DNA from: Oceaniovalibus guishaninsula JLT2003
GTDB lineage: Bacteria; Pseudomonadota; Alphaproteobacteria; Rhodobacterales; Rhodobacteraceae
Assembly (NCBI RefSeq): GCF_000299575.1
Contig: NZ_AMGO01000068.1
Location: forward strand, 1 to 64,000
Direction of reading: 5' to 3'
DNA length: 64,000 bases
How positions within the stretch are numbered: position 1 is the first letter of the stretch; the number at the start of each line of letters is the position of its first letter. This document shows, piece after piece, positions 1 through 64,000 of this stretch. The notes beneath the pieces were generated by a model. It was not told the origin of the DNA, did not search any database, and saw only the letters and a list, made by a program, of their open reading frames with translations. The position numbers were made by a program, and so were the translations under genes.

Positions 1-978
1 CAGTTGCTGCGCGGCGGAATAGTAAAGCCGGTTATAGTTCGTCCGCGCGATGGTCGTGGGCCGCCCGCCATCGGGCGTCATCTCGACCGACAGGGCGATG
101 TCGTAAAGGCTGGCGAAATCCTCGTGCAGATAGGGCAGCAATTCCTTCTCGCGCTCGGGGGTTTCGCAGGCGAACGGCTCCAGCGCGGCGGGGGTGACGA
201 TCCACGGGCTGATGGAGGTGGCGAAGGCCTTGGCCTGGAACGGCCCCAGCGGCTGATATTCCCAGGCTTGCAGATCGCGCGCCGACCAGTCGTTCAGCAG
301 CACATAGCCGAAGATCATCCGCTGGGCGCGGCTCGTGGTGATCGGCTCGCCCATCTTCGACGGCGTTCCGACGATGGCGCCCATCTCCAGTTCGATATCC
401 AGCCGCTTGCACGGCCCGAAGACCGGCATCTCGGCATCCTTGGCGCGGGTCTGGCCGTTCGGCCGGCGGATGTCGGTGCCCGACACCACCACCGTCGAGG
501 CGCGCCCGTTATAGCCGATGGGAATATGCAGCCAGTTCGGCGGCAGCGCGTTGTCGGCCCCCCGGAACAGGGTGCCGACATTGGTGGCGTGCTGGCGGCC
601 GGCATAGAAGTCGGTATATTCCACCACCTCCAGCGGCAGATGCAGGCGCGCGTCCCGCATCCGAACCAGCATCGGCCCCACCTCGTCGCGCCGGTCCGAC
701 CCTTCCGCCAGAAGCCCCGTCACCGCCTCGCGGAAGGCGGCCCAGGCATCCGGCCCCGCGGCCATCAGCGCGTTCCAGGACGGTCGGGCGAACAGCCCGT
801 CCGTCCCGGTCAGCCCGGCCCCTTCAGCGGCGCGGACATCGAGGATCATGTCGCCGATCGCCACGCCGCAGCGCGGATCGTCCCCGCCGGTCGAAAACAC
901 GCCATAGGGCAGGTTGTTCAGCGGAAACTCGGTCTCGGCCGAATTGGCGCTGTCCACCCAGCTTTTCTTTAGGGTCAT
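1..978 (-). CDS. fahA: Fumarylacetoacetase, 3' end outside window
   Basis: Fumarylacetoacetase, the last enzyme of tyrosine/homogentisate catabolism; it hydrolyses fumarylacetoacetate to fumarate and acetoacetate in the cytoplasm. Reading leftward from the ATG at 978, the protein begins MTLKKSWVDSANSAETEF. Further in I read GYNGRASTVVVSGTD, the metal-site stretch LDIELEMGAIVG and NDWSARDLQAWE, all typical of the family. About 326 codons are present with no stop before base 1, so the C-terminus (family about 400-430 aa) is outside the window. It begins 15 bp after the hmgA stop, so the two are probably one transcript. maiA (maleylacetoacetate isomerase) is not in the window. Confidence 0.95.
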   Translation of the reverse strand, partial: MTLKKSWVDSANSAETEFPLNNLPYGVFSTGGDDPRCGVAIGDMILDVRAAEGAGLTGTDGLFARPSWNALMAAGPDAWAAFREAVTGLLAEGSDRRDEVGPMLVRMRDARLHLPLEVVEYTDFYAGRQHATNVGTLFRGADNALPPNWLHIPIGYNGRASTVVVSGTDIRRPNGQTRAKDAEMPVFGPCKRLDIELEMGAIVGTPSKMGEPITTSRAQRMIFGYVLLNDWSARDLQAWEYQPLGPFQAKAFATSISPWIVTPAALEPFACETPEREKELLPYLHEDFASLYDIALSVEMTPDGGRPTTIARTNYNRLYYSAAQQL

Positions 979-993
979 TCGGTTTCCTTGGCC

Positions 994-2355
994 TTATTTG
1001 CGTCCGGGCGTGCCGTCGAACTTCTTTTCCAGCCCGGTCCAGCAATCCACGTAATCGTCCTGAAGCGGCGCCTCCTTGGCGGCGAACTCGGTCAGGTGCT
1101 GCGGGAACCGCGTCTCGAACATGAAGGACATGGTATCCTCCAGCTTCTCGGGCTTCAGGTCGGCGTTGGACGCCTTCTCGAACGCCTCGCGGTCGGGGCC
1201 GTGCGGCAGCATCATGTTGTGCAGGCTCATGCCGCCCGGAACGAAGCCCTGCGGCTTGGCGTCGTATTGCCCGTGGATGTTGCCCATCAGCTCGGACATG
1301 ACGTTCTTGTGATACCACGGCGGGCGGAACGTGTCCTCCATCGTCATCCAGCGGTCACGGAACAGCGCGAAGTCGATATTGGCCGTCCCCGCCACGCCCG
1401 ACGGCGCCGTCAGCACGGTAAAGATCGACGGATCGGGATGATCGAACAGGATCGCGCCGATGGGGCAGTAATCGTTCATGTCGTATTTGACCGGCGCGTA
1501 GTTGCCGTGCCAGGCCACCACGTCCAGCGGCGATTGTGCGATGTCGCAGGTGTGAAACTGTCCGCACCACTTGATCGTCATGGTCGAAGGCGCCTCGCGG
1601 TCCTCGAACGCGGCCACCGGCGTCTTGAAGTCGCGGCGGTTGGCCATGCAGTTGGCGCCGATCGGGCCGCGCGACGGCAGCTCGAACTTCTGGCCATAGT
1701 TTTCGCAGACGAATCCGCGCGCCGGCCCTTCCAGAACCTCGACCCGGTAGACCAGGCCGCGCGGGATGATGGCGATTTCCTGCGGCTTCAGGTCGATCAC
1801 CCCCAGCTCGGTGGCGAACCGCAGCCGGCCGTCCTGCGGCACGACCAGAAGCTCGCTGTCGGCCGAGAAGAAATATTCGTCCTTCATCGAATCGGTGACG
1901 AGGTAGATATGGCTGGCCATGCCCACCTGCGTGTTCACGTCGCCCGCCGTCGTCATGGTGCGCATGCCGGTCAGCCAGGTCAGCCGTTCCTGCGAATGGG
2001 GCACCGGATCCCAGCGGTACTGGCCCAGGCTGGTCACGTCGCCCAGCACGTGCGGCGCGGATTTCCAGTAGGGCAGGTCGATCCGCTTGTAGCGCGACGA
2101 ATGCTTGACCGACGGGCGGATGCGATAGCACCAGGTCCGTTCGTTCTGATGGCTCGGCGCGGTAAAGGCGGTGCCCGACAACTGTTCGCCGTAAAGCCCG
2201 TAATTCACTTTCTGCGGGCTGTTGCGGCCCTGCGGCAAGGCGCCCGGAAGCGCCTCGGTCTCGAAATCGTTGCCGAAGCCCGGCATGTAACCTTCGGTCG
2301 TGCCAACGGGCGTGGCAGCCGAGGTGAGTCCGGTCTGGGGTCGCTGCTCGTTCAT
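994..2355 (-). CDS. hmgA: Homogentisate 1,2-dioxygenase
   Basis: Iron(II) enzyme that opens the ring of homogentisate to maleylacetoacetate, the central step of tyrosine and phenylalanine breakdown. The 453-aa length matches the family. Recognisable stretches are [20 protein letters not shown] and [13 protein letters not shown] near the N-terminus, and [18 protein letters not shown] plus [15 protein letters not shown] in the C-terminal half; the latter hold conserved residues around the iron site. It is the first gene of the leftward hmgA-fahA transcript. It diverges from a MarR-type regulator 81 bp away, and a promoter-operator is readable between them, so repression relieved by a pathway intermediate is likely. 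Confidence 0.97.
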
Positions 2356-2396
2356 GGAAAACTCCGTTCATGGGCACTGGCCTGACGCTGCGGCGA

Positions 2397-2425
2397 ATCG
2401 TAATGGTTCTATTTGTAACTAACAA
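2397..2425 (-). promoter_or_regulatory. hmgA promoter with MarR-type operator in the spacer
   Basis: On the minus strand TTGTTA (2425-2420) is followed by exactly 17 bp and TACGAT (2402-2397), a good sigma-70-like pair firing toward hmgA. The spacer holds GTTACAAATAGAACCA (2419-2404), with GGTT/AACC-like arms 8 bp apart. The same 16-mer with two changes sits in the same position in the promoter of the TRAP transporter at 2894-2922. The neighbouring MarR regulator is the obvious candidate to bind both. Binding is inferred. Confidence 0.7.
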
Positions 2426-2436
2426 GCGAGGTCGCG

Positions 2437-2865
2437 ATGCCTGCCGATTTCAGGCTGGAAACGTTCCTGCCCTACCTGCTGAACCGCGCCGCCGAAAAGG
2501 CCAGCCTGGATTTCGCCAGGGCCTACAGGGACCGCTATGGAATGCTGCGGACCGAATGGCGCGTGCTGGTGCATCTGGGCCGGTTCGGCGACATGACCGC
2601 GTCGCAGATCGGCGCGCGCGCCGGCATCCACAAGACCAAGATCAGCCGCGCCGTGGCCGCGCTGGAACAGCGCCGCTTCCTTCGCCGTCTGAACGTCGAG
2701 GACGACCGCCGCCGCGCGATGCTGTCGCTGACCCCGGCAGGGCGCGACGCGCATGACGACCTGACACGCGCCGCCGCCGCCCACGACGCGGCGATGACCG
2801 AAGGGTTCACCGCCGCCGAACTGGATACCTTGCGCGACTGCCTGCGCCGCATCGCCGGGCTTTGA
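2437..2865 (+). CDS. MarR-family regulator, probable repressor of the homogentisate genes
   Basis: A 142-aa winged-helix regulator of MarR size. The recognition part reads DMTASQIGARAGIHKTKISR (about residues 49-68). It is followed by the wing DDRRRAMLSLTPAGRDAHDDL (split here only by description: DDRRRAMLSL then TPAGRDAHDDL), characteristic of MarR proteins. It is divergent from hmgA. A GCGAGG ribosome site precedes the ATG. HmgR-type regulators beside hmgA usually respond to homogentisate or a related aromatic acid, but the ligand cannot be read from this sequence. The shared operator suggests that it also controls the TRAP genes downstream. Confidence 0.85.
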   Translation: MPADFRLETFLPYLLNRAAEKASLDFARAYRDRYGMLRTEWRVLVHLGRFGDMTASQIGARAGIHKTKISRAVAALEQRRFLRRLNVEDDRRRAMLSLTPAGRDAHDDLTRAAAAHDAAMTEGFTAAELDTLRDCLRRIAGL

Positions 2866-2893
2866 CGGCGTCCTTGCAAAACCCGCGGGCCTG

Positions 2894-2922
2894 TTGATGG
2901 TTACAAAACGAACCACTAGGCG
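2894..2922 (+). promoter_or_regulatory. TRAP-operon promoter with the same MarR-type operator
   Basis: TTGATG (2894-2899), a 17-bp spacer and TAGGCG (2917-2922) point toward dctP. The spacer begins with GTTACAAAACGAACCA (2900-2915), which matches the hmgA operator at 14 of 16 positions and occupies the same place directly after the -35 element. GGTT-N8-AACC makes it a nearly perfect inverted repeat. Confidence 0.65.
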
Positions 2923-2981
2923 GACCGGACCTTGCGACCGGACCTGCCTTCGGATCGCGAATGATATGGGGAGGGATAAGA

Positions 2982-3995
2982 ATGATACGCATGTTCGCCG
3001 CCGCCGGGGCCGTCGCAATGGTCTCGACGCCGCTGTTCGCCGCCGATGTCGATCTGGTGATGTCAAGCTGGCTGCCGCCGCGCCATCCGATTGTCGTCAA
3101 CGCCATGAAGCCCTGGGCCGAGGAGGTCGAGGAAGTGACCGAAGGCCGCGTGTCGGTGCGCGTGCTCGGCTCGCCCCTGGGTGCGCCGCCTGCGCATTTC
3201 GACATGGCCCGCGACGGCGTGGCCGACATCACCTATGGCCTGCATTCCTTCACCCAGGACGACCGCTTCGACGCGTCCGAGGTCGGCCAGTTCTCGTTCA
3301 TCGGCGACGACGCGGTCGAGGCGTCCAAGGCGTTCTGGACCGTCTATACCGAGGATCTGGGCGCGATCGAGGATCACGCCGGCACCAAGCTGCTGGGCCT
3401 GTTCGTCCACGGCCCCGGCCTTTATCACAACAACCAGCGCAAGATCGAGGCGCCGGGCGACTTCGCCGGCCTGAAGATCCGCGTGCCCGGCGGCTATCCG
3501 GCCGTGTTGATGGAGGGTCTGGGCAGCACCCCCGTCTTCATGCCCTCGACCGAGGTTTACGAACAGCTTTCGCGCGGCGTCATCGACGGCGCGACCTTCA
3601 CCTACGAGGCGCTGACCGCCTTCAACCTGACCGACGACATCAAGTATTCGATGACCCTGCCCGGCGGCATCTACAACACCACCTGGTTTCTGGTGATGAA
3701 CGAAGGCAAGTGGAACCAGATCAGCCCCGAAGACCAGCAGGCGATCATGGACATTTCCGGTCTGGCCTTCGCCGAACGCGTCGGCAAGGCCTGGAACGAT
3801 GCCGACGACAACGCCCGCGCCGAGATCGAGGAAGCGGGGATCGAGCTTTACGAGGCGAACGACGAGGTTCTGGGCACCATCCGCGAGGTCGCGAACCGGC
3901 TGGAACAGGATTGGGCCGACGCCCTGCCCGACGGCAAGGACGGCACCGCCGCGCTGGCCCGCCTGCGCGACATGACCGGCGTGGCGGCCGAGTAA
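2982..3995 (+). CDS. TRAP transporter solute-binding protein (DctP family)
   Basis: Periplasmic receptor of a tripartite ATP-independent transporter. I start it at the ATG at 2982 rather than 2961, because GGGAGG (2969-2974) is a ribosome site for 2982 and the resulting protein begins with a signal peptide, MIRMFAAAGAVAMVSTPLFA followed by ADVDL. The mature protein has the DctP layout, including the SRGVIDGATFTYEAL stretch. About 337 aa, family-typical. It is the first gene of a dctP-dctQ-dctM operon with overlapping stop and start codons. The substrate is unknown; the MarR operator shared with hmgA suggests an aromatic acid of the tyrosine pathway. Confidence 0.92.
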   Translation: MIRMFAAAGAVAMVSTPLFAADVDLVMSSWLPPRHPIVVNAMKPWAEEVEEVTEGRVSVRVLGSPLGAPPAHFDMARDGVADITYGLHSFTQDDRFDASEVGQFSFIGDDAVEASKAFWTVYTEDLGAIEDHAGTKLLGLFVHGPGLYHNNQRKIEAPGDFAGLKIRVPGGYPAVLMEGLGSTPVFMPSTEVYEQLSRGVIDGATFTYEALTAFNLTDDIKYSMTLPGGIYNTTWFLVMNEGKWNQISPEDQQAIMDISGLAFAERVGKAWNDADDNARAEIEEAGIELYEANDEVLGTIREVANRLEQDWADALPDGKDGTAALARLRDMTGVAAE

Positions 3996-4444
3996 TGGGG
4001 CGCGCCGTCGCCGCCACGCTCGAAATCGTCTCGGCCGTCCTGCTGATCGGTCTGATCGGCGTGACGGTCGTGGACGTGATCGGCCGCTATGTCTTCGACG
4101 CGCCGCTGACCGGCGCGTTCGAGATCACCGAACTGCTGCTGGGGGCGCTGGTCTTCGCGGCCCTGCCCCTGGTCAGCCGTGCGGGCGAACACGTGGAGGT
4201 GGACATCCTCGCCGTCCTGTTGCCCGCCCGCGTGTCGGCGGCGCTGTTGTGGCTGGCGGCCCTGCTGGCGGCGGTCGTCCTGGCGTATTTCGCCTGGCAA
4301 CTGTTCCACCTGTCCCAGCAGCAGCGCGCGGCGGGGTCGGTCTCCATGTCGCTGGGGGTGCCTCTGTCGCCGCTGGCGGTCTTCGGCGCGGCGGCCTGCC
4401 TGCTGGCGGCGATCTACGGCTTCGTCCGGGCGATGCGCGCATGA
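3995..4444 (+). CDS. TRAP transporter small permease (DctQ family)
   Basis: Small membrane subunit (149 aa) that joins the receptor to the large permease. The start codon overlaps the dctP stop by one base (TAATG). Four hydrophobic segments are readable: about residues 5-27 (TLEIVSAVLLIGLIGVTVVD), 43-62, 81-105 and 122-145. The first is followed by VIGRYVFDAPLTGAFEITEL, which contains the conserved RY-F and E-TE pattern of DctQ proteins. It overlaps the large permease by an ATGA. Confidence 0.92.
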   Translation: MGRAVAATLEIVSAVLLIGLIGVTVVDVIGRYVFDAPLTGAFEITELLLGALVFAALPLVSRAGEHVEVDILAVLLPARVSAALLWLAALLAAVVLAYFAWQLFHLSQQQRAAGSVSMSLGVPLSPLAVFGAAACLLAAIYGFVRAMRA

Positions 4445-5748
4445 CCGTTTCCCTAATCGGCATTGCCGTCCTGCTGGTGCTGGTCTTCGCGCGCGTTCCC
4501 ATCGGCTTCGCGATGGCGCTGGTGGGCACGGTCGGCTTTGCGTCCATGCGCGGCTGGGACGCCACCGGCGCGATGGTCGGAACCACCGTCTTCGACACCG
4601 GCCTCAGCTATACGCTGTCGGTCGTGCCGCTGTTCATCCTGATGGGCAATGTGCTGGCGCAATCGGGCATCGCGCACGGCCTGTTCGCCGGCGCCGACCG
4701 CATCTTCGGACGGATGAAGGGCGGCCTGGCGCTGGCCACCGTCCTCAGTTGCGGCGGCTTCTCGGCGGTGTCCGGCTCGTCGCTGGCGACCGCCGCCACG
4801 ATGAGCCAGGTCGCCCTGCCCCCGATGCGGCGCTTCGGCTATTCCGACAGCCTCGCCGCGGGGTCCATCGCCGCGGGCGGCACGCTGGGCATCCTGATCC
4901 CGCCGTCGATCATCCTCATCATCTATGGCCTCATCACCGAAAGCGATATCGGCGACCTGTTCATCGCGGGCCTTCTGCCCGGCGCATTGGGCATCGTGCT
5001 TTACATGGTCGCGGTCATGGTGACGGTGCGCCTGCGTCCGGGCACCGCGCCCGACGTGACCGACCCGCGCCCGATGACGCGCCGCGACGTGACGGGCGTT
5101 CTGGGCACGCTGGCGCTGTTCGCGTTCATCATGGGCGGCATCTACGGCGGCTTCTTCACCCCAATCGAGGCGGGCGGCATGGGCGCCGCCTTCGCTATCG
5201 TGCTGGCGCTGGTCATTCGCGGCCTGACGCGGCGCGGCGCGCGGACGGCCGTGATCGGCACGATCCGGTCCACCGCGATGATCTTCGCCATCATCATCGG
5301 CGCCGAGATATTCTCGACCTTCGTCAACTTCGCCGGGCTTCCCGACGCGCTGGTCGGTTTCATCTACGACCTCGACATTTCCGCCTGGGCGGTGATCGCG
5401 GTGATGGTGCTGATCTATCTGGTCATGGGCTGCGTGTTCGAAAGCCTGTCGATGATTCTGCTGACAGTGCCGGTCTTCTATCCGGTGGTGGCGCAGCTCG
5501 ATTTCGGCAGCGGCGTGCTGGGCGATCCCGACGCGGTGCTGATCTGGTTCGCCATCGTCGTCGTCGTCGTGACCGAAATCAGCCTCATCACGCCGCCCGT
5601 GGGCATGAACGTCTTCGTCATGCGCTCGGTCATTCCCGACATCGAGCTGATGACCGTGTTCCGCGGCGTGCTGCCCTTCTGGATCGCCGACATCGTCCGG
5701 CTGATCCTGCTGGTGACGATCCCGTGGTTCTCGCTGGGGCTGCTGTGA
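4441..5748 (+). CDS. TRAP transporter large permease (DctM family)
   Basis: Catalytic membrane subunit of the TRAP importer, 435 aa with about a dozen hydrophobic helices. The ATG at 4441 overlaps the dctQ stop (ATGA). Family hallmarks include SVVPLFILMGNVLAQSG, SCGGFSAVSGSSLATAATMS, AGGTLGILIPPSIILIIYG, FFTPIEAGGMGA and, near the end, LITPPVGMNVFVM. These residues line the substrate and sodium sites in characterised members. It completes a three-gene transporter. Confidence 0.94.
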   Translation: MTVSLIGIAVLLVLVFARVPIGFAMALVGTVGFASMRGWDATGAMVGTTVFDTGLSYTLSVVPLFILMGNVLAQSGIAHGLFAGADRIFGRMKGGLALATVLSCGGFSAVSGSSLATAATMSQVALPPMRRFGYSDSLAAGSIAAGGTLGILIPPSIILIIYGLITESDIGDLFIAGLLPGALGIVLYMVAVMVTVRLRPGTAPDVTDPRPMTRRDVTGVLGTLALFAFIMGGIYGGFFTPIEAGGMGAAFAIVLALVIRGLTRRGARTAVIGTIRSTAMIFAIIIGAEIFSTFVNFAGLPDALVGFIYDLDISAWAVIAVMVLIYLVMGCVFESLSMILLTVPVFYPVVAQLDFGSGVLGDPDAVLIWFAIVVVVVTEISLITPPVGMNVFVMRSVIPDIELMTVFRGVLPFWIADIVRLILLVTIPWFSLGLL

Positions 5749-5782
5749 CCGGGGCGGCCGGGCGGATCGGGGGCGGCGCCGG

Positions 5783-6466
5783 ATGACCGACCAGACCGAC
5801 CGCGCCGCCGACCGCCGCCCCTTCACCACGGCGGAAATCGGCGCGATCGCGCATCTCTACCGGGGCGAGGTCTATCGCAGCACCATCTGGCGCACGCGGC
5901 TCGACACCACGACGAACTGGTCGGTCGTCACTCTGGGCATCGCCGTGTCGGTGTCGTTCGCCAGCGAAAACGCGTCGCCCTTCCCGCTGGTCCTGTCGGG
6001 GCTGCTGATCCTGTTCCTGCTGCTGCTCGAAGCGCGGCGATACCGCTATTTCAACGTCTGGCGCGCCCGCGCCCGCTGGATGGAGACGCATTTCTACGCC
6101 CCCATGCTGGTCGAGGGCGACCTGCATGTCGAGGATCAGTGGCAGGACGTTCTGGCGCGCGACTATTACCGCCCGCATTACCACATCGGCCTGACACGCG
6201 CCGTCGGGCGCAGGCTGCGGCGCAACTATCTGTGGCTGCTGCTGTTCCTGTCGCTGGCCTATCTGGGCAAGATCACCGTCCACCCCGAACCCGTCGCCCG
6301 CTTCGCCGACCTTCCCGCGCGCGCCGCCCTCGGCCCGGTGCCGGGCTGGATCGTCCTGGCCATCGGCGTCGCCTACAACGCCTTTCTGGTCCTGCTGGCG
6401 ATGGCCACCTGGTGGTTCGACCGGCGCAAGCACCGCGACAGGACCAGCCATTCGCATATGGGCTGA
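5783..6466 (+). CDS. DUF2270 integral membrane protein
   Basis: 227-aa protein matching the DUF2270 family by its YRGEVYRSTIWRTRLDTTTNW opening (given in two parts: YRGEVYRST and IWRTRLDTTTNW) and the central RYRYFNVWRARARWME and RDYYRPHYHIG motifs. It has hydrophobic segments at about residues 49-78, 150-168 and 190-214. The function of the family is unknown. It follows the TRAP large permease by 34 bp in the same direction and ends 9 bp from the convergent hppD stop, so it probably rides on the TRAP transcript. No catalytic motif is visible. Confidence 0.8.
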   Translation: MTDQTDRAADRRPFTTAEIGAIAHLYRGEVYRSTIWRTRLDTTTNWSVVTLGIAVSVSFASENASPFPLVLSGLLILFLLLLEARRYRYFNVWRARARWMETHFYAPMLVEGDLHVEDQWQDVLARDYYRPHYHIGLTRAVGRRLRRNYLWLLLFLSLAYLGKITVHPEPVARFADLPARAALGPVPGWIVLAIGVAYNAFLVLLAMATWWFDRRKHRDRTSHSHMG

Positions 6467-6475
6467 CCCCGGCCC

Positions 6476-7579
<1,104 letters not shown>

Positions 7580-7623
7580 GGCATCCTCCCTGATTCCCTC
7601 GGGTTGCATCCATAACATGAAAC

Positions 7624-7656
7624 GCGCCCCGGCGGCGTGCAATCCCGCCGGGGCGC
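7624..7656 (-). terminator. Rho-independent-like hairpin ending the alkylsulfatase operon
   Basis: A perfect 12-bp inverted repeat, GCGCCCCGGCGG (7624-7635) and CCGCCGGGGCGC (7645-7656), with a 9-base loop. It starts six bases after the alkylsulfatase stop. In the direction of transcription it is followed by GTTTCATG, a weak T run. It separates the alkylsulfatase operon from hppD. Confidence 0.7.
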
Positions 7657-7661
7657 CGCCG

Positions 7662-9614
7662 TCAATCCGTCACGATGTCGAACCAAAACTCGAAATCGTC
7701 GAGCAGCCCAAGGAACGCCATCAGCCGGTCCCGGTCCCCCTCGATCGTGACATCGCCGGCGGCGATCGCATCGGGAAAGGTCGTCTGTTGCAGGTTGATC
7801 CGGTCCAGCGTGGCGCGGTCCAGCGTGACTGTGGCCTGCGCGTCGTCCTCCTGCACGTCCATGCGGTAATTCATCACCCCGTTCGCGACTTCGACCGCAA
7901 AGGTTTCGTCCACGTCCGGCATGACGAAGTTCAGCGCGATGTCGGCATCCGCCGCGCGCGGATGATCGAGCCGCATCGCCAGATAATCCAGATACATCTC
8001 GATGGGCACCGACCGGATGATGTCGGCCGAGGCCGTCTGCGCCGTGGCGCCCCGCGTCACCCCCTGCCGCAATTCCTGCGCGCCGGTCAGATAGAAGTTC
8101 CGCCAGGGCCCGCTTTCGGCCTGATAGCCGAGCTGCGTATAGACATCCGCCAGCAACTCCCGCGCCTCGGTATTCTCGCTATCCGCAAAGACCAGATGGT
8201 TCAGCGCGGTGGCGGCCCAGCGGTAATTGCCGGCGTCATGATCGGCGCGCGCCTTGTCGATCACCGCATCCGCCCCGCCGGCATAGCGTACGAAGGCGGC
8301 CCCTTCCTCGGCGGGCGGCAATTCGTGAAGCTCGGCCGGATTGCCGCTGAACCAGCCGAAGTAAAGCTGATACTGCGCCTTGGCGTTGTGGCTGACGGTG
8401 CCGTAATAGCCGCGATTGGCGAATTCGGTCGCCAGGCTTTCGGGCAGCGCGATTTCTTCGGCGATCTCCAGCATGGTCAGGCCCTTGTTGGCCAGGCGCA
8501 GCGTCTCGTCGTGGATATAGCGATAGGTGTCGCGGTGCTTTTCCCAGAACTCCACGATCTCGGCATTGCCCCATGTCGGCCAGTGATGGCTGCCGAAGCT
8601 GACCTCGACCGCGTCGCCATAGCGGCCGATCACGTCATGGATGTATTTCGCCCACAGATCGCCCGACCGCACCTTCGTGCCGCGCAGCGTATACAGGTTG
8701 TGAAGGACGTGGTTGATGATCTCGGCCTGCATCAGCGCCTTGTGCGCGGGCAGCCAGAACATGAACTCGGACGGCGCTTCGGCTCCCGGCGTGTTCAGGA
8801 ACACCATCTCGACGCCGTCCACTTCCATCTCGGTCGGGGTGTCGGCGATGACGATCGTCGGCTCGATCAGCGTGATCGTGCCCGACGATGTGGTGGTGCC
8901 AAGGCCGCTGCCGATCATCCCCTCGGGGCCCTTGGGCAGCAGGTTGCCGAACATGTAGCTCGCCCGCCGGCTCATCGCGTTGCCGGCGATCAGGTTCTCG
9001 CCGATCGCCTCCTCGACGAAGCCTTCGGGCGCGATGACGGGAATGTCGCGCGCGGCCACCTCCTCGGGGGTGACGATGCCCTTGATCCCGCCGAAATGGT
9101 CGGCATGGCTATGGGTCAGGATGACGGCCGAAACCGGCAGGTCCGCCACCTTTTCGCGCAGCAGCGCCCATCCCGCCGCGGCCGTCTGCGTCGAGATCAG
9201 CGGATCGACGACGATCCAGCCGCTGTCGCCGCGGATGAAGCTCATCACCGACAGGTCGAAATTGCGGACCTGATAGATCCCGTCCGTCACCTCGAACAAT
9301 CCGGTGATGTGGTTCAGCTTGCCCTGCCGCCAGAGGCTGGGATTGGCCGTGTCGGGCGCGTCGCCTTGCAGGAAATCCATCGCCTCGACATCCCAGACGG
9401 TGCGTCCGTCCGCGTCGGCGATGCTTCCGCCCGGCAGCGGCGCGATGAACCCGCGCTCGGCATCCTCGAAATCCGTCCGGTCGTCGAAGGGCAGCGCGTC
9501 CAGCACCGCGCGATTGGCCGCCTTCGTGCTTTCGCTCGCTTCCTGCGCTGTGGCGGGCACGACCGGGACTGCCATCGCGCAGGCCAGCAACATGGCGCGA
9601 TATGTCTGTCTCAT
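7662..9614 (-). CDS. Secreted alkyl sulfatase (SdsA1/BDS1-type metallo-beta-lactamase fold)
   Basis: 650-aa zinc hydrolase that cleaves primary alkyl sulfates such as dodecyl sulfate to the alcohol plus sulfate. The ATG at 9614 follows GGGAGGAAGG and opens a signal peptide (MRQTYRAMLLACAMAVPVVP, then ATAQ), so it acts in the periplasm. The binuclear zinc motif THSHADHFGG lies at about residues 167-176 and the second histidine pair at SFGSHHWPTWGN. The central EWLR-type helical dimer region and a C-terminal SCP2-like domain complete the family layout. It is the last gene of the operon, and its ATG overlaps the TetR stop (ATGA). Confidence 0.9.
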   Translation of the reverse strand: MRQTYRAMLLACAMAVPVVPATAQEASESTKAANRAVLDALPFDDRTDFEDAERGFIAPLPGGSIADADGRTVWDVEAMDFLQGDAPDTANPSLWRQGKLNHITGLFEVTDGIYQVRNFDLSVMSFIRGDSGWIVVDPLISTQTAAAGWALLREKVADLPVSAVILTHSHADHFGGIKGIVTPEEVAARDIPVIAPEGFVEEAIGENLIAGNAMSRRASYMFGNLLPKGPEGMIGSGLGTTTSSGTITLIEPTIVIADTPTEMEVDGVEMVFLNTPGAEAPSEFMFWLPAHKALMQAEIINHVLHNLYTLRGTKVRSGDLWAKYIHDVIGRYGDAVEVSFGSHHWPTWGNAEIVEFWEKHRDTYRYIHDETLRLANKGLTMLEIAEEIALPESLATEFANRGYYGTVSHNAKAQYQLYFGWFSGNPAELHELPPAEEGAAFVRYAGGADAVIDKARADHDAGNYRWAATALNHLVFADSENTEARELLADVYTQLGYQAESGPWRNFYLTGAQELRQGVTRGATAQTASADIIRSVPIEMYLDYLAMRLDHPRAADADIALNFVMPDVDETFAVEVANGVMNYRMDVQEDDAQATVTLDRATLDRINLQQTTFPDAIAAGDVTIEGDRDRLMAFLGLLDDFEFWFDIVTD

Positions 9615-10288
9615 TTGCCTTCCTCCCTCTGCAAATCCGCGCCGGGCGGCGGAAAGATGCGCGCCAGCGCCCCGGCGAACAGCCCTGTCAGCGTGTCCGC
9701 GTCGCGGCGCGGGCCGGTCAGTTGCCGGTCCATCGCCTGCCGGAACAGCCCGTCGATCATCGCATAGCTCGCCTCGGGCGCATCCGGCCCCTGCCCCATG
9801 CGGCGCGCGGCAAAGGCCACCGCGTCGATCAGCGTCGCCTCGATCTCCTCGACCGCCGGGCGGAAGGCGGTGTCGAACATCGCCTGCCCGCGGATGTCGT
9901 ACCAGAGGCGGTGCGTCTCGGCCTCGGCGACGATCGACCGTGCCAGCGCGCGCGCGAAGGCCGCGATGACCGCCTCGCGCCCCGTCGCGGGGGCAAGCGC
10001 TGCTTCCAGGGCGGCGGTGAAATCGCGCTTGTAGCGGCGCACGACCAGCACGATCAGGTCCGATTTGTCGGCAAAGTAATAGTGCAACGATCCCAGCGAC
10101 ATGCCGGACGCGGCGGCGATGTCGCGCAGGCTGGTGCGGGCATAGCCCAGCGATTTCAGCGTCTCCAGCGCGCTGGCGGCCAGTTCGGCGCGCTTGGCCT
10201 CGCGCCGCGCCGATTTGCGCGCGGCGCGGGGATCGGGCCGCGGATCGGGCCATGGATCGGGCCATGGATCGGGGACGGCGACGTTCAT
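9611..10288 (-). CDS. TetR-family regulator within the alkylsulfatase operon
   Basis: 225-aa TetR-type protein. The DNA-binding domain starts after an unusual N-terminal tail and reads TLKSLGYARTSLRDIAAASG then MSLGSLHYYFADKSDLI, the classic TetR helix-turn-helix. The tail MNVAVPDPWPDPWPDPRPDP is encoded by a 12-bp tandem repeat (10231-10275). The ATG at 10288 overlaps the aldehyde dehydrogenase stop, and the TGA overlaps the sulfatase start. It probably autoregulates the operon through the palindrome at 15366-15379. The ligand is perhaps the fatty alcohol, acid or acyl-CoA; that is inference. Confidence 0.88.
   Translation of the reverse strand: MNVAVPDPWPDPWPDPRPDPRAARKSARREAKRAELAASALETLKSLGYARTSLRDIAAASGMSLGSLHYYFADKSDLIVLVVRRYKRDFTAALEAALAPATGREAVIAAFARALARSIVAEAETHRLWYDIRGQAMFDTAFRPAVEEIEATLIDAVAFAARRMGQGPDAPEASYAMIDGLFRQAMDRQLTGPRRDADTLTGLFAGALARIFPPPGADLQREEGK
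10231..10275. repeat. 12-bp tandem repeat at the start of the TetR gene
   Basis: About 3.7 copies of GATCGGGCCATG: 10231-10242 (last bases GCG), 10243-10254 and 10255-10266 exact, 10267-10275 partial. In the coding frame it gives a repeating Pro-Asp-Pro-Trp/Arg tail before the helix-turn-helix. Because the unit is a multiple of three, copy-number change would alter tail length without a frameshift. Confidence 0.85.
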
Positions 10289-12009
10289 CCCGCCAGCGCG
10301 TCGGCGAAGATGCGCGGCAGGCGCGACCAGCGCGGATCGTGCTGGAACCGCACCAGCGCCTCGCCCAGCCTTTGCTGGCGGCGGTTGGTGACGAACCAGG
10401 GCGGTCGCGGCAGCAGCGTCCCCTGCCCCGAGGCGACCCCCCGCGGAAACGGCCGCCACGGCGCCTCGATCACGCCGCGCTCGACCCCGCCCAGCATGAA
10501 GGTGTTGTGCACCGTGCCGATGCCGCTGCCGACATCCGCCGGATCGTGCCCCGGAAACGCGCCCCAGGGCAGCGTCGCGGTCAGAAATCCCAGACCCGTC
10601 CAGGCGTTGACCGCGATGCAGCCATAGCGCAGCCGGGCCAGCATCTCGTCGAAGCGCCGCGCCCCGATGGCCCGCCGCGTCGCGGGATGGATCAGGATGT
10701 TGGCGCCCAGCGTCCCCGCCAGCCGGTCGTTGGCATAGTCGATGGCGGCGCGCAGAAACGCCTCGGGGTCCGGGGCGGGCAAAGCCACCCGCGACAGGGC
10801 GGGGCCGAACACCTCGACCTCGCGGAACCGCGCATCGCTTTCGGCATCGGCGATCAGCAGGTCGGGCGCCTCGCCCCGCGCGATCCGCTCGACCCCCGCG
10901 CCGTCGCCCGCGAAGGCGGCCAGACGGTCCTCGACGCCGGGATACCAGGCCGCCCGGCGGTCCCCGGCGGCGACGGCCGCGAAGGCATCCATCAGCGCCC
11001 CGGTCCGGTCCCAGCCCTCGGGCAGGATCAGCACCTGGCAGGCCACGCAGTTGAACCCCGAATTGTGCAGCTTCTGCGTCGCGATGTTCTGCGCCTGAAA
11101 GGCGATGTCGGCCTTCGACCAGGGGCCGGGCACCACGATGGTCGGGCAGACCGCGCCCAGTTCCGACGTGACGCGGCGGGGGTTCTTCGGCCGCCCCTCG
11201 GCCCGCCGGCGCGCGCCGTCGGCCCCGGTGCCCCAGACGATGGCGTCGTGCGTGGTCTGCGCGCCGGTCACGTGAATCTCGTCCACCAGCGGATGATCCG
11301 ACAGATAGGCCCCCACCTGCCCGTCCCCGCCGACGATCCGCAGCGCGCCCCTGGCGATCAGCGGCGACAGGGCCGCGCGCAGGATCGGCGCCAGATACTC
11401 GTTGACGGGGTTCATCTTCAGCAGAACCACCTGATGTTCCGAAAAGAGCTTGTGGAACGCATCCAGCGGCGCGATGGCCGCGATGTTGCCCGCCCCCAGC
11501 ACCAGCGCCACCTTGCCGCGCCGGTCCTGCGGCGGCGTGTCGTAGGCCCCGGCGGCAAGGCGGCGCGTTTCGGCGCGGTCCACCCCCGGCCGCATCCACA
11601 CCTCGGCCGTGACACCCGACAGCAGCAGCCTGTCCCAGACCGTATGCGGCGAAACGCGCAGGGCGATCTGCCCGTTCGGCAGGTCGCGCACCGGCAGATC
11701 GTCCAGGAACGCCTTGCCGTCCAGCCGCGACAGCGTCTCGATCAGGCCGTTGCAGGCCGACATCACCGCATAAGGCCCCGACAGCCATTCCTCGCCCACC
11801 AGCGGCGATTCGGGCGGGATGCGCTTGTGGTGCGCCGCCGCCATCGCCCAGATCTCGGCCTGTTCCAGCAGGCAATCCTTCACCTCGCGCAGCAGGGCGA
11901 TGCGCGCCTGGACCGGCAACCGCGCCCAGTCGTCCTTGGCCGCGTCCAGTTGCGACAGGGCGGCGTCCAGACCGGCGCGGTCCTGGGTGATGCGCTCGGG
12001 CGCGCTCAT
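10285..12009 (-). CDS. Aldehyde dehydrogenase-superfamily protein, probably fatty aldehyde to fatty acid
   Basis: 574-aa member of the aldehyde dehydrogenase superfamily, longer than the usual 480-500 aa. The catalytic cysteine is likely in NSGFNCVACQVLILPEGW, the general-base glutamate in VTSELGAVCP, and the C-terminal part contains EVEVFGPALSRV. The nucleotide-binding FTGS-type motif is replaced by HVTGAQTTHDAIVWG, so this is a divergent branch. It is joined to the acyl-CoA ligase upstream and the TetR gene downstream by ATGA overlaps. Context suggests that it oxidises the long-chain aldehyde made by the GMC dehydrogenase. A reductase acting on acyl-CoA cannot be excluded. Confidence 0.8.
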   Translation of the reverse strand: MSAPERITQDRAGLDAALSQLDAAKDDWARLPVQARIALLREVKDCLLEQAEIWAMAAAHHKRIPPESPLVGEEWLSGPYAVMSACNGLIETLSRLDGKAFLDDLPVRDLPNGQIALRVSPHTVWDRLLLSGVTAEVWMRPGVDRAETRRLAAGAYDTPPQDRRGKVALVLGAGNIAAIAPLDAFHKLFSEHQVVLLKMNPVNEYLAPILRAALSPLIARGALRIVGGDGQVGAYLSDHPLVDEIHVTGAQTTHDAIVWGTGADGARRRAEGRPKNPRRVTSELGAVCPTIVVPGPWSKADIAFQAQNIATQKLHNSGFNCVACQVLILPEGWDRTGALMDAFAAVAAGDRRAAWYPGVEDRLAAFAGDGAGVERIARGEAPDLLIADAESDARFREVEVFGPALSRVALPAPDPEAFLRAAIDYANDRLAGTLGANILIHPATRRAIGARRFDEMLARLRYGCIAVNAWTGLGFLTATLPWGAFPGHDPADVGSGIGTVHNTFMLGGVERGVIEAPWRPFPRGVASGQGTLLPRPPWFVTNRRQQRLGEALVRFQHDPRWSRLPRIFADALAG

Positions 12010-13637
12010 TCTTCCGTATCCGCCATCAGGCAATCGCCGTATGTGTCGCGCAGCACGGTTTTCAGCACCTTGCCCGTGGCCCCCAGGGGCAGCGCATCGA
12101 CGAAGATCACCCGGTCGGGCACCTGCCAGTCCGCGACCCGCCCCTTGTAGATCGACAGGATCTCGGCCTCGTCCGGCGTCTCGCCCGCGCGCGGCACGGC
12201 GATCAGCACCGGGCGTTCGTCCCATCGGGGATGCCGCGCGGCGATGGCGGCGGCGGTGGCCAGACGGGGATGCGCGGCGGCGATGTTTTCCAGCTCGACC
12301 GTGGAAATCCACTCGCCGCCCGACTTGATCATGTCCTTGGCGCGGTCGCGGATCGTCATGTAGCCGTCGGGATCCAGCGTCGCGATGTCGCCGGTATCGA
12401 ACCACCCGTCCGCCGTCAGCGCGCCGCCCTCCTGCCCGTGATAGCCCGCGGCGACCCAATGGCCGCGGATCTGCAACCGCCCGGCGCTTTGCCCGTCATG
12501 GGGCACCGGCGCGCCGAACTCGTCGCGCAGCCGCAGCTCGACCCCATAGGGCGGACGGCCCTGCCCCTGCCGCAACGCGGCCTTGGCATCCCGCGGCAGA
12601 TCGTCGTGCTTTTGCAGCAGCTGGTTCAGCGTGCCCAAAGGCGTCGTCTCGGTCATGCCCCAGGCATGGATCAGCTCGGTGCCGTAACGGTCGCGGAAGG
12701 CGGCGATCATCGACGGCGGCAGGGCCGATCCGCCGACCACCGTGCGTTGCAGCGTCTCGGCCTTCGATCCGGTCTTTTCCAGCGCCTGCAACAGCCCCAT
12801 CCAGATCGTCGGCACCCCCAGCGCCAGCGTCACCTTCTCGCCGTCGATCAGCCGCACCAGGCTTTCGCCGTCGAGGTTGGGGCCGGGCAGCACCAGCCTG
12901 GCGCCCACCGCCGCCGCGATATAGGGCACCCCCCAGGCATTGACGTGAAACATCGGCACCACCGGCATCACCGTGTCGCGCGCGCGGATCGCCAGACCGT
13001 CGGGCTGGTTGCCGCCCAAGGTATGCAGCACGATGGCGCGGTGCGAATAAAGCACGCCCTTCGGCGCCCCCGTCGTGCCGCTGGTATAGCAAAGCGCCGC
13101 CGCCTCCGTCTCGGCCAGTTCGGGCCAGTCATGGCCCCGATCGCCCCGCGCCAGCAGCTCGTCGTAGAAGGCCAGCCCCTCGATCCGGGCCGCCGCATCG
13201 TCGTCCCGCCCGTCCATCAGCACAAGGTGGCGCAAACCGGGCACCCGTCCGGCCAGCTTCTCGACCAGGGGCGCGAAGGTCGCGTCGAAGAACAGCACCT
13301 CGGCCCCCGCATCGCCCAGGATGAAGGCGATCTGATCGGGCGTCAGGCGCGGATTGACGGTATGCGTCACCCGCCCGCCCGCACCCACGCCGAAATAGAT
13401 CTCCAGATGCCGCCGGTTGTTCCACGCGATGGTGGCGCAGCGCGCGCCCCGCGCCACCCCCAGCCCGTCCAGCGCCGAGGCGAGCCGCCGCGCATGGGCC
13501 GCGACCGTGCCCCAATCCGTCCGCTCGATCCCGCCCGCCGTGGCGACCGACACGATGTCGGTGCCCGCGTGATACCGCTCGGCATGGTCGATCAGCGACC
13601 CCACCGTCAGCGGCAGATGCATCATCCGTCCCCGCAT
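12006..13637 (-). CDS. Medium/long-chain acyl-CoA synthetase (AMP-binding family)
   Basis: 543-aa adenylate-forming ligase that would activate the fatty acid released by the pathway to acyl-CoA. The AMP-binding P-loop is YTSGTTGAPKGVLYSHRA (about 190-207). Other motifs are HAWGMTETTPLG, the GWFDTGD hinge region, DRAKDMIKSGGEWIS and the C-terminal lysine in LPLGATGKVLKTVLR. The start at 13637 follows a GGGGGG run; MMHLPL four codons later is an alternative start. It lies 19 bp after the GMC gene stop and overlaps the aldehyde dehydrogenase start. Confidence 0.92.
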   Translation of the reverse strand: MRGRMMHLPLTVGSLIDHAERYHAGTDIVSVATAGGIERTDWGTVAAHARRLASALDGLGVARGARCATIAWNNRRHLEIYFGVGAGGRVTHTVNPRLTPDQIAFILGDAGAEVLFFDATFAPLVEKLAGRVPGLRHLVLMDGRDDDAAARIEGLAFYDELLARGDRGHDWPELAETEAAALCYTSGTTGAPKGVLYSHRAIVLHTLGGNQPDGLAIRARDTVMPVVPMFHVNAWGVPYIAAAVGARLVLPGPNLDGESLVRLIDGEKVTLALGVPTIWMGLLQALEKTGSKAETLQRTVVGGSALPPSMIAAFRDRYGTELIHAWGMTETTPLGTLNQLLQKHDDLPRDAKAALRQGQGRPPYGVELRLRDEFGAPVPHDGQSAGRLQIRGHWVAAGYHGQEGGALTADGWFDTGDIATLDPDGYMTIRDRAKDMIKSGGEWISTVELENIAAAHPRLATAAAIAARHPRWDERPVLIAVPRAGETPDEAEILSIYKGRVADWQVPDRVIFVDALPLGATGKVLKTVLRDTYGDCLMADTEE

Positions 13638-13655
13638 GGCCCTTGCCCCCCTTCG

Positions 13656-15302
13656 CTATTCCGCCGCCACGCCTTGCGGCGCGCGGCCCCGGATCGTGTC
13701 GGCCGCCTTTTCCGCGATCATGATCGTGGGCGCGTTGGTGTTGCCGCCGATCAGCGTCGGCATCACCGACGCATCCACCACGCGCAGCCCCTCCATCCCG
13801 CGCACCCGCAGCGCGGCATCGACGACCGCCCCCGCATCCCCCGCCGGCCCCATCCGGCAGGTGCCCACGGGGTGATAGATCGTGTCCGCCCGCGCGCGGA
13901 CATGCCCCTCCCAGTCGGCATCGCTCATGCCGTCGCGGATGCCGAACAGTTCCGTCCGGCAATAACGGGCCAGGGCGGGCGCCTGCAGGATCGCGCGGGT
14001 CATCTTCGCGCCCCGGATCGTCGTCTCCAGATCGCGCGGATCGGACAGATAGTTCGGGTCGATCGCCGGCGGCGCCATCGGATCGGCCGATCGCAGCCCG
14101 ACCTGCCCCCGCGAATGCGGCCGCAGCGCGCAGACATGGCACGAATAGCCGTGCCCCAGATGCAGCTTGCGCGCATGGTCGTCCACGATCGAGATGACGA
14201 AATGAAGCTGCACGTCCGGCCGGTCCAGCCCCGGTCGCGTCTTCAGGAACGCCGCCCCTTCGGCGAAGGGCGTGGCGATCATCCCGCCGCCATCGCGACG
14301 CCAGGCCCAGGCATGGCGCATCAGCCCCCAGGTCGCCCGCGCGCCGATGCCGAAATTGTCGGTGTCGCGGGTCTTGCAGGCCAGGATGAAATCCAGATGG
14401 TCCTGCAGGTTCTGCCCCACCCCCGGCAGATCGTGCGCAACCGCGATGCCATGTGCGCGGATGTCCTGCCCCCGCCCGATCCCCGACAGTTGCAGCAGTT
14501 GCGGCGACCCGAAGGCGCCCGCGCTCAGGATCACCTCGCGCCGGGCGCGCACGACGCGCTCCTCGCCGCGGCGGCCCTTGCGCCACGCGACCCCGGTGGC
14601 GCGCCGCCCCGCCAGCACGATCCGCGTCGCATGGGCGCGCGTCTCGACATGCAGGTTCGCGCGGCGGCCCATGACGGGATGCAGATAGGCGGCGGCGGCC
14701 GAGCATCGCTCGCCCCGGCGGGGGCCGGAATGAAACTGCGTCACCTGATAAAGACCGATGCCCTCGTTGTCACCCCGGTTGAAATCCGCGACCGCGCGAT
14801 GCTGCAACTGCGTGCCCGCCTCGACGAAGGCGCGGCTGATGGCGCGCGGATGCGGCTGGTCGCGCACCTGCAACGGCCCGTCGGCGCCGTGCGCGTCGTC
14901 CGCGCCGCTGGCATTGCCCTCGCTGCGGATGAAATAGGGCAGAACGTCGTCCCAGCCCCAGCCGTCCAGCCCGCTTTCGGCCCAATCGTCGTAATCCGAC
15001 CGATGGCCGCGGATATACAGCATCGCGTTGATCGCGCTCGACCCGCCCAGCCCCTTGCCGCGCGGCTGGTATCCGCGCCGCCCGTTCAGCCCCGGCTGCG
15101 GCACGGTCTTAAACGCCCAGTTGCTGATGCGCCCGTGCCCCGGCATCATCGCCACCACCGCCGCCGGCGCGCGGATCAGCAAATGCCGCCCCTCGCCGCC
15201 CGCTTCCAGAAGGCACACGCTGGTTGCCGGATCCTCGCTCAGCCGCGCGGCCAGCACCGCGCCCGCCGACCCGCCCCCGACGATGACATAATCGAACTCC
15301 AT
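13656..15302 (-). CDS. GMC-family FAD alcohol dehydrogenase (AlkJ/choline-dehydrogenase-like)
   Basis: 548-aa flavoprotein of the glucose-methanol-choline oxidoreductase family. It opens with MEFDYVIVGGGSAGAVLAAR, the Rossmann dinucleotide fold, and continues to an E-AGG ribose-binding motif. The GMC signature is in RGKGLGGSSAINAMLYIRG. The C-terminus has HPVGTCRMGP, with the catalytic histidine, and SVMPTLIGGNTNAPTIMIAE. It is the first gene of the alkyl-sulfate operon. There it would oxidise the long-chain primary alcohol to the aldehyde, probably feeding electrons to the respiratory chain as AlkJ does. The choline alternative is less likely because no betaine genes accompany it. Confidence 0.9.
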   Translation of the reverse strand: MEFDYVIVGGGSAGAVLAARLSEDPATSVCLLEAGGEGRHLLIRAPAAVVAMMPGHGRISNWAFKTVPQPGLNGRRGYQPRGKGLGGSSAINAMLYIRGHRSDYDDWAESGLDGWGWDDVLPYFIRSEGNASGADDAHGADGPLQVRDQPHPRAISRAFVEAGTQLQHRAVADFNRGDNEGIGLYQVTQFHSGPRRGERCSAAAAYLHPVMGRRANLHVETRAHATRIVLAGRRATGVAWRKGRRGEERVVRARREVILSAGAFGSPQLLQLSGIGRGQDIRAHGIAVAHDLPGVGQNLQDHLDFILACKTRDTDNFGIGARATWGLMRHAWAWRRDGGGMIATPFAEGAAFLKTRPGLDRPDVQLHFVISIVDDHARKLHLGHGYSCHVCALRPHSRGQVGLRSADPMAPPAIDPNYLSDPRDLETTIRGAKMTRAILQAPALARYCRTELFGIRDGMSDADWEGHVRARADTIYHPVGTCRMGPAGDAGAVVDAALRVRGMEGLRVVDASVMPTLIGGNTNAPTIMIAEKAADTIRGRAPQGVAAE

Positions 15303-15361
15303 CGCTCCCCCCCCGTCGCCTCAGACCCCGAAAGGGCCGCCGCCGACAAAGGCTAGAAAGG

Positions 15362-15391
15362 ATTCTGGACGCTCGTCCAAAACTTTCTCAA
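15362..15391 (-). promoter_or_regulatory. Promoter of the alkylsulfatase operon with TetR-type operator
   Basis: On the minus strand TTGAGA (15391-15386), an 18-bp spacer and CAGAAT (15367-15362) form a promoter for the GMC gene. The spacer carries the perfect 6+6 palindrome TGGACG-CT-CGTCCA (15366-15379), a typical TetR-family operator shape that would block polymerase when occupied. It lies between the rep stop and the GMC start. The assignment to the operon's own TetR protein is inferred from location. Confidence 0.68.
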
Positions 15392-15422
15392 ATTCCGTTA
15401 CGTCATTCGATGGACAAGGCCC

Positions 15423-16661
15423 CTACCCCGCCTCGGCCATGCTGCCGGGGCGCATTTCCTCCCAGAAGGCGACGATGGCGGCATGGTTCAGCGCCGACAT
15501 CCATCCGTTGCGGTCGAAATCGTCGCGCGCCGACGCGTCGCCGATGCGGCCCGCGAACAGCCGCTTGTCGGCGTCGCGCTGCGTGGGGCTGCGCGCGGCC
15601 ACATTCTTCTGGATGCGCTCCAGCATCCGCGCCCGCGCGCTCAGCCCCGCCCCCGATGCGCCCGCGACCGGGGCCGCCGCCGCCGGAGCACCCCCCTGCC
15701 CTTTCACGGCCTCGCCCGCCATGACCGCCGACAGATAGCGCGCGGGATGGCGCACGTCGCCCTGCCCCGCGACGTAATCCAGCCGCGCCGCCACCGCCGC
15801 CTCGCCCAGATCGACCAGCCATTGCCGCGCCAGACGGTCGGCGATGCCCATGGCCACCAGCCGCGCATGGACGGGCGAATGCCGCAGCCCCGCCCCGTCA
15901 TCCATGTCCAGCATCGCCAGTTGCGCGTTGCGTTCGATGGCGAACCGGATGTCGGTGACGACGCGGCCGCGCTTGCGGGTATGCGGCGTGACCACGATGT
16001 TGCTGGTGCGGTTCACCTCGGCCACCGCCGGTTTGACGATCTTGGCGTTCAGATGCTTGAACGTCTCGTAATAGGCGGAATCGGCAACCCCCATCAGCCG
16101 GCGGAACGTCTCCAACGGCCACCAGCCGGTGCTGCCGGTCCGCACGAAGCGATAGCAATTCTCGTAAAGCGCCAACGCGTGACCGCTGGTGAACCGCCGC
16201 TGGATGTTCAGGTCGATCAGCGCGAAGACCTTGGGATCGCGCAGCTTTTCGGCCAAGGCGGGCGAATAGGCATAGCGGCACACCCCCGCTTTCAGCGTGG
16301 CGAAGCTCAGCAGGCTCGACACGCCCCATTCCTGCCGCCCCGCCTCGTCCAGCATGTCCCATTCGGCCACGGTCTCGACCAGGCCGCGCAGCGACGCCTT
16401 CAGCGTCTCGTTGTCGTTGGAATTGTAGCCGATCATCAGACACAGCGTCTGCGCGTCGATCTCGAAGGTGGGCTGCCGCCCTAGCCCGTCATAGGCGTTC
16501 AGCAGCAGCACGTTCGACAGCTTGCGCTGCAACAGCGTCAGCCGCCCCGAGACATGGATCGCCGCGACATGCTTCTTGACCGAACCGCGCCGCAGCGCCC
16601 CCGTCAGACGGTCCCGCGGAATGTCGCCCACGGGGCGCGCCGCCGTCTCGGTCTCGGTCAT
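15423..16661 (-). CDS. Plasmid replication initiator (Rep_3/RepB-type)
   Basis: 412-aa replication initiator of the Rep_3 superfamily, which binds origin repeats through two winged-helix domains. I start at 16661 (MTETETAARPVGDIPRDRL) because GAGAGG sits 6 bases upstream. Recognisable parts are RRGSVKKHVAAIHVSGRLTL and LLQRKLSNVLLLNAYDGLGR near the N-terminus, and SGHALALYENCYRFVRTG followed by FRRLMGVADSAYYETFKHLN in the middle. The C-terminal third is Ala/Pro-rich and variable. Divergent from parAB across a 470-bp origin-like gap, the arrangement described for RepB-type replicons of Rhodobacterales. It shows that this DNA is, or once was, a plasmid or chromid. Confidence 0.88.
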   Translation of the reverse strand: MTETETAARPVGDIPRDRLTGALRRGSVKKHVAAIHVSGRLTLLQRKLSNVLLLNAYDGLGRQPTFEIDAQTLCLMIGYNSNDNETLKASLRGLVETVAEWDMLDEAGRQEWGVSSLLSFATLKAGVCRYAYSPALAEKLRDPKVFALIDLNIQRRFTSGHALALYENCYRFVRTGSTGWWPLETFRRLMGVADSAYYETFKHLNAKIVKPAVAEVNRTSNIVVTPHTRKRGRVVTDIRFAIERNAQLAMLDMDDGAGLRHSPVHARLVAMGIADRLARQWLVDLGEAAVAARLDYVAGQGDVRHPARYLSAVMAGEAVKGQGGAPAAAAPVAGASGAGLSARARMLERIQKNVAARSPTQRDADKRLFAGRIGDASARDDFDRNGWMSALNHAAIVAFWEEMRPGSMAEAG

Positions 16662-17131
16662 GGCGTGCCTCTCGTCGCCGGAATGCGCGAATCTGCGTCG
16701 CGCTTGCCGAAGGATCGCATCATGGGCACCCCGTTTCAACCCGTTGCTGGATACCGCAGGCTGCGCGCCCAAAGGTATCCGTCTACAGGATGACCCATGC
16801 GGATGAACGACAGGTTGCCGCTGCGCGCGCTGCTTTAACCCGCGCAACGGCCCCGGAACGTGCAATTCCCGCGAATCGGCCCCGAAACCCCCGCATTCGG
16901 GCACCCGTCGTCCCGCAGACGGATACCTTTCGCCCCGTATCCGGGCGCCGGTTGGCCTGCAAGTCTTTGTTATCGGGCAGGTTTCTTGTGCCAAACCCCT
17001 GAAAGTCCTCAAATAAACCCAAACGGATTGCTGCCGTTCCTTGTTTTATTTGGGTTTTCAGGTGCCGGATTCTCTCCACATGCCGGCTTTTCGCGCATAT
17101 ACGGGGTTCAGCAGCAGATACCGGACCGCCC
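16662..17131. other. Candidate replication origin / partition control region with iteron-like motifs
   Basis: A 470-bp gene-free gap between rep and parA. The core CGGATACC or a one-base variant occurs five times in both orientations: 16749-16756, 16774-16781, 16920-16927, 16937-16943 and 17116-17124. Two copies lie in a perfect 14-bp inverted pair, AAAGGTATCCGTCT (16771-16784) and AGACGGATACCTTT (16917-16930). A local AT-rich stretch at 17004-17060 contains AAACCCAAA (17015-17023) and its inverse TTTGGGTTT (17049-17057), flanked by CCTGAAA (16998-17004) and TTTCAGG (17056-17062). Such features fit Rep-binding iterons, an unwinding element and an operator or parS site. Which part is which cannot be decided here. 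Confidence 0.6.
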
Positions 17132-18514
17132 ATGACATCCTCCGACAAGCCGCCCTATTTCGGGATCGACCCCGCCAAGGCCGCCGCCGCCCAGGCCGCG
17201 CCCGTGGACACGGCGCGCTTCGCCCGCGCCGCCAGCTTCGCCGCCCGCGGCCGCGACGAGCTGGCCCGCGCCGGCCACGCACCCGACGGCCACAAGCGCC
17301 TGCGCCTCTTTTCCACATGGGAGGTATGTAGATACCTCATCCCCGTCGCCCCCGCCCATTTCCGCCGCGTCCTCAAGGCCCACCCCGACCTGCCCCAGGG
17401 CCTCGGCGACGGCAATTCCAAATGGTTCAGCCTCGAAGAAATCATGCGCCTGCGCGATCACTTCGCCACCGAAGGGGCCGCCAACCGCGAATACCGCCCC
17501 TGGCGCCCCAAGGGCGTCGCGGCCAAGGTCGTGGCGGTGGCGAATTTCAAGGGCGGGGTCGGCAAGACCTCGACCTGCGCCCACCTCGCCATGTCCGCCG
17601 CCCTCGACGGCTACCGGGTGCTGACCATCGACCTCGATTCGCAGGGGTCGCTGACCTCGATCATGGGGGGCAAGGTCGCCGACGAATGGCAGACCGCCTT
17701 CCCCCTCATCGCGCGCGACTTCGCCCGCGCGGTCGAGGAGGAGAACCGGGTCAGGGCGGCGGCCGGGGACGCGGCGCTTTCGCTGGACGAAACCCTGACC
17801 GAAGCCCTGAAGGTTTCGCCGCGAAACCTCATACAATCAACGCATTGGCCTAATATCGACCTGATCGGCGCGCAGCTTAACCTGTATTGGGCCGAGTTTC
17901 AGGTGCCGGTCTGGCGGATGCAGCTGCGGTCTTGGCCGCTTTGGGACGCGTTGCTGAACCAGCTTGGGGCGGACGGGTTACTGAATGATTACGACATCGT
18001 TCTGTTGGATACGCCGCCGGCCCTGGGCTATCTGACGATCAACGCGCTGTCGGCGGCGGATATCCTGCTGGTGCCGCTGGGGGCGTCGTTTCTGGAGTTC
18101 GACAGCACCGGGCGGTTCTTCGACATGCTCTATTCCACCTTCGCGTCGATCGAGGACGGGGAGAACCGGGCGCGGCGGCGGGACGGGCTGCCGGAGATGA
18201 AGTTCGAATGGGACGCCGTGCGGACCATCATCACCCGTTTCGACGCGGCGCAGCAGACCGATCTGGCCAACGTGATCCAGGCCTATTTCGGCGATCTGAT
18301 GACCACCTTCCGGCAGGAGCTGACGGCGATGGTGGGCCAGGCGGGCGAGCAGGTGAACGGCATCTACGAGGCCGATTACCGCGAGTTCAACCGCGACACC
18401 TATACCCGCGGACGCGAGACGTTCGACCGGACCTGGGCCGAGGTGAAGGAAATCATCATGGGCGCCTGGTGGCGCGATTTGCAGGAGAGGGAGGCGCGCG
18501 ATGGCGAAGCGTAG
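17132..18514 (+). CDS. parA: ParA-type partition ATPase
   Basis: 460-aa plasmid-segregation ATPase. The N-terminal third is a DNA-binding region with a MerR-like helix-turn-helix (LRLFSTWEVCRYLIPVAPAH, about 57-76), as in large type Ia ParA/SopA proteins that also repress their own operon. The deviant Walker A KGGVGKT is at 140-146, followed by the A' motif TIDLDSQGSLTS; the Walker B segment reads YDIVLLDTPPALGYLTINAL. It is divergent from rep and overlaps parB by 14 bases. It moves ParB-bound DNA to daughter cells. Confidence 0.94.
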   Translation: MTSSDKPPYFGIDPAKAAAAQAAPVDTARFARAASFAARGRDELARAGHAPDGHKRLRLFSTWEVCRYLIPVAPAHFRRVLKAHPDLPQGLGDGNSKWFSLEEIMRLRDHFATEGAANREYRPWRPKGVAAKVVAVANFKGGVGKTSTCAHLAMSAALDGYRVLTIDLDSQGSLTSIMGGKVADEWQTAFPLIARDFARAVEEENRVRAAAGDAALSLDETLTEALKVSPRNLIQSTHWPNIDLIGAQLNLYWAEFQVPVWRMQLRSWPLWDALLNQLGADGLLNDYDIVLLDTPPALGYLTINALSAADILLVPLGASFLEFDSTGRFFDMLYSTFASIEDGENRARRRDGLPEMKFEWDAVRTIITRFDAAQQTDLANVIQAYFGDLMTTFRQELTAMVGQAGEQVNGIYEADYREFNRDTYTRGRETFDRTWAEVKEIIMGAWWRDLQEREARDGEA

Positions 18515-19628
18515 ACGGATCGTTACACCGACGGACGCAGACCTGACCCGATTCGAGGAGGAGTTCCGCAGCACGCCGTCGCGGCCGCAGCCGGGCGCGG
18601 GGCTGGCCCCCATCGCGCAGGTCGCCGCCGAGGCCGCCGAGGGCGCGAGCGCCGAGGCCGCCACGACCCGCGAGGCGCGGGCGCGCGACGCGGCGGATGC
18701 CGAACGGTTCCGCGAGGCGCAGGCGGGGGGGCGGGTGATGGCCGACCTGCCGCTGGACGCCATCGACGCCGACGCGATGGTGCGCGACCGGATGGTGATG
18801 GACCAGGGCGAGATGGACGAGTTGCGCCGGTCGATCCTGGAACACGGCCTGCGCCTGCCGATCGAGGTCTTCGCGCGGGCCGATGGCGGATACGGCCTGA
18901 TTTCGGGGTATCGCCGCCTGAAGGCGCTGCGCAGCATCCGCAACGACCTGGGGCTGAAGGGGCACGACACGATCCGCGCGGTCATCCGCGACCCCGACGA
19001 GATCGGCGGCGCCATCGTCGCCATGGTGGAGGAGAACGAGATCAGGTCGGCGCTAAGCCATTACGAACGCGGAAGAATTGCCGTCATCGCCGCCGAGGAG
19101 GGCAGCTATGTCAACACCGAGGAGGCAGTGGCGGCGCTGTTTTCCAACGCGTCGAAGGCCAAGCGGTCGAAGATCCGGTCCTTCGCGCTGATCCACGAGG
19201 AGCTGGGCGATCTGCTGGATCATGCCGAGAAGATGACCGAGCGGGACGGCTTGCGGCTGGCGGGGATGCTGCGCCAGAACGGCGAGGCGGAATTGCGCGC
19301 GGCGCTGGCCGAGGGGCCGGCCGAGACGTTCGAGGCGGAATGGGCGATGATCGAGCCGGTGCTGCGCGCCCATGAACGCCGCGCCGCCGGACAGGCCGAG
19401 GCGCCGCAGGCCGGAACCCGGCCGGGCAGGGGGGGCGCGCCGCGCAAGGCGGGGCGGCCATCGGCGCAGGGGCCGGCGGACGCGACCGACCATCTGTCGA
19501 ACGGCATCCGGCTGGACCGGCGGCGGGTGCGCGGCGGGGTCGCCATCACCATCACCGGCGCGCATCTGGACGAGGCGCTGCTGGATTCGCTGATGGCGGA
19601 ATTGCGGTTCATGCTGGACAAGCCGTGA
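18501..19628 (+). CDS. parB: ParB-type centromere-binding protein
   Basis: 375-aa partner of ParA that binds a parS centromere. After a basic N-terminal tail (MAKRRRIVTP) comes the ParB/Sulfiredoxin domain: DLPLDAIDADAMVRDRMVMD, then LRRSILEHGLRLPIEVFARA and the nucleotide-site motif YGLISGYRRLKALR. ENEIRSALSHYERGRIAV follows, and then the helix-turn-helix region. The C-terminal 70 residues are low-complexity, then a dimerisation segment. The start overlaps parA. No parS could be assigned with certainty. Confidence 0.92.
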   Translation: MAKRRRIVTPTDADLTRFEEEFRSTPSRPQPGAGLAPIAQVAAEAAEGASAEAATTREARARDAADAERFREAQAGGRVMADLPLDAIDADAMVRDRMVMDQGEMDELRRSILEHGLRLPIEVFARADGGYGLISGYRRLKALRSIRNDLGLKGHDTIRAVIRDPDEIGGAIVAMVEENEIRSALSHYERGRIAVIAAEEGSYVNTEEAVAALFSNASKAKRSKIRSFALIHEELGDLLDHAEKMTERDGLRLAGMLRQNGEAELRAALAEGPAETFEAEWAMIEPVLRAHERRAAGQAEAPQAGTRPGRGGAPRKAGRPSAQGPADATDHLSNGIRLDRRRVRGGVAITITGAHLDEALLDSLMAELRFMLDKP

Positions 19629-19629
19629 T

Positions 19630-19669
19630 GCCACACGAACTGACGCGATAGGCGTCATTCGGTGTGGGC
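19630..19669. terminator. Bidirectional terminator-like hairpin between parB and amine oxidase
   Basis: Interrupted inverted repeat: GCCACACGAACTGACGC, loop GATAG, GCGTCATTCGGTGTGGGC. GACGC/GCGTC pairs next to the loop and CCACAC/GTGTGG pairs at the base, with mismatches between. It lies across the convergent ends of parB (19628) and the amine oxidase (stop 19655), so it could serve both. A parS role is an alternative. Confidence 0.5.
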
Positions 19670-21013
19670 AGGGGCCATGATTTCGGCCGCGACCCGTTCG
19701 CCGGACCGGATCGCGCCTTCGATATAGCCGGTATGGTCGGGCGACGTTTCGGTGCCGGCCCAGTGCAGAGGACCGATGGGGCGGCGCAGCCATTCGCCGT
19801 AGCGCGCGAAGATGCCCGGCGGCGCATAGGCGCCGTAGCATCCGCCCGACCATTCCGCCGATGTCCAGTCGTGGTCGATATAGCCCAGCGGATCGCGGGC
19901 CCTGTCGCCGAAATGCCGGGTCAGCAGGTCCAGCGCGGCGGCCCGGCGGGCGGCGACGGGCCTGTCGGCATGGCGGATCGCTTCCTCGCCGTCGAAGAAG
20001 CCGACCAGCAGGCCGTGGGGCTGGCCGGGGGGTGTCACGTCCATCACCGGGGCGATGGGCACGCCGTCGCGCAGGATGGTGCCGTTGAGTCCCGCATCGC
20101 GCCAGAAGGGTCGGTCGTAAAGTATGTAGAACTTGATCGACGCGCCCATCGCCAGCCTGTCGTGCAAAGCCTCTTTCGGTTCGGGAAGGGCAGGGGAGAA
20201 GCGGATGCGGTGCAGCAGGGTCGGCGGCACGGTAACGATGACGCGGCGGGCGGTCAGCGTATCGCCGCCGCAATGCAGCACCGCGCCGTCCGCATGCCAG
20301 TCGATGCGGTCCACGGGCGTGCCGAGGCGCAGGCGGTCGCCCAGCCCGTCGGCCATCGCGCGGGCGATGGCATGGACGCCGCCGTGAAAGGCGAGGTTCT
20401 GCGCGCCCCCGGTATCGGCCGAGATCAGCCTGTCGATGCCGCCGCCGGACTTGATGTAATGGATGAAGAACAGCAGCGAAACCTGCGAGGGCTGCGCGCA
20501 GAGCAGCGTCGCGCAGGCGGTGCGGAAGGCCGTGCGCGTCAGGCGGTGGCGGACATTGCGGGCGATCCACGTCTCGACCGTGGTGGCGTCGAGAAGGGCG
20601 GCCTGCGGATGCGCCCAGGGGCGCGCGGTGTCGAGCGGCGCCATCAGGCGCTGCAACTTCCACCGCGCGGCCAGAAAGGCCAGCCCGCCCGCGACGCCCA
20701 GCAGCGGGGCCAGATCCTCGCGCCGGCCGAGGCGTTCGCGGTCGCCGATGCGGAACACGGCGCGCCCGTCGAGGAAGGTCGGATAGGTCCGCACGCCGTG
20801 CCGCGCGGCCAGCGCGCCGAGGCGGTCGTCATGGGGCGACATCCACATGCCGCCCAGATCGACCGTCAGATCGCCGATCCGGCCCGCCCGCGTGCGCCCG
20901 CCGACGCGGTCGCGCGCCTCGAGGACGATGAAATCGTCGTGTCCCGCCTGCCGCAGCGCGGCCGCCGCCGACAGCCCGGCGAACCCCGCGCCGATGATCG
21001 CAACCTGTGGCAC
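19655..21013 (-). CDS. Flavin amine oxidase (monoamine-oxidase family)
   Basis: 452-aa FAD enzyme. The N-terminus VAIIGAGFAGLSAAAALRQA is the dinucleotide fold, and VLEARDRVGGRTRAGRIGDL is the GG-doublet motif of amine oxidases. LDLGGMWMSPHDDR-like text follows (here VDLGGMWMSPHDDRL), and the C-terminus has IGPLHWAGTETSPDHTGYIE, which contacts flavin. The start codon is GTG at 21013 with GGGGGG upstream. The substrate is unknown; relatives include putrescine and tyramine oxidases. It is transcribed leftward after the exporter gene with an 81-bp gap, possibly together. Confidence 0.87.
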   Translation of the reverse strand: MPQVAIIGAGFAGLSAAAALRQAGHDDFIVLEARDRVGGRTRAGRIGDLTVDLGGMWMSPHDDRLGALAARHGVRTYPTFLDGRAVFRIGDRERLGRREDLAPLLGVAGGLAFLAARWKLQRLMAPLDTARPWAHPQAALLDATTVETWIARNVRHRLTRTAFRTACATLLCAQPSQVSLLFFIHYIKSGGGIDRLISADTGGAQNLAFHGGVHAIARAMADGLGDRLRLGTPVDRIDWHADGAVLHCGGDTLTARRVIVTVPPTLLHRIRFSPALPEPKEALHDRLAMGASIKFYILYDRPFWRDAGLNGTILRDGVPIAPVMDVTPPGQPHGLLVGFFDGEEAIRHADRPVAARRAAALDLLTRHFGDRARDPLGYIDHDWTSAEWSGGCYGAYAPPGIFARYGEWLRRPIGPLHWAGTETSPDHTGYIEGAIRSGERVAAEIMAPAHTE

Positions 21014-21094
21014 ATGCCCCCCTTCGGATCCGCAACCCCCGGTATGCGAGGGCCGGCGGGGCGCATCCGTTCCGCGTGACGCAGCGGCACGTTT

Positions 21095-23071
21095 TCAGCC
21101 GGCGGGCCGGTCGCGCGGGCGGGGCATCGTGGCCATCAGGTCGCGGGCGAAGTCGGTGAGCATCGCGCGCACCTCCTCGTGCTCCTCGGGGTGCCAGCGG
21201 GCGACGAGGGCGGACAGGCGGGCGCGGAACCGTCCGGTCAGCGCGGCGACCGTTTCGCGGCCCGCCGGCGTGGTGCAAAGCCCGCCCGGCGCGCGTTCCA
21301 CGAGGCCGCGCGCCAGAAGCCGGGCCGCCACCGGATCGACGCTGGCGGCATCGGCGCCGTCCAGCGCGCGGGGCGTGACGCTGCCTTCGGTGCGCGCGAT
21401 CCGCAGCAGCAGCCACGCCTCGGACGGGGAAAGCGGGATGTCGAGCGCGGCGATGATGCGGCGCATCGCCTCGGCCCGGTTGGCGTCGGACGCGGCATTG
21501 GCGACGATGCGGCGCAGTTCGTCCAGCGAGGTGGCGTCGCGGGGCATGGCGAAGCTGTTGCCGAGATCGGGCGCGGTGGCGGCGTCGTCGATGGTTTCGC
21601 GCAGCGGCAGTTCGGGCAGCGCCCAGCTGAGCGCGAAGGCCAGCGCCGCCAGCGCCGCCGCCGTCAGAAAGACCGGGTGCAGCGCGCCGGAATAGGCGGC
21701 GAGGTAGGTGGCGCGCACCGCGTCGGGCAGCGCGGCGATCTGGGCGGGCGTGGTGGCGAGGGGCGCGTCGGCCCCCAGCCCCGCAAGGCCCGCGGCCAGC
21801 CCCGGTGCAAAGATGGCGCCCGCGCCCGCCACCCCCAGCGCGCCGCCGATGGATCTGAACAGCGTGGCCCCCGACGTGGCGACGCCCAGATCGCGGTATT
21901 CGACGGCGTTCTGCACCGCAAGCACCAGCACCTGCATCACCATGCCCAGCCCCAGCCCCAGCACCGCCAGCGCCCCCAGCGTGAAGGGCAGCGATGTCTG
22001 CGGCGTCAGAAGCGACAGCAGCCCCAGCCCCACGGCCATCAACGCGGTGCCGGCGATGGGGAACAGGCGATAGCGCCCGATGCCGCTGATGATGCGGCCC
22101 GACACGATCGAGGTCAGGAACAGCCCGCCCATCAGCGGCGACAGCGCCAGACCCGCCAGCGACGGGCCGATGCCCATGACCACCTGAAGATAGACCGGCA
22201 TGTAGGTGATCGCGGCGAACATCGACAGGCCGACGATGAAGCCCACGGCGGACGAGATGACGAAGGTGCGGTTGGCGAAAAGCTGGGGCGGCAGGATCGG
22301 CTCGGCGGCGCGACGCTCGACCGGGATCAGGGCGGCGAGGGAGGCCGCGGCGATCCCCGCCAGCGCCCAGAGCGGCGGCGCGTTCCAGGGCAGCGTGTTG
22401 CCGCCGAGGCTGGCCCAGAGCACCAGCGCCGTCAGCCCCGCCGCCAGCAGCACGGCCCCCGCCCAGTCGATGCGGCGGCGTTCGCGGGCGGCCGGCGGCG
22501 CGAAGGCCAGCGAGATCACCGCCAGCGCCAGCAGGCCCAGCGGCAGGTTGACATAGAAGATCCAGCGCCATGTCAGATGTTCGACGATATAGCCGCCGAT
22601 CAGCGGGCCGGTGACGGTCGAGACGCCGAAAACCGCGCCGAACCAGCCCTGATAGCGGCCCCGTTCGCGGGGGCTGACGACATCGCCCACGGCCGCCATC
22701 GACGTGACCATCAGCCCGCCGCCGCCCAGCCCCTGCACGGCGCGGAACAGGATCAGGTGCAGCGTCGATTGCGCCAGCCCGCACAAGGCCGACCCGACGA
22801 GGAACAGCACGATGGCCGATTGCAGCATCCGCTTGCGGCCCAACATGTCGCCCAGCTTGCCGTAAAGCGGCGTGACGACGGTCACGGCCAGCATGTAGGC
22901 GGTGACGATCCAGGCCAGATGGTCGAGGCCGCCCAGCTCGCCCACGATGGTGGGCAGCGCGGTCGAGACGATGGTCTGCGACAGCGACGACAGCAGCATC
23001 ACCAGCATCAGCGCGCCGATGACGACGCGCACCCCCTGTCGCGGCCCGGCGGATTCCATCGCCTCGTCCAT
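21095..23071 (-). CDS. DHA2 (EmrB/QacA-type) MFS exporter with C-terminal MarR-like domain
   Basis: 658-aa drug:proton antiporter of the 14-helix DHA2 class. The ATG at 23071 (MDEAMESAGPRQG) is preceded by AAAGGA. The membrane part (about residues 15-510) holds the motifs QTIVSTALPTIVGELGG in helix 1, GKLGDMLGRKRM in loop 2-3, LFRAVQGLGGGGLM in helix 4 and GPLIGGYIVEHLTWRWIFYV in helix 5. After the last helix come about 145 residues not found in EmrB. Their segment LSPSEAWLLLRIARTEGSVT, a helix and LARGLVERAPGGLCTTPAGR read like a MarR winged helix. Resistance export is likely; the role of the fused domain is open. Confidence 0.88.
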   Translation of the reverse strand: MDEAMESAGPRQGVRVVIGALMLVMLLSSLSQTIVSTALPTIVGELGGLDHLAWIVTAYMLAVTVVTPLYGKLGDMLGRKRMLQSAIVLFLVGSALCGLAQSTLHLILFRAVQGLGGGGLMVTSMAAVGDVVSPRERGRYQGWFGAVFGVSTVTGPLIGGYIVEHLTWRWIFYVNLPLGLLALAVISLAFAPPAARERRRIDWAGAVLLAAGLTALVLWASLGGNTLPWNAPPLWALAGIAAASLAALIPVERRAAEPILPPQLFANRTFVISSAVGFIVGLSMFAAITYMPVYLQVVMGIGPSLAGLALSPLMGGLFLTSIVSGRIISGIGRYRLFPIAGTALMAVGLGLLSLLTPQTSLPFTLGALAVLGLGLGMVMQVLVLAVQNAVEYRDLGVATSGATLFRSIGGALGVAGAGAIFAPGLAAGLAGLGADAPLATTPAQIAALPDAVRATYLAAYSGALHPVFLTAAALAALAFALSWALPELPLRETIDDAATAPDLGNSFAMPRDATSLDELRRIVANAASDANRAEAMRRIIAALDIPLSPSEAWLLLRIARTEGSVTPRALDGADAASVDPVAARLLARGLVERAPGGLCTTPAGRETVAALTGRFRARLSALVARWHPEEHEEVRAMLTDFARDLMATMPRPRDRPAG

Positions 23072-23196
23072 CCCGATGATCCTTTCCGTCGCAACCCGCA
23101 TCCCCGGCACGCAACGCCGCCCGGCCGTCCCGCGGTCCGTCCCGCCAGCGGAACAGGCGGGCGGCGGCGGGGGTTCTGGCGGCAGGAGGAAGGGCG

Positions 23197-23406
23197 ATGG
23201 CGACGTTTTCCAAGGGTAAGTCCGCAAGCTGGAACCCGAAAGCGGGGCGCGTCGGCGGCCCTGTCCGCCGCGTTTGCGCGCAGGGTTTTGGGCCGAAGGG
23301 CCGGACGCGGAACCCGACGACGGACGATCCGCAATCCGGGCGCGTCGGCGGCACGGCCGGCCATGGCGCCGCGCACCGGCAAGGCGCGCCGACCGAGGCC
23401 GGCTGA
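23197..23406 (+). CDS. Small protein, possible divergent DUF2945 (TUDOR-like) member
   Basis: A 69-aa ORF with a strong ribosome site (AGGAGGAAGGGCG before ATG 23197). It ends in a TGATG overlap with the DUF488 gene, which supports translation. The opening MATFSKGKSASWNPKAGRVG and the end of the protein (TDDPQ, later GAAHRQGAPTEAG) resemble the small DUF2945 family, whose members start with a short KG-x-V-x-WN motif and end in DDPQ...AAH-P-AL. The middle is unusual and Arg/Gly-rich. The family assignment is tentative. Confidence 0.5.
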   Translation: MATFSKGKSASWNPKAGRVGGPVRRVCAQGFGPKGRTRNPTTDDPQSGRVGGTAGHGAAHRQGAPTEAG

Positions 23407-23966
23407 TGCAGGCGCGGTTCGCCAGCGTGGGCCATTCCAACCGCCCGCTGACCGCGTTCATCGACATCCTGCGCGAGGCTGGCATCGGTCTGGTGGTGGA
23501 TGTGCGGTCGTTCCCGAAATCGCGCACGAACCCCGTCTTCAACACCGACACGCTGCCGGATGATCTGGCGGCCGTGCAGATCGGCTATCGTCACATGCCC
23601 GATCTGGGCGGGCGCAGGCCGCGCCAGACGGATGTGCCGTCTGAGACGAACGCGCTGTGGCGGGTGCAGAGCTTTCACAATTACGCCGATTACGCTTTGG
23701 GCGCGCGGTTCGGCGCCGCGCTGGAGGCGCTGATCGCGCTGGGGCGGGACACGCGGCTGGCGATGATGTGTTCCGAGGCGGTCTGGTGGCGGTGCCACCG
23801 GCGCATCGTCACCGATCATCTGATCGCGCGCGGCCATGCGGTCGATCACCTGATGGGCGGCGGGCGGATCGACGCGGCGCGGCTGACGCCCGGCGCGCAG
23901 GCCGGGGCGGATGGCCGGGTGATCTATCCGGCCCCGTCCGACGCGGCGCGGGGGGCGGACGGATGA
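23406..23966 (+). CDS. DUF488 family protein
   Basis: 186-aa DUF488 protein. It begins MQARFASVGHSNRPLTAFID and continues VVDVRSFPKSRTNPVFN, the conserved SVGHSN and DVRS-P-S motifs. Later it has FHNYADYALGARFG and the Cys/His cluster ALMMCSEAVWWRCHRRIVTD-like stretch (here AMMCSEAVWWRCHRRIV). The function of the family is not established; members are sometimes linked to stress clusters. The start codon overlaps the preceding small gene's stop, and the stop overlaps the following small gene (ATGA), so three proteins are translationally coupled. Confidence 0.88.
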   Translation: MQARFASVGHSNRPLTAFIDILREAGIGLVVDVRSFPKSRTNPVFNTDTLPDDLAAVQIGYRHMPDLGGRRPRQTDVPSETNALWRVQSFHNYADYALGARFGAALEALIALGRDTRLAMMCSEAVWWRCHRRIVTDHLIARGHAVDHLMGGGRIDAARLTPGAQAGADGRVIYPAPSDAARGADG

Positions 23967-24154
23967 CCGAACGGGACCTGAAGGACCGCCCGCCGGCCTC
24001 GCCCCCGTGTTCCGCGCACGAGGTGGATCCGCGCTATATGGGGCTGGACCCGACCGACGACGATGCGCCGCCGTCTGACGTAGAGGGGGATGGCGGGGCG
24101 GGGGTGACGCAGGGGAAAGTTGTTGGCGGATCCGCGCGGCGGGTTTACCGTTAA
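23963..24154 (+). CDS. Small acidic hypothetical protein coupled to DUF488
   Basis: 63 aa, starting by ATGA overlap with the DUF488 stop. The core SPPCSAHEVDPRYMGLDPTD looks like a short conserved motif with one Cys and one His. The remainder is Asp/Gly-rich and ends in SARRVYR. No function is recognised. The overlap and the conserved-looking core argue for a real gene. Confidence 0.55.
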   Translation: MTERDLKDRPPASPPCSAHEVDPRYMGLDPTDDDAPPSDVEGDGGAGVTQGKVVGGSARRVYR

Positions 24155-24192
24155 CACCATTGACGCGAGTCGTTTTTCGGAGGGAGGCCGCC

Positions 24193-24843
24193 ATGTTTCT
24201 TGCAAAAATCCTTGCCGCGGGCGTTGCCGCGCTGGCTTTGGCGGTGCCGGCGGGGGCGGCGACGTTCACCTTTGCCGGGACTGTCAGCGGATCGCCGGGG
24301 CCGGCGGCCATGCCGGACGCGCCCGACTTCCCGCCGCTGGGCGCGGCCGGATCGGTGACGCTGTTCATCGACGACAGCGACCCGTCGCTGGACATCCTCG
24401 ATGCGCTCGACATGGCGTTCTTCGCCGGTGTGTCGGTCAGCGTGCCGGGTTACGTCGCGGGCAGCGCGGATTACAACCCGTTCGAGCCCGCGCGCGTGTC
24501 CCGGACGGGTTTCGGATTTTCGGCCTATGGGCCGACCGACGTGTTCGACCCCGGCGCCTGGACGTTCCTGAGCCAGGGGCTGAACGGCATCGGCGTGACG
24601 TTCCCCACGCTGGCATCCGCGCCCGGCACGGTGGGCGAACTGGTCGCCGCGCTGTCGCAGCCGGGCGTCACCGGCCGCGCCTTCGCCGAGGCCGAGCGCG
24701 AGGGCGGCGGCGGCTTTTACACCACGTTCGTCAGCTTTCCCGCGGCACCCCCTGCGGTGGTGCCGTTGCCCGCGGCGGGCTGGCTGCTGATCGGCGGGCT
24801 GGGCGCACTGGCGGCGTTGCGTAGGCGCCCCCGCGCCGCCTGA
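24193..24843 (+). CDS. VPLPA-CTERM sorting-domain exported protein
   Basis: 216-aa secreted protein. The ATG at 24193 is preceded by GGAGGGAGG. A signal peptide covers MFLAKILAAGVAALALAVPA then GAA. The C-terminus reads VVPLPAAGWLLIGGLGALAA followed by LRRRPRAA: a VPLPA motif, one hydrophobic helix and an arginine cluster. This is the tripartite signal recognised by exosortase-like enzymes in Rhodobacterales. The central region, with TFAGTVSGS and SVTLFIDDSDP, is a typical secreted beta-rich domain of unknown role. No exosortase gene is in the window. Confidence 0.85.
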   Translation: MFLAKILAAGVAALALAVPAGAATFTFAGTVSGSPGPAAMPDAPDFPPLGAAGSVTLFIDDSDPSLDILDALDMAFFAGVSVSVPGYVAGSADYNPFEPARVSRTGFGFSAYGPTDVFDPGAWTFLSQGLNGIGVTFPTLASAPGTVGELVAALSQPGVTGRAFAEAEREGGGGFYTTFVSFPAAPPAVVPLPAAGWLLIGGLGALAALRRRPRAA

Positions 24844-24934
24844 ACGGGGCGGGCGATTTCGGGGCGGGGCGGGAACGTCCGGCCGGCATTTGTCGTTGCC
24901 TTCCGGCGCGTTGTCGCGCGCGAAGGGGGGGATC

Positions 24935-25957
24935 ATGGCGACAGGGGCGACGTTCGGACTGGGCTGCGACATAGCGGTGGCAATCCCGGCGGCGAACGAG
25001 GCACGGTTCATCGGCCCGGCTTTGGCGGCGCTGGCGCGGTCGGCAGCGCAGGCGGGGCGCGCCGTGGGCGCGGTGGTGCTGGCCAACGATTGCACCGATG
25101 CCACGGCATCGGTCGCGCGGGCGGCGGGGGCGCGGCACGGCTTGACCCTGCGGGTGGTGGAATGCCGGCTGCCGCCCCATCGCCGCAATGCGGGCCACGC
25201 CCGGCGGCTGGCCATGGCCGAGGCGGCGGCGATCTGCGCGCCGGGCGGGCTGCTCGTCTCGACCGACGCGGATTCGCTGCTGATGCCGGGCACGCTGGCG
25301 GCGATGGCGGCGGAATGCGCGGCGGGGGCGGACCTGGTCTGCGGCGGGATTTCCACGCGGCTGCCGATGCGGGTCGCGCGGAACCCCTCGATCCGGCGGA
25401 TCGACGCGGCGACGGCAGCCTATGCGCCGCTGGTCCACGAGATCCGGTTCGCCATCGACCGGCTGCACGGGCTGCGGGAGGCGGGGCCGGTGCCGCATTA
25501 CGTGGAATCGGGCGCCTGCATCGCGCTGACGGCGGCGCTGCACCGGCGGCTGGGCGGGCTGCCCGACATCGCGTCGGGCGAGGATCGCGCGCTGGTCCGC
25601 GCCGCCGAGGCGGCGGGCGCGCGGGTGGTCTACAGCGCCGCCGCGCATGCCCGCGTCTCGGCCCGCATCCACGGGCGCGCGCCGGGCGGGATGGCGGCGA
25701 CCATCCTTGCGCGGATGGGCGACGCGGACCCCGCCGCCGATGCGTCGCTGGTGCCGCCCGATCGGTTGCGGCGGGAATGGCGGGCGGCGCTGAACCGCGA
25801 CGCCGCCGCGCGCCGTCCGCCGCCCTGCACCGCCGATCCGCCGCTGCGCGCCAGCGATCTGGAACGGTTGCTGCCCGATCTGCAAGGCTTCGTGGCGGAT
25901 GCCGTGCGGCCGGCGATGGCGGCGCTGGACGCCAAGGCGGGACGGCGCGTCGCATGA
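24935..25957 (+). CDS. Family 2 glycosyltransferase (GT-A fold), first gene of cryptic operon
   Basis: 340-aa GT2-type transferase with no membrane helices. After a short leader it reads DIAVAIPAANEARFIGPALA, the nucleotide-sugar site. VVLANDCTDATASVARAA follows, then the acidic metal motif LLVSTDADSLLMPGTLAAMA. VPHYVESGACIALT and the likely catalytic SGEDRALVRAAEAAG come later. Start at 24935 with an AAGGGGGGGATC ribosome region. It overlaps the acyl-CoA dehydrogenase-like gene by ATGA and heads a four-gene operon with a PIG-L deacetylase and a NodS-like methyltransferase. Donor and acceptor are unknown. Confidence 0.85.
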   Translation: MATGATFGLGCDIAVAIPAANEARFIGPALAALARSAAQAGRAVGAVVLANDCTDATASVARAAGARHGLTLRVVECRLPPHRRNAGHARRLAMAEAAAICAPGGLLVSTDADSLLMPGTLAAMAAECAAGADLVCGGISTRLPMRVARNPSIRRIDAATAAYAPLVHEIRFAIDRLHGLREAGPVPHYVESGACIALTAALHRRLGGLPDIASGEDRALVRAAEAAGARVVYSAAAHARVSARIHGRAPGGMAATILARMGDADPAADASLVPPDRLRREWRAALNRDAAARRPPPCTADPPLRASDLERLLPDLQGFVADAVRPAMAALDAKAGRRVA

Positions 25958-27021
25958 TGTGCGACATCGAGGAGAGGCTGGCCGCGCTGTCGCCGCCCGG
26001 CGACGAGGAGCCGCCCATCGCGCCGTTGATCGACGCGCTGCGGCAGGCGGGGCTGCTGCAAGCCTGCGCGCCGCTTGGGGCGGGCGGGCGCGGCCCGGCG
26101 CATTGCCCGCGCGACCCGGAGGCGCTGGTCGAGGCGCTGGCGGCGGTGGGCGGCGGCAACCTGTCGGCGGGACGTCTGTTCGAGGGGCATGTGAACGCCG
26201 TCAAGCTGATCGCGCTTTACGGGGATCGCGGCGGCTGGCTGGCGCAGGCGGGGCAGGGGCGGCTTTTCGGCGTCTGGGGGGCGGACGGGCCCGATCCGGT
26301 GCGGATCGAGGGCGGCGTGCTGCGGGGCCAGAAGCTTTACGCCTCGGGGGCGGGGGTGCTGGACCGGGCGGTGGTGCCGGTGCGCGACGGCGACGGGCAG
26401 GTGCAGCTTGTCGTGCTGGACACCGCGCGGCTGGCGGGGCGGCTGCATCCGGGCGAATGGCACGTTTCGGGGATGCGGGCCACGGCCTCGGGGCGGTGCG
26501 ACCTGGAGGGCGTGGCGATCGGCGCGGACGATCTGCTGGGCGCGCCAGGCGATTATCACCGCGAGCCGCATTTCCAGGGCGGCGTGTGGCGGTATGCGGC
26601 GGTGCAGATGGGCGCGATGCGGGCGATGACGCGCGCGGCGGCGGCGCAGATTGCGGCGCGGGGGCAGGCCGACGCGCCACTGCAATCGGCGCGGCTGCGG
26701 CGGATGGTCGTGGCCTGCGAAACCGCGCGGCTGTGGCTGGTAAATGCGGCGCGGGTTGTCGAGCGGTCGGACGCCGCGCCGGACGACGCGGCGACGGCGA
26801 TGCTGGCGCGGCTGACCGTCGCGGACGAGGCGGTCGCGCTGATGAACGCGATGGACGAGGCGCTGGGGGCCGCGTCCTTCGCCACGGCGCATCTGGTGGA
26901 ACGGCGGCGGCGCGATCTGCTGTTCTATCTGCGGCAGGCCAATCCCGACGGGCTGGCGCAGACCGCGATGCGGATGGCGGGCGCGGGCGGCGCGCGGGCG
27001 CGGCGATGGCATCTGGCATGA
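25954..27021 (+). CDS. Divergent acyl-CoA dehydrogenase-like flavoprotein
   Basis: 355-aa protein with the acyl-CoA dehydrogenase layout: an N-terminal helical part (EALVEALAAVGGGNLSAGRL), a central beta part (FGVWGADGPDPVRIEGGVLR, SGMRATASGRCDLEGVAIGA) and a C-terminal helical bundle. It is shorter than true enzymes (about 380-400 aa). It lacks the YEGT-type C-terminal motif, having FYLRQANPDGLAQTA there. It may act on a carrier-bound or sugar-linked substrate rather than ordinary acyl-CoA. Its start overlaps the glycosyltransferase stop and its stop overlaps the PIG-L start. Confidence 0.78.
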   Translation: MMCDIEERLAALSPPGDEEPPIAPLIDALRQAGLLQACAPLGAGGRGPAHCPRDPEALVEALAAVGGGNLSAGRLFEGHVNAVKLIALYGDRGGWLAQAGQGRLFGVWGADGPDPVRIEGGVLRGQKLYASGAGVLDRAVVPVRDGDGQVQLVVLDTARLAGRLHPGEWHVSGMRATASGRCDLEGVAIGADDLLGAPGDYHREPHFQGGVWRYAAVQMGAMRAMTRAAAAQIAARGQADAPLQSARLRRMVVACETARLWLVNAARVVERSDAAPDDAATAMLARLTVADEAVALMNAMDEALGAASFATAHLVERRRRDLLFYLRQANPDGLAQTAMRMAGAGGARARRWHLA

Positions 27022-27731
27022 CCCCGCTGCTGGCGGCGGCGACCTTGGCGCCCGAAGTCCCGGCGCGCGCGCTGCTGGACGGGCGGCGCGCGCTGGTGGC
27101 GGTCGCACCGCATCCCGACGACGAGACGCTGGGCTGCGGCGCGCTGCTGCACGAGGCGTATATGGCGGGGGTCGGGACGCGGGTGATGTGCCTGACGGAC
27201 GGATCGGCGTCGCACCGCAATTCGGAACGCTGGCCGCCGGCGCGGATCGCCCAGGTGCGGCGGGCCGAGCTGGATGCGGCGGTGGCGGTGCTGGCGCCGG
27301 GGACGGCGATCGAATGGCTGGGATATGCCGATTGCGGGCTGCCCGAAGGCGGGGCCGAGGCGGATCGCTGCGCCGCGCGGCTGGACGCGGCATTTCCGCA
27401 AGGCGCGCTGGTCGTGGCGGCGTGGGGCGGCGATCCGCATGTCGATCACCGGCGCGGCGCGGCGCTGGTGGCGCGCGCGGTCCGCGACCGGCCCGATCTG
27501 GCGCTGCTGTGGTATCCGATCTGGGGGCGGTTTGTGGATGATGGGGCCGAGGTGCCGCCGATGCGGCGGCTGGCGGCGGGGGCGGCGGCGCTGGCGGCCA
27601 AAAGCCGCGCGCTGGCCTGCCACGCCACGCAGATGACGCGGCTGATCGACGACGATCCGGGCGGCTTCGTCATGGATGCGGCGGATCAGGCGCATTTTCT
27701 GGACCATGCGGAGATCTTCCTTGCCCCGTGA
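27018..27731 (+). CDS. PIG-L family N-deacetylase
   Basis: 237-aa zinc-dependent deacetylase of the PIG-L/MshB/BshB family, which removes acetyl groups from N-acetylglucosaminyl compounds. The metal motif is APHPDDETLGCGALLHEAYM (His32, Asp34, Asp35) and the second histidine element is GGDPHVDHRRGAAL (His141, His144). The ATG overlaps the previous stop. The stop lies 11 bases inside the next gene if that gene starts at the TTG at 27721. Together with a glycosyltransferase and a methyltransferase it suggests an N-acetylhexosamine-containing product. Confidence 0.9.
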   Translation: MTPLLAAATLAPEVPARALLDGRRALVAVAPHPDDETLGCGALLHEAYMAGVGTRVMCLTDGSASHRNSERWPPARIAQVRRAELDAAVAVLAPGTAIEWLGYADCGLPEGGAEADRCAARLDAAFPQGALVVAAWGGDPHVDHRRGAALVARAVRDRPDLALLWYPIWGRFVDDGAEVPPMRRLAAGAAALAAKSRALACHATQMTRLIDDDPGGFVMDAADQAHFLDHAEIFLAP

Positions 27732-28296
27732 CGCCACGCGCGACCATCTGGCCCGGCTTTACGCCGCGAACGCGGACCCCTGGGGGCACCTGACGCGGCC
27801 CTACGAGCGGGCGAAATACGACGCGACCTTGCAGGCGGCGGGCGACGGCCCCTTCGCGCTGGCGCTGGAGGTGGGGTGCGGCAACGGCGCGCTGGCGCTG
27901 CGGCTGGCGGACCGCGCGCGCCGCCTGATCGCGGTCGAGATGATCGCCGACGCCGCGAAAGCCGCGCGCGAGCGGCTGGCGCATCTGGGGCATGTGAGGA
28001 TCGTGGAAGGCGCCGCACCCGAGGCGCTGCCGCCGCTGGCGCCCGACCTGATCGTGCTGTCGGAAGTGCTCTATTTCCTGACCGTGCCCGAGATCGGGCG
28101 GCTTGCGGGCTGGATCCGGGCCCATGCCGCGCCGGGCTGCCGTCTGGTCGCGGTGAACTGGACCGGCGAGACGGGCGAGACGCTGAGCGGCGCGCAGGCG
28201 GCGCGGATCCTGCGCGACGGTCTGGCGGAATGGCGTGGGTCGCACCGGGCCTTCGACGGGTTCGCGATCGACGTGCTGGACGCGCCGGGGGGCTGA
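27721..28296 (+). CDS. NodS-like SAM-dependent methyltransferase
   Basis: 191-aa methyltransferase of the NodS family. The characteristic opening ANADPWGHLTRPYERAKYDA precedes motif I ALEVGCGNGALALRLADRA (about residues 48-66). PPLAPDLIVLSEVLYFLT follows. In rhizobia, NodS N-methylates the deacetylated glucosamine of Nod factor. I choose the TTG at 27721, inside the PIG-L gene end, because CGGAGATC lies upstream and the sequence before it is not conserved-looking; an ATG at 27706 is the alternative. Last gene of the cryptic operon. Confidence 0.85.
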   Translation: MPRDATRDHLARLYAANADPWGHLTRPYERAKYDATLQAAGDGPFALALEVGCGNGALALRLADRARRLIAVEMIADAAKAARERLAHLGHVRIVEGAAPEALPPLAPDLIVLSEVLYFLTVPEIGRLAGWIRAHAAPGCRLVAVNWTGETGETLSGAQAARILRDGLAEWRGSHRAFDGFAIDVLDAPGG

Positions 28297-28320
28297 AACG
28301 ACGGCGGCGGAAATACCGGC

Positions 28321-28367
28321 TTCACGGATGGCGAATCCGGTCCTATATATATGACCGAACGGTCGGT
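28321..28367 (+). promoter_or_regulatory. paa operon promoter and PaaR-type operator
   Basis: TTCACG (28321-28326), a 17-bp spacer and TATATA (28344-28349) form a strong promoter for the thiolase-paaABCDE operon. The palindromic ACCGAACGGTCGGT (28354-28367) lies across the expected transcription start. The same 14-mer with two changes recurs at 40133-40146 in front of the divergent paaG operon, so the TetR regulator at 36824-37420 probably binds both. Confidence 0.72.
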
Positions 28368-28392
28368 GAATTAAGTGCGGGGCCTGTGATCC

Positions 28393-29598
28393 ATGACGGA
28401 TGCGTTCATCTGCGATTCCATCCGGACGCCCATCGGCCGCTATGGCGGCGCGCTGGCCGAGGTTCGCGCCGACGATCTGGCGGCGATCCCGCTGCGCGCG
28501 CTGATGGAGCGCAACGCCGATGTGGACTGGAAGCGCGTCGATGACGTGATCCTGGGTTGCGCCAACCAGGCGGGCGAGGACAACCGCAACGTGGCGCGGA
28601 TGGCGGTGCTGCTGGCCGGCCTGCCGGTCGAGGTGCCAGGAACGACGGTGAACCGGCTGTGCGGGTCCGGGATGGACGCCATCGGCCTTGCCGCCCGGTC
28701 GATCCGCGCGGGCGATACGGACCTGATGCTGGCGGGCGGCGTCGAAAGCATGAGCCGCGCGCCCTTCGTGATGGCCAAGGCGACCAGCGCCTATTCCCGC
28801 AACGCCGAGATCTACGACACCACCATCGGCTGGCGGTTCGTCAATCCGCAGATGAAGCAGCGGTTCGGCACCGATTCGATGCCGCAGACCGCCGACAACG
28901 TGGCCGCCGATTACGGCATCGCGCGCGAGGATCAGGACGCCTTTGCCGCGCTGAGCCAGCAGCGGTGGGAGGCGGCGCAGCAAGCGGGCGTCTTCGCGGA
29001 CGAGATCGTCCCGGTGACGATCCCGCGGCGCAAGGGCGATCCGGCGGTCGTGGATACCGACGAGCATCCGCGCCCCGGCACCACGGTCGAGCAACTGGCC
29101 CGGCTGCGCGGCGTGAACGGCCCGGAACTGAGCGTGACGGCCGGCAACGCGTCGGGCGTGAACGACGGGGCGGCGGCGGCCATCGTCGCGTCCGAGGCGG
29201 CGGCAAAGGCCGGCGGGCTGGTGCCGCAGGCGCGCATCGTGGCGATGGCCGCGGCGGGCGTCGCGCCGCGCGTCATGGGCATGGGGCCGGTTCCCGCGAC
29301 GCGCAAGGTTCTGGCGCGGGCGGGCCTGTCGCTGGACGACATGGACGTGATCGAACTGAACGAGGCCTTCGCCGCGCAGGGGCTGGCGGTGATGCGCGAG
29401 CTGGGCCTGCCGGACGACGCGCCGCATGTGAACGCCAATGGCGGTGCGATAGCCCTGGGGCATCCGCTGGGAATGACCGGGGCGCGGCTGGTGCTGACCG
29501 CGACGCGCCAGTTGCACCGGACGAACGGACGATACGCGCTGTGCACGATGTGCGTCGGCGTGGGGCAGGGGATCGCGATGATCCTGGAACGGGTTTGA
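28393..29598 (+). CDS. paaJ: 3-Oxoadipyl-CoA / 3-oxo-5,6-didehydrosuberyl-CoA thiolase
   Basis: 401-aa thiolase that performs the two thiolytic steps of phenylacetate degradation, releasing acetyl-CoA and finally succinyl-CoA. The nucleophile is Cys90 in [20 protein letters not shown]. The C-terminus has [20 protein letters not shown]-type text (here [20 protein letters not shown]), the GHP histidine, and the second cysteine in [12 protein letters not shown]. Length and the [11 protein letters not shown] start match PaaJ/PcaF. First gene of the rightward paa operon, 13 bp before paaA. A PcaF role in 3-oxoadipate metabolism is chemically the same. Confidence 0.92.
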
Positions 29599-29611
29599 GG
29601 GAGGAACGGCG

Positions 29612-30610
29612 ATGTATGCGCAGATGGTGAAGTCCGAAGGCATGAAGACCCTCGACGAGATGTCGCCCGAGGAGCGCGCCTTTCAGGAACGCATCGACCG
29701 GGGCGAGAAGATCGAGCCGAAGGAATGGATGCCCGACGGCTATCGCAAGACGCTGGTGCGCCAGATCGGCCAGCATGCCCATTCCGAGATCGTCGGCCAG
29801 TTGCCCGAGGGCAACTGGATCACCCGCGCGCCGACGCTGGAGCGCAAGGCGATCCTGCTGGCCAAGGTGCAGGACGAGGCGGGGCACGGGCTTTATCTTT
29901 ACAGCGCCGCCGAGACGCTGGGCGTCAGCCGCGACGAGCTGACCGGGAAGCTGCTGTCGGGGAAGATGAAATACAGTTCCATCTTCAATTATCCGACGCT
30001 GACCTGGGCCGATATGGGCGCGGTGGGCTGGCTGGTGGATGGCGCCGCGATCATGAACCAGGTGCCGTTGCAGCGCACCAGCTATGGCCCCTATTCCCGC
30101 GCGATGATCCGCATCTGCAAGGAGGAATCGTTCCACCAGCGGCAGGGCTATGCGATCATGATGAAGATGGCGCGGGGCACGCCCGAGCAGAAGGAGATGG
30201 CGCAGGATGCGCTGAACCGCTTCTGGTATCCGGCGCTGATGATGTTCGGGCCGTCCGACAAGGATTCGGTCCATTCCGCGCAGTCGATGGCGTGGAAGAT
30301 CAAGATGAACACCAACGACGAGCTGCGCCAGAAATTCGTCGACGAGACGGTGCCGCAGGCCGAATATCTGGGGCTGACCGTGCCGGATGAGACGCTGCGC
30401 TGGAACGACGCACGCGGGCATTACGATTTCGCGCAGCCCGATTGGGACGAGTTCTTCGAGGTGCTGAAGGGCAACGGGCCGTGCAACCGCGAAAGGCTGG
30501 AAGCGCGGCGCGAGGCGTGGGAGCGGGGTGCGTGGTTCCGCGACGGGCTGAACGCCTATGCCGACAAGGCCGCCGCGCGCCGGGCCTCTGCATCCATCGC
30601 CGCCGAATAG
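29612..30610 (+). CDS. paaA: Phenylacetyl-CoA epoxidase catalytic subunit PaaA
   Basis: 332-aa di-iron oxygenase subunit that inserts oxygen into the ring of phenylacetyl-CoA. Both ExxH iron motifs are intact: [16 protein letters not shown] (Glu89-His92) and [16 protein letters not shown] (Glu172-His175). The opening [20 protein letters not shown] and [20 protein letters not shown] are PaaA hallmarks. It forms the core of the PaaABCE complex with the subunits encoded immediately downstream. Ribosome site GAGGGAGGAA before the ATG. Confidence 0.97.
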
Positions 30611-30623
30611 GGAGGGCAGGCCG

Positions 30624-30911
30624 ATGTCCAGCAAGGAATGGCCGCTGTGGGAGATCTTCATCCGCGGGCAGCACGGGCTGAACCACCGCCATGTCGGCAG
30701 CCTGCACGCGCCCGACGCCGAAATGGCGATCCGCCACGCGCGCGACGTCTATACCCGGCGCAAGGAAGGTGTGTCGATCTGGGCGGTGCGGTCGGCCGAT
30801 ATCGTCGCCTCGTCGCCCTCGGACAAGGGGCCGCTGTTCGATCCGGCGGAAAGCAAGGTCTATCGCCACCCGACCTTCTTCGACATCCCAGACGAAGTGG
30901 GACATATGTGA
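30624..30911 (+). CDS. paaB: Phenylacetyl-CoA epoxidase subunit PaaB
   Basis: 95-aa structural subunit of the epoxidase complex, thought to bridge the PaaAC modules. The sequence MSSKEWPLWEIFIRGQHGLN with HVGSLHAPDAEMAIRHARDV and YTRRKEGVSIWAVRS is unmistakable for PaaB. Start chosen at 30624 after GGGAGGGCAGGCC. The stop codon overlaps the paaC start (TGATG). Confidence 0.97.
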   Translation: MSSKEWPLWEIFIRGQHGLNHRHVGSLHAPDAEMAIRHARDVYTRRKEGVSIWAVRSADIVASSPSDKGPLFDPAESKVYRHPTFFDIPDEVGHM

Positions 30912-31765
30912 TGCCGTCGCTTCCCGACATGACCACGCCCGACGTGATGGCGCTGGCGCGCGACGCCGCCGCGTCGCAACCGCACGACCCGCATCTGCAA
31001 GACGTGGATCTGAAGCCCGCCTTCTTCGACTGGCTGTGCCGGATGGGCGACAATACCGCCATCCTGGGGCACCGGATTTCCGAATGGTGCGGCCACGGCC
31101 CGGTGCTGGAGGAGGACATCGCGCTGGCCAACACCGCGCTGGACCTGATCGGCCACACGCAGATGTGGCTGGGCCTGGCCGCCGAGGTCGAGGATGCGGG
31201 CCGCACGGCGGACGATCTGGCCTTCCTGCGCGACGCGATGAAATACCGCAACGTGCAGCTTGTCGAGCTGCCCAACCGCGACATGGCCCACACGCTGATG
31301 CGCGAGTTCCTGTTCGATGCCTGGCATGTCGAGATGCTGACGGCCTTGCTGCAATCGGGCAGCCCGCGCGTCGCCGAGATCGCGGCGAAGGCGCTGAAGG
31401 AGGTCGGCTATCACGTCGAGCGCAGTTCGGATCTGGTGGTCCGGCTGGGCGACGGCACCGACGAAAGCCACGCCCGGATGCAGGACGCGCTGGACCGGCT
31501 GTGGCCCTATGCGGGCGAGCTGTTTCTGGGCGACGGGGTGGATGCGGCGGTGGCGAAGGCCGGCATCGCGCCCGCGCCCGGCGACCTGCGCGCGGCATGG
31601 GAGCGGACCGTGGACGCCGTTCTGGACGAGGCGACGCTGCGGAAGCCCGAAGGGCGGTTCGACGTGCATCGCGGCGGCAAGCAGGGCCGGCATACCGAGC
31701 ATCTGGGGTTCATCCTGGCCGAGATGCAGTTCCTGCAACGCGCCTATCCCGGCGCGTCCTGGTGA
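30911..31765 (+). CDS. paaC: Phenylacetyl-CoA epoxidase structural subunit PaaC
   Basis: 284-aa ferritin-like partner of PaaA. PaaC proteins keep the fold but are structural. Recognisable text: CRMGDNTAILGHRISEWCGH, GPVLEEDIALANTALDLIGH, LMREFLFDAWHVEMLTALLQ and KEVGYHVERSSDLVVRLGDG. The start overlaps paaB. A second in-frame ATG six codons in is an alternative start. Confidence 0.96.
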   Translation: MPSLPDMTTPDVMALARDAAASQPHDPHLQDVDLKPAFFDWLCRMGDNTAILGHRISEWCGHGPVLEEDIALANTALDLIGHTQMWLGLAAEVEDAGRTADDLAFLRDAMKYRNVQLVELPNRDMAHTLMREFLFDAWHVEMLTALLQSGSPRVAEIAAKALKEVGYHVERSSDLVVRLGDGTDESHARMQDALDRLWPYAGELFLGDGVDAAVAKAGIAPAPGDLRAAWERTVDAVLDEATLRKPEGRFDVHRGGKQGRHTEHLGFILAEMQFLQRAYPGASW

Positions 31766-31770
31766 CGGCG

Positions 31771-32295
31771 ATGGCCGATCCCGCAACCCGGCCCACGGTG
31801 GATCAGGTCTGGGACTGGCTGGCCGATGTGCCCGACCCCGAGATTCCCGTCGTGTCGGTCAGCGATCTGGGCATCGTGCGCGAGGTGCGCTGGGACGGCG
31901 ACACGCTGGTCGTCGCGGTGACGCCGACCTATTCGGGATGCCCCGCGACGGCGGTGATCGACATGACGATCGAAAGCCATCTGCGCGAGCAAGGCATCGG
32001 CAGGCTGCGGCTGGAACGGCGGCTGTCGCCGCCCTGGACGACCGACTGGATCACCCCGGCCGCGCGCGACAAGCTGCGCGCCTATGGCATCGCGCCCCCG
32101 GTGGACGGCACGGCGGCGGCGGGGGCCGCGGCGGGACGCGCGGCGCGGCTGTCGGGGCAGGGGTTGAGCGTGGCCTGCCCGCGCTGCGGATCGGCCGATA
32201 CCGAGCGCGTCAGCCAGTTCGGATCGACGCCCTGCAAGGCCAGCTATCGCTGCCGCGACTGTCTGGAACCCTTCGACTATTTCAAGTGCCACTAG
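31771..32295 (+). CDS. paaD: PaaD, Fe-S/metal maturation protein for the epoxidase
   Basis: 174-aa protein with an N-terminal MIP18/DUF59 domain (VWDWLADVPDPEIPVVSVSD, then VAVTPTYSGCPATAVIDMTI) and a C-terminal zinc-ribbon-like cysteine cluster (ACPRCGSADTERVSQFGSTP, CKASYRCRDCLEPFDYFKCH). PaaD is required for a functional epoxidase, probably for cofactor assembly. ATG at 31771; an in-frame GTG at 31762 overlapping the paaC stop is also possible. Confidence 0.95.
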   Translation: MADPATRPTVDQVWDWLADVPDPEIPVVSVSDLGIVREVRWDGDTLVVAVTPTYSGCPATAVIDMTIESHLREQGIGRLRLERRLSPPWTTDWITPAARDKLRAYGIAPPVDGTAAAGAAAGRAARLSGQGLSVACPRCGSADTERVSQFGSTPCKASYRCRDCLEPFDYFKCH

Positions 32296-32328
32296 GGCCG
32301 CGCGCCCCGCTTTCGTCAGGAGGCCCGG

Positions 32329-33399
32329 ATGCCCCGTTTCCATCCCCTTGAAGTCACCGACATCCGCCGCGAGACGCGCGATGCGGTGGTGGTCACATTG
32401 AAGCCGCGGGATGCCGATGCCTTCGCGTTCACCCAAGGCCAGTATCTGACCTTCCGGCGGGATTTCGACGGGCAGGAATTGCGCCGGTCCTATTCGATCT
32501 GCGCGGGGCTGGACGAAGGGTGCCTGAAGGTCGGCATCAAGCGGGTGGATGGCGGCGCGTTCTCGACCTGGGCCAACGAGGAGATGAAGCCGGGCGACGT
32601 GCTGGACGCAATGCCGCCGCAGGGGCGGTTCTTCACCGTGATCGAGCCGGACCGCGCCAAGACCTATCTGGGCTTCGCGGGCGGATCGGGGATCACGCCG
32701 GTGCTGTCCATCGTCAAGACGGTGCTGGCGCGCGAGCCGCAATCCACCTTCACGCTGGTCTATGCCAACCGGCAGGTCAGTTCGATCATGTTCCGCGAGG
32801 AGCTGGAGGATCTGAAGAACACCTATCTGGGGCGGCTGTCCATCGTGCATGTGCTGGAAAGCGAGGGGCAGGAGATCGACCTGTTCACCGGGCGCATCGA
32901 CGCCGAGAAGATGGAGATGCTGTTCCGCCTGTGGATCGACGCCGAAAGCGTGGACACGGCCTTCATCTGCGGACCCGAGCCGATGATGCTGGCCATCGCC
33001 GAAAGCCTGCGCCGGCACGGCCTGACCGACGCGCAGATCAAGTTCGAGCTTTTCGCCTCGTCCCAGCCGGGCCGCGCCAGGGCGCGCGCGGTGTCGCGGG
33101 CGGTCGATACGTCGGGCAATGCCTGCGACGTGTCGGTGACGCTGGACGGGGCGACGCGCAGCTTCCGCATGCCCAAGGACGGCACGGCGATCCTGGACGC
33201 CGCGTTGGCCAACGACATGGACGCGCCCTATTCGTGCAAGGCCGGCGTCTGTTCGACCTGCCGCGCCCGCGTGCTGGAGGGCGAGGTCGAGATGGAGATC
33301 AACCACGCGCTGGAGGATTACGAGGTCAAGGCCGGCTATGTGCTGTCCTGCCAGTGCGTTCCTTTGTCCGACAAGGTGGTGCTGAGCTATGACGAATGA
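32329..33399 (+). CDS. paaE: Phenylacetyl-CoA epoxidase reductase PaaE
   Basis: 356-aa NADPH reductase feeding electrons to PaaA. Order of parts: FAD domain with LRRSYSICAGLDEG (about 48-61), NADP domain with LGFAGGSGITPVLSIVKTVL, then a C-terminal plant-type 2Fe-2S domain with CKAGVCSTCRARVLEGE and the distant fourth cysteine in YVLSCQC. Ribosome site AGGAGG before ATG 32329. It overlaps the next gene by 11 bases. Confidence 0.96.
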   Translation: MPRFHPLEVTDIRRETRDAVVVTLKPRDADAFAFTQGQYLTFRRDFDGQELRRSYSICAGLDEGCLKVGIKRVDGGAFSTWANEEMKPGDVLDAMPPQGRFFTVIEPDRAKTYLGFAGGSGITPVLSIVKTVLAREPQSTFTLVYANRQVSSIMFREELEDLKNTYLGRLSIVHVLESEGQEIDLFTGRIDAEKMEMLFRLWIDAESVDTAFICGPEPMMLAIAESLRRHGLTDAQIKFELFASSQPGRARARAVSRAVDTSGNACDVSVTLDGATRSFRMPKDGTAILDAALANDMDAPYSCKAGVCSTCRARVLEGEVEMEINHALEDYEVKAGYVLSCQCVPLSDKVVLSYDE

Positions 33400-34147
33400 C
33401 GCCGAGACCATGCCCATCGCCGATTACCTGTCGCAGGGCGGCAAGCTGACATCGCCCGAAAACGTGCCGCCGCGCTATCGCGGGGAAGTGCTGCGGCTGA
33501 TGTCGTCGTTCGTGGACAGCGAACTGGCCGGGTCGGCGGGGTTCGCCGCCGCGATCAACTGGGCGCCGGGCATCAAGGAACGCATCGCCGCCAGCCGCAT
33601 CACGCTGGAAAAGGCCGACCATGCCGAACGCGTTCTGGACCTGATGGAAGGGTTCGGCACCGACAAGGACCGCTATCAGCGCACGCATGACTGGGCCGCG
33701 CGGGCGGATCGCGACGCGACGGTCGATGCCCGGCGGCAGGGCGGGGACATGCGGCTGTCGGTGTTCCACTATCCGCTGACCGGCTGGACCGACGCGGTGG
33801 TGATGAACGTGCTGATGGGCGGCGCCACGCTGATCGCGGTGGGCGAGCTGGCGCGCTGTTCCTATCAGCCGCTGGCCGAGGTGCTGCGCGACATCCTGCC
33901 CCGCGAGCGGCGGCACATGGAGCTGGGCATCGAGGGGCTGGACCGGATCGCTGGGGACGACGCGGAAGGCGCCCGCGCCTCGGTCCGCTACTGGATGCCG
34001 CGCGTGGCCGAGACGTTCGGCCCCGCCGTGTCGGACCGCTTCGCGCGGCTGAAGGAGATGGGCCTGCGGCATACCGACAACGAGTCGCTGCGCCGCGAAT
34101 GGCGGGCCGGGGCGGACGGGATCGTCGCCCGGTTCGGGTTGGACTAG
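33389..34147 (+). CDS. Additional PaaA/PaaC-family ferritin-like protein
   Basis: 252-aa protein of the phenylacetate-catabolism ferritin-like family, encoded between paaE and paaZ where most paa operons have no such gene. Candidate metal ligands are Glu45, Glu74/His78 (TLEKADHAERV, an ExxxH rather than ExxH), Glu153 and Glu173/His176 (PRERRHMELG, a proper ExxH). One di-iron half site is therefore altered. It lacks the length of PaaA. It may be a regulatory or accessory subunit, or a distinct oxygenase. The start overlaps paaE, so it is co-translated with the complex. Confidence 0.8.
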   Translation: MTNDAETMPIADYLSQGGKLTSPENVPPRYRGEVLRLMSSFVDSELAGSAGFAAAINWAPGIKERIAASRITLEKADHAERVLDLMEGFGTDKDRYQRTHDWAARADRDATVDARRQGGDMRLSVFHYPLTGWTDAVVMNVLMGGATLIAVGELARCSYQPLAEVLRDILPRERRHMELGIEGLDRIAGDDAEGARASVRYWMPRVAETFGPAVSDRFARLKEMGLRHTDNESLRREWRAGADGIVARFGLD

Positions 34148-34159
34148 GAAGGAACGGCG

Positions 34160-36226
34160 ATGCTGGACGAAGGTGTGACCGCGCGGCGGCTGGAAAGCTA
34201 TGTGCAGGGCGCGTGGCGCAAGGGCGCGGGCGAGGGCAAGCCGCTGGCCCATGCGGCGACGGGACGGGTGCATGCCCGCATCTCGTCCGAGGGTCTCGAT
34301 TTCGCGGGGGCGCTGGAATGGGGGCGCGACGTGGGCGGCCCGGCGCTGCGGCGGCACACGGTCCACGAACGCGCGCTGATGCTGAAGGCCATCGGCCAGA
34401 AGCTGATGGAGATGAAGGACGCGTTCCACGCCGAAAGCCTGGCGACGGGGGCGACGCCCAGGGATGCCTGGCCCGATATCGAGGGCGGGATCGGCACGAT
34501 GCTGACCTTCGCGTCGCGCGCCCGGCGCGAATTGCCCAATGCCCGCGTTCTGACCGAAGGTCCGGTCGAGCCGCTGTCGCGCGACGGCAGCTTCGCGGGG
34601 CAGCACATCCTGACGCCCCTGCACGGCGTGGCCATCCATATCAACGCCTTCAACTTCCCCGTCTGGGGGATGCTGGAGAAGATCGCGCCGGCACTGATCG
34701 GCGGGATGCCGTGCCTGGTCAAGCCCGCCTCGCAGACCGCCTATCTGACCGAGCTGGTCGTGCGGCGGATGCTGGAGATGGACATCTTGCCCGACGGCGC
34801 GCTGCAACTGGTCTGCGGCGGCGCGGGCGACCTGCTGGATCACGTCACCGGGCAGGATGTGGTGACGTTCACCGGGTCGGCCGCGACGGGCCGCAAGCTG
34901 AAGACCAACCCGGCCATCGTCGCCCATTCCACCCGCTTCACCATGGAGGCGGACAGCCTGAACGCCGCGATCCTGGGCCCCGATGCGGGACCGGGCACGC
35001 CAGAGTTCGATCTGTTCGTGCGCGAGGTTCACCGCGAGATGACATCGAAGGCCGGGCAGAAATGCACCGCCATCCGCCGCGTCATCGTGCCCGCCGCGCA
35101 CGAGAAGGCGGTGATCGAGGCGCTGTCGGAACGGCTGGCCGCGACGCCGGTGGGCCTGCCCGACGACGCGCAGGTGCGGATGGGGGCGCTGGTCTCGACC
35201 GGCGAAAGGGACGGCGTGCGCGACCAGATCGCCCGCATCGCCCGCGAGGCCGAGATCGTCAGCGGCGATCCGCGGCGGGTCGATGTGGTGTCGGGCGATG
35301 CCGAGAGCGGCGCGTTCCTGAACCCGGTGCTGCTGCGCTGCGCCGATCCGATGAACGCCGCCGCCCCGCACGAGATCGAGGCGTTCGGCCCGGTGGCGAC
35401 GGTCATGGCCTATGACGACGTGGCGCAGGCGGTGGCGCTGGCCGAGAAGGGCAAGGGATCGCTGGTATCGTCGGTCTTCACCGACGCGCCCGAGGTCGCG
35501 GCCGAGATCGTGATCGGCGTCGCGGCCTTCCACGGGCGGGTGATGATCGGCAACCGCGCCTCGGCCAAAAGCTCGACCGGGCACGGATCGCCGCTGGCGC
35601 CGCTGGTGCATGGCGGGCCTGGCCGGGCGGGCGGCGGCGAGGAGATGGGCGGGATGCGGGGCGTCAAGCACTTCATGCAGCGCACGGCGGTGCAGGGCAC
35701 GCCGCGGCTGCTGTCGGCGGTCACGGGCGAATGGGTGGACGGCGCGCCGTCGCGGACGGACGGCCATCCGTTCCGCAAGTCGCTGGCCGAGCTGCAGATC
35801 GGCGACCAGATCGTCACCGACGCGCGCGAGGTGACGCGCGAGGACGTGGAGCATTTCGCGCATTTCACCGGCGACACATTCTATGCCCATATGGACAGCG
35901 CCGCCGCGAAGGCCAATCCGTTCTTCGAGGATCGCGTGGCGCACGGCTATCTGATCGCGTCCTTCGCGGCGGGGCTGTTCGTCGATCCCGAACCCGGCCC
36001 GGTTCTGGCGAATTACGGGGTGGACAACCTGCGCTTCCTGACGCCCGTTTATTTCGGCGACACGCTACGGGTGCGGCTGACCTGCAAGCAGATCAATCCG
36101 CGCGAGAATGCCGTCTATGGCGAGGTGCGCTGGGATTGCCGGGTGACGAACGGCAAGGATGAGGTGGTCGCGCAATACGACGTGCTGACGATGGTGGCGA
36201 AGACCTGGCCGCTGGAGGCCGCATGA
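34160..36226 (+). CDS. paaZ: Bifunctional oxepin-CoA hydrolase / semialdehyde dehydrogenase PaaZ
   Basis: 688-aa fusion enzyme that opens the oxepin-CoA ring and oxidises the resulting semialdehyde. The N-terminal aldehyde dehydrogenase domain (about 1-520) contains VTFTGSAATGRKLKTNPAIV, the glutamate in RFTMEADSLNAAILG and the nucleophile in TSKAGQKCTAIRRVIVP. The C-terminal MaoC-type hydratase domain (about 535-688) has HFAHFTGDTFYAHMDSAAAK and VAHGYLIASFAAGLF. Overlaps paaY by an ATGA. Confidence 0.96.
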   Translation: MLDEGVTARRLESYVQGAWRKGAGEGKPLAHAATGRVHARISSEGLDFAGALEWGRDVGGPALRRHTVHERALMLKAIGQKLMEMKDAFHAESLATGATPRDAWPDIEGGIGTMLTFASRARRELPNARVLTEGPVEPLSRDGSFAGQHILTPLHGVAIHINAFNFPVWGMLEKIAPALIGGMPCLVKPASQTAYLTELVVRRMLEMDILPDGALQLVCGGAGDLLDHVTGQDVVTFTGSAATGRKLKTNPAIVAHSTRFTMEADSLNAAILGPDAGPGTPEFDLFVREVHREMTSKAGQKCTAIRRVIVPAAHEKAVIEALSERLAATPVGLPDDAQVRMGALVSTGERDGVRDQIARIAREAEIVSGDPRRVDVVSGDAESGAFLNPVLLRCADPMNAAAPHEIEAFGPVATVMAYDDVAQAVALAEKGKGSLVSSVFTDAPEVAAEIVIGVAAFHGRVMIGNRASAKSSTGHGSPLAPLVHGGPGRAGGGEEMGGMRGVKHFMQRTAVQGTPRLLSAVTGEWVDGAPSRTDGHPFRKSLAELQIGDQIVTDAREVTREDVEHFAHFTGDTFYAHMDSAAAKANPFFEDRVAHGYLIASFAAGLFVDPEPGPVLANYGVDNLRFLTPVYFGDTLRVRLTCKQINPRENAVYGEVRWDCRVTNGKDEVVAQYDVLTMVAKTWPLEAA

Positions 36227-36840
36227 GCGTCTGGTCGTGGGACGGCGTGGTGCCGGCGGTCGATCCCACGGCCTTCGTGCATCCGGGTGCGGTGCTGATC
36301 GGCGACGTGATCGTCGGGGCGGGCTGCTATGTAGGGGCGGGCGCGGTGCTGCGCGGCGATTTCGGGCGCATCGTGCTGCGCGACGGGTCGAACTTTCAGG
36401 AAACCTGCGTCGCCCATGCCTTTCCGGGCAAGGACGTGCTGGTCGAGGAATCGGGCCATATCGGCCACGGCGCGGTGCTGCATGGCTGTCATGTCGGGCG
36501 CAACGCGATGGTGGGCATGAACGCGGTGGTGATGGACGAGGCGGTCATCGGCGAGAACAGCATCGTCGGGGCGGCGGCGTTCGTGAAGGCGGGCGCGCGG
36601 ATCCCGCCTGACAGCATGGCCGTGGGGTCGCCCGCGCGCGTGATCCGCGCCCTGACGGCGGACGAGATCGACTGGAAGCGGCGCGGCACCGGCGTCTATC
36701 AGCAGCTTGCGCGCGAGGCGGCGGGCAAGCTGGCGCCCGCGCTGCCGCTGGACCGGCCCGAGCCGGATCGCCGCCGGGTGACGGCGCCGCGCTACGATCC
36801 GCTGACGATCGAACGGCGGGGCTTCAGCGAACGGCCTTGA
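36223..36840 (+). CDS. paaY: PaaY, hexapeptide-repeat thioesterase / gamma-carbonic-anhydrase-like
   Basis: 205-aa left-handed beta-helix protein. PaaY removes CoA from dead-end ring-hydroxylated CoA esters so that the pathway does not stall. Hexapeptide repeats run through ADVIVGAGCYVGAGAVLRGD-like text (here GDVIVGAGCYVGAGAVLRGD). Metal-site histidines are visible in CVAHAFPGKD and ESGHIGHGAVLHGCHVGRNA. Last gene of the rightward operon. Its final 17 bases overlap the end of the convergent TetR gene. Confidence 0.92.
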   Translation: MSVWSWDGVVPAVDPTAFVHPGAVLIGDVIVGAGCYVGAGAVLRGDFGRIVLRDGSNFQETCVAHAFPGKDVLVEESGHIGHGAVLHGCHVGRNAMVGMNAVVMDEAVIGENSIVGAAAFVKAGARIPPDSMAVGSPARVIRALTADEIDWKRRGTGVYQQLAREAAGKLAPALPLDRPEPDRRRVTAPRYDPLTIERRGFSERP

Positions 36841-37420
36841 TCCCTTCGAGGATCATGGTCGTGGCGACATGGGCATAATCCCTGCGGGTGATCGGGCCGT
36901 CGTCGCGGAACCACATGTAGACCCAGTTCATGATGCCGAACAGCGACATCGTGACCGGCATCAGCAGCGGGCGGTCGGGGCGGTCAAGCTCGGGGTGGAT
37001 GTCGCGGATGATCGCGGAAAAGCGCCGCACGATGCGGCGTTCGACCTGCACGATCCGCGCCTTCTGGTCGTCGGACAGCGCCGCGTTGCCGTTGAGCTGG
37101 ACCTGGTGCTGGTCGTCCGCGCCGCGATAGGATTCGAGCACCGTCAGAACCAGCCTTTCCAGCCGGGCGCGCGGCGGCAGGTCCGCCGGAACACGGTCCA
37201 GCGCGGCGTCCATGTCGGTCAGGTGGGTGTGGATGATCGCGAAGATCAGCGCGTCCTTGGACGGGTAGTAGTGATACAGCAGCGCCTTGGACACGCCCGC
37301 GCCGGACGCGATCTGCGACATGGATGCCTTGTCCATGCCCTGCGCCGCGAAAACGCGGGCGGCCGTCAGAAGCAGGTGATGCCTCTTTTCCTCGAAATCG
37401 CTTGCGCGCGTCCTGGCCAT
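36824..37420 (-). CDS. paaR: TetR-family regulator of phenylacetate genes (PaaR-like)
   Basis: 198-aa TetR repressor. The HTH is ARVFAAQGMDKASMSQIASG then AGVSKALLYHYYPSKDALIF. The ligand-binding domain includes LPPRARLERLVLTVLESYRG and MSLFGIMNWVYMWFRDDGPI, typical of PaaR-type proteins that sense phenylacetyl-CoA. It is the last gene of the leftward paaG-paaI-paaK operon. Two ACCG-NN-CGGTCGGT operators at 28354 and 40133 are the likely targets. The symbol rests on context and resemblance. Confidence 0.85.
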   Translation of the reverse strand: MARTRASDFEEKRHHLLLTAARVFAAQGMDKASMSQIASGAGVSKALLYHYYPSKDALIFAIIHTHLTDMDAALDRVPADLPPRARLERLVLTVLESYRGADDQHQVQLNGNAALSDDQKARIVQVERRIVRRFSAIIRDIHPELDRPDRPLLMPVTMSLFGIMNWVYMWFRDDGPITRRDYAHVATTMILEGIKAVR

Positions 37421-37515
37421 CGGCCCGGCGGCTCCTTCATCAATGCGTGGCGGCCGGGGACCGCATCGCCGGGACCGGCGCCCCTCTTAGCGTTGCCGCG
37501 CGGGATTGGCCAGCC

Positions 37516-38829
37516 TCACTGACCTTTCGGGCGGTTGTCGATCACGCGTTTCGCCTTGCCTTCCGACCGGGCGAGGTTGCCCGGATCGTGGATCTCGATC
37601 CGGGTCGAGATGCCGACGACCGACTTGATGTGATGGCCCAGTTCGCGCGACGAGGCCCCGCGCGCGTCCGCCCCGGCATGGGACGCGGCACATTCGACAT
37701 GCACGATCATCGCGTCCATGCGTTCGGCGCGCACCAGTTCCAGATGGAAATGCGGCGCGAGGCCCGCGCATTTCAGGATCTGCTCCTCGATCTGGGTGGG
37801 GAAGACGTTGACGCCGCGCAGGATGATCATGTCGTCGCTGCGGCCGGTGATCTTCTCGATCCGGCGCATGGTACGCGCGGTGCCGGGCAGGATGCGGCTG
37901 AGATCGCGCGTGCGGTAGCGGATCATCGGCAGACCTTCCTTGGTCAGCGTGGTGAAGACCAGCTCGCCCATTTCGCCGTCGGGCAGCACGGCGCCGGTTT
38001 CGGGGTCGATGATCTCGGGATAGAAGTGGTCCTCCCAGACATGCAGGCCGTCCTTGGTTTCCACGCATTCGTTGGCGACGCCGGGGCCCATCACTTCGGA
38101 CAGGCCGTAGATATCGACGGCGTCCATGTCGAACGCCTGCTCGATTTCCTGCCGCATGGAATTGGTCCAGGGTTCGGCGCCGAAGATGCCGACCTTGACC
38201 GAGCTTTCGCGCGGATCGACGCCCTGGCGGCGGAATTCGTCGAGGATCGACAGCATGTAGGACGGCGTGACCATGATGATGCGCGGCTTGAAATCCTGCA
38301 TCAGCGTGACCTGCCGTTCGGTCATCCCGCCCGAGATCGGCACCACGGTGCAGCCCAGCCGTTCGGCCCCGTAATGCGCGCCAAGCCCCCCGGTGAACAG
38401 ACCGTAGCCATAGGCGACATGGCAGATGTCGCCCGCGCGGCCGCCGCTGGCGCGGATCGAGCGGGCCATGACATCGGCCCAGACGTCGATGTCGCCCTTG
38501 GTGTATCCCACGACGGTCGGCTTGCCGGTGGTGCCCGACGATCCGTGGATGCGCGCCAGCCTTTCGCGCGGCACGGCGAACATGCCGAACGGATAGGTGT
38601 CGCGCAGATCCTGCTTCATGGTGAACGGGAACCTGGCCAGGTCGGCCAGCGTGCGGAAATCGTCGGGATGCACGCCGTGGGCATCGAACCGCTGGCGGTA
38701 GAAGGGCGAATTGTCGTAGGCGTGGCGCAGCGACCAGGCCATGCGCTGCTGTTGCAACGCCGCGATCTCGTCACGGCTGGCGATCTCGATCGGGTCGAGG
38801 ATGTCGGGGCTTGGGGTCAGGTCGTTCAT
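37516..38829 (-). CDS. paaK: Phenylacetate-CoA ligase
   Basis: 437-aa adenylating enzyme that makes phenylacetyl-CoA, the inducer and entry substrate of the pathway. The P-loop is RIHGSSGTTGKPTVVGYTKG. AYGYGLFTGGLGAHYGAERL, VDIYGLSEVMGPGVANECVE and GRSDDMIILRGVNVFPTQIE are PaaK signatures. The 437-aa length is exact for the family. The start overlaps the paaI stop (ATGA). Confidence 0.96.
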   Translation of the reverse strand: MNDLTPSPDILDPIEIASRDEIAALQQQRMAWSLRHAYDNSPFYRQRFDAHGVHPDDFRTLADLARFPFTMKQDLRDTYPFGMFAVPRERLARIHGSSGTTGKPTVVGYTKGDIDVWADVMARSIRASGGRAGDICHVAYGYGLFTGGLGAHYGAERLGCTVVPISGGMTERQVTLMQDFKPRIIMVTPSYMLSILDEFRRQGVDPRESSVKVGIFGAEPWTNSMRQEIEQAFDMDAVDIYGLSEVMGPGVANECVETKDGLHVWEDHFYPEIIDPETGAVLPDGEMGELVFTTLTKEGLPMIRYRTRDLSRILPGTARTMRRIEKITGRSDDMIILRGVNVFPTQIEEQILKCAGLAPHFHLELVRAERMDAMIVHVECAASHAGADARGASSRELGHHIKSVVGISTRIEIHDPGNLARSEGKAKRVIDNRPKGQ

Positions 38830-39284
38830 CGGGTTCCTCCCTGAGAATCCGTTGCGGCTGGCGGCGGCAGGATCGGCCGCCCGAGGCTGCGCGAATGGCC
38901 GCGAAACTCGGCAATGGTGGCGCCGTCCTGCCGGGTGACGCGCACGTCGTAGAGGCCCGACCGCCCCTTGCGCGACACTTCGCGCGCCGTGGCGGTCAGC
39001 ATGTCGCCAAGCGCGCCGGGGGCGATGTAGGTGACGGCGCAATGCTGGGCGACCGTCACCTGATCGTAGGTGTTGCAGGCGAAGGCGAAGGCGCTGTCGG
39101 CCAGCGCGAAAAGATAGCCGCCATGCGCGTTGCCGTGCCCGTTGGTCATCCGGCCGGTCAGGATCATCGTCAGCGTCGCCTGACCGGGGGCGATGTGGAC
39201 GATCCGCATGTCCAGCCCCTGCGACGCGCTGTCGTCCTTCCACATCGCGGCGGCGCAGGCTTCGGCCAGTCGCTGCGGCGTCAT
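38826..39284 (-). CDS. paaI: PaaI hotdog-fold thioesterase
   Basis: 152-aa acyl-CoA thioesterase that hydrolyses hydroxyphenylacetyl-CoA esters as a safety valve. Start at 39284 (MTPQRLAEACAAAMWKDDSA), one base after the paaG stop. The hotdog helix carries NGHGNAHGGYLFALADSAFA with the catalytic Asp. The HG-G-LF-LAD pattern is diagnostic of PaaI. Overlaps paaK downstream. Confidence 0.95.
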   Translation of the reverse strand: MTPQRLAEACAAAMWKDDSASQGLDMRIVHIAPGQATLTMILTGRMTNGHGNAHGGYLFALADSAFAFACNTYDQVTVAQHCAVTYIAPGALGDMLTATAREVSRKGRSGLYDVRVTRQDGATIAEFRGHSRSLGRPILPPPAATDSQGGTR

Positions 39285-39285
39285 C

Positions 39286-40080
39286 TCAGCGCCCCTCGAA
39301 CCGGGGGGCGCGCTTTTCCAGAAACGCGGTGACGCCTTCGGCATAGTCGGCGCTGCGGCCCGCCTGACGCTGGGCGTCGCGTTCGCGGTCGAGCTGCGCG
39401 TCCAGATCGGATGTGGCGGCCTGCTGGATCAGCCGCTTGGTCAGGCCGAGGCCGATCGTCGGCCCGGCGGCCAGCCTTTCGGCCAGCGCCACGGCGTCCG
39501 TCATCAGCGCGTCGTCGTCCACGGCCTTCCAGATCAGGCCCCATTCGGCGGCGGTTTCGGCGGGCAGGGGTTCGGCCAGCATGGTCAGCGCCTTGGCGCG
39601 CGGTTCGCCCAGGGCGCGGGTCAGCGACCAGCTTCCGCCCGCATCGGGGACCAGCCCGATCTTCGAGAATGCCTGGATGAACCGGGCGGACCGCGCGGCC
39701 AGCACGATGTCGCAGGCCAGCGCGATGTTGGCGCCGGCGCCCGCCGCCACGCCGTTGACGGCGCAGACCACCGGCTTGTCCAGATCGCGGATCAGCCGCA
39801 GGGCGGGGTTGTAGAAGGTTTCGATGGTGCGGCCCAGATCGGGGGCAGGGCCGCCCTTGCGCGGATCGCGGTCGCCCAGATCCTGCCCCGCGCAGAAGCC
39901 GCGCCCGGCGCCGGTCAGCAGCACGGCACGCACGTCGGCGTCGGCATGGGCGCGGTCGAGCTGGACGCGCAAGGCGCGGTGCATGTCATCGTTGAAGGCG
40001 TTCAGCCGGTCGGGACGGTTCAGCGTCAGCCGCAGCACCCCGCGGTCGAGTTGGGCCAGAAGGGTGTCGCTGCCGGTCAT
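39286..40080 (-). CDS. paaG: 1,2-Epoxyphenylacetyl-CoA isomerase
   Basis: 264-aa crotonase-fold isomerase that converts the ring epoxide to oxepin-CoA. The ATG at 40080 (MTGSDTLLAQLDRGVLRLTL) follows GGAGGATCGG; an upstream in-frame ATG at 40149 lies inside the operator region and is rejected. The oxyanion-hole stretches are LLTGAGRGFCAGQDLGDRDP and VAAGAGANIALACDIVLAAR; the active-site aspartate is in GLVPDAGGSWSLTRALG. First gene of the leftward operon. A PaaF-type hydratase role is less likely from these motifs. Confidence 0.9.
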   Translation of the reverse strand: MTGSDTLLAQLDRGVLRLTLNRPDRLNAFNDDMHRALRVQLDRAHADADVRAVLLTGAGRGFCAGQDLGDRDPRKGGPAPDLGRTIETFYNPALRLIRDLDKPVVCAVNGVAAGAGANIALACDIVLAARSARFIQAFSKIGLVPDAGGSWSLTRALGEPRAKALTMLAEPLPAETAAEWGLIWKAVDDDALMTDAVALAERLAAGPTIGLGLTKRLIQQAATSDLDAQLDRERDAQRQAGRSADYAEGVTAFLEKRAPRFEGR

Positions 40081-40132
40081 CCGATCCTCCGATGCCCCAA
40101 GGTCAGGGGGCGGCAAGTTTATCGTTGCATAA

Positions 40133-40149
40133 ACCGTCCGGTCGGTCAA
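40133..40149 (-). promoter_or_regulatory. PaaR-type operator in front of paaG
   Basis: ACCGTCCGGTCGGT (40133-40146) matches the site at 28354-28367 at 12 of 14 positions. On the minus strand it overlaps TTGACC (40149-40144), a plausible -35 element for paaG. The -10 is unclear (AACGAT or GATAAA further on). Confidence 0.62.
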
Positions 40150-40337
40150 TGATAAGGCGCGTCAGCTTTGGGAGGGGCGCTGCCGGGTCTGTTCGATCGT
40201 TGCGGGATGCAGCCCGAAGGGCACCCCGAACGCCGCGGACACGCGAATTCTGGACGCCTTTTCCCGAACTGCCAAGCGGCAAATAACGCGCCCGAGCGGC
40301 GACAGGCGGAAACGCCAATCGAGGGGAGGAGACGAGG

Positions 40338-41474
40338 ATGAGGAACACGACAGCATCGGCGATGGCGCTGCTGCTTGCGCTGCCGGTCGCGGCGCAGGCC
40401 GAGATCCGGCTGGGCGCCAGTGTGTCGGCCACGGGGCCGGCGGCGTTTCTGGGCGACCCCGAGGCCAAGACCATCGAGATGATGGTCGAGGACATCAACG
40501 AGGCCGGGGGCATCGACGGCGAACAGATCGCGCTGACGCTTTACGACGACGGCGGCGATCCCAACAAGGCGCGCACCTTCGCCACCCGCCTGGTCGAGGA
40601 TGACGAGGTGGTGGCGATCATCGGCGGATCGACGACCGGCACCACCATGTCGATCCTCGACGTGGCCGAGGACGAGGGCATCCCCTTCATCTCGCTTGCC
40701 GGGGCCATCTCGATCGTCGATCCGGTGCGCGAATACGTCTTCAAGACGCCGCATACCGACCGCATGGCCTGCGAGAAGATATTTTCCGACATGCAGGCGC
40801 AGGGGATCAGCCGGATCGGCATGATCTCGGGGACGGACGGGTTCGGCGCGTCGATGCAGGCGCAGTGCAAGGACGTGGCCGGCGATCAAGGCATCGAGGT
40901 TCTGGCCGACGAGACCTATGGCCCGCAGGATGCCGACACGACGCCGCAACTGACGCGGATCCGCAATACCGACGGCGTGCAGGCGGTGCTGAACGCGGGC
41001 TTCGGCCAGGGGCCGGCCATCGTGACGCGCAACTTCGCGCAGCTCGGCTTCGACATTCCGCTGTATCAAAGCCACGGCGTCGCGTCGAACGCCTTCGTCG
41101 AGCTGGTCGGACCCGAGGCGTCGCAGGGCGTGCGGCTGCCCGGCACCGCGCTGCTGATCGGCGACAGGCTGGCCGAGGACGATCCGCAATATCAGGTGGT
41201 GAACGACTATACCGCCGCCTACCGCGAACGATACGGGCAGGATCCGTCCACCTTCGCGGGCTACGCGCACGATGCCGTGGCGCTGATGGTGGATGCGATG
41301 CGCCGCGCGGACGAGATCGCGCCGGACGCGATCCGCGACGCGCTGGAGGCCACGCAGGGCTTCGTCGGCACCACGGGGGTCTATACCTTCTCGCCCGAGG
41401 ATCATCTGGGACTCGACCCCAGCGATTTCCGCATGCTGGAGATCACGGCGGACGGCTGGAAGCAGATCGACTGA
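40338..41474 (+). CDS. Branched-chain-amino-acid-type ABC transporter solute-binding protein
   Basis: 378-aa periplasmic receptor of the Leu/Ile/Val-binding class. Signal peptide MRNTTASAMALLLALPVAAQ then AEIRLGAS. The mature part shows the type I periplasmic fold: SATGPAAFLGDPEAKTIEMM, DINEAGGIDGEQIALTLYDD and VVAIIGGSTTGTTMSILDVA. First gene of a five-gene ABC operon divergent from paaG. Substrate unknown; such receptors near paa clusters often bind aromatic acids, and that is the inference here. Confidence 0.9.
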   Translation: MRNTTASAMALLLALPVAAQAEIRLGASVSATGPAAFLGDPEAKTIEMMVEDINEAGGIDGEQIALTLYDDGGDPNKARTFATRLVEDDEVVAIIGGSTTGTTMSILDVAEDEGIPFISLAGAISIVDPVREYVFKTPHTDRMACEKIFSDMQAQGISRIGMISGTDGFGASMQAQCKDVAGDQGIEVLADETYGPQDADTTPQLTRIRNTDGVQAVLNAGFGQGPAIVTRNFAQLGFDIPLYQSHGVASNAFVELVGPEASQGVRLPGTALLIGDRLAEDDPQYQVVNDYTAAYRERYGQDPSTFAGYAHDAVALMVDAMRRADEIAPDAIRDALEATQGFVGTTGVYTFSPEDHLGLDPSDFRMLEITADGWKQID

Positions 41475-41480
41475 CGCGCC

Positions 41481-41510
41481 GCCGCGGCCCGGCCCGTGCC
41501 CGGCCGCGGC
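41481..41510 (+). terminator. Attenuator-like hairpin between receptor and permease genes
   Basis: Perfect 9-bp stem GCCGCGGCC (41481-41489) / GGCCGCGGC (41502-41510), starting seven bases after the receptor stop, without a T run. It would protect the receptor mRNA or reduce read-through so that the receptor is made in excess of the membrane parts. A similar hairpin lies at 60480-60504. Confidence 0.5.
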
Positions 41511-41541
41511 ACCCTGTCGCCATTGACCGCAAGGAGCCGCG

Positions 41542-42414
41542 ATGGACGCGCTGCTGCAATTCATCTTCTCGGGCGTGACGGTGGGGGCCGTCTATGCGCT
41601 GGTCGCGCTGGGATTCACCATCATCTACAATGCGTCCGACGTGGTGAACTTCGCGCAGGGCGAATTCGTCATGCTGGGCGGGATGATCACCGTCTTCGCC
41701 TTCGAGGCGGGGATGCCGCTGCCGCTGGCGGCGGTGCTGGCGGTGCTGGCGACGGCGGCCATCGGCGTGGCGCTGAACAAGCTGGCGATCGAGCCCGCGC
41801 GCGGCGCGCCGGTGGTCACGCTGATCATCATCACCATCGGCGCGTCGATCCTGATCCGGGGGGCCGCGCAACTGGTCTTCGACAAGCAGCTTCACCGCTT
41901 TCCGGCCTTTTCGGGCGACGATCCCATCCGCATCCTGGGCGCGACGATCCTGCCGCAAAGCCTGTGGGTGATCGTCGGCGCGCTGGTGGTGTTCGTGGGC
42001 CTGTGGCTGTTCTTCACCCGGACGCTGACCGGCAAGGCGGTGCTGGCCACCGCCAACAACCGGGTGGCGGCGCAGCTTGTGGGGATCAACACCGCTTGGG
42101 TGATGACGCTGTCCTTCGGGCTGTCGGCGGCCATCGGCGCGCTGGCGGGCGTGCTGGTCACGCCGATCACGCTGGTCAGCTATGACGTGGGCGTGGCGCT
42201 GGCGCTGAAGGGGTTCGCCGCCGCGATGCTGGGCGGCATGGGCAACCCCAAGGGCGCGCTGGCGGGGGGTCTGCTGCTGGGCCTGCTGGAGGCGCTGACG
42301 GCGGGGTATCTGAGTTCACAATACAAGGACGCCGTGGCCTTCATCGTCATCCTGGGGGTGCTGTTCGCCATGCCGCAGGGCCTGTTCGGCAAGTCCGCGA
42401 CGGAGCGCGTCTGA
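41542..42414 (+). CDS. livH: ABC transporter permease, LivH family
   Basis: 290-aa inner-membrane permease with about eight helices. LivH hallmarks: VGAVYALVALGFTIIYNASD, VVNFAQGEFVMLGGMI, and the C-terminal GVALALKGFAAAMLGGMGNP followed by GALAGGLLLGLLEALTAGYL. The stop overlaps livM by one base. Works with LivM, LivG, LivF and the receptor at 40338. Confidence 0.93.
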   Translation: MDALLQFIFSGVTVGAVYALVALGFTIIYNASDVVNFAQGEFVMLGGMITVFAFEAGMPLPLAAVLAVLATAAIGVALNKLAIEPARGAPVVTLIIITIGASILIRGAAQLVFDKQLHRFPAFSGDDPIRILGATILPQSLWVIVGALVVFVGLWLFFTRTLTGKAVLATANNRVAAQLVGINTAWVMTLSFGLSAAIGALAGVLVTPITLVSYDVGVALALKGFAAAMLGGMGNPKGALAGGLLLGLLEALTAGYLSSQYKDAVAFIVILGVLFAMPQGLFGKSATERV

Positions 42415-43370
42415 TGACGTGGCGCAACAAGTGGCTGCAACTGGCGATCCTCGCCATCGCCATCGCGGTGCTGCCGCTGTTCTTCCCTTCGGGGTATTAC
42501 TATCGCGTCGGCGCGCTGATCTTCGTCAACGCGCTGGCGGTGGTGGGGCTGGTCATCCTGATCGGCTATGCCGGGCAGATCAGCCTGGGGCATGCGGGCT
42601 TTGCCGGGATCGGCGCCTATGCCTGCGCGTTGGCGCCCGAGCATCTGGGCCTGCATCCGGCGCTGTCGCCGGTCCTGGGGGCCGTCGTCTCGGGGGTGCT
42701 GGCGCTGCTGATCGGACGGCCGATCCTGCGGCTGAAGGGGTATTACCTGGCGGTGGCGACGCTGGGCTTCGGCATCCTGGTGTCGATGGTGCTGACCAAC
42801 GAACGCGCGCTGACCGGCGGGCCGGACGGCATGCAGGTCGCCGATCTGGGCCTGCGCGCGGTGCTGCGCGATCTGGGCTGGCGGCTGTCGGGGGGCGAGT
42901 TCTGGTATGGCGCGTCGGGCATCGTGCTGGTGCTGGGCGCGTGGATCGCGCTGAACCTGTTCGACAGCCCCACGGGCCGGGCGATGCGCGCGCTGCACGG
43001 ATCCGAGGTGGCGGCGGCGACGGTGGGCGTGGACGTGGCGCGCCAGAAGCTGCGCGCCTTCGTCATCTCGGCCGTCTACGCGTCGGTGGCGGGGTCGCTG
43101 CTGGCGCTTCAGAACGGATACATCACGCCGGATGTGGCGGGGTTCCTGCATTCGGTGGAAATGGTCACGATGGCGGTGCTGGGCGGCGTCGGGTCGGTGC
43201 TGGGCGCGACGCTGGGCGCCGCGATCCTGACGCTGCTGCCGCAGGTGCTGACGGTGTTCGCGGAATACGAACAGCTTGTGCTGGGCGCGGTGATGATCCT
43301 GGTGATGATCTTCCTGCCGCAGGGCCTGCTGCCGTCCATCGCGCGCCGCCTGCGGGGGAGGGACGAATGA
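42414..43370 (+). CDS. livM: ABC transporter permease, LivM family
   Basis: 318-aa second permease. Signature text: NALAVVGLVILIGYAGQISL then GHAGFAGIGAYACALA, the LRLKGYYLAVATLGFGILVS segment, and VEMVTMAVLGGVGSVLGATL near the end. Start overlaps livH (TGATG), stop overlaps livG (ATGA). Confidence 0.93.
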   Translation: MTWRNKWLQLAILAIAIAVLPLFFPSGYYYRVGALIFVNALAVVGLVILIGYAGQISLGHAGFAGIGAYACALAPEHLGLHPALSPVLGAVVSGVLALLIGRPILRLKGYYLAVATLGFGILVSMVLTNERALTGGPDGMQVADLGLRAVLRDLGWRLSGGEFWYGASGIVLVLGAWIALNLFDSPTGRAMRALHGSEVAAATVGVDVARQKLRAFVISAVYASVAGSLLALQNGYITPDVAGFLHSVEMVTMAVLGGVGSVLGATLGAAILTLLPQVLTVFAEYEQLVLGAVMILVMIFLPQGLLPSIARRLRGRDE

Positions 43371-44152
43371 GCCTGCTGGTCGTGGACGGTCTGGGCATCA
43401 CCTTCGGCGGGCTGAAGGCGGTGGACGATGTCAGCTTCGCCGTGGCCCCCGGCGAGATCGTGTCGGTCATCGGCCCCAACGGCGCGGGCAAGACCACGCT
43501 GTTTAACATGATTTCCGGCATCTACCGGCCGGGCCGGGGGCGGGTCAGCCTCAACGGCACCGACGTGACCGAAACGCCGCCGCACAAACTGGCCGAGATG
43601 GGGCTGTCGCGGACGTTCCAGAACCTGCAGATCTTTCAGGACATGACGGTGCTGGACAACGTGCTGGCCGGGTATCACCTGACCGAGCGGGGGTCGATCT
43701 GGGCCGACCTGCTGGCGCTGGGGTCGATGCGGCGGCGGGCCGACAAGGCGCGGGAGGGCGCGCGCGGGTTGCTGGCGCGGGTGCGGCTGGACAAGGCGGC
43801 CGAGCAGATGGCCGGCAACCTGTCCTATGGCGCGCTGAAGCGGCTGGAGATCGCGCGCGCGCTGGCGCTGGGGCCGAAGATCCTGCTGCTGGACGAGCCT
43901 GCCGCCGGCTGCAACGCCGTCGAAAGCGAGGAGATCGACCGCCTGATCGCGGAACTGGCGGCAGCGGGCATCGCCATTCTGCTGGTCGAGCATGACATGA
44001 AGATGGTGATGCGCATTTCCAACCACATCGTCGTGCTGGACCACGGCGAGAAGATCGCCGAGGGCGATCCGGCCACGGTCAGCCGCGATCCGCAGGTCAT
44101 CGCCGCCTATCTGGGCACCGAGAACGCGGAGGGCGCGCATGCTGACGGTTGA
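43367..44152 (+). CDS. livG: ABC transporter ATP-binding protein, LivG family
   Basis: 261-aa ATPase. Walker A IGPNGAGKTTLFNMISGIYR, the LivG-type TFQNLQIFQDMTVLDNVLAG, Walker B PKILLLDEPAAGCN and H-loop LLVEHDMKMVMRISNHIVVL. The signature LSYGALKRLEIARAL is the variant LSYG form common in LivG. Overlaps livF by 14 bases. Confidence 0.93.
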   Translation: MSLLVVDGLGITFGGLKAVDDVSFAVAPGEIVSVIGPNGAGKTTLFNMISGIYRPGRGRVSLNGTDVTETPPHKLAEMGLSRTFQNLQIFQDMTVLDNVLAGYHLTERGSIWADLLALGSMRRRADKAREGARGLLARVRLDKAAEQMAGNLSYGALKRLEIARALALGPKILLLDEPAAGCNAVESEEIDRLIAELAAAGIAILLVEHDMKMVMRISNHIVVLDHGEKIAEGDPATVSRDPQVIAAYLGTENAEGAHADG

Positions 44153-44840
44153 GGGGCTGCGGTCGCGCTATGGCCGGATCGAGGTGCTGCACGGCATCGA
44201 CCTTCAGGTCGATTCGGGCGAGATCGTCACCGTGGTGGGGGCCAACGGCGCGGGCAAGACGACGCTGCTGAAATGCCTGTCGGGCACGCAGCCGGTCAGC
44301 GACGGGCGCATCGTCTTTCGCGGCGACAATCTAGGCGCGGTGCCCGCCCATGCGCGGCTGAAGCGCGGATTGGCGCAATCGCCCGAAGGACGGCAAATCT
44401 TCACCAATCTGAGCGTCGAGGAGAACCTGCGCCTGGGCGCCTTCCTTTACACCGACGACCGGGTGGACCGGGACATGGCCGATGCATTCGCGATGTTCCC
44501 GATCCTGAAGGACAAGCGGCATCTGCCGGCGGGCGGGCTGTCGGGCGGGCAGCAGCAGATGCTGGCCATCGCCCGCGCCCTGATGGGGCGGCCGTCCTGC
44601 CTGCTGCTGGACGAGCCGTCGATGGGGCTGGCGCCGCTGCTGGTGGCGCAGATCTTCGAGGTGATCGGCGATCTCAAGCGGCGCGACGTGACCGTGCTGC
44701 TGGTGGAACAGAACGCGTTCGGCGCGCTGAAGATCGCCGACCGGGGCTATGTCATGGAAACCGGGCGCGTCACCATGTCCGGCCCCGCCGCCGAACTGAT
44801 CGCCGATCCGCGCATCCGCGAGGCTTATCTGGGCCTGTGA
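44139..44840 (+). CDS. livF: ABC transporter ATP-binding protein, LivF family
   Basis: 233-aa second ATPase. Walker A VVGANGAGKTTLLKCLSGTQ, LAQSPEGRQIFTNLSVEENL, signature LSGGQQQMLAIARALMGRPS, Walker B LLLDEPSMGLAPLLVAQIFE and H-loop VTVLLVEQNAFGALKIADRG (Gln in place of His, as usual for LivF). Ends 6 bp from the convergent DUF411 stop. Confidence 0.93.
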   Translation: MLTVEGLRSRYGRIEVLHGIDLQVDSGEIVTVVGANGAGKTTLLKCLSGTQPVSDGRIVFRGDNLGAVPAHARLKRGLAQSPEGRQIFTNLSVEENLRLGAFLYTDDRVDRDMADAFAMFPILKDKRHLPAGGLSGGQQQMLAIARALMGRPSCLLLDEPSMGLAPLLVAQIFEVIGDLKRRDVTVLLVEQNAFGALKIADRGYVMETGRVTMSGPAAELIADPRIREAYLGL

Positions 44841-44846
44841 CCCCGC

Positions 44847-45293
44847 TCAACGGGCGGGATGGTGCGCGAAGCGTTCGACCGTGCCGTCCTTCATCACCAG
44901 CAGCACGTCATAGGCGTCGCGCGACGATTCCGGCCCCATGCCGGGCGATCCCATCGGCATGCCGGGCACGGCCAGCCCGACGGCATCGGGGCGTTCGGCC
45001 AGCAGCCTGTCGATGTCGGCGGCGGGCACATGGCCCTCGATCGTATAGCCTTGGACCGTGGCGGTATGGCACCCGGCCAGCGTCGCCGGGATGCCGCGCG
45101 CGGCCTTCAGCCGGTCGAGCGCGTCATAGGTCGTGTGTTCGATGGCAACGTCATAGCCCGCGCGTTCCATGATCGCGGCCCAGGCGGTGCAGCATCCGCA
45201 GGACGGATCCTTGGCGACGGTCATGGCCGGCCCGGCAAGGGCGGCGGTGGCGGTGACGGCGAAAAGGGCGGCGAGGCCGAGCGGTCGGAACAT
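44847..45293 (-). CDS. DUF411 exported metal-related protein
   Basis: 148-aa protein with signal peptide MFRPLGLAALFAVTATAALA. The DUF411 hallmarks are KDPSCGCCTAWAAIMERAGY, RGIPATLAGCHTATVQGYTI with EGHVPA, and GLAVPGMPMGSPGMG. DUF411 proteins are periplasmic, Cys/Met-rich and usually located in copper or silver resistance loci. It follows the CopZ-like gene by 18 bp, supporting a copper role. No metal ATPase is nearby. Confidence 0.88.
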   Translation of the reverse strand: MFRPLGLAALFAVTATAALAGPAMTVAKDPSCGCCTAWAAIMERAGYDVAIEHTTYDALDRLKAARGIPATLAGCHTATVQGYTIEGHVPAADIDRLLAERPDAVGLAVPGMPMGSPGMGPESSRDAYDVLLVMKDGTVERFAHHPAR

Positions 45294-45311
45294 GGCGGCG
45301 TGTCCTCGGGG

Positions 45312-45512
45312 TCAGGCGGTCAGGCTGGCGTCGAAGCCGCGCGCGCGCAGGGCGGACAGGATCGCGTCGTCGGACGCGGCGCTTCGCACCTCGACCCGGC
45401 GGCCGGGCAGGTCGATTTCAAGCCGCGCGGCGGGATCGAGCGCCTCGATCGCGGCGGCGATGCTGGCCTTGCAATGGCCGCAGGTCATGTCGGGGACGGT
45501 CAGTCGGGTCAT
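45312..45512 (-). CDS. CopZ-like heavy-metal-associated chaperone
   Basis: 66-aa single HMA domain. The metal motif is PDMTCGHCKASIAAAIEALD (Cys11, Cys14), followed by the ferredoxin-like pattern to ILSALRARGFDA. Carries Cu(I) to a transporter or buffers it in the cytoplasm. Ribosome site AAGGAAAA before the ATG at 45512. Forms a small operon with the DUF411 gene. Confidence 0.9.
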   Translation of the reverse strand: MTRLTVPDMTCGHCKASIAAAIEALDPAARLEIDLPGRRVEVRSAASDDAILSALRARGFDASLTA

Positions 45513-45586
45513 CGGGACGTTTTCCTTTATGCGAACGGGCCGGAGATGGGGGCTTCCCGCGCTGGAAGGTCAAGGGGCGGGCTGCG

Positions 45587-45946
45587 TCATTCCAGCGGGC
45601 GATAGGCCGGGGGCAGGAAGCGCGGCGTGCAGATCGCCAGAAACACCAGATCGCGCGGTCCGGTGTTGCGGATGCGCTGGGGGGCGCCGGCGGCGATCTC
45701 GATGCAGTCCATCGCGGCGACGGGGCGCCAGAGGCCGGTGCCGTCGTCCATCTGCGCCGCGCCCTCGATCAGGACGTAGATTTCGGCGGTGGCGGTCAGG
45801 GCGTGCAGTTCGGTGGTCACGCCCGGTTCGACCCGGCAGCGGGCGACGGACAGGGCGGGGTTTCGCGCGTGGTTCAGCAGCTCGGTGATGTGGCAGCGTT
45901 CGCGCGTGGCGAACTCGTCCCCCGGATCCGCGCGGTGGACGATCAT
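45587..45946 (-). CDS. Small cupin-domain protein
   Basis: 119-aa single-domain cupin. The first motif region is CRVEPGVTTELHALTATAEI then YVLIEGAAQMDDG, with His and Glu as probable metal ligands. The second motif is less clear (CIEIAAGAPQRIRNTGPRDL). Its ATG overlaps the adenosine deaminase stop (ATGA), so it is made with that enzyme. The substrate is unknown; mannose-6-phosphate-isomerase-like proteins share this look. Confidence 0.82.
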   Translation of the reverse strand: MIVHRADPGDEFATRERCHITELLNHARNPALSVARCRVEPGVTTELHALTATAEIYVLIEGAAQMDDGTGLWRPVAAMDCIEIAAGAPQRIRNTGPRDLVFLAICTPRFLPPAYRPLE

Positions 45947-46947
45947 GCCGCGTCCAGCCGCCGGACCAGATCGCGGCGTTCGTCGCCGGACAGAAGCGAC
46001 GCATGGGCCGCGGCGCGGTTCTGGGCGCGTAGGAAATCCGCGCCAAGGCCAAGGGTGTCGGCCACCAGCGCGTATTCGTCGTTCAGCGTGGTGTCGAACA
46101 GCGGCGGATCGTCGGACCCGATGCACACGTTCAGCCCCGCCGCGACCATGCGGGGCAGGGGGTGCGCGGCGATGTCGGGCACGACGCCGAGGCAGACGTT
46201 GGAGCTGGGGCACACTTCCAGCATGGTCTGGCTGTCGCGCAGCCGGTCCACCAGGGCGGGATCGCGCAGGCAGGCGATGCCGTGGCCGATGCGCACCGCA
46301 TGCAGCGCGTCGAGCGCGCCGCGGATACTGGCCGGGCCTTCGGTTTCGCCGGCATGGATCACCGCCGGCACGCCCGCCTCGCGCGCGATGGCGAAGGCCT
46401 GGGCGAAATCCTCGGGGGGGAAGCCGACCTCGTAACCGCCCAGGCCGAGGGCCGCGACAAGGCCGTCGCCATGCGCGTCCGCCACCCAATGCGCGGTGCG
46501 CGCGCTTTGTTCGGGCGTGGACAGGTTGCGCGGGATGTCCACGATCAGCCGCAGGGTGGTGCCGTGGCTGTCGCGCACCGCGTCGGCGGCGGCGCGGATC
46601 GCGGCCATCTGGTCGGCGAACCCCATGCCCGTCGATGCGTGGATCGTCTGGGCGGTATAGGTCGCCTCGGTATGCAGGACGTTCTGGCGGGCCTGTTCCA
46701 GCAGGAAGTCGCGGGTCAGGTCGTGCAGGTCGTCGGGGGTGCGGATGGCGCCCGAGAGGGTCAGGTAGACCTCGACGAAATGCGGGAAATCGACGAAGCG
46801 ATACCAGCGGGCGAAGTCCTTTTCGCTGCTGACGGGCAGGTCGATGCCGTTGCGCCGTGCCAGCCGCAGCAGCGTTTCGGGCCGCATCGCGCCTTCGAGA
46901 TGCACGTGCAGTTCCACCTTGGGCATCGCCAGATACGCGTCGGACAT
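45943..46947 (-). CDS. add: Adenosine deaminase
   Basis: 334-aa zinc hydrolase converting adenosine to inosine (adenine deaminase is a close alternative). Start at 46947 (MSDAYLAMPKVELHVHLEGA) with the HxH metal motif. AVIHAGETEGPASIRGALDA carries the metal His and catalytic Glu, and VRIGHGIACL and CIGSDDPPLFDTTLNDEYAL carry the late His and Asp. A purine salvage or nitrogen-acquisition role is likely. Operon with the cupin gene. Confidence 0.9.
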   Translation of the reverse strand: MSDAYLAMPKVELHVHLEGAMRPETLLRLARRNGIDLPVSSEKDFARWYRFVDFPHFVEVYLTLSGAIRTPDDLHDLTRDFLLEQARQNVLHTEATYTAQTIHASTGMGFADQMAAIRAAADAVRDSHGTTLRLIVDIPRNLSTPEQSARTAHWVADAHGDGLVAALGLGGYEVGFPPEDFAQAFAIAREAGVPAVIHAGETEGPASIRGALDALHAVRIGHGIACLRDPALVDRLRDSQTMLEVCPSSNVCLGVVPDIAAHPLPRMVAAGLNVCIGSDDPPLFDTTLNDEYALVADTLGLGADFLRAQNRAAAHASLLSGDERRDLVRRLDAA

Positions 46948-46999
46948 GCGGGGTTCCTTGTCTCGTCGGGGCGCAGAGTGTCGTGAAACGCGCCCCGGC

Positions 47000-47779
47000 T
47001 CAAGCGGGGTCGGCGGACGGGTCGGCCACATGCAGCGCGACCTTCAGCGTTTCGCATCTGCGCGCCAGGCCCGCGGCGGGGGGCCTGTCGGTGAAGATGG
47101 CGGCCAGATCGGACAAGGCGGCGACGCGCACCGGGGCCTTGCGGCGGAACTTGGTGTGATCCGCGACCAGGAACACGCGGCGCGATTGTTCGATGATGGT
47201 GCGCGTGACGCCCACTTCCTGCATGTCGAAATCCAGGATGTCGCCGTCGCCGTCGATGGCCGAACAGCCGACGATGGCAAAGTCGAACTTGAACTGGCGG
47301 ATCGTGCGTTCGGTCAGCCCGCCGGTCAGCCCGCCATCGGCGCGGCGCAGCACGCCCGCGGTGACGACCACCTCGCAATCGGGATTGCGGGCCAGGATCG
47401 TGGCGACGTTGAGGTTGTTGGTCACGGCCAGGATGTTGCGATGCGCCAGCATCCGGTCGGCCACCGCCTCGGTGCTGGTGCCGATATTGAGGAACACCGA
47501 ACAATCGTGCGGGATGCGGGCGGCGCAGGCGCGCGCGATGGCCAGCTTGCCCGCGAAGTTCAGGCCGCGCCGGTCGGCATAGCCGATATTCGTCGTGCCC
47601 GACGGCAGCACCGCGCCGCCATGCACCCGGTCGAGCAGCCCGGTATCGGCGAGATCGGTCAGATCGCGGCGGACGGTCTGGAAGGTGACGCCGAAATAGG
47701 CGGCCAGCCCCTCGACCGTGACCTTGCCCTCGCGCCGGGCGATGTCGAGGATCTCGGGGTGGCGGATGGACCGGGACAT
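47000..47779 (-). CDS. glpR: DeoR-family repressor of the glycerol genes (GlpR-like)
   Basis: 259-aa DeoR regulator. HTH: RREGKVTVEGLAAYFGVTFQ then TVRRDLTDLADTGLLDRVHG, the family signature. The sugar-phosphate sensor domain has SVFLNIGTSTEAVADRMLAH and DFAIVGCSAIDGDGDILDFD. Divergent from glpS across 133 bp holding TTCGTTT-type sites. GlpR proteins are relieved by glycerol-3-phosphate; the assignment is from context and resemblance. Confidence 0.87.
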   Translation of the reverse strand: MSRSIRHPEILDIARREGKVTVEGLAAYFGVTFQTVRRDLTDLADTGLLDRVHGGAVLPSGTTNIGYADRRGLNFAGKLAIARACAARIPHDCSVFLNIGTSTEAVADRMLAHRNILAVTNNLNVATILARNPDCEVVVTAGVLRRADGGLTGGLTERTIRQFKFDFAIVGCSAIDGDGDILDFDMQEVGVTRTIIEQSRRVFLVADHTKFRRKAPVRVAALSDLAAIFTDRPPAAGLARRCETLKVALHVADPSADPA

Positions 47780-47789
47780 GGCCGGAGTG

Positions 47790-47855
47790 TTCGCTTCGTT
47801 TCGCCGTTGTCAATACTTTGCGGGATGGAAAGCAAAAACGAACGGAAACGAAAAG
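47790..47855. promoter_or_regulatory. glpR/glpS intergenic control region with TTCGTTT repeats
   Basis: The element TTCGTTT occurs at 47795-47801 on the plus strand and as AAACGAA at 47836-47842 and 47846-47852; the last two are exactly 10 bp apart, one helical turn. On the minus strand a consensus TTGACA (47813-47808) points to glpR. On the plus strand TTGTCA (47807-47812) could serve glpS. The -10 elements are weak. TTCG-rich direct repeats are typical DeoR-family operators. Confidence 0.55.
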
Positions 47856-47912
47856 ATCGGGCTTTTCCGATGGACCCCGTTGCGCTAGCCTTCACCGACC
47901 GCAGGGGGAAAG

Positions 47913-49001
47913 ATGACGCTCAGGCTGGAGAACGTATCGAAGATCGTCGGCGGGCGGACGCATATGTATCCGACGACGATGGCGCTGGAACCGGGGACGA
48001 TGAACGTCCTGCTGGGGCCGACGCTGTCGGGCAAGACCACGCTGATGCGGCTGATGGCGGGGCTGGACCAGCCGGCGACGGGCCGCATCCTGTGGCAGGG
48101 CACGGACGTGACCGGCCAGCGCGTGCAGGACCGCAAGGTCGCCATGGTCTATCAGCAGTTCATCAACTATCCGTCGATGAGCGTCTACGACAACATCGCC
48201 TCGCCCTTGCGGCTGATGGGGCTGGCGAAGGACGAGATCGACAGCCGCGTACGCGCGACCGCCGAGCTGATGCGGCTGACCCCGATGCTGGACCGCCGGC
48301 CGCTGGAGCTGTCGGGCGGCCAGCAGCAGCGATGCGCGCTGGCGCGGGCGCTGGTCAAGAATGCGGGCCTTGTGCTGCTGGACGAACCGCTGGCCAATCT
48401 GGACTACAAGCTGCGCGAGGAATTGCGCGCCGAGATCCCCCGCATCTTTGCGGAATCGGGCGCGATCTTCGTCTATGCCACGACCGAACCCGAAGAAGCG
48501 CTGCTGCTGGGCGGACAGTGCGCGACGCTGTGGCAGGGCCGGGTGACGCAGTTCGGCCCGACGCCGACCGTCTATCGCCGCCCGCTGGACGTGATCACGG
48601 CGCGGGTGTTTTCGGATCCGCCGATGAACTTTCTGGCGCTGGAAAAGAGTGGCGGCCGGTTCGCGCTGCCGGACGGGCGGTCGCTGCCGGCGGGCGCCAT
48701 CGCCGCCCATGTGCCGGACGGGGCCTATACGGCGGGCTTCCGGCCCAACCATCTGGCGCTGGAGGCGCCCCACGACCGCGCGATCCGGTTCGAGACGGTG
48801 CTGAGCGTGACCGAGATCACCGGATCGCAGACCTATGTGCATCTGGACCATCAGGGCGAACGCTGGGTCGGGCTGATCCACGGGGTGCGCAGCCTGCGCA
48901 GCGGCGGCACGCTGGCCGTGCATCTGGATCCCGACCACATCTATCTGTTCGACGGGCAGGGCGCGCTGGTGCAGGCCGCCCCCTATGCGAGGGCCGCCTG
49001 A
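47913..49001 (+). CDS. glpS: Glycerol ABC transporter ATP-binding protein GlpS
   Basis: 362-aa ATPase, first gene of a glpSTPQUV-type glycerol importer as described in Rhizobium leguminosarum. Walker A LLGPTLSGKTTLMRLMAG (35-42 core), intact signature LSGGQQQR (133-140) and Walker B LVLLDEPLANLD (153-164). The H-loop histidine is replaced by Thr191 in FVYATTEPEEALLL, where relatives have YVTHDQ. The C-terminal regulatory OB-like domain follows. The partner GlpT has the opposite defect, so the pair probably has one working ATP site. Confidence 0.9.
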   Translation: MTLRLENVSKIVGGRTHMYPTTMALEPGTMNVLLGPTLSGKTTLMRLMAGLDQPATGRILWQGTDVTGQRVQDRKVAMVYQQFINYPSMSVYDNIASPLRLMGLAKDEIDSRVRATAELMRLTPMLDRRPLELSGGQQQRCALARALVKNAGLVLLDEPLANLDYKLREELRAEIPRIFAESGAIFVYATTEPEEALLLGGQCATLWQGRVTQFGPTPTVYRRPLDVITARVFSDPPMNFLALEKSGGRFALPDGRSLPAGAIAAHVPDGAYTAGFRPNHLALEAPHDRAIRFETVLSVTEITGSQTYVHLDHQGERWVGLIHGVRSLRSGGTLAVHLDPDHIYLFDGQGALVQAAPYARAA

Positions 49002-49002
49002 C

Positions 49003-50094
49003 ATGGCCGAGATCACGCTTGCCAATCTGGCGCACAGCTATCTGCCCGACCCGCGGACCGGGGACGATTTCGCGCTGAAGGAAATGAACCATGTCTGGCG
49101 GGACGGCGAAGCCTATGCGCTGCTGGGGTCGTCGGGCTGCGGCAAGTCCACGCTGCTGAACATCATCTCGGGGCTGCTGCGGCCCAGCCACGGACGGGTG
49201 CTGTTCGACGGGCGCGACGTGACCGACGCCCCTACGGCCGAGCGCAATATCGGGCAGGTGTTCCAGTTTCCCGTCGTCTACGACACGATGACCGTGCGCG
49301 AGAACCTGGCCTTCCCGCTGCGCAACCGCCGCATGCCGGCCGCCGAGATCGCGCGGCTGGTGCAGAAGGTCGGCGCGATGATCGGGATGGAGGCCGAGCT
49401 GGACCGCAAGGCGCGCGGGCTGACGGCGGATGCCAAGCAGAAGATCAGCCTGGGGCGCGGGATGGTGCGCGAGGACGTGAACGCGCTGCTGTTCGACGAG
49501 CCGCTGACCGTGATCGACCCGCACATGAAATGGGAATTGCGCACGCAGTTGAAGAAGCTGCACCAGGATTTCGGGCATACGATGATCTATGTCACCCACG
49601 ACCAGACCGAGGCGCTGACCTTCGCCGACAAGGTGGTCGTCATGTATGACGGCCGCGTCGTGCAGATCGGCACGCCGCAGGAACTGTTCGAGCGTCCGGC
49701 CCATACCTTCGTCGGCTATTTCATCGGCTCGCCCGGCATGAACCTGTTCGACGCGCAGGTGGCTGGCCGCCGCGCGCGGATCGACGGGGCGTCGTTCGAC
49801 CTGCCCGCGCCCTACGTCACGGGGCGCGGACGGGTGCAGGTCGGGGTGCGGCCGGAATTCGTGCGCCTGGCCACGGGCGGCGGCGGGGTGCCCGCCCGTA
49901 TCGACCGGATCGAGGATGTGGGCCGTCACCGGATCGTCCGCCTGACCGTCGCCGGCGGCGAGGTCAGCGCGCTGGTGCCCGAGGACGGAACGCTGCCCGC
50001 GGATGTCGACGGCATCGTCTTCGATCCCGCGGGGATCAACGTCTATGAGGACGACTGGCGCGTCGCGCCGTCGGCCGGGCAGGAGGCCGCCTGA
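49003..50094 (+). CDS. glpT: Glycerol ABC transporter ATP-binding protein GlpT
   Basis: 363-aa partner ATPase (unrelated to the GlpT glycerol-3-phosphate antiporter). Start at 49003, one base after the glpS stop. Walker A LLGSSGCGKSTLLNIISG (42-50 core), Walker B ALLFDEPLTVID and H-loop YVTHDQTEALTF (His199) are intact. The signature is degenerate: LTADAKQKISLGRGM (140-154) instead of LSGGQ. The stop overlaps glpP (TGATG). Confidence 0.9.
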   Translation: MAEITLANLAHSYLPDPRTGDDFALKEMNHVWRDGEAYALLGSSGCGKSTLLNIISGLLRPSHGRVLFDGRDVTDAPTAERNIGQVFQFPVVYDTMTVRENLAFPLRNRRMPAAEIARLVQKVGAMIGMEAELDRKARGLTADAKQKISLGRGMVREDVNALLFDEPLTVIDPHMKWELRTQLKKLHQDFGHTMIYVTHDQTEALTFADKVVVMYDGRVVQIGTPQELFERPAHTFVGYFIGSPGMNLFDAQVAGRRARIDGASFDLPAPYVTGRGRVQVGVRPEFVRLATGGGGVPARIDRIEDVGRHRIVRLTVAGGEVSALVPEDGTLPADVDGIVFDPAGINVYEDDWRVAPSAGQEAA

Positions 50095-50965
50095 TGAACA
50101 AGACCGTCAACCAGAAAGCCTGGTTCCTGGTGCTGCCGGTGCTGGTGCTGGTCGCGTTCTCGGCGGTGATCCCGCTGATGACGGTGGTGAATTATTCGGT
50201 GCAGGACACGTTCGGCAACAACGTCTTCTTCTGGAACGGGCTGCGCTGGTTTCAGGACATGCTGGAATCCGACCGGATGTGGAACGCGCTGGGGCGGCAG
50301 GTGGTGTTTTCGTCGATCATCCTGGCGATCGAGGTTCCGCTGGGCGTCTTCGTCGCGCTGAACATGCCCAAGCGGGGGTTCTGGGCGTCGTTCTGCCTGG
50401 TGCTGATGTCGCTGCCGCTGCTGATTCCGTGGAACGTGGTCGGCACGATCTGGCAGATCTTCGGGCGCGTCGATATCGGGCTGCTGGGGCATACGCTGGA
50501 TGCGGTGGGCATCGACTATAACTACACCCAAGGGTTCATCGCCGCGTGGGCGACCGTCATCGCCATGGATGTCTGGCATTGGACATCGCTGGTGGCGCTG
50601 CTGGCCTATGCCGGGCTGCAATCCATCCCCGATGCCTATTACCAGGCGGCCAAGATCGACCAGGCGTCGCGGTGGGCGGTCTTTCGCTATATCGAGCTGC
50701 CCAAGATGACGGGCGTGCTGATGATCGCCATCCTGCTGCGGTTCATGGACAGTTTCATGATCTATACCGAACCCTTCGTCGTCACCGGGGGCGGGCCGGG
50801 CAATGCGACGACATTCCTGTCCATCGACCTTGTGAAGATGGCGCTGGGGCAGTTCGACCTCGGCCCGGCGGCGGCGTTCTCGCTGATGTATTTCCTGGTC
50901 ATCATGGCGATCAGCTGGGTCTTCTATACGGTGATGACCAACCTCGACAACCGCGAGAGCCGCCG

Positions 50966-50969
<4 letters not shown>
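50094..50969 (+). CDS. glpP: Glycerol ABC transporter permease GlpP
   Basis: 291-aa MalF-type permease with six helices, starting MNKTVNQKAWFLVLPVLVLV. The EAA-type loop that contacts the ATPases reads IPDAYYQAAKIDQASRWAVF then RYIELPKMTGVLM. FVVTGGGPGNATTFLSIDLV follows. ATGA overlap with glpQ. Confidence 0.92.
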
Positions 50970-51855
<886 letters not shown>

Positions 51856-51856
<1 letters not shown>

Positions 51857-52254
51857 TGGCCGATACTAGCTCGTTGAAAATAAGCGAGAGATTGGTCGCG
51901 GCAATTGTTAATATCCTTGCGGAGCGGGGTGTGCGACGGAGCTCGCTGAGCTATAAAGAACTTGGGCTAGAGCCGGAGGAAATCGACGGTCCGCTATTTT
52001 TGGATGCCATGATATGGCTTTCAGATGAAGGAATTATCCGATCCAGTGCAAAGACCCGATTTGATATGGACGGTAATGCTTATTACTTTACCCTGACTGC
52101 CTATGGTTATCGGTTGCTCGGACAAAAGTTTCAAGGGGCGTTGAACTTAGGACAAGCTGTTCGGGAGACTGCTGAAACAGGAAGGAGCTTTGCAGGCATT
52201 GGCGATTTCGTTGGTGGATTGCTTGGCGGCTTCACCAAATCAATCTCGAGCTAG
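51856..52254 (+). CDS. Low-GC protein of unknown function inserted in the glycerol operon
   Basis: 132-aa protein that I do not recognise. A hand count gives 195 G/C in 399 bases (49 %), against neighbours visibly well above 60 %, and codons such as ATA, TTA and AAA that adjacent genes avoid. Residues 6-85 suggest a winged helix: ISERLVAAIVNILAERGVRR, then LFLDAMIWLSDEGIIRSSAK and a wing DMDGNAYYFTLTAYGYRLLG. The C-terminus is glycine-rich and amphipathic (IGDFVGGLLGGFTKSISS). The ATG overlaps the glpQ stop with AGGG upstream; its TAG stop forms part of the glpU ribosome site. Horizontal acquisition is likely. Function unknown. Confidence 0.8.
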
Positions 52255-52263
52255 GAGGCACCA

Positions 52264-52539
52264 ATGCTTGACTGGATGGCATGGACCGTTCCGACCGCGA
52301 TCTTCTTCGCCGTCATCGCCGTGCTGCTGGTGGTCTTTACCGTCCTCGCCGTGCGCTATCCCGAAACGCCGCGCAGGGGGGTGTTGGGGATCGAGACGAC
52401 GCGGGGGGATCGGCTGTTCATCACGCTGCTGCTTTCGGCGTTTCTGAACCTTGCCTGGCTGGGGCTGGGGATCGCGCCGCAGCCTTATGCGCTGCTGGCC
52501 TGCCTCGTCCTGGCGGCGGGGATCTTCCGCTTTGTGTGA
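52264..52539 (+). CDS. glpU: DUF2160 small membrane protein GlpU
   Basis: 91-aa protein with hydrophobic helices at about residues 5-31, 50-65 and 70-88, starting MLDWMAWTVPTAIFFAVIAV. RRGVLGIETTRGDRLFITLL is the conserved DUF2160 core. GlpU always travels with this glycerol transporter; its role is not established and a membrane accessory subunit is plausible. Ribosome site TAGGAGG. Confidence 0.88.
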   Translation: MLDWMAWTVPTAIFFAVIAVLLVVFTVLAVRYPETPRRGVLGIETTRGDRLFITLLLSAFLNLAWLGLGIAPQPYALLACLVLAAGIFRFV

Positions 52540-52575
52540 CCTATCGTTCTGACCGGATAACAGGGAGGTAATCCG

Positions 52576-54309
<1,734 letters not shown>

Positions 54310-54313
54310 GGCA

Positions 54314-54342
54314 ACGGGCGGGGCGCGCGATGCCCCGCCCGT
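54314..54342 (+). terminator. Terminator hairpin after glpV
   Basis: Perfect 11-bp stem ACGGGCGGGGC (54314-54324) and GCCCCGCCCGT (54332-54342) with a 7-base loop, four bases after the glpV stop. No T run follows, as is common in such GC-rich genomes. It also meets the end of the leftward remnant gene. Confidence 0.7.
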
Positions 54343-54587
54343 CACTTGCGGGGCCGCAGACGCGGCCCCATGCGGATCGGGCCGGGGCGCGTATCGCGTT
54401 CCCCGGCCCTTTGCGCCTTTGAAGGGTGGCGGAGTTTCGTCATCCGCCCGTCGCGCGCCAGACGGGTCCGCGCGGCCGCGGGGTCGGGCAGGGCGCACCG
54501 TCCTGCGACCAGTGGACGACCGCCGCTTCGTCGTGCCAGTCGGGCAACCGCCCGCACCCGCAGGCGCGTGACCGAAACCAGCGTCAT
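54342..54587 (-). pseudogene. Decayed small gene (DUF3291/monooxygenase-like remnant)
   Basis: An 81-codon frame opens by ATGA overlap with the RES toxin gene, but its protein appears mosaic. Frame one starts MTLVSVTRLRVR. The shifted frame immediately reads RLPDWHDEAAVVHWSQDGA. Frame one then resumes with LPDPAAARTRLARDGRMTKL. Joined, these resemble the beginning and end of a small conserved family of about 120-130 aa (start V-VTRLR-RS, later W-DEA-V-HW-Q, end GR-SK--HPS), with the middle missing. This indicates an internal deletion plus a frameshift. The family is identified from memory of its pattern only. Confidence 0.55.
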
Positions 54588-55069
54588 GCCAGCCGCCCGT
54601 CATCGTCCACGACGCGCAGCCGCCTGTCGTCCCAATCCCAAAGCACGACGTTCAGCGCGTCCGCCCGCGCGCCGCGCGCGAAGCTCGGCACCGCCATGCC
54701 GGAATGGCCCGCGCGGATCAGACGCTCGGCCAGATCCTGCGTCGGCACCCGGTCGCGCCGCAGCATCCGCAGCCGCCAGGCGGGATCGGCCAGGTCGGCG
54801 GGCGTGACGCCATGCCCGGCCAGCGCGGCGGCATCGGTCGCGTCGAACAGGGCGTCGATCTCGGCCGCGATCTCGATCACGGTCGAGGGCTGGAACGCGC
54901 CGCCCTGCGCGATCTCGTGCCGCAGGGTGCCGAAATCGCGCGCGAGGTAAAGCGCGGCGCGTCCCTTGCGGTTGAAGCGGCCGCCATGCAGCCGCGCGCC
55001 TTCGCCCGACAGCGGATCGTGCGCGAAGCGGGGATGCAGCGCACGGAACAGGGGGCCGCTGTAGCGCAA
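54584..55069 (-). CDS. RES-domain toxin (ParT/MbcT/Xre-partner family)
   Basis: 161-aa RES-domain protein; characterised members consume NAD+ or ADP-ribosylate a target and arrest growth. Family motifs: the R in LFRALHPRF, RLHGGRFNRKGRAALYLARD (the conserved G-RFN--G--ALYLA segment) and RADALNVVLWDWDDRRLRVV. The start is TTG at 55069, two bases after the antitoxin stop, suggesting deliberately weak, coupled translation. Its stop overlaps the remnant gene. Confidence 0.87.
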   Translation of the reverse strand: MRYSGPLFRALHPRFAHDPLSGEGARLHGGRFNRKGRAALYLARDFGTLRHEIAQGGAFQPSTVIEIAAEIDALFDATDAAALAGHGVTPADLADPAWRLRMLRRDRVPTQDLAERLIRAGHSGMAVPSFARGARADALNVVLWDWDDRRLRVVDDDGRLA

Positions 55070-55071
55070 GG

Positions 55072-55422
55072 TTACGCGAACACGCCCGCGTCGATGGCGG
55101 CCAGATAGTCCCTGACCCAGTCGGCATGCCCTTCGCGCACCAGATCCATCGCCGTCATCCCGTCGAAGCCCGCCAGCGGTTCGGACCGATACCAGGCATA
55201 AGCGATGGCGGCGGTGCCGAAGCGGGGCGTGGCCAGATTGACGATCTCGACCATCTCGCGCAGGCGGCGCTGGGTGGCGGGCGAGCGGACCCTTTCGCGG
55301 CGCGAGACGGCATCGCGGCCCAGCCCCACGGTGCGCGCGATCTCGTCGCGGGTGGTCAGCAGCGTGGCGGCGATGCGTTCGGGCAGAAACACGCCGTCGG
55401 ACTGGTATTCGAGGATGGCCAT
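55072..55422 (-). CDS. Xre/MbcA/ParS-type antitoxin (DUF2384)
   Basis: 116-aa antitoxin for the RES toxin. The N-terminal half has a degenerate helix-turn-helix (LLTTRDEIARTVGLGRDAVS). The C-terminal DUF2384 domain reads RFGTAAIAYAWYRSEPLAGF then DGMTAMDLVREGHADWVRDY and ends LAAIDAGVFA; this tail plugs the toxin active site in solved complexes. First gene of the pair, with an inverted repeat upstream. Confidence 0.87.
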   Translation of the reverse strand: MAILEYQSDGVFLPERIAATLLTTRDEIARTVGLGRDAVSRRERVRSPATQRRLREMVEIVNLATPRFGTAAIAYAWYRSEPLAGFDGMTAMDLVREGHADWVRDYLAAIDAGVFA

Positions 55423-55441
55423 GGCGATACTCCGTTCCAGA

Positions 55442-55458
55442 TGACAGATAACGCGTCA
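55442..55458 (-). promoter_or_regulatory. Inverted repeat upstream of the toxin-antitoxin operon
   Basis: TGAC-N9-GTCA (55442-55458), 20 bp upstream of the antitoxin ATG; on the coding strand it overlaps TTATCT, a possible -10 element. A likely autoregulatory operator, but short. Confidence 0.4.
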
Positions 55459-55481
55459 GGCGGTGTGGGGCAAGGGCGGGC

Positions 55482-56894
<1,413 letters not shown>

Positions 56895-56945
56895 TCCCGT
56901 CCCCTTCATGGCCCCCGGCCCAAGCTGCGGCGCGGGGCCGGCAAG

Positions 56946-57932
56946 TCAAGCGGCGGCCATGCGGTTCGATCGGTCGATCAGGTCGATGCCGAGCTGGTGG
57001 AAAAGATCCATGTAATCCAGCAGCACCCAGTTTTCCGCGATCCGTCCGCCGGCGCAGCGATAGAAATCCATCACCCGCAGCGTCAGCGCCCGCCCGGTCG
57101 CGGGCACGCCCAGATAGTCGCCCCGGTGGGTCATGGTCATCGACGGCCAGCCCGACACGGCGGCATAGTTCCCGTCGCCGATGCGGCAGTAATGGTTGCC
57201 GCCCTTGCGGTCGGGGAAGGCCGTCAGGAAGGGCGCGCGGTGGTCCTTGACGAAGCCCTTCCAGCGATAGTTCGACCCGATGCCGCCCGGTCCGTACCAC
57301 AGCATGTCCTCGTCCCAATAGCCCGTCGCGCCGGTCTGGTCGCGGCTTTCGAAGGTGGCGGGGTCGAAGGCGTGCAGATCGGCCAGCATGCCTTCGACCA
57401 CATCCAGGCTGCGGTCGCCGCCATCGGGGTCGGGCAGCACGCCGTCATGGGTGGCGGGGGCGGGAAACAGCATCTCGGTCCCCGAGACGGGGGGCAGGGG
57501 GAAGCGGCCCGCCTGACGCATCAGGTCGGGCAGGTCGAGGACGATACGCGACTGGACGATGCGCCCGTCCTCGATCCGGTGAAATTCGCCCGAACGCAGG
57601 AAGGCGAGGCGATCCGAGGGGCGCAGTCCGGCCAGCGGGGCGGCGAAGGTGCCGACGTAATGCGTCACGCTGGCGACCCATGCGCCGCCCGTCTGCCGCC
57701 GGTTCGCGCCACCGATGAAGATCTCGTCCCGCCGACGCATATGCGACAAGGCACGGCCCAGCGGGCGGATCAACCCGTCGATCGCCGCATCGCGCCCCCG
57801 GAACGTGCCGAACGGGTGAGAGGCGTCGACGACGACATCCTCGGCCAGGATATCGGCATCGATTCGGTCCGTTCCAGCCGTCCGCGCCAGGTCGATCAGT
57901 CCGTCGCGGATCGGTTTTCTGTAGTCGGGCAA
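56946..57932 (-). CDS. Tandem SnoaL/NTF2-like protein
   Basis: 328-aa protein with two SnoaL-like (polyketide-cyclase fold) halves, each about 130-150 aa. The first is around LAEDVVVDASHPFGTFRGRD. The second is around DQTGATGYWDEDMLWYGPGG then IGSNYRWKGFVKDHRAPFLT. The end RVMDFYRCAGGRIAENWVLL is typical of the fold. Start is TTG at 57932 with AGGAGG 8 bases upstream. Divergent from the ABC transporter at 58057, so it probably handles the transported compound. The reaction is unknown. Confidence 0.82.
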   Translation of the reverse strand: MPDYRKPIRDGLIDLARTAGTDRIDADILAEDVVVDASHPFGTFRGRDAAIDGLIRPLGRALSHMRRRDEIFIGGANRRQTGGAWVASVTHYVGTFAAPLAGLRPSDRLAFLRSGEFHRIEDGRIVQSRIVLDLPDLMRQAGRFPLPPVSGTEMLFPAPATHDGVLPDPDGGDRSLDVVEGMLADLHAFDPATFESRDQTGATGYWDEDMLWYGPGGIGSNYRWKGFVKDHRAPFLTAFPDRKGGNHYCRIGDGNYAAVSGWPSMTMTHRGDYLGVPATGRALTLRVMDFYRCAGGRIAENWVLLDYMDLFHQLGIDLIDRSNRMAAA

Positions 57933-57950
57933 GGCGCTTTCCTCCTCGGA

Positions 57951-58018
57951 TGCAATCGTGTGCAGAAAATGCTTGCCATAACGTAAAGCAGGATTCTAGG
58001 CTTATGCAATCGAGTGCA
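57951..58018. promoter_or_regulatory. Two LacI-type operator sites between the SnoaL gene and the ABC operon
   Basis: TGCAATCGTGTGCA (57951-57964) and TGCAATCGAGTGCA (58005-58018) are near-perfect versions of the LacI-family palindrome TGCAATCGATTGCA (two and one mismatches). They are 54 bp apart, about five helical turns, which would allow looping. Between them TTGCCA (57973-57978) and TAGGCT (57997-58002), 18 bp apart, could be the ABC promoter. No LacI gene is in the window. Confidence 0.6.
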
Positions 58019-58056
58019 CGGGTCGCCCCGGCCTCGGCATCTGCGGGAGGGCATGG

Positions 58057-59190
58057 ATGGCGAAGATCGAACTTCGGAACGTGTCGAAGCGCTGGGGCAG
58101 TTTCATCGGCGTGGACAGCTTCGACCTGACCATCGAGGACCGCGAGTTTCTCGTGCTGCTCGGCCCCTCGGGCTGCGGCAAGACCACGACGATGCGGATG
58201 ATCGCCGGGCTCGAGGATGCGACCGAAGGCGAGATCTGGATCGGCGACCGCAAGGTGAACGACCTGGACCCCAAGGACCGCGACGTGGCGATGGTGTTCC
58301 AGTCCTACGGCCTTTACCCCAACCTCAACGTCTATGAGAACATCCGCTTCCCGCTGAGGGTGCGCAAGGTTCCCGAGGGCGAGCATGACGAACGCGTGCG
58401 CCGGGCCAGCGCGATGGTCGAGCTTGACGATTTCCTGCACCGCAAGCCCGCCGAACTGTCGGGCGGCCAGCGGCAGCGCGTGGCGCTGGCGCGCGCCATC
58501 GTGCGGCGTCCGGCAGTGTTCCTGATGGACGAGCCGCTGTCGAACCTCGACGCCAAGCTGCGCGTCAGCACCCGCGCGCAGATCAAGAACCTGTCCCACG
58601 AACTGAAGGTCACGACCGTCTATGTGACGCACGACCAGATCGAGGCGATGACCCTGGCCGACCGCGTGGTGGTGATGAAGAAGGGCGTCGTGCAGCAGGT
58701 CGGCACCCCGACCGAGATCTACGACAACCCGGCCAACACCTTCGTCGCGGGCTTCATCGGCAGTCCGGCGATGAACCTGATGGACGGCACCGTGACGGGC
58801 GGCGTGTTCCAGGGGCGCGACGTGCGGATCGGCGGGCTGGATCACGCCGACGGCGACGTGACGCTGGGCTTTCGCGCCGAGGATGCCAGCGTCGCGGGGC
58901 CGGGCGAGGAGGCGCAGATCGCCGCGAAGCTCTATACGATCGAATTGCTGGGCGATGCGGTGATGCTGACCGTGCGCGCGGGCGGCGCGCTGGTCAGCGT
59001 CAAGGCGCCCAAGGATTTCCGCGCCGAGATCGGCGAGCCGGTGGGCTTTGTCGTGCCGACCGAATGCTGCCACCTTTACGACCGCAAAAGCGGTGAACGG
59101 ACCGGCGCGTGGCACCGGCCGCAGGGCGACGGCGTGCCGTCCGCATCGGATGCCGAACGCATCGCCACCACCCCGGCCGGCCCGATGTGA
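58057..59190 (+). CDS. Sugar-type ABC transporter ATP-binding protein (MalK/UgpC-like)
   Basis: 377-aa ATPase with C-terminal regulatory domain. Walker A LLGPSGCGKTTTMRMIAGLE, Q-loop VFQSYGLYPNLNVYENI, signature LSGGQRQRVALARAIVRRPA, Walker B LMDEPLSNLDAKLR and H-loop VYVTHDQIEAMTLADRVVVM are all canonical. Unlike the Glp pair it can form a symmetric dimer, and only one ATPase gene is present. First gene of an ABC operon under putative LacI-type control. Confidence 0.92.
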   Translation: MAKIELRNVSKRWGSFIGVDSFDLTIEDREFLVLLGPSGCGKTTTMRMIAGLEDATEGEIWIGDRKVNDLDPKDRDVAMVFQSYGLYPNLNVYENIRFPLRVRKVPEGEHDERVRRASAMVELDDFLHRKPAELSGGQRQRVALARAIVRRPAVFLMDEPLSNLDAKLRVSTRAQIKNLSHELKVTTVYVTHDQIEAMTLADRVVVMKKGVVQQVGTPTEIYDNPANTFVAGFIGSPAMNLMDGTVTGGVFQGRDVRIGGLDHADGDVTLGFRAEDASVAGPGEEAQIAAKLYTIELLGDAVMLTVRAGGALVSVKAPKDFRAEIGEPVGFVVPTECCHLYDRKSGERTGAWHRPQGDGVPSASDAERIATTPAGPM

Positions 59191-59248
59191 CGGGCCGCCG
59201 CAATCGCCCGGACGAGCGGGCATCCATGACCAACAGGGAGAGACGCAG

Positions 59249-60466
59249 ATGAGGACCACATTCGCCCTGGCCGCGACGGCCATCCTTGCGGGCAGCGCGG
59301 CGCAGGCCGATTGCGCCATCGAGAACGAGGTCGAGGTCAAGATCCTCGCCGCCGCGTTCGAGGCCTGGAAGGCCGTGACCGACGCGATGGCCGAATGCGG
59401 CAACGTGCAGGCCGAGCTGGACCAGCAGTTCCGCGTCAAGCAGCCGTCGGCCTTCGCCGCGAACCCCGCGCTCTATCAGGTGGGCGGCGTGTCGAACGGC
59501 ACGATCACCCCGCTTCTGAACGAAGGCACGATCCGGCCGCTGGACGATCTGGTCGAGAAATACGGCCAGCACCTCAAGCCCAACCAGCTGATCCGCATCG
59601 ACGGCAACATCATGGCCGTGGCGATGATGGTGAACACGTTCGAGCTGGCCTATCGTTCGGACCTGTTCGAGGAACACGGGATCGAGGTGCCGACCGATTA
59701 CGACGCACTGATCGCCGCGGCGGAAAAGCTGCAAGGTGCCGAGGGGATCGACTATCCGCTGGGCGCGATGACCAAGTCGGGCTGGGATCTGGCGCTGGAT
59801 TTCGTGAACCTTTTCCAAAGCTCGGGCAAGCCGCTGGTCAACGACGACAGCACCCCCAACGTGAACAACGAGACGGGCATCGCCACGCTGGAACTGATGA
59901 AGACGCTGAGCGGCTTCATGGACCCCGAATACCTGGTCAGCGATTCCACCTATGTCCAGCAGCAGATGCAGCAGAGCAAGATCGCGATGGCCAACATGTG
60001 GGCCAGCCGGGCGGGCGCCGTGGACGACGAGACCGAAAGCCAGGTCGTCGGCAAGGTCGAGACGGCGATGTCGCCCATCGCCCCCTTCGGCGACCGTCCG
60101 GTGGCGACGATCTGGTGGGACGGCATCGTGATCGCCAAGAACATCCCCGACGACGAGGCCGAGGCCGCGTTCCGCGTCGCCATGGAAGGCATGGATACCG
60201 AGATGGTCCAGGCCAACAACGACGCGGCGGTGTGGCTGATCGACGGTTATCAGCCGGGCCGTCTGGCGCAGGGGGCCATCGCCACGGCGACCCACGATCC
60301 CGCGCCGCTCAGCTATCCGTCCACGGTCGAGATGGGGCTGATGCACACCGCGCTCGGCAACGAGGTGTCGGCCTATCTGACCGGAAGCCGCAGCGCCGAA
60401 AGGACGCTGGAGGCGGTCGAGCAAAGCTATCTGACCGCCGCGCGCGAGGCGGGCGTTCTGAACTGA
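59249..60466 (+). CDS. ABC transporter solute-binding protein (sugar/polyol type)
   Basis: 405-aa extracellular solute-binding protein family 1. Signal peptide MRTTFALAATAILAGSAAQA then DCAIENEVEVKILAAAFEAW. Ligand-site stretches include NIMAVAMMVNTFELAYRSDL and KIAMANMWASRAGAVDDETE. Ribosome site AGGGAGAG. Solute not deducible. A strong hairpin follows it, as with the Liv receptor. Confidence 0.88.
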   Translation: MRTTFALAATAILAGSAAQADCAIENEVEVKILAAAFEAWKAVTDAMAECGNVQAELDQQFRVKQPSAFAANPALYQVGGVSNGTITPLLNEGTIRPLDDLVEKYGQHLKPNQLIRIDGNIMAVAMMVNTFELAYRSDLFEEHGIEVPTDYDALIAAAEKLQGAEGIDYPLGAMTKSGWDLALDFVNLFQSSGKPLVNDDSTPNVNNETGIATLELMKTLSGFMDPEYLVSDSTYVQQQMQQSKIAMANMWASRAGAVDDETESQVVGKVETAMSPIAPFGDRPVATIWWDGIVIAKNIPDDEAEAAFRVAMEGMDTEMVQANNDAAVWLIDGYQPGRLAQGAIATATHDPAPLSYPSTVEMGLMHTALGNEVSAYLTGSRSAERTLEAVEQSYLTAAREAGVLN

Positions 60467-60479
60467 CGCAGTCCGACCG

Positions 60480-60504
60480 GGCCGGGCGCATCGCGCGCCC
60501 GGCC
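60480..60504 (+). terminator. Attenuator-like hairpin after the receptor gene
   Basis: Perfect 10-bp stem GGCCGGGCGC (60480-60489) and GCGCCCGGCC (60495-60504) with loop ATCGC, 13 bases after the receptor stop, no T run. Likely 3' stabiliser or partial terminator giving more receptor than permease. Confidence 0.55.
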
Positions 60505-60536
60505 GCCCCGGCCCCAACGGAAAAAGGACGAAGCCC

Positions 60537-61559
60537 GTGAAATTCCGCACCTTCGCCGCCTTCGTCGGCCCGTCGGTCTTCATGATGGTGGTCTTCATCG
60601 CGCTGCCTTTGATCAGCGTCTTCGTCCAGTCGTTCCAGGTGACGCAGCCGGTGATCGAGCGGATCGAAGTCGAGACATGCTCGGCCGGGTTTTTGGAACA
60701 GACCTGCACCACGCGCGTCACGACCCGCCCGCTGCTGGACGAGAACGGCCAGCCGCAGACCACGACGGAATGGGTGGGGCTGGAAAGCTATGCCAACCTG
60801 CTGCAACTCGACCGGGTGAGGAACGCCATCGCCGCGGGCGTGCCGGAGCGGATCCTGCAAATCGACTTCTGGCAGGCGTTGCGGTTCACGCTGACCTTCA
60901 CGCTGCTGACGCTGCCGCTGGTGGTGGGGCTGGGGCTGGCCATCGCGCTGGCGGTCAACAACGCGGCGCGGTCGATCCGGGGGCAGGTGATCTTCGTGTC
61001 GCTGCTGCCCTTCATCATCACCCCGGTCATCGGCGCGCTGTCGATCCGCTGGCTGTTTTACGGCGACGGCATCGTGACATCGTGGCTGGAGGCGCTGATG
61101 GGCACCGACATCTCGGTCGCGGCAAACGGCTGGGCGATCGAGGCGCTGATGATGTTCTATCGCGTCTGGCACGTCGCGCCCTTCGCCTTCGTCATCTTCT
61201 ATGCCGGATTGCAGACGGTGAACCAGGACACCCTGGAATCCGCGATCATCGACGGCGCGAACCGCTGGGAGCGGCTGAAATTCGTCATCGTGCCGCATCT
61301 GATGCCGCTGATCGTGTTCATCGCGCTGATTCACCTGATGGACGCCTATCGCGCGTTCGAGGAAGTGGTCGGCTTTTCCAGCCAGGCGCAGCGGATCACG
61401 CTGCAATGGCTGACCTATGACCTGCTGCAACCCGACGATGCCGGCAACCGGTCGATCAGCCGGGCCAGCGCCTCGGCCATGCTGACGATGATCGGCATCG
61501 TCATCATCCTGCTGCCGCCGCTGCGCCGCACCTGGCGCGATCACAAGGGGGTTTCGTGA
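60537..61559 (+). CDS. ABC transporter permease 1 (MalF-type) with extended periplasmic loop
   Basis: 340-aa permease with a GTG start at 60537 after AAAAAGGA. Helix 1 SVFMMVVFIALPLISVFVQS is followed by an unusually long polar segment (about residues 38-95) with a Cys pair, EVETCSAGFLEQTCTTRVTT (C-x8-C). The remaining helices follow. EAA loop: DTLESAIIDGANRWERLKFV. The extra loop may hold a disulfide and contact the receptor. Confidence 0.88.
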   Translation: MKFRTFAAFVGPSVFMMVVFIALPLISVFVQSFQVTQPVIERIEVETCSAGFLEQTCTTRVTTRPLLDENGQPQTTTEWVGLESYANLLQLDRVRNAIAAGVPERILQIDFWQALRFTLTFTLLTLPLVVGLGLAIALAVNNAARSIRGQVIFVSLLPFIITPVIGALSIRWLFYGDGIVTSWLEALMGTDISVAANGWAIEALMMFYRVWHVAPFAFVIFYAGLQTVNQDTLESAIIDGANRWERLKFVIVPHLMPLIVFIALIHLMDAYRAFEEVVGFSSQAQRITLQWLTYDLLQPDDAGNRSISRASASAMLTMIGIVIILLPPLRRTWRDHKGVS

Positions 61560-62716
61560 TGGCAACCTCGCGCGCCCTGCGCCAGCCTGCATCCCTGCGC
61601 ATCGGATCGGCGGCGTTCCTGACCTTCTGGTGCCTGCTGGCGGCGTTCCCGCTGTTCTGGATCCTGGTGATGAGCTTCAAGTCGCCGGTGGATGCGTTCG
61701 ACGCCAGCGCGCTGGCGGTGATCTTCGGCCCCCGCACCATCGCCGAGGGCAAGGGCCTGAGCGTCATCGACATCGCGGTGGGGCTGGTCTTTCTCTACTT
61801 TGCGGTGCGCCTGGCCTTCACGCGGCTGCCGGGGCTGGTGTGGGCGCTGACGCCGCCGGAGCTGGCGGTTCTGGGGTGGCTGATCGGGTGCCTTGCCTAT
61901 GCGGCGGTGTTCGTGGTGCTGCTGTTCGGCGTGCTGCCCCCCGTCCTGGGCATCATCGACAGCGTCGCGGGGCCGCTGGGCCAGCCCGTTCTGGGGATGA
62001 CGACCGAACATTACCGCGCCGTCTGGGTCGAGAACGGGTTTTACCGCAACTTCATCAACTCGATGATCGTCACCGGCGGCGTCGTCACGATCAGCCTGAC
62101 GGTGGGCACGCTGGCGGGATACGGTCTGGCGCGGTCGGGGTCGAACCTGGCCTTCTGGCTGCTGATCGCGGCGCTGATCTTCCGCGCCCTGCCCCATTCG
62201 GTGCTGGTCGCGGGCTATCTGCCGGTCTTCATCAATTCGGCCGAGATCCTGCGCCCCATCCTCGGCGACGCGGCCCCCACGCTTTACGGCCAGCCCTTGG
62301 CGGTCATCATGGTGCTGGTGGCGATCAACCAGCCCTTCACGATCTGGATGCTGCGCAGTTTCTTCCAGTCCATCCCGATGGAGCTGGACGAGGCCGCGCG
62401 CGTCGATGGCTGCACCCATTTCCAGGCCTTCCGCCGCGTCATCATGCCGGTGATGTGGCCCGGCGTCATCACCACGGGGCTGTTCAGCTTCCTTCTGGGC
62501 TACAACGACTTTCTGGTGACTTCGCTGCTGCTGGATTCGCAGAACCAGACGATGGTTCCGGCCATAGCCGGCTATTTCAACCGCGAGACGACGACCACCG
62601 ATCAGGTCGAGGCGATCGCTGCCGCCGTCAGCATCACCGCGCCGCTGTTCCTGCTGGTCATGGTGTTCCAGCGCCAGATCGTCAGCGGGCTGACGGCGGG
62701 CGCGGTCAAGGGATGA
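61559..62716 (+). CDS. ABC transporter permease 2 (MalG-type) with inserted membrane helices
   Basis: 385-aa permease, about 100 aa longer than usual. After helix 1 (TFWCLLAAFPLFWILVMSFK) comes an insertion at about residues 48-150 with two further hydrophobic helices (VIDIAVGLVFLYFAVRLAFT and VLGWLIGCLAYAAVFVVLLF). The normal core then resumes at YRNFINSMIVTGGVVTISLT. EAA loop: IPMELDEAARVDGCTHFQAF. The start overlaps the previous stop; a GTG one codon earlier is possible. Confidence 0.88.
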   Translation: MATSRALRQPASLRIGSAAFLTFWCLLAAFPLFWILVMSFKSPVDAFDASALAVIFGPRTIAEGKGLSVIDIAVGLVFLYFAVRLAFTRLPGLVWALTPPELAVLGWLIGCLAYAAVFVVLLFGVLPPVLGIIDSVAGPLGQPVLGMTTEHYRAVWVENGFYRNFINSMIVTGGVVTISLTVGTLAGYGLARSGSNLAFWLLIAALIFRALPHSVLVAGYLPVFINSAEILRPILGDAAPTLYGQPLAVIMVLVAINQPFTIWMLRSFFQSIPMELDEAARVDGCTHFQAFRRVIMPVMWPGVITTGLFSFLLGYNDFLVTSLLLDSQNQTMVPAIAGYFNRETTTTDQVEAIAAAVSITAPLFLLVMVFQRQIVSGLTAGAVKG

Positions 62717-62730
62717 AAAGGGAGAGACGA

Positions 62731-63711
62731 ATGAGATACGCAACGATCCTTGGCGCGGGGCTGATCGCCGCCGCGACGGGCGCGCAGGCGGAAACCACCA
62801 TCCGCATCGGCCATGCCACGCCCGAAACGTCGCCCATCCATCAGGCGCTGACCTATTTCGAGGAGGAGCTGGAAAAGCGGTCGGACGGCGAGATGCAGGT
62901 CGAGATCTTTCCGGGCGGCCAGCTTGGCAGCGTGCAGGAGATGACCGAGCTGGTCCAGTCGGGCAACATCACCATGACCACCGGCGCGTCGGTGCTGCTG
63001 TCCTCGACCGTGGACCAGTTGGCGATCCTCGACCAGTTCCTGCTGTTCGACGATGTGGATCAGGCCCGCGCGGTGCTGGACGGCCCCGCCGGCGACGCGC
63101 TGAGCGCGGCGATGGAGGAACGCGGCCTGAAGAACATGGGCTTCATGGAGCTGGGGTTCCGCAGCTTCACCAACAGCCGCGCGCCGCTGGACAGCTATGA
63201 CGCCTTCGCGGGCCTGCGGATGCGGTCCGCCGACAACCCCATCGCCATCGCCGCCTGGCGGTCCGTCGATGCGGTGCCGGTACCGCTGGCCTGGGGCGAA
63301 ATCTATTCCTCGCTTCAGCAGGGGCTGATCGACGGGCAGGAAAGCGCGCTGAGTTCGATGGTGGTCGAACGGTTCTACGAGGTGCAGGATTACGTTTCGC
63401 TGACCGAACACATCTATTGGCCGGAATTGTGGCTGGCAGATCTGAACTGGTTCAACGGCCTGACCGAAGACGAACAGGCGCTGGTGATGGAGGTTGCCGC
63501 CGAGACGGTCGAGCGCCAGCGCCAGATCGCGGCCGACCTGAACGCCGCGACGCTGGAGCAGCTGAGGGCCGAGGGGGTGGAGGTCAACGAGCTGCCTGCC
63601 GAAGACAAGCAGAAGCTGGGCGAGACGATGAACGCCGCGATCGAGCCGGACATCCGCGCCAAGGTCGGCAATGCGTTCTACGACGACTTCATGTCCAACC
63701 TGAACCGCTGA
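62731..63711 (+). CDS. TRAP transporter solute-binding protein (DctP family)
   Basis: 326-aa periplasmic receptor. Signal peptide MRYATILGAGLIAAATGAQA then ETTIRIGHATPETSPIHQAL. Family core: EIFPGGQLGSVQEMTELVQS, the ligand arginine region FAGLRMRSADNPIAIAAWRS and SLQQGLIDGQESALSSMVVE. Start at 62731 after GGGAGAGACGA, only 14 bp after the ABC permease stop, so it looks co-transcribed with the ABC transporter. Followed by a DctQ gene. Confidence 0.92.
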   Translation: MRYATILGAGLIAAATGAQAETTIRIGHATPETSPIHQALTYFEEELEKRSDGEMQVEIFPGGQLGSVQEMTELVQSGNITMTTGASVLLSSTVDQLAILDQFLLFDDVDQARAVLDGPAGDALSAAMEERGLKNMGFMELGFRSFTNSRAPLDSYDAFAGLRMRSADNPIAIAAWRSVDAVPVPLAWGEIYSSLQQGLIDGQESALSSMVVERFYEVQDYVSLTEHIYWPELWLADLNWFNGLTEDEQALVMEVAAETVERQRQIAADLNAATLEQLRAEGVEVNELPAEDKQKLGETMNAAIEPDIRAKVGNAFYDDFMSNLNR

Positions 63712-63726
63712 CGGAAGGGCGAAGCG

Positions 63727-64000
63727 TTGCGCGCGTTGGAAAAATGGTTCGAACCGACAGTGATCGTCGCCATGCTGGGCGCGATCATCGTGCTGGTTTT
63801 CGCCGACGTGATCGCGCGCTTCGCCTTCTCGACTTCCATCGCCGTCGCGAACGAGCTGGCGCGCCTGTCCTTCGTCTGGATGATCTATTTCGGCGTCAGC
63901 TATGCCATCCGCGAACGCCGCCACATGCGGGTGACGGTGATCCTCGACATGCTGCCCCAAGGGCTGCGGCGCTGGGTCTTCGCATTGTCCGAGGCGGTGT
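63727..64000 (+). CDS. TRAP transporter small permease (DctQ family), 3' end outside window
   Basis: First 91 codons of a DctQ subunit. Start is TTG at 63727 with GGAAGGGCGAAG upstream; I read LRALEKWFEPTVIVAMLGAI then IVLVFADVIARFAFSTSIAV and ANELARLSFVWMIYFGVSYA. The RF-F and NELAR-SF pattern and two hydrophobic helices fit DctQ. The large permease should lie just beyond the window. Confidence 0.88.
   Translation, partial: MRALEKWFEPTVIVAMLGAIIVLVFADVIARFAFSTSIAVANELARLSFVWMIYFGVSYAIRERRHMRVTVILDMLPQGLRRWVFALSEAV

Follow-up and report, generated by a model that had tools for sequence, protein, structure and literature searches.

The window analysed here is a stretch of 64,000 nucleotides from Oceaniovalibus guishaninsula JLT2003, and between positions 24935 and 28296 of its forward strand lie four overlapping genes in the order GT2 glycosyltransferase, acyl-CoA dehydrogenase (ACAD)-like protein, PIG-L deacetylase and methyltransferase. 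These coordinates and this gene order had been given correctly in an earlier note on the same DNA. The features of the locus are as follows.

24872..24897, + strand: match to an EcfG-type promoter, GGAAC-N17-CGTT, with the site starting 63 bp upstream of the glycosyltransferase start
24935..25957, + strand: GT2 glycosyltransferase of predicted soluble GT-A fold, with DAD (D111/D113) and ED (E216/D217) (PF13641, 7e-12)
25954..27021, + strand: flavoprotein of acyl-CoA dehydrogenase fold without YEGT, nearest to group D monooxygenases by Foldseek and profile comparison
27018..27731, + strand: PIG-L/LmbE deacetylase with HPDDE and DPHxDH intact (PF02585, 3e-23)
27721..28296, + strand: NodS-like SAM methyltransferase, TTG start preferred, ATG open reading frame from 27676 (PF05401, 4e-14)

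The GT2 and ACAD-like genes share an ATGA overlap at 25954-25957, as do the ACAD-like and PIG-L genes at 27018-27021, and the methyltransferase start is nested in the PIG-L gene at either ATG 27676 or TTG 27721. The latter is the more likely start since it matches the length of the relatives. The overlaps and the nested start thus bear out the arrangement from which the four genes had been said to be made together, and co-transcription is presumed.

The four-gene order was examined by a neighbourhood comparison, in which it is conserved far beyond chance. The comparison covered 80 named loci, the best 80 of at least 464 relatives, with genes called by custom ORF callers; nearly all are alphaproteobacterial, the others being L089 (Advenella) and L091 (a MAG labelled Bacteroidetes). 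All four genes occur together at 62 of these 80 best-matching loci, always within a span of at most 4 kb, and lie on one strand at 53 of the 62. Likewise, in a phylum sample of 28 other genomes the ACAD-PIG-L-methyltransferase order is retained in 23, with a methyltransferase within 1.5 kb in 27 and a PIG-L gene in 24. Among 16 more distant loci, 14 have the ACAD, PIG-L and methyltransferase genes, and 12 of those 14 the glycosyltransferase too. The cassette is found in alpha-, beta- and gammaproteobacteria, Deinococcus and Nostoc, with full copies on plasmids of Deinococcus, Nostoc, Acinetobacter and Comamonas, and three of its genes are present in the actinomycete Kitasatospora. PIG-L and methyltransferase are fused at loci L072 and L077. 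Genome searches scored at most seven and at most five candidates per genome, so their rates are lower bounds. Where the ACAD locus of a Methylobacterium genome lacks PIG-L, a PIG-L of 258-288 bits is encoded elsewhere in that genome (12 of 12), for which reason the idea that PIG-L is dispensable was rejected; the L104 genome remains the exception, where the genome search found no cassette-type PIG-L. The L112 genome gave a weak methyltransferase match only, and neither PIG-L nor glycosyltransferase stands close to the ACAD gene at L153/L015 (G283).

The GT2 protein is, from its sequence and AF2 model (pLDDT 92.6), a predicted soluble enzyme. Its hydrophobicity reaches a maximum of 1.47 over 19 residues, with no membrane-type stretch, which agrees with the claim that the operon has no NodC-type membrane synthase; 3 of 77 family members reach 1.9 on the same measure. 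D111/D113 are present in 77 of 77 sequences and E216/D217 in 76 of 77, with one gap. The best solved fold is WrtF (query TM 0.44). A fold in common with glucosyl-3-phosphoglycerate synthase and other soluble GT-A enzymes is accompanied by a weak profile match (1e-6), but the score of 27.8 bits is far under the 262-bit cut-off of that synthase and the query TM to the soluble GT-A enzymes is about 0.4.

The cassette could decorate a glycan or glycolipid: its target would be a sugar carried by a polysaccharide, lipid or envelope glycan whose synthesis takes place elsewhere, and the flavoprotein would act on a lipid or sugar carbon. For example, at two Brevundimonas and two Sphingomonas loci the cassette belongs to a run of seven genes that includes GT4, GT28-type and a further GT2 gene, and an excerpt of PMC6599016 describes an EcfG-dependent glycosyltransferase run with an exopolysaccharide gene in S. 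melonis Fr1 (#3505-3509), a putative counterpart of the cassette. However, the GT2 enzyme is soluble, and the gene maps show no flippase, polymerase or membrane synthase as a recurrent companion of the core; decoration is unlikely, although it survives better than the other alternatives.

The PIG-L and methyltransferase proteins retain their catalytic motifs, and the logic of deacetylation followed by N-methylation proposed earlier is plausible. In PIG-L, H32, D35, E36, D143 and H144 are present in 77 of 77 sequences and D34 and H141 in 76 of 77, while the methyltransferase residues D-P-W, Y-E, K and S-E..Y are kept in 78-80 of 80. The nearest solved relatives of PIG-L are 1uan, Dac, BshB and MshB. 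It shares motifs with the PIG-L enzymes of mycothiol and bacillithiol synthesis (MshB, BshB) and of diacetylchitobiose (Dac), but scores under all equivalog cut-offs, and the gene maps showed no thiol-pathway partner. Since these cut-offs are not reached, a pathway like that of mycothiol or bacillithiol was discarded.

The methyltransferase matches 4isc (4e-44) and NodS 3ofj (3e-27) in profile comparison, and with 53.3 bits passes the cut-off of 24 for the Pfam NodS domain (PF05401). Glycosyl transfer, deacetylation and NodS-type methylation are features in common with Nod-factor modification (NodC, NodB, NodA, NodS), the frame into which the earlier note had put the operon. That frame is not supported: membership in Nod-factor biosynthesis was rejected because the methyltransferase, at 58.5 bits, misses the NodS equivalog cut-off of 300 and the GT2 enzyme is soluble where NodC is a membrane protein. 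The flavoprotein is an addition of the cassette, and PIG-L, which belongs to a different family from NodB, takes the role of NodB. A NodA search gave no match in the host genome, nor in any control genome. It is supported that the cassette is not filed under a known pathway, and no description of it or of its product was found in the literature searched. The proposal of a new system was to fall if the gene order proved not to be conserved elsewhere or the operon corresponded to a characterised pathway, and neither was the case.

The flavoprotein has the overall ACAD fold (AF2 model pLDDT 83.8; in Foldseek, the ACAD-fold chains among the 50 listed hits give a query TM of 0.69-0.81), and Pfam ACAD domains match it below their cut-offs only. 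TdsC and DszC take rank 1 and ranks 3-11 of these 50, TdsC being best and DszC third; rank 2 is labelled a putative acyl-CoA dehydrogenase, and named dehydrogenases follow from rank 20 with similar E-values. Profile comparison likewise gives TdsC (4e-16) and DszC (7e-15). The best matches therefore place the protein closest to the group D monooxygenases, with a narrow lead over the dehydrogenases in the fold search. Group D flavin monooxygenases use O2 and reduced flavin from a separate reductase; no flavin reductase lies in the cassette core. The ACAD fold is common to DszC/TdsC, SfnB and KijD3/DnmZ, whereas the cassette protein scores below the SfnB and DszC cut-offs and has its own invariant E77/H79, W108 and Q328, which with A82, G125, K127, W169 and R286 are identical in 80 of 80 sequences. 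By hand count, DszC His391 is replaced by Gln328, and Ser131 aligns with DszC Ser163 (Ser in 77 of 80, Thr in 3).

The alternative of acyl chemistry would have this enzyme desaturate an acyl-CoA or acyl-ACP, D332 perhaps serving as the base, before the acyl group is attached to a deacetylated aminosugar to give a lipo-aminosugar. It draws on the ACAD fold and on the database records, which name the protein an acyl-CoA or acyl-ACP dehydrogenase. The catalytic Glu of acyl-CoA dehydrogenases lies in YEGT in the MCAD type and in helix G in the IVD type. The YEGT-type motif is missing, as had been noted, and YLRQANPD stands in its place; the Glu position corresponds to Ala329 when aligned without gaps or to Asn330 in the printed profile alignment, a placement left between the two because the alignment gaps there are of very low confidence, and the helix-G position falls on Gly210. 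The structural check on the base residue proposed earlier thus went both ways: the dehydrogenase Glu is out of its usual place, but 2-3 residues past that place is an acid, D332, which may stand in as catalytic base; 79 of 80 sequences have D or E there. In the gene maps the set has no recurrent acyltransferase or carrier gene beside it. A role as acyl-CoA dehydrogenase is considered less likely, and the lipo-aminosugar reading is quite improbable.

Many copies of the cassette have stress-related neighbours. Stress or trehalose markers occur at 36 of the 80 named loci (best 80 of at least 464) and 7 of the 16 more distant ones against 1 of 40 control stretches, a comparison that measures association because the markers were chosen from cassette neighbourhoods, the loci also being interrelated. 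None of the nine markers lies in the window, at 44 of the 80 best-matching loci or at 10 of 12 further loci of the class. In Comamonas the order is OtsA-ACAD-PIGL-MT-GT-OtsB, and the Acinetobacter copy has catalase and OtsA/OtsB as neighbours.

The promoter site is the single match in the window, where 0.86 are expected anywhere by chance. The host genome encodes PhyR, NepR, a sigma-70 family factor, called EcfG from its position beside PhyR-NepR, and an adjacent HWE kinase, so that with a GGAAC-N16/17-CGTT site the features of a predicted EcfG regulon are present. Upstream of the cassette, a relaxed GGAAC-N16/17-NGTT, with the -10 pattern picked post hoc with the data in view, occurs at 17 of 26 Rhodobacterales loci against 25 of 148 control starts, and the strict form at 7 of 26 against 9 of 148; an earlier count with spacers of 15-17 gave 7 of 79 against 26 of 876. 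Taxon groups were assigned by hand on the basis of record titles, with L050, L059, L064, L089 and L091 excluded. No enrichment was seen in sphingomonads (0 of 18) or Methylobacterium (0 of 13), and GGAAC-CGTT was not among the top 15 of an unbiased dyad search. EcfG control of every copy was rejected, since the motif is enriched in the Rhodobacterales set only and is missing from that top 15.

It is very improbable that the product is an aminoglycoside secreted or used as a signal in competition or communication, and that stress genes stand beside the cassette only because both are accessory. Plasmid copies are numerous (47 and 38 records in two listings), presence in the genus of the window is patchy (7 of 13 genus-mates, 36-41% identity) and MFS genes adjoin some copies, but the gene maps show no exporter or resistance gene as a recurrent part of the core, and the stress or trehalose neighbours recur across separate classes.

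Our leading explanation, tentative and just short of probable, is a stress-linked pathway to a small deacetylated, N-methylated and flavin-oxidised aminoglycoside with a protective role in cells that are under stress or not growing. The four genes would act as a single conserved pathway in the cytosol, in many cases with a tie to general stress responses. In the presumed order of reactions, GT2 would join a sugar to an acceptor (in the simplest case GlcNAc, taken from UDP-GlcNAc), PIG-L would strip the N-acetyl group and the NodS-like enzyme would methylate the freed amine. The flavoprotein would oxidise the amino-glycoside, most likely at nitrogen, using reduced flavin and O2 as DszC or KijD3 does instead of acting as an acyl-CoA dehydrogenase. 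What was observed is the conservation of the gene set and of the catalytic motifs, the group D affinity, the stress genes beside many copies and the promoter match in the window; we infer which sugar is used, the order of reactions, the N-methylation, the oxidation and the protective role. Some group D enzymes N-hydroxylate, as an excerpt of PMC5481743 states. The more specific idea of an N-hydroxylated, N-methylated aminosugar glycoside, a hydroxylamine able to turn into a nitrone and serving in several phyla as a cell-made radical-trapping stress protectant beside catalase and trehalose, has the smallest probability of the readings considered. Because the YEGT alignment is of very low confidence and D332 is conserved, both this idea and the stress-linked pathway were weighed down, and acyl chemistry up.

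On the stress-linked reading, the flavoprotein would represent a separate branch within the ACAD fold, and the modified aminoglycoside, unrecorded in the literature searched, would suggest a widespread, so far unseen stress metabolite.

The four genes lie together in the window as follows.

24935-28296, + strand: four-gene cassette of a GT2 glycosyltransferase (GT), an acyl-CoA dehydrogenase (ACAD)-like protein, a PIG-L deacetylase and a methyltransferase (MT)

The overlapping arrangement described in the earlier note is borne out: positions 25954 and 27018 hold ATGA overlaps between cassette genes, and the methyltransferase starts within the PIG-L gene. No other Pfam match to the PIG-L family lies in the 68 contigs (2.9 Mb) of the genome. 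Downstream, the cassette is followed by a gene for a thiolase and by PaaA/PaaC-type phenylacetate genes. The upstream ORF (24160-24843) has no Pfam match, and its protein ends in VPLPAAGWLLIGGLGALAALRRRPRAA, which we take to be like a VPLPA-type (PEP-CTERM-like) sorting signal.

The cassette is a real, widespread and uncharacterised four-enzyme set, and no description of it was apparent in the literature searched, largely open-access papers. The earlier note proposed a new system whose gene order should recur in other genomes, and it does. A class sample of 289 genomes yielded the ACAD-like protein in at least 4 besides that of the window, and 7 of 13 genus-mates have it (36-41% identity). Of 12 stretches surrounding these matches, ten carry all four genes, ordered GT-ACAD-PIGL-MT or ACAD-PIGL-MT-GT; the other two hold ACAD and MT only (locus L015) and, at a contig end, ACAD and PIG-L (L025). 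In a phylum sample, at least 29/398 genomes matched ACAD at 1e-30, and in the other 28, two of them (G283 and G012) known already, a methyltransferase lies within 1.5 kb of ACAD in 27, PIG-L in 24, and the order ACAD-PIGL-MT is kept in 23. Of 16 more distant matches, viewed in longer stretches (8.6-17.5 kb), 14 have ACAD, PIG-L and MT; 12 have the full set, ordered ACAD-PIGL-MT-GT in 11. When the best 80 of at least 464 relatives in named genomes were retained and partner genes sought by tblastn, the full set was present in 62 loci, at no more than 4 kb from ACAD in every case and with all genes on one strand in 53; methyltransferase was found in 77, GT in 70 and PIG-L in 66 (the PIG-L of locus L109 was overlooked by tblastn and recovered by clustering). 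A seven-gene version (GT4, GT2, GT28-type, ACAD, PIG-L, MT, GT2) occurs in L097, L102, L103 and L109.

The window cassette may have moved between lineages, because the genus-mate ACADs (G290-G299; L019-L026), in which GT is last wherever seen, are 36-41% identical to the window copy, and Roseivivax and most Paracoccus copies, the closest among the best 80 of at least 464 relatives and the plasmid records, ~55-68%. On that closeness the genome is taken to belong to the Rhodobacterales. Plasmid records place the cassette in Roseivivax, Paracoccus, Sulfitobacter, Novosphingobium, Deinococcus, Komagataeibacter, Bradyrhizobium, Nostoc, Acinetobacter and Comamonas. Pandoraea and Kitasatospora plasmids have three cassette genes and no annotated GT, a Cupriavidus plasmid has ACAD-MT-GT with PIG-L a few kb off, and one Methylobacterium plasmid has ACAD without the other cassette genes.

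PIG-L is missing from the ACAD locus of 12 Methylobacterium genomes, and all 12 have a strong cassette-type PIG-L at another site, the pattern that a shared pathway would give. Of these displaced genes, 5 adjoin a methyltransferase gene, 5 have a GT at 2-3.5 kb, 1 belongs to a second ACAD-PIGL-MT set and 1 stands alone. A search of the L104 genome found no cassette-type PIG-L, and that of the L112 genome only a weak methyltransferase match. Pairwise protein distances correlate between genes in the 56 full loci (Spearman 0.52-0.77), which shared ancestry alone could yield. In five Methylobacterium loci (L087, L093, L101, L115, L112) the gene after ACAD, or after ACAD and MT, encodes a cytochrome b561-type membrane protein, which might serve as an electron partner. 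Six others (L078, L082, L095, L098, L106, L111) have a stand-alone LigD 3'-phosphoesterase domain gene between GT and ACAD.

The ACAD-like protein reads as a distinct, active flavoenzyme and would act as a monooxygenase. Its profile best matches TdsC (4e-16) and DszC (7e-15), and Foldseek with its model ranks TdsC first and DszC third, dehydrogenases with similar E-values appearing from rank 20. The SfnB model is matched by 25/26 family members, the window protein lying far under its cut-off. Catalytic Glu positions were located by comparison with four ACADs of the window's genome. At the helix-G Glu position stands Gly210, with Gly in 80/80 sequences (best 80 of at least 464 relatives). The YEGT Glu position falls at Ala329 by ungapped count or at Asn330 in the printed alignment, which has very low confidence there, and the predicted loop at 328-330 is compatible with both. 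Among those 80, an acid is not conserved in either column; position 332 (D332 in the window protein) has D or E in 79, and E77, H79, A82, W108, G125, K127, W169, R286 and Q328 are unchanged in all. The sugar N-oxygenase KijD3 is placed among group D enzymes (PMC5481743).

The GT2 model has a confident GT-A fold (pLDDT 92.6) with conserved DAD and ED motifs; its sequence has no membrane-type stretch, and no close relative was found among solved structures. PIG-L motif residues are conserved in 76-77 of 77 sequences, and its nearest solved relatives include diacetylchitobiose, GlcNAc-malate and GlcNAc-inositol deacetylases. Those of the methyltransferase are 4isc (labelled only as Methyltransferase; 4e-44) and NodS (3e-27), with which it largely shares the DPW...YE segment. 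Of the Nod-factor-like chemistry put forward in the earlier note, the resemblance in the logic of modification stands; that the cassette is itself a Nod system is rejected. The cassette chemistry is what we infer.

One exact GGAAC-N17-CGTT match starts 63 bp upstream of the window operon, 0.86 being expected anywhere in the window, and PhyR, NepR, sigma-70 family factor and HWE kinase genes adjoin one another in the genome. The strict EcfG-type site (GGAAC-CGTT) lies upstream in 9/79 loci versus 24/464 control operon starts (p 0.037), and in Rhodobacterales in 7/26 versus 9/148 (p 0.003). The relaxed GGAAC-N16/17-NGTT, its -10 pattern chosen after seeing the data, gives 17/26 versus 25/148 there (p 1e-6). 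Under a looser operon definition the Rhodobacterales counts are 6 versus 9/100 (strict, p 0.06) and 14 versus 20/100 (relaxed, p 0.001). No motif enrichment was found upstream of the cassette in sphingomonads (0/18) or Methylobacterium (0/13). A study on S. melonis gives its EcfG motif as GGAAC-N17-20-GTT and reports EcfG dependence for Ku, catalase and glycosyltransferase genes (PMC6599016).

Nine stress markers (KatE, Ku, LigD, DUF892, YetF, OtsA, GlgX, TreY, MalQ) were sought by tblastn. None is in the window, and the catalase of its genome is on a different contig. At least one marker occurs in 36/80 loci (best 80 of at least 464), 7/16 distant, 2/12 class and 6/14 plasmid loci, counts that express association, the markers having been picked from cassette neighbourhoods and the loci being related. 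In ten genomes, 1/40 spaced control stretches and 4/10 cassette stretches have one. There are 38 long catalases in ~110 Mb (29 genomes, source of 30 of the 80 loci), a density that predicts fewer than one over all 80 loci together (1.31 Mb); 21 of those loci had one by clustering and 24 by tblastn. The Comamonas cassette sits between otsA and otsB, and that of Acinetobacter near catalase, DUF421 and otsA/otsB. Four loci (L178, L179, L184, L185) have a second PIG-L downstream, the cassette being near TreY, MalQ and GlgX-type trehalose/glycogen genes. The cassette is stress-associated in many, not all, of the places where it occurs.
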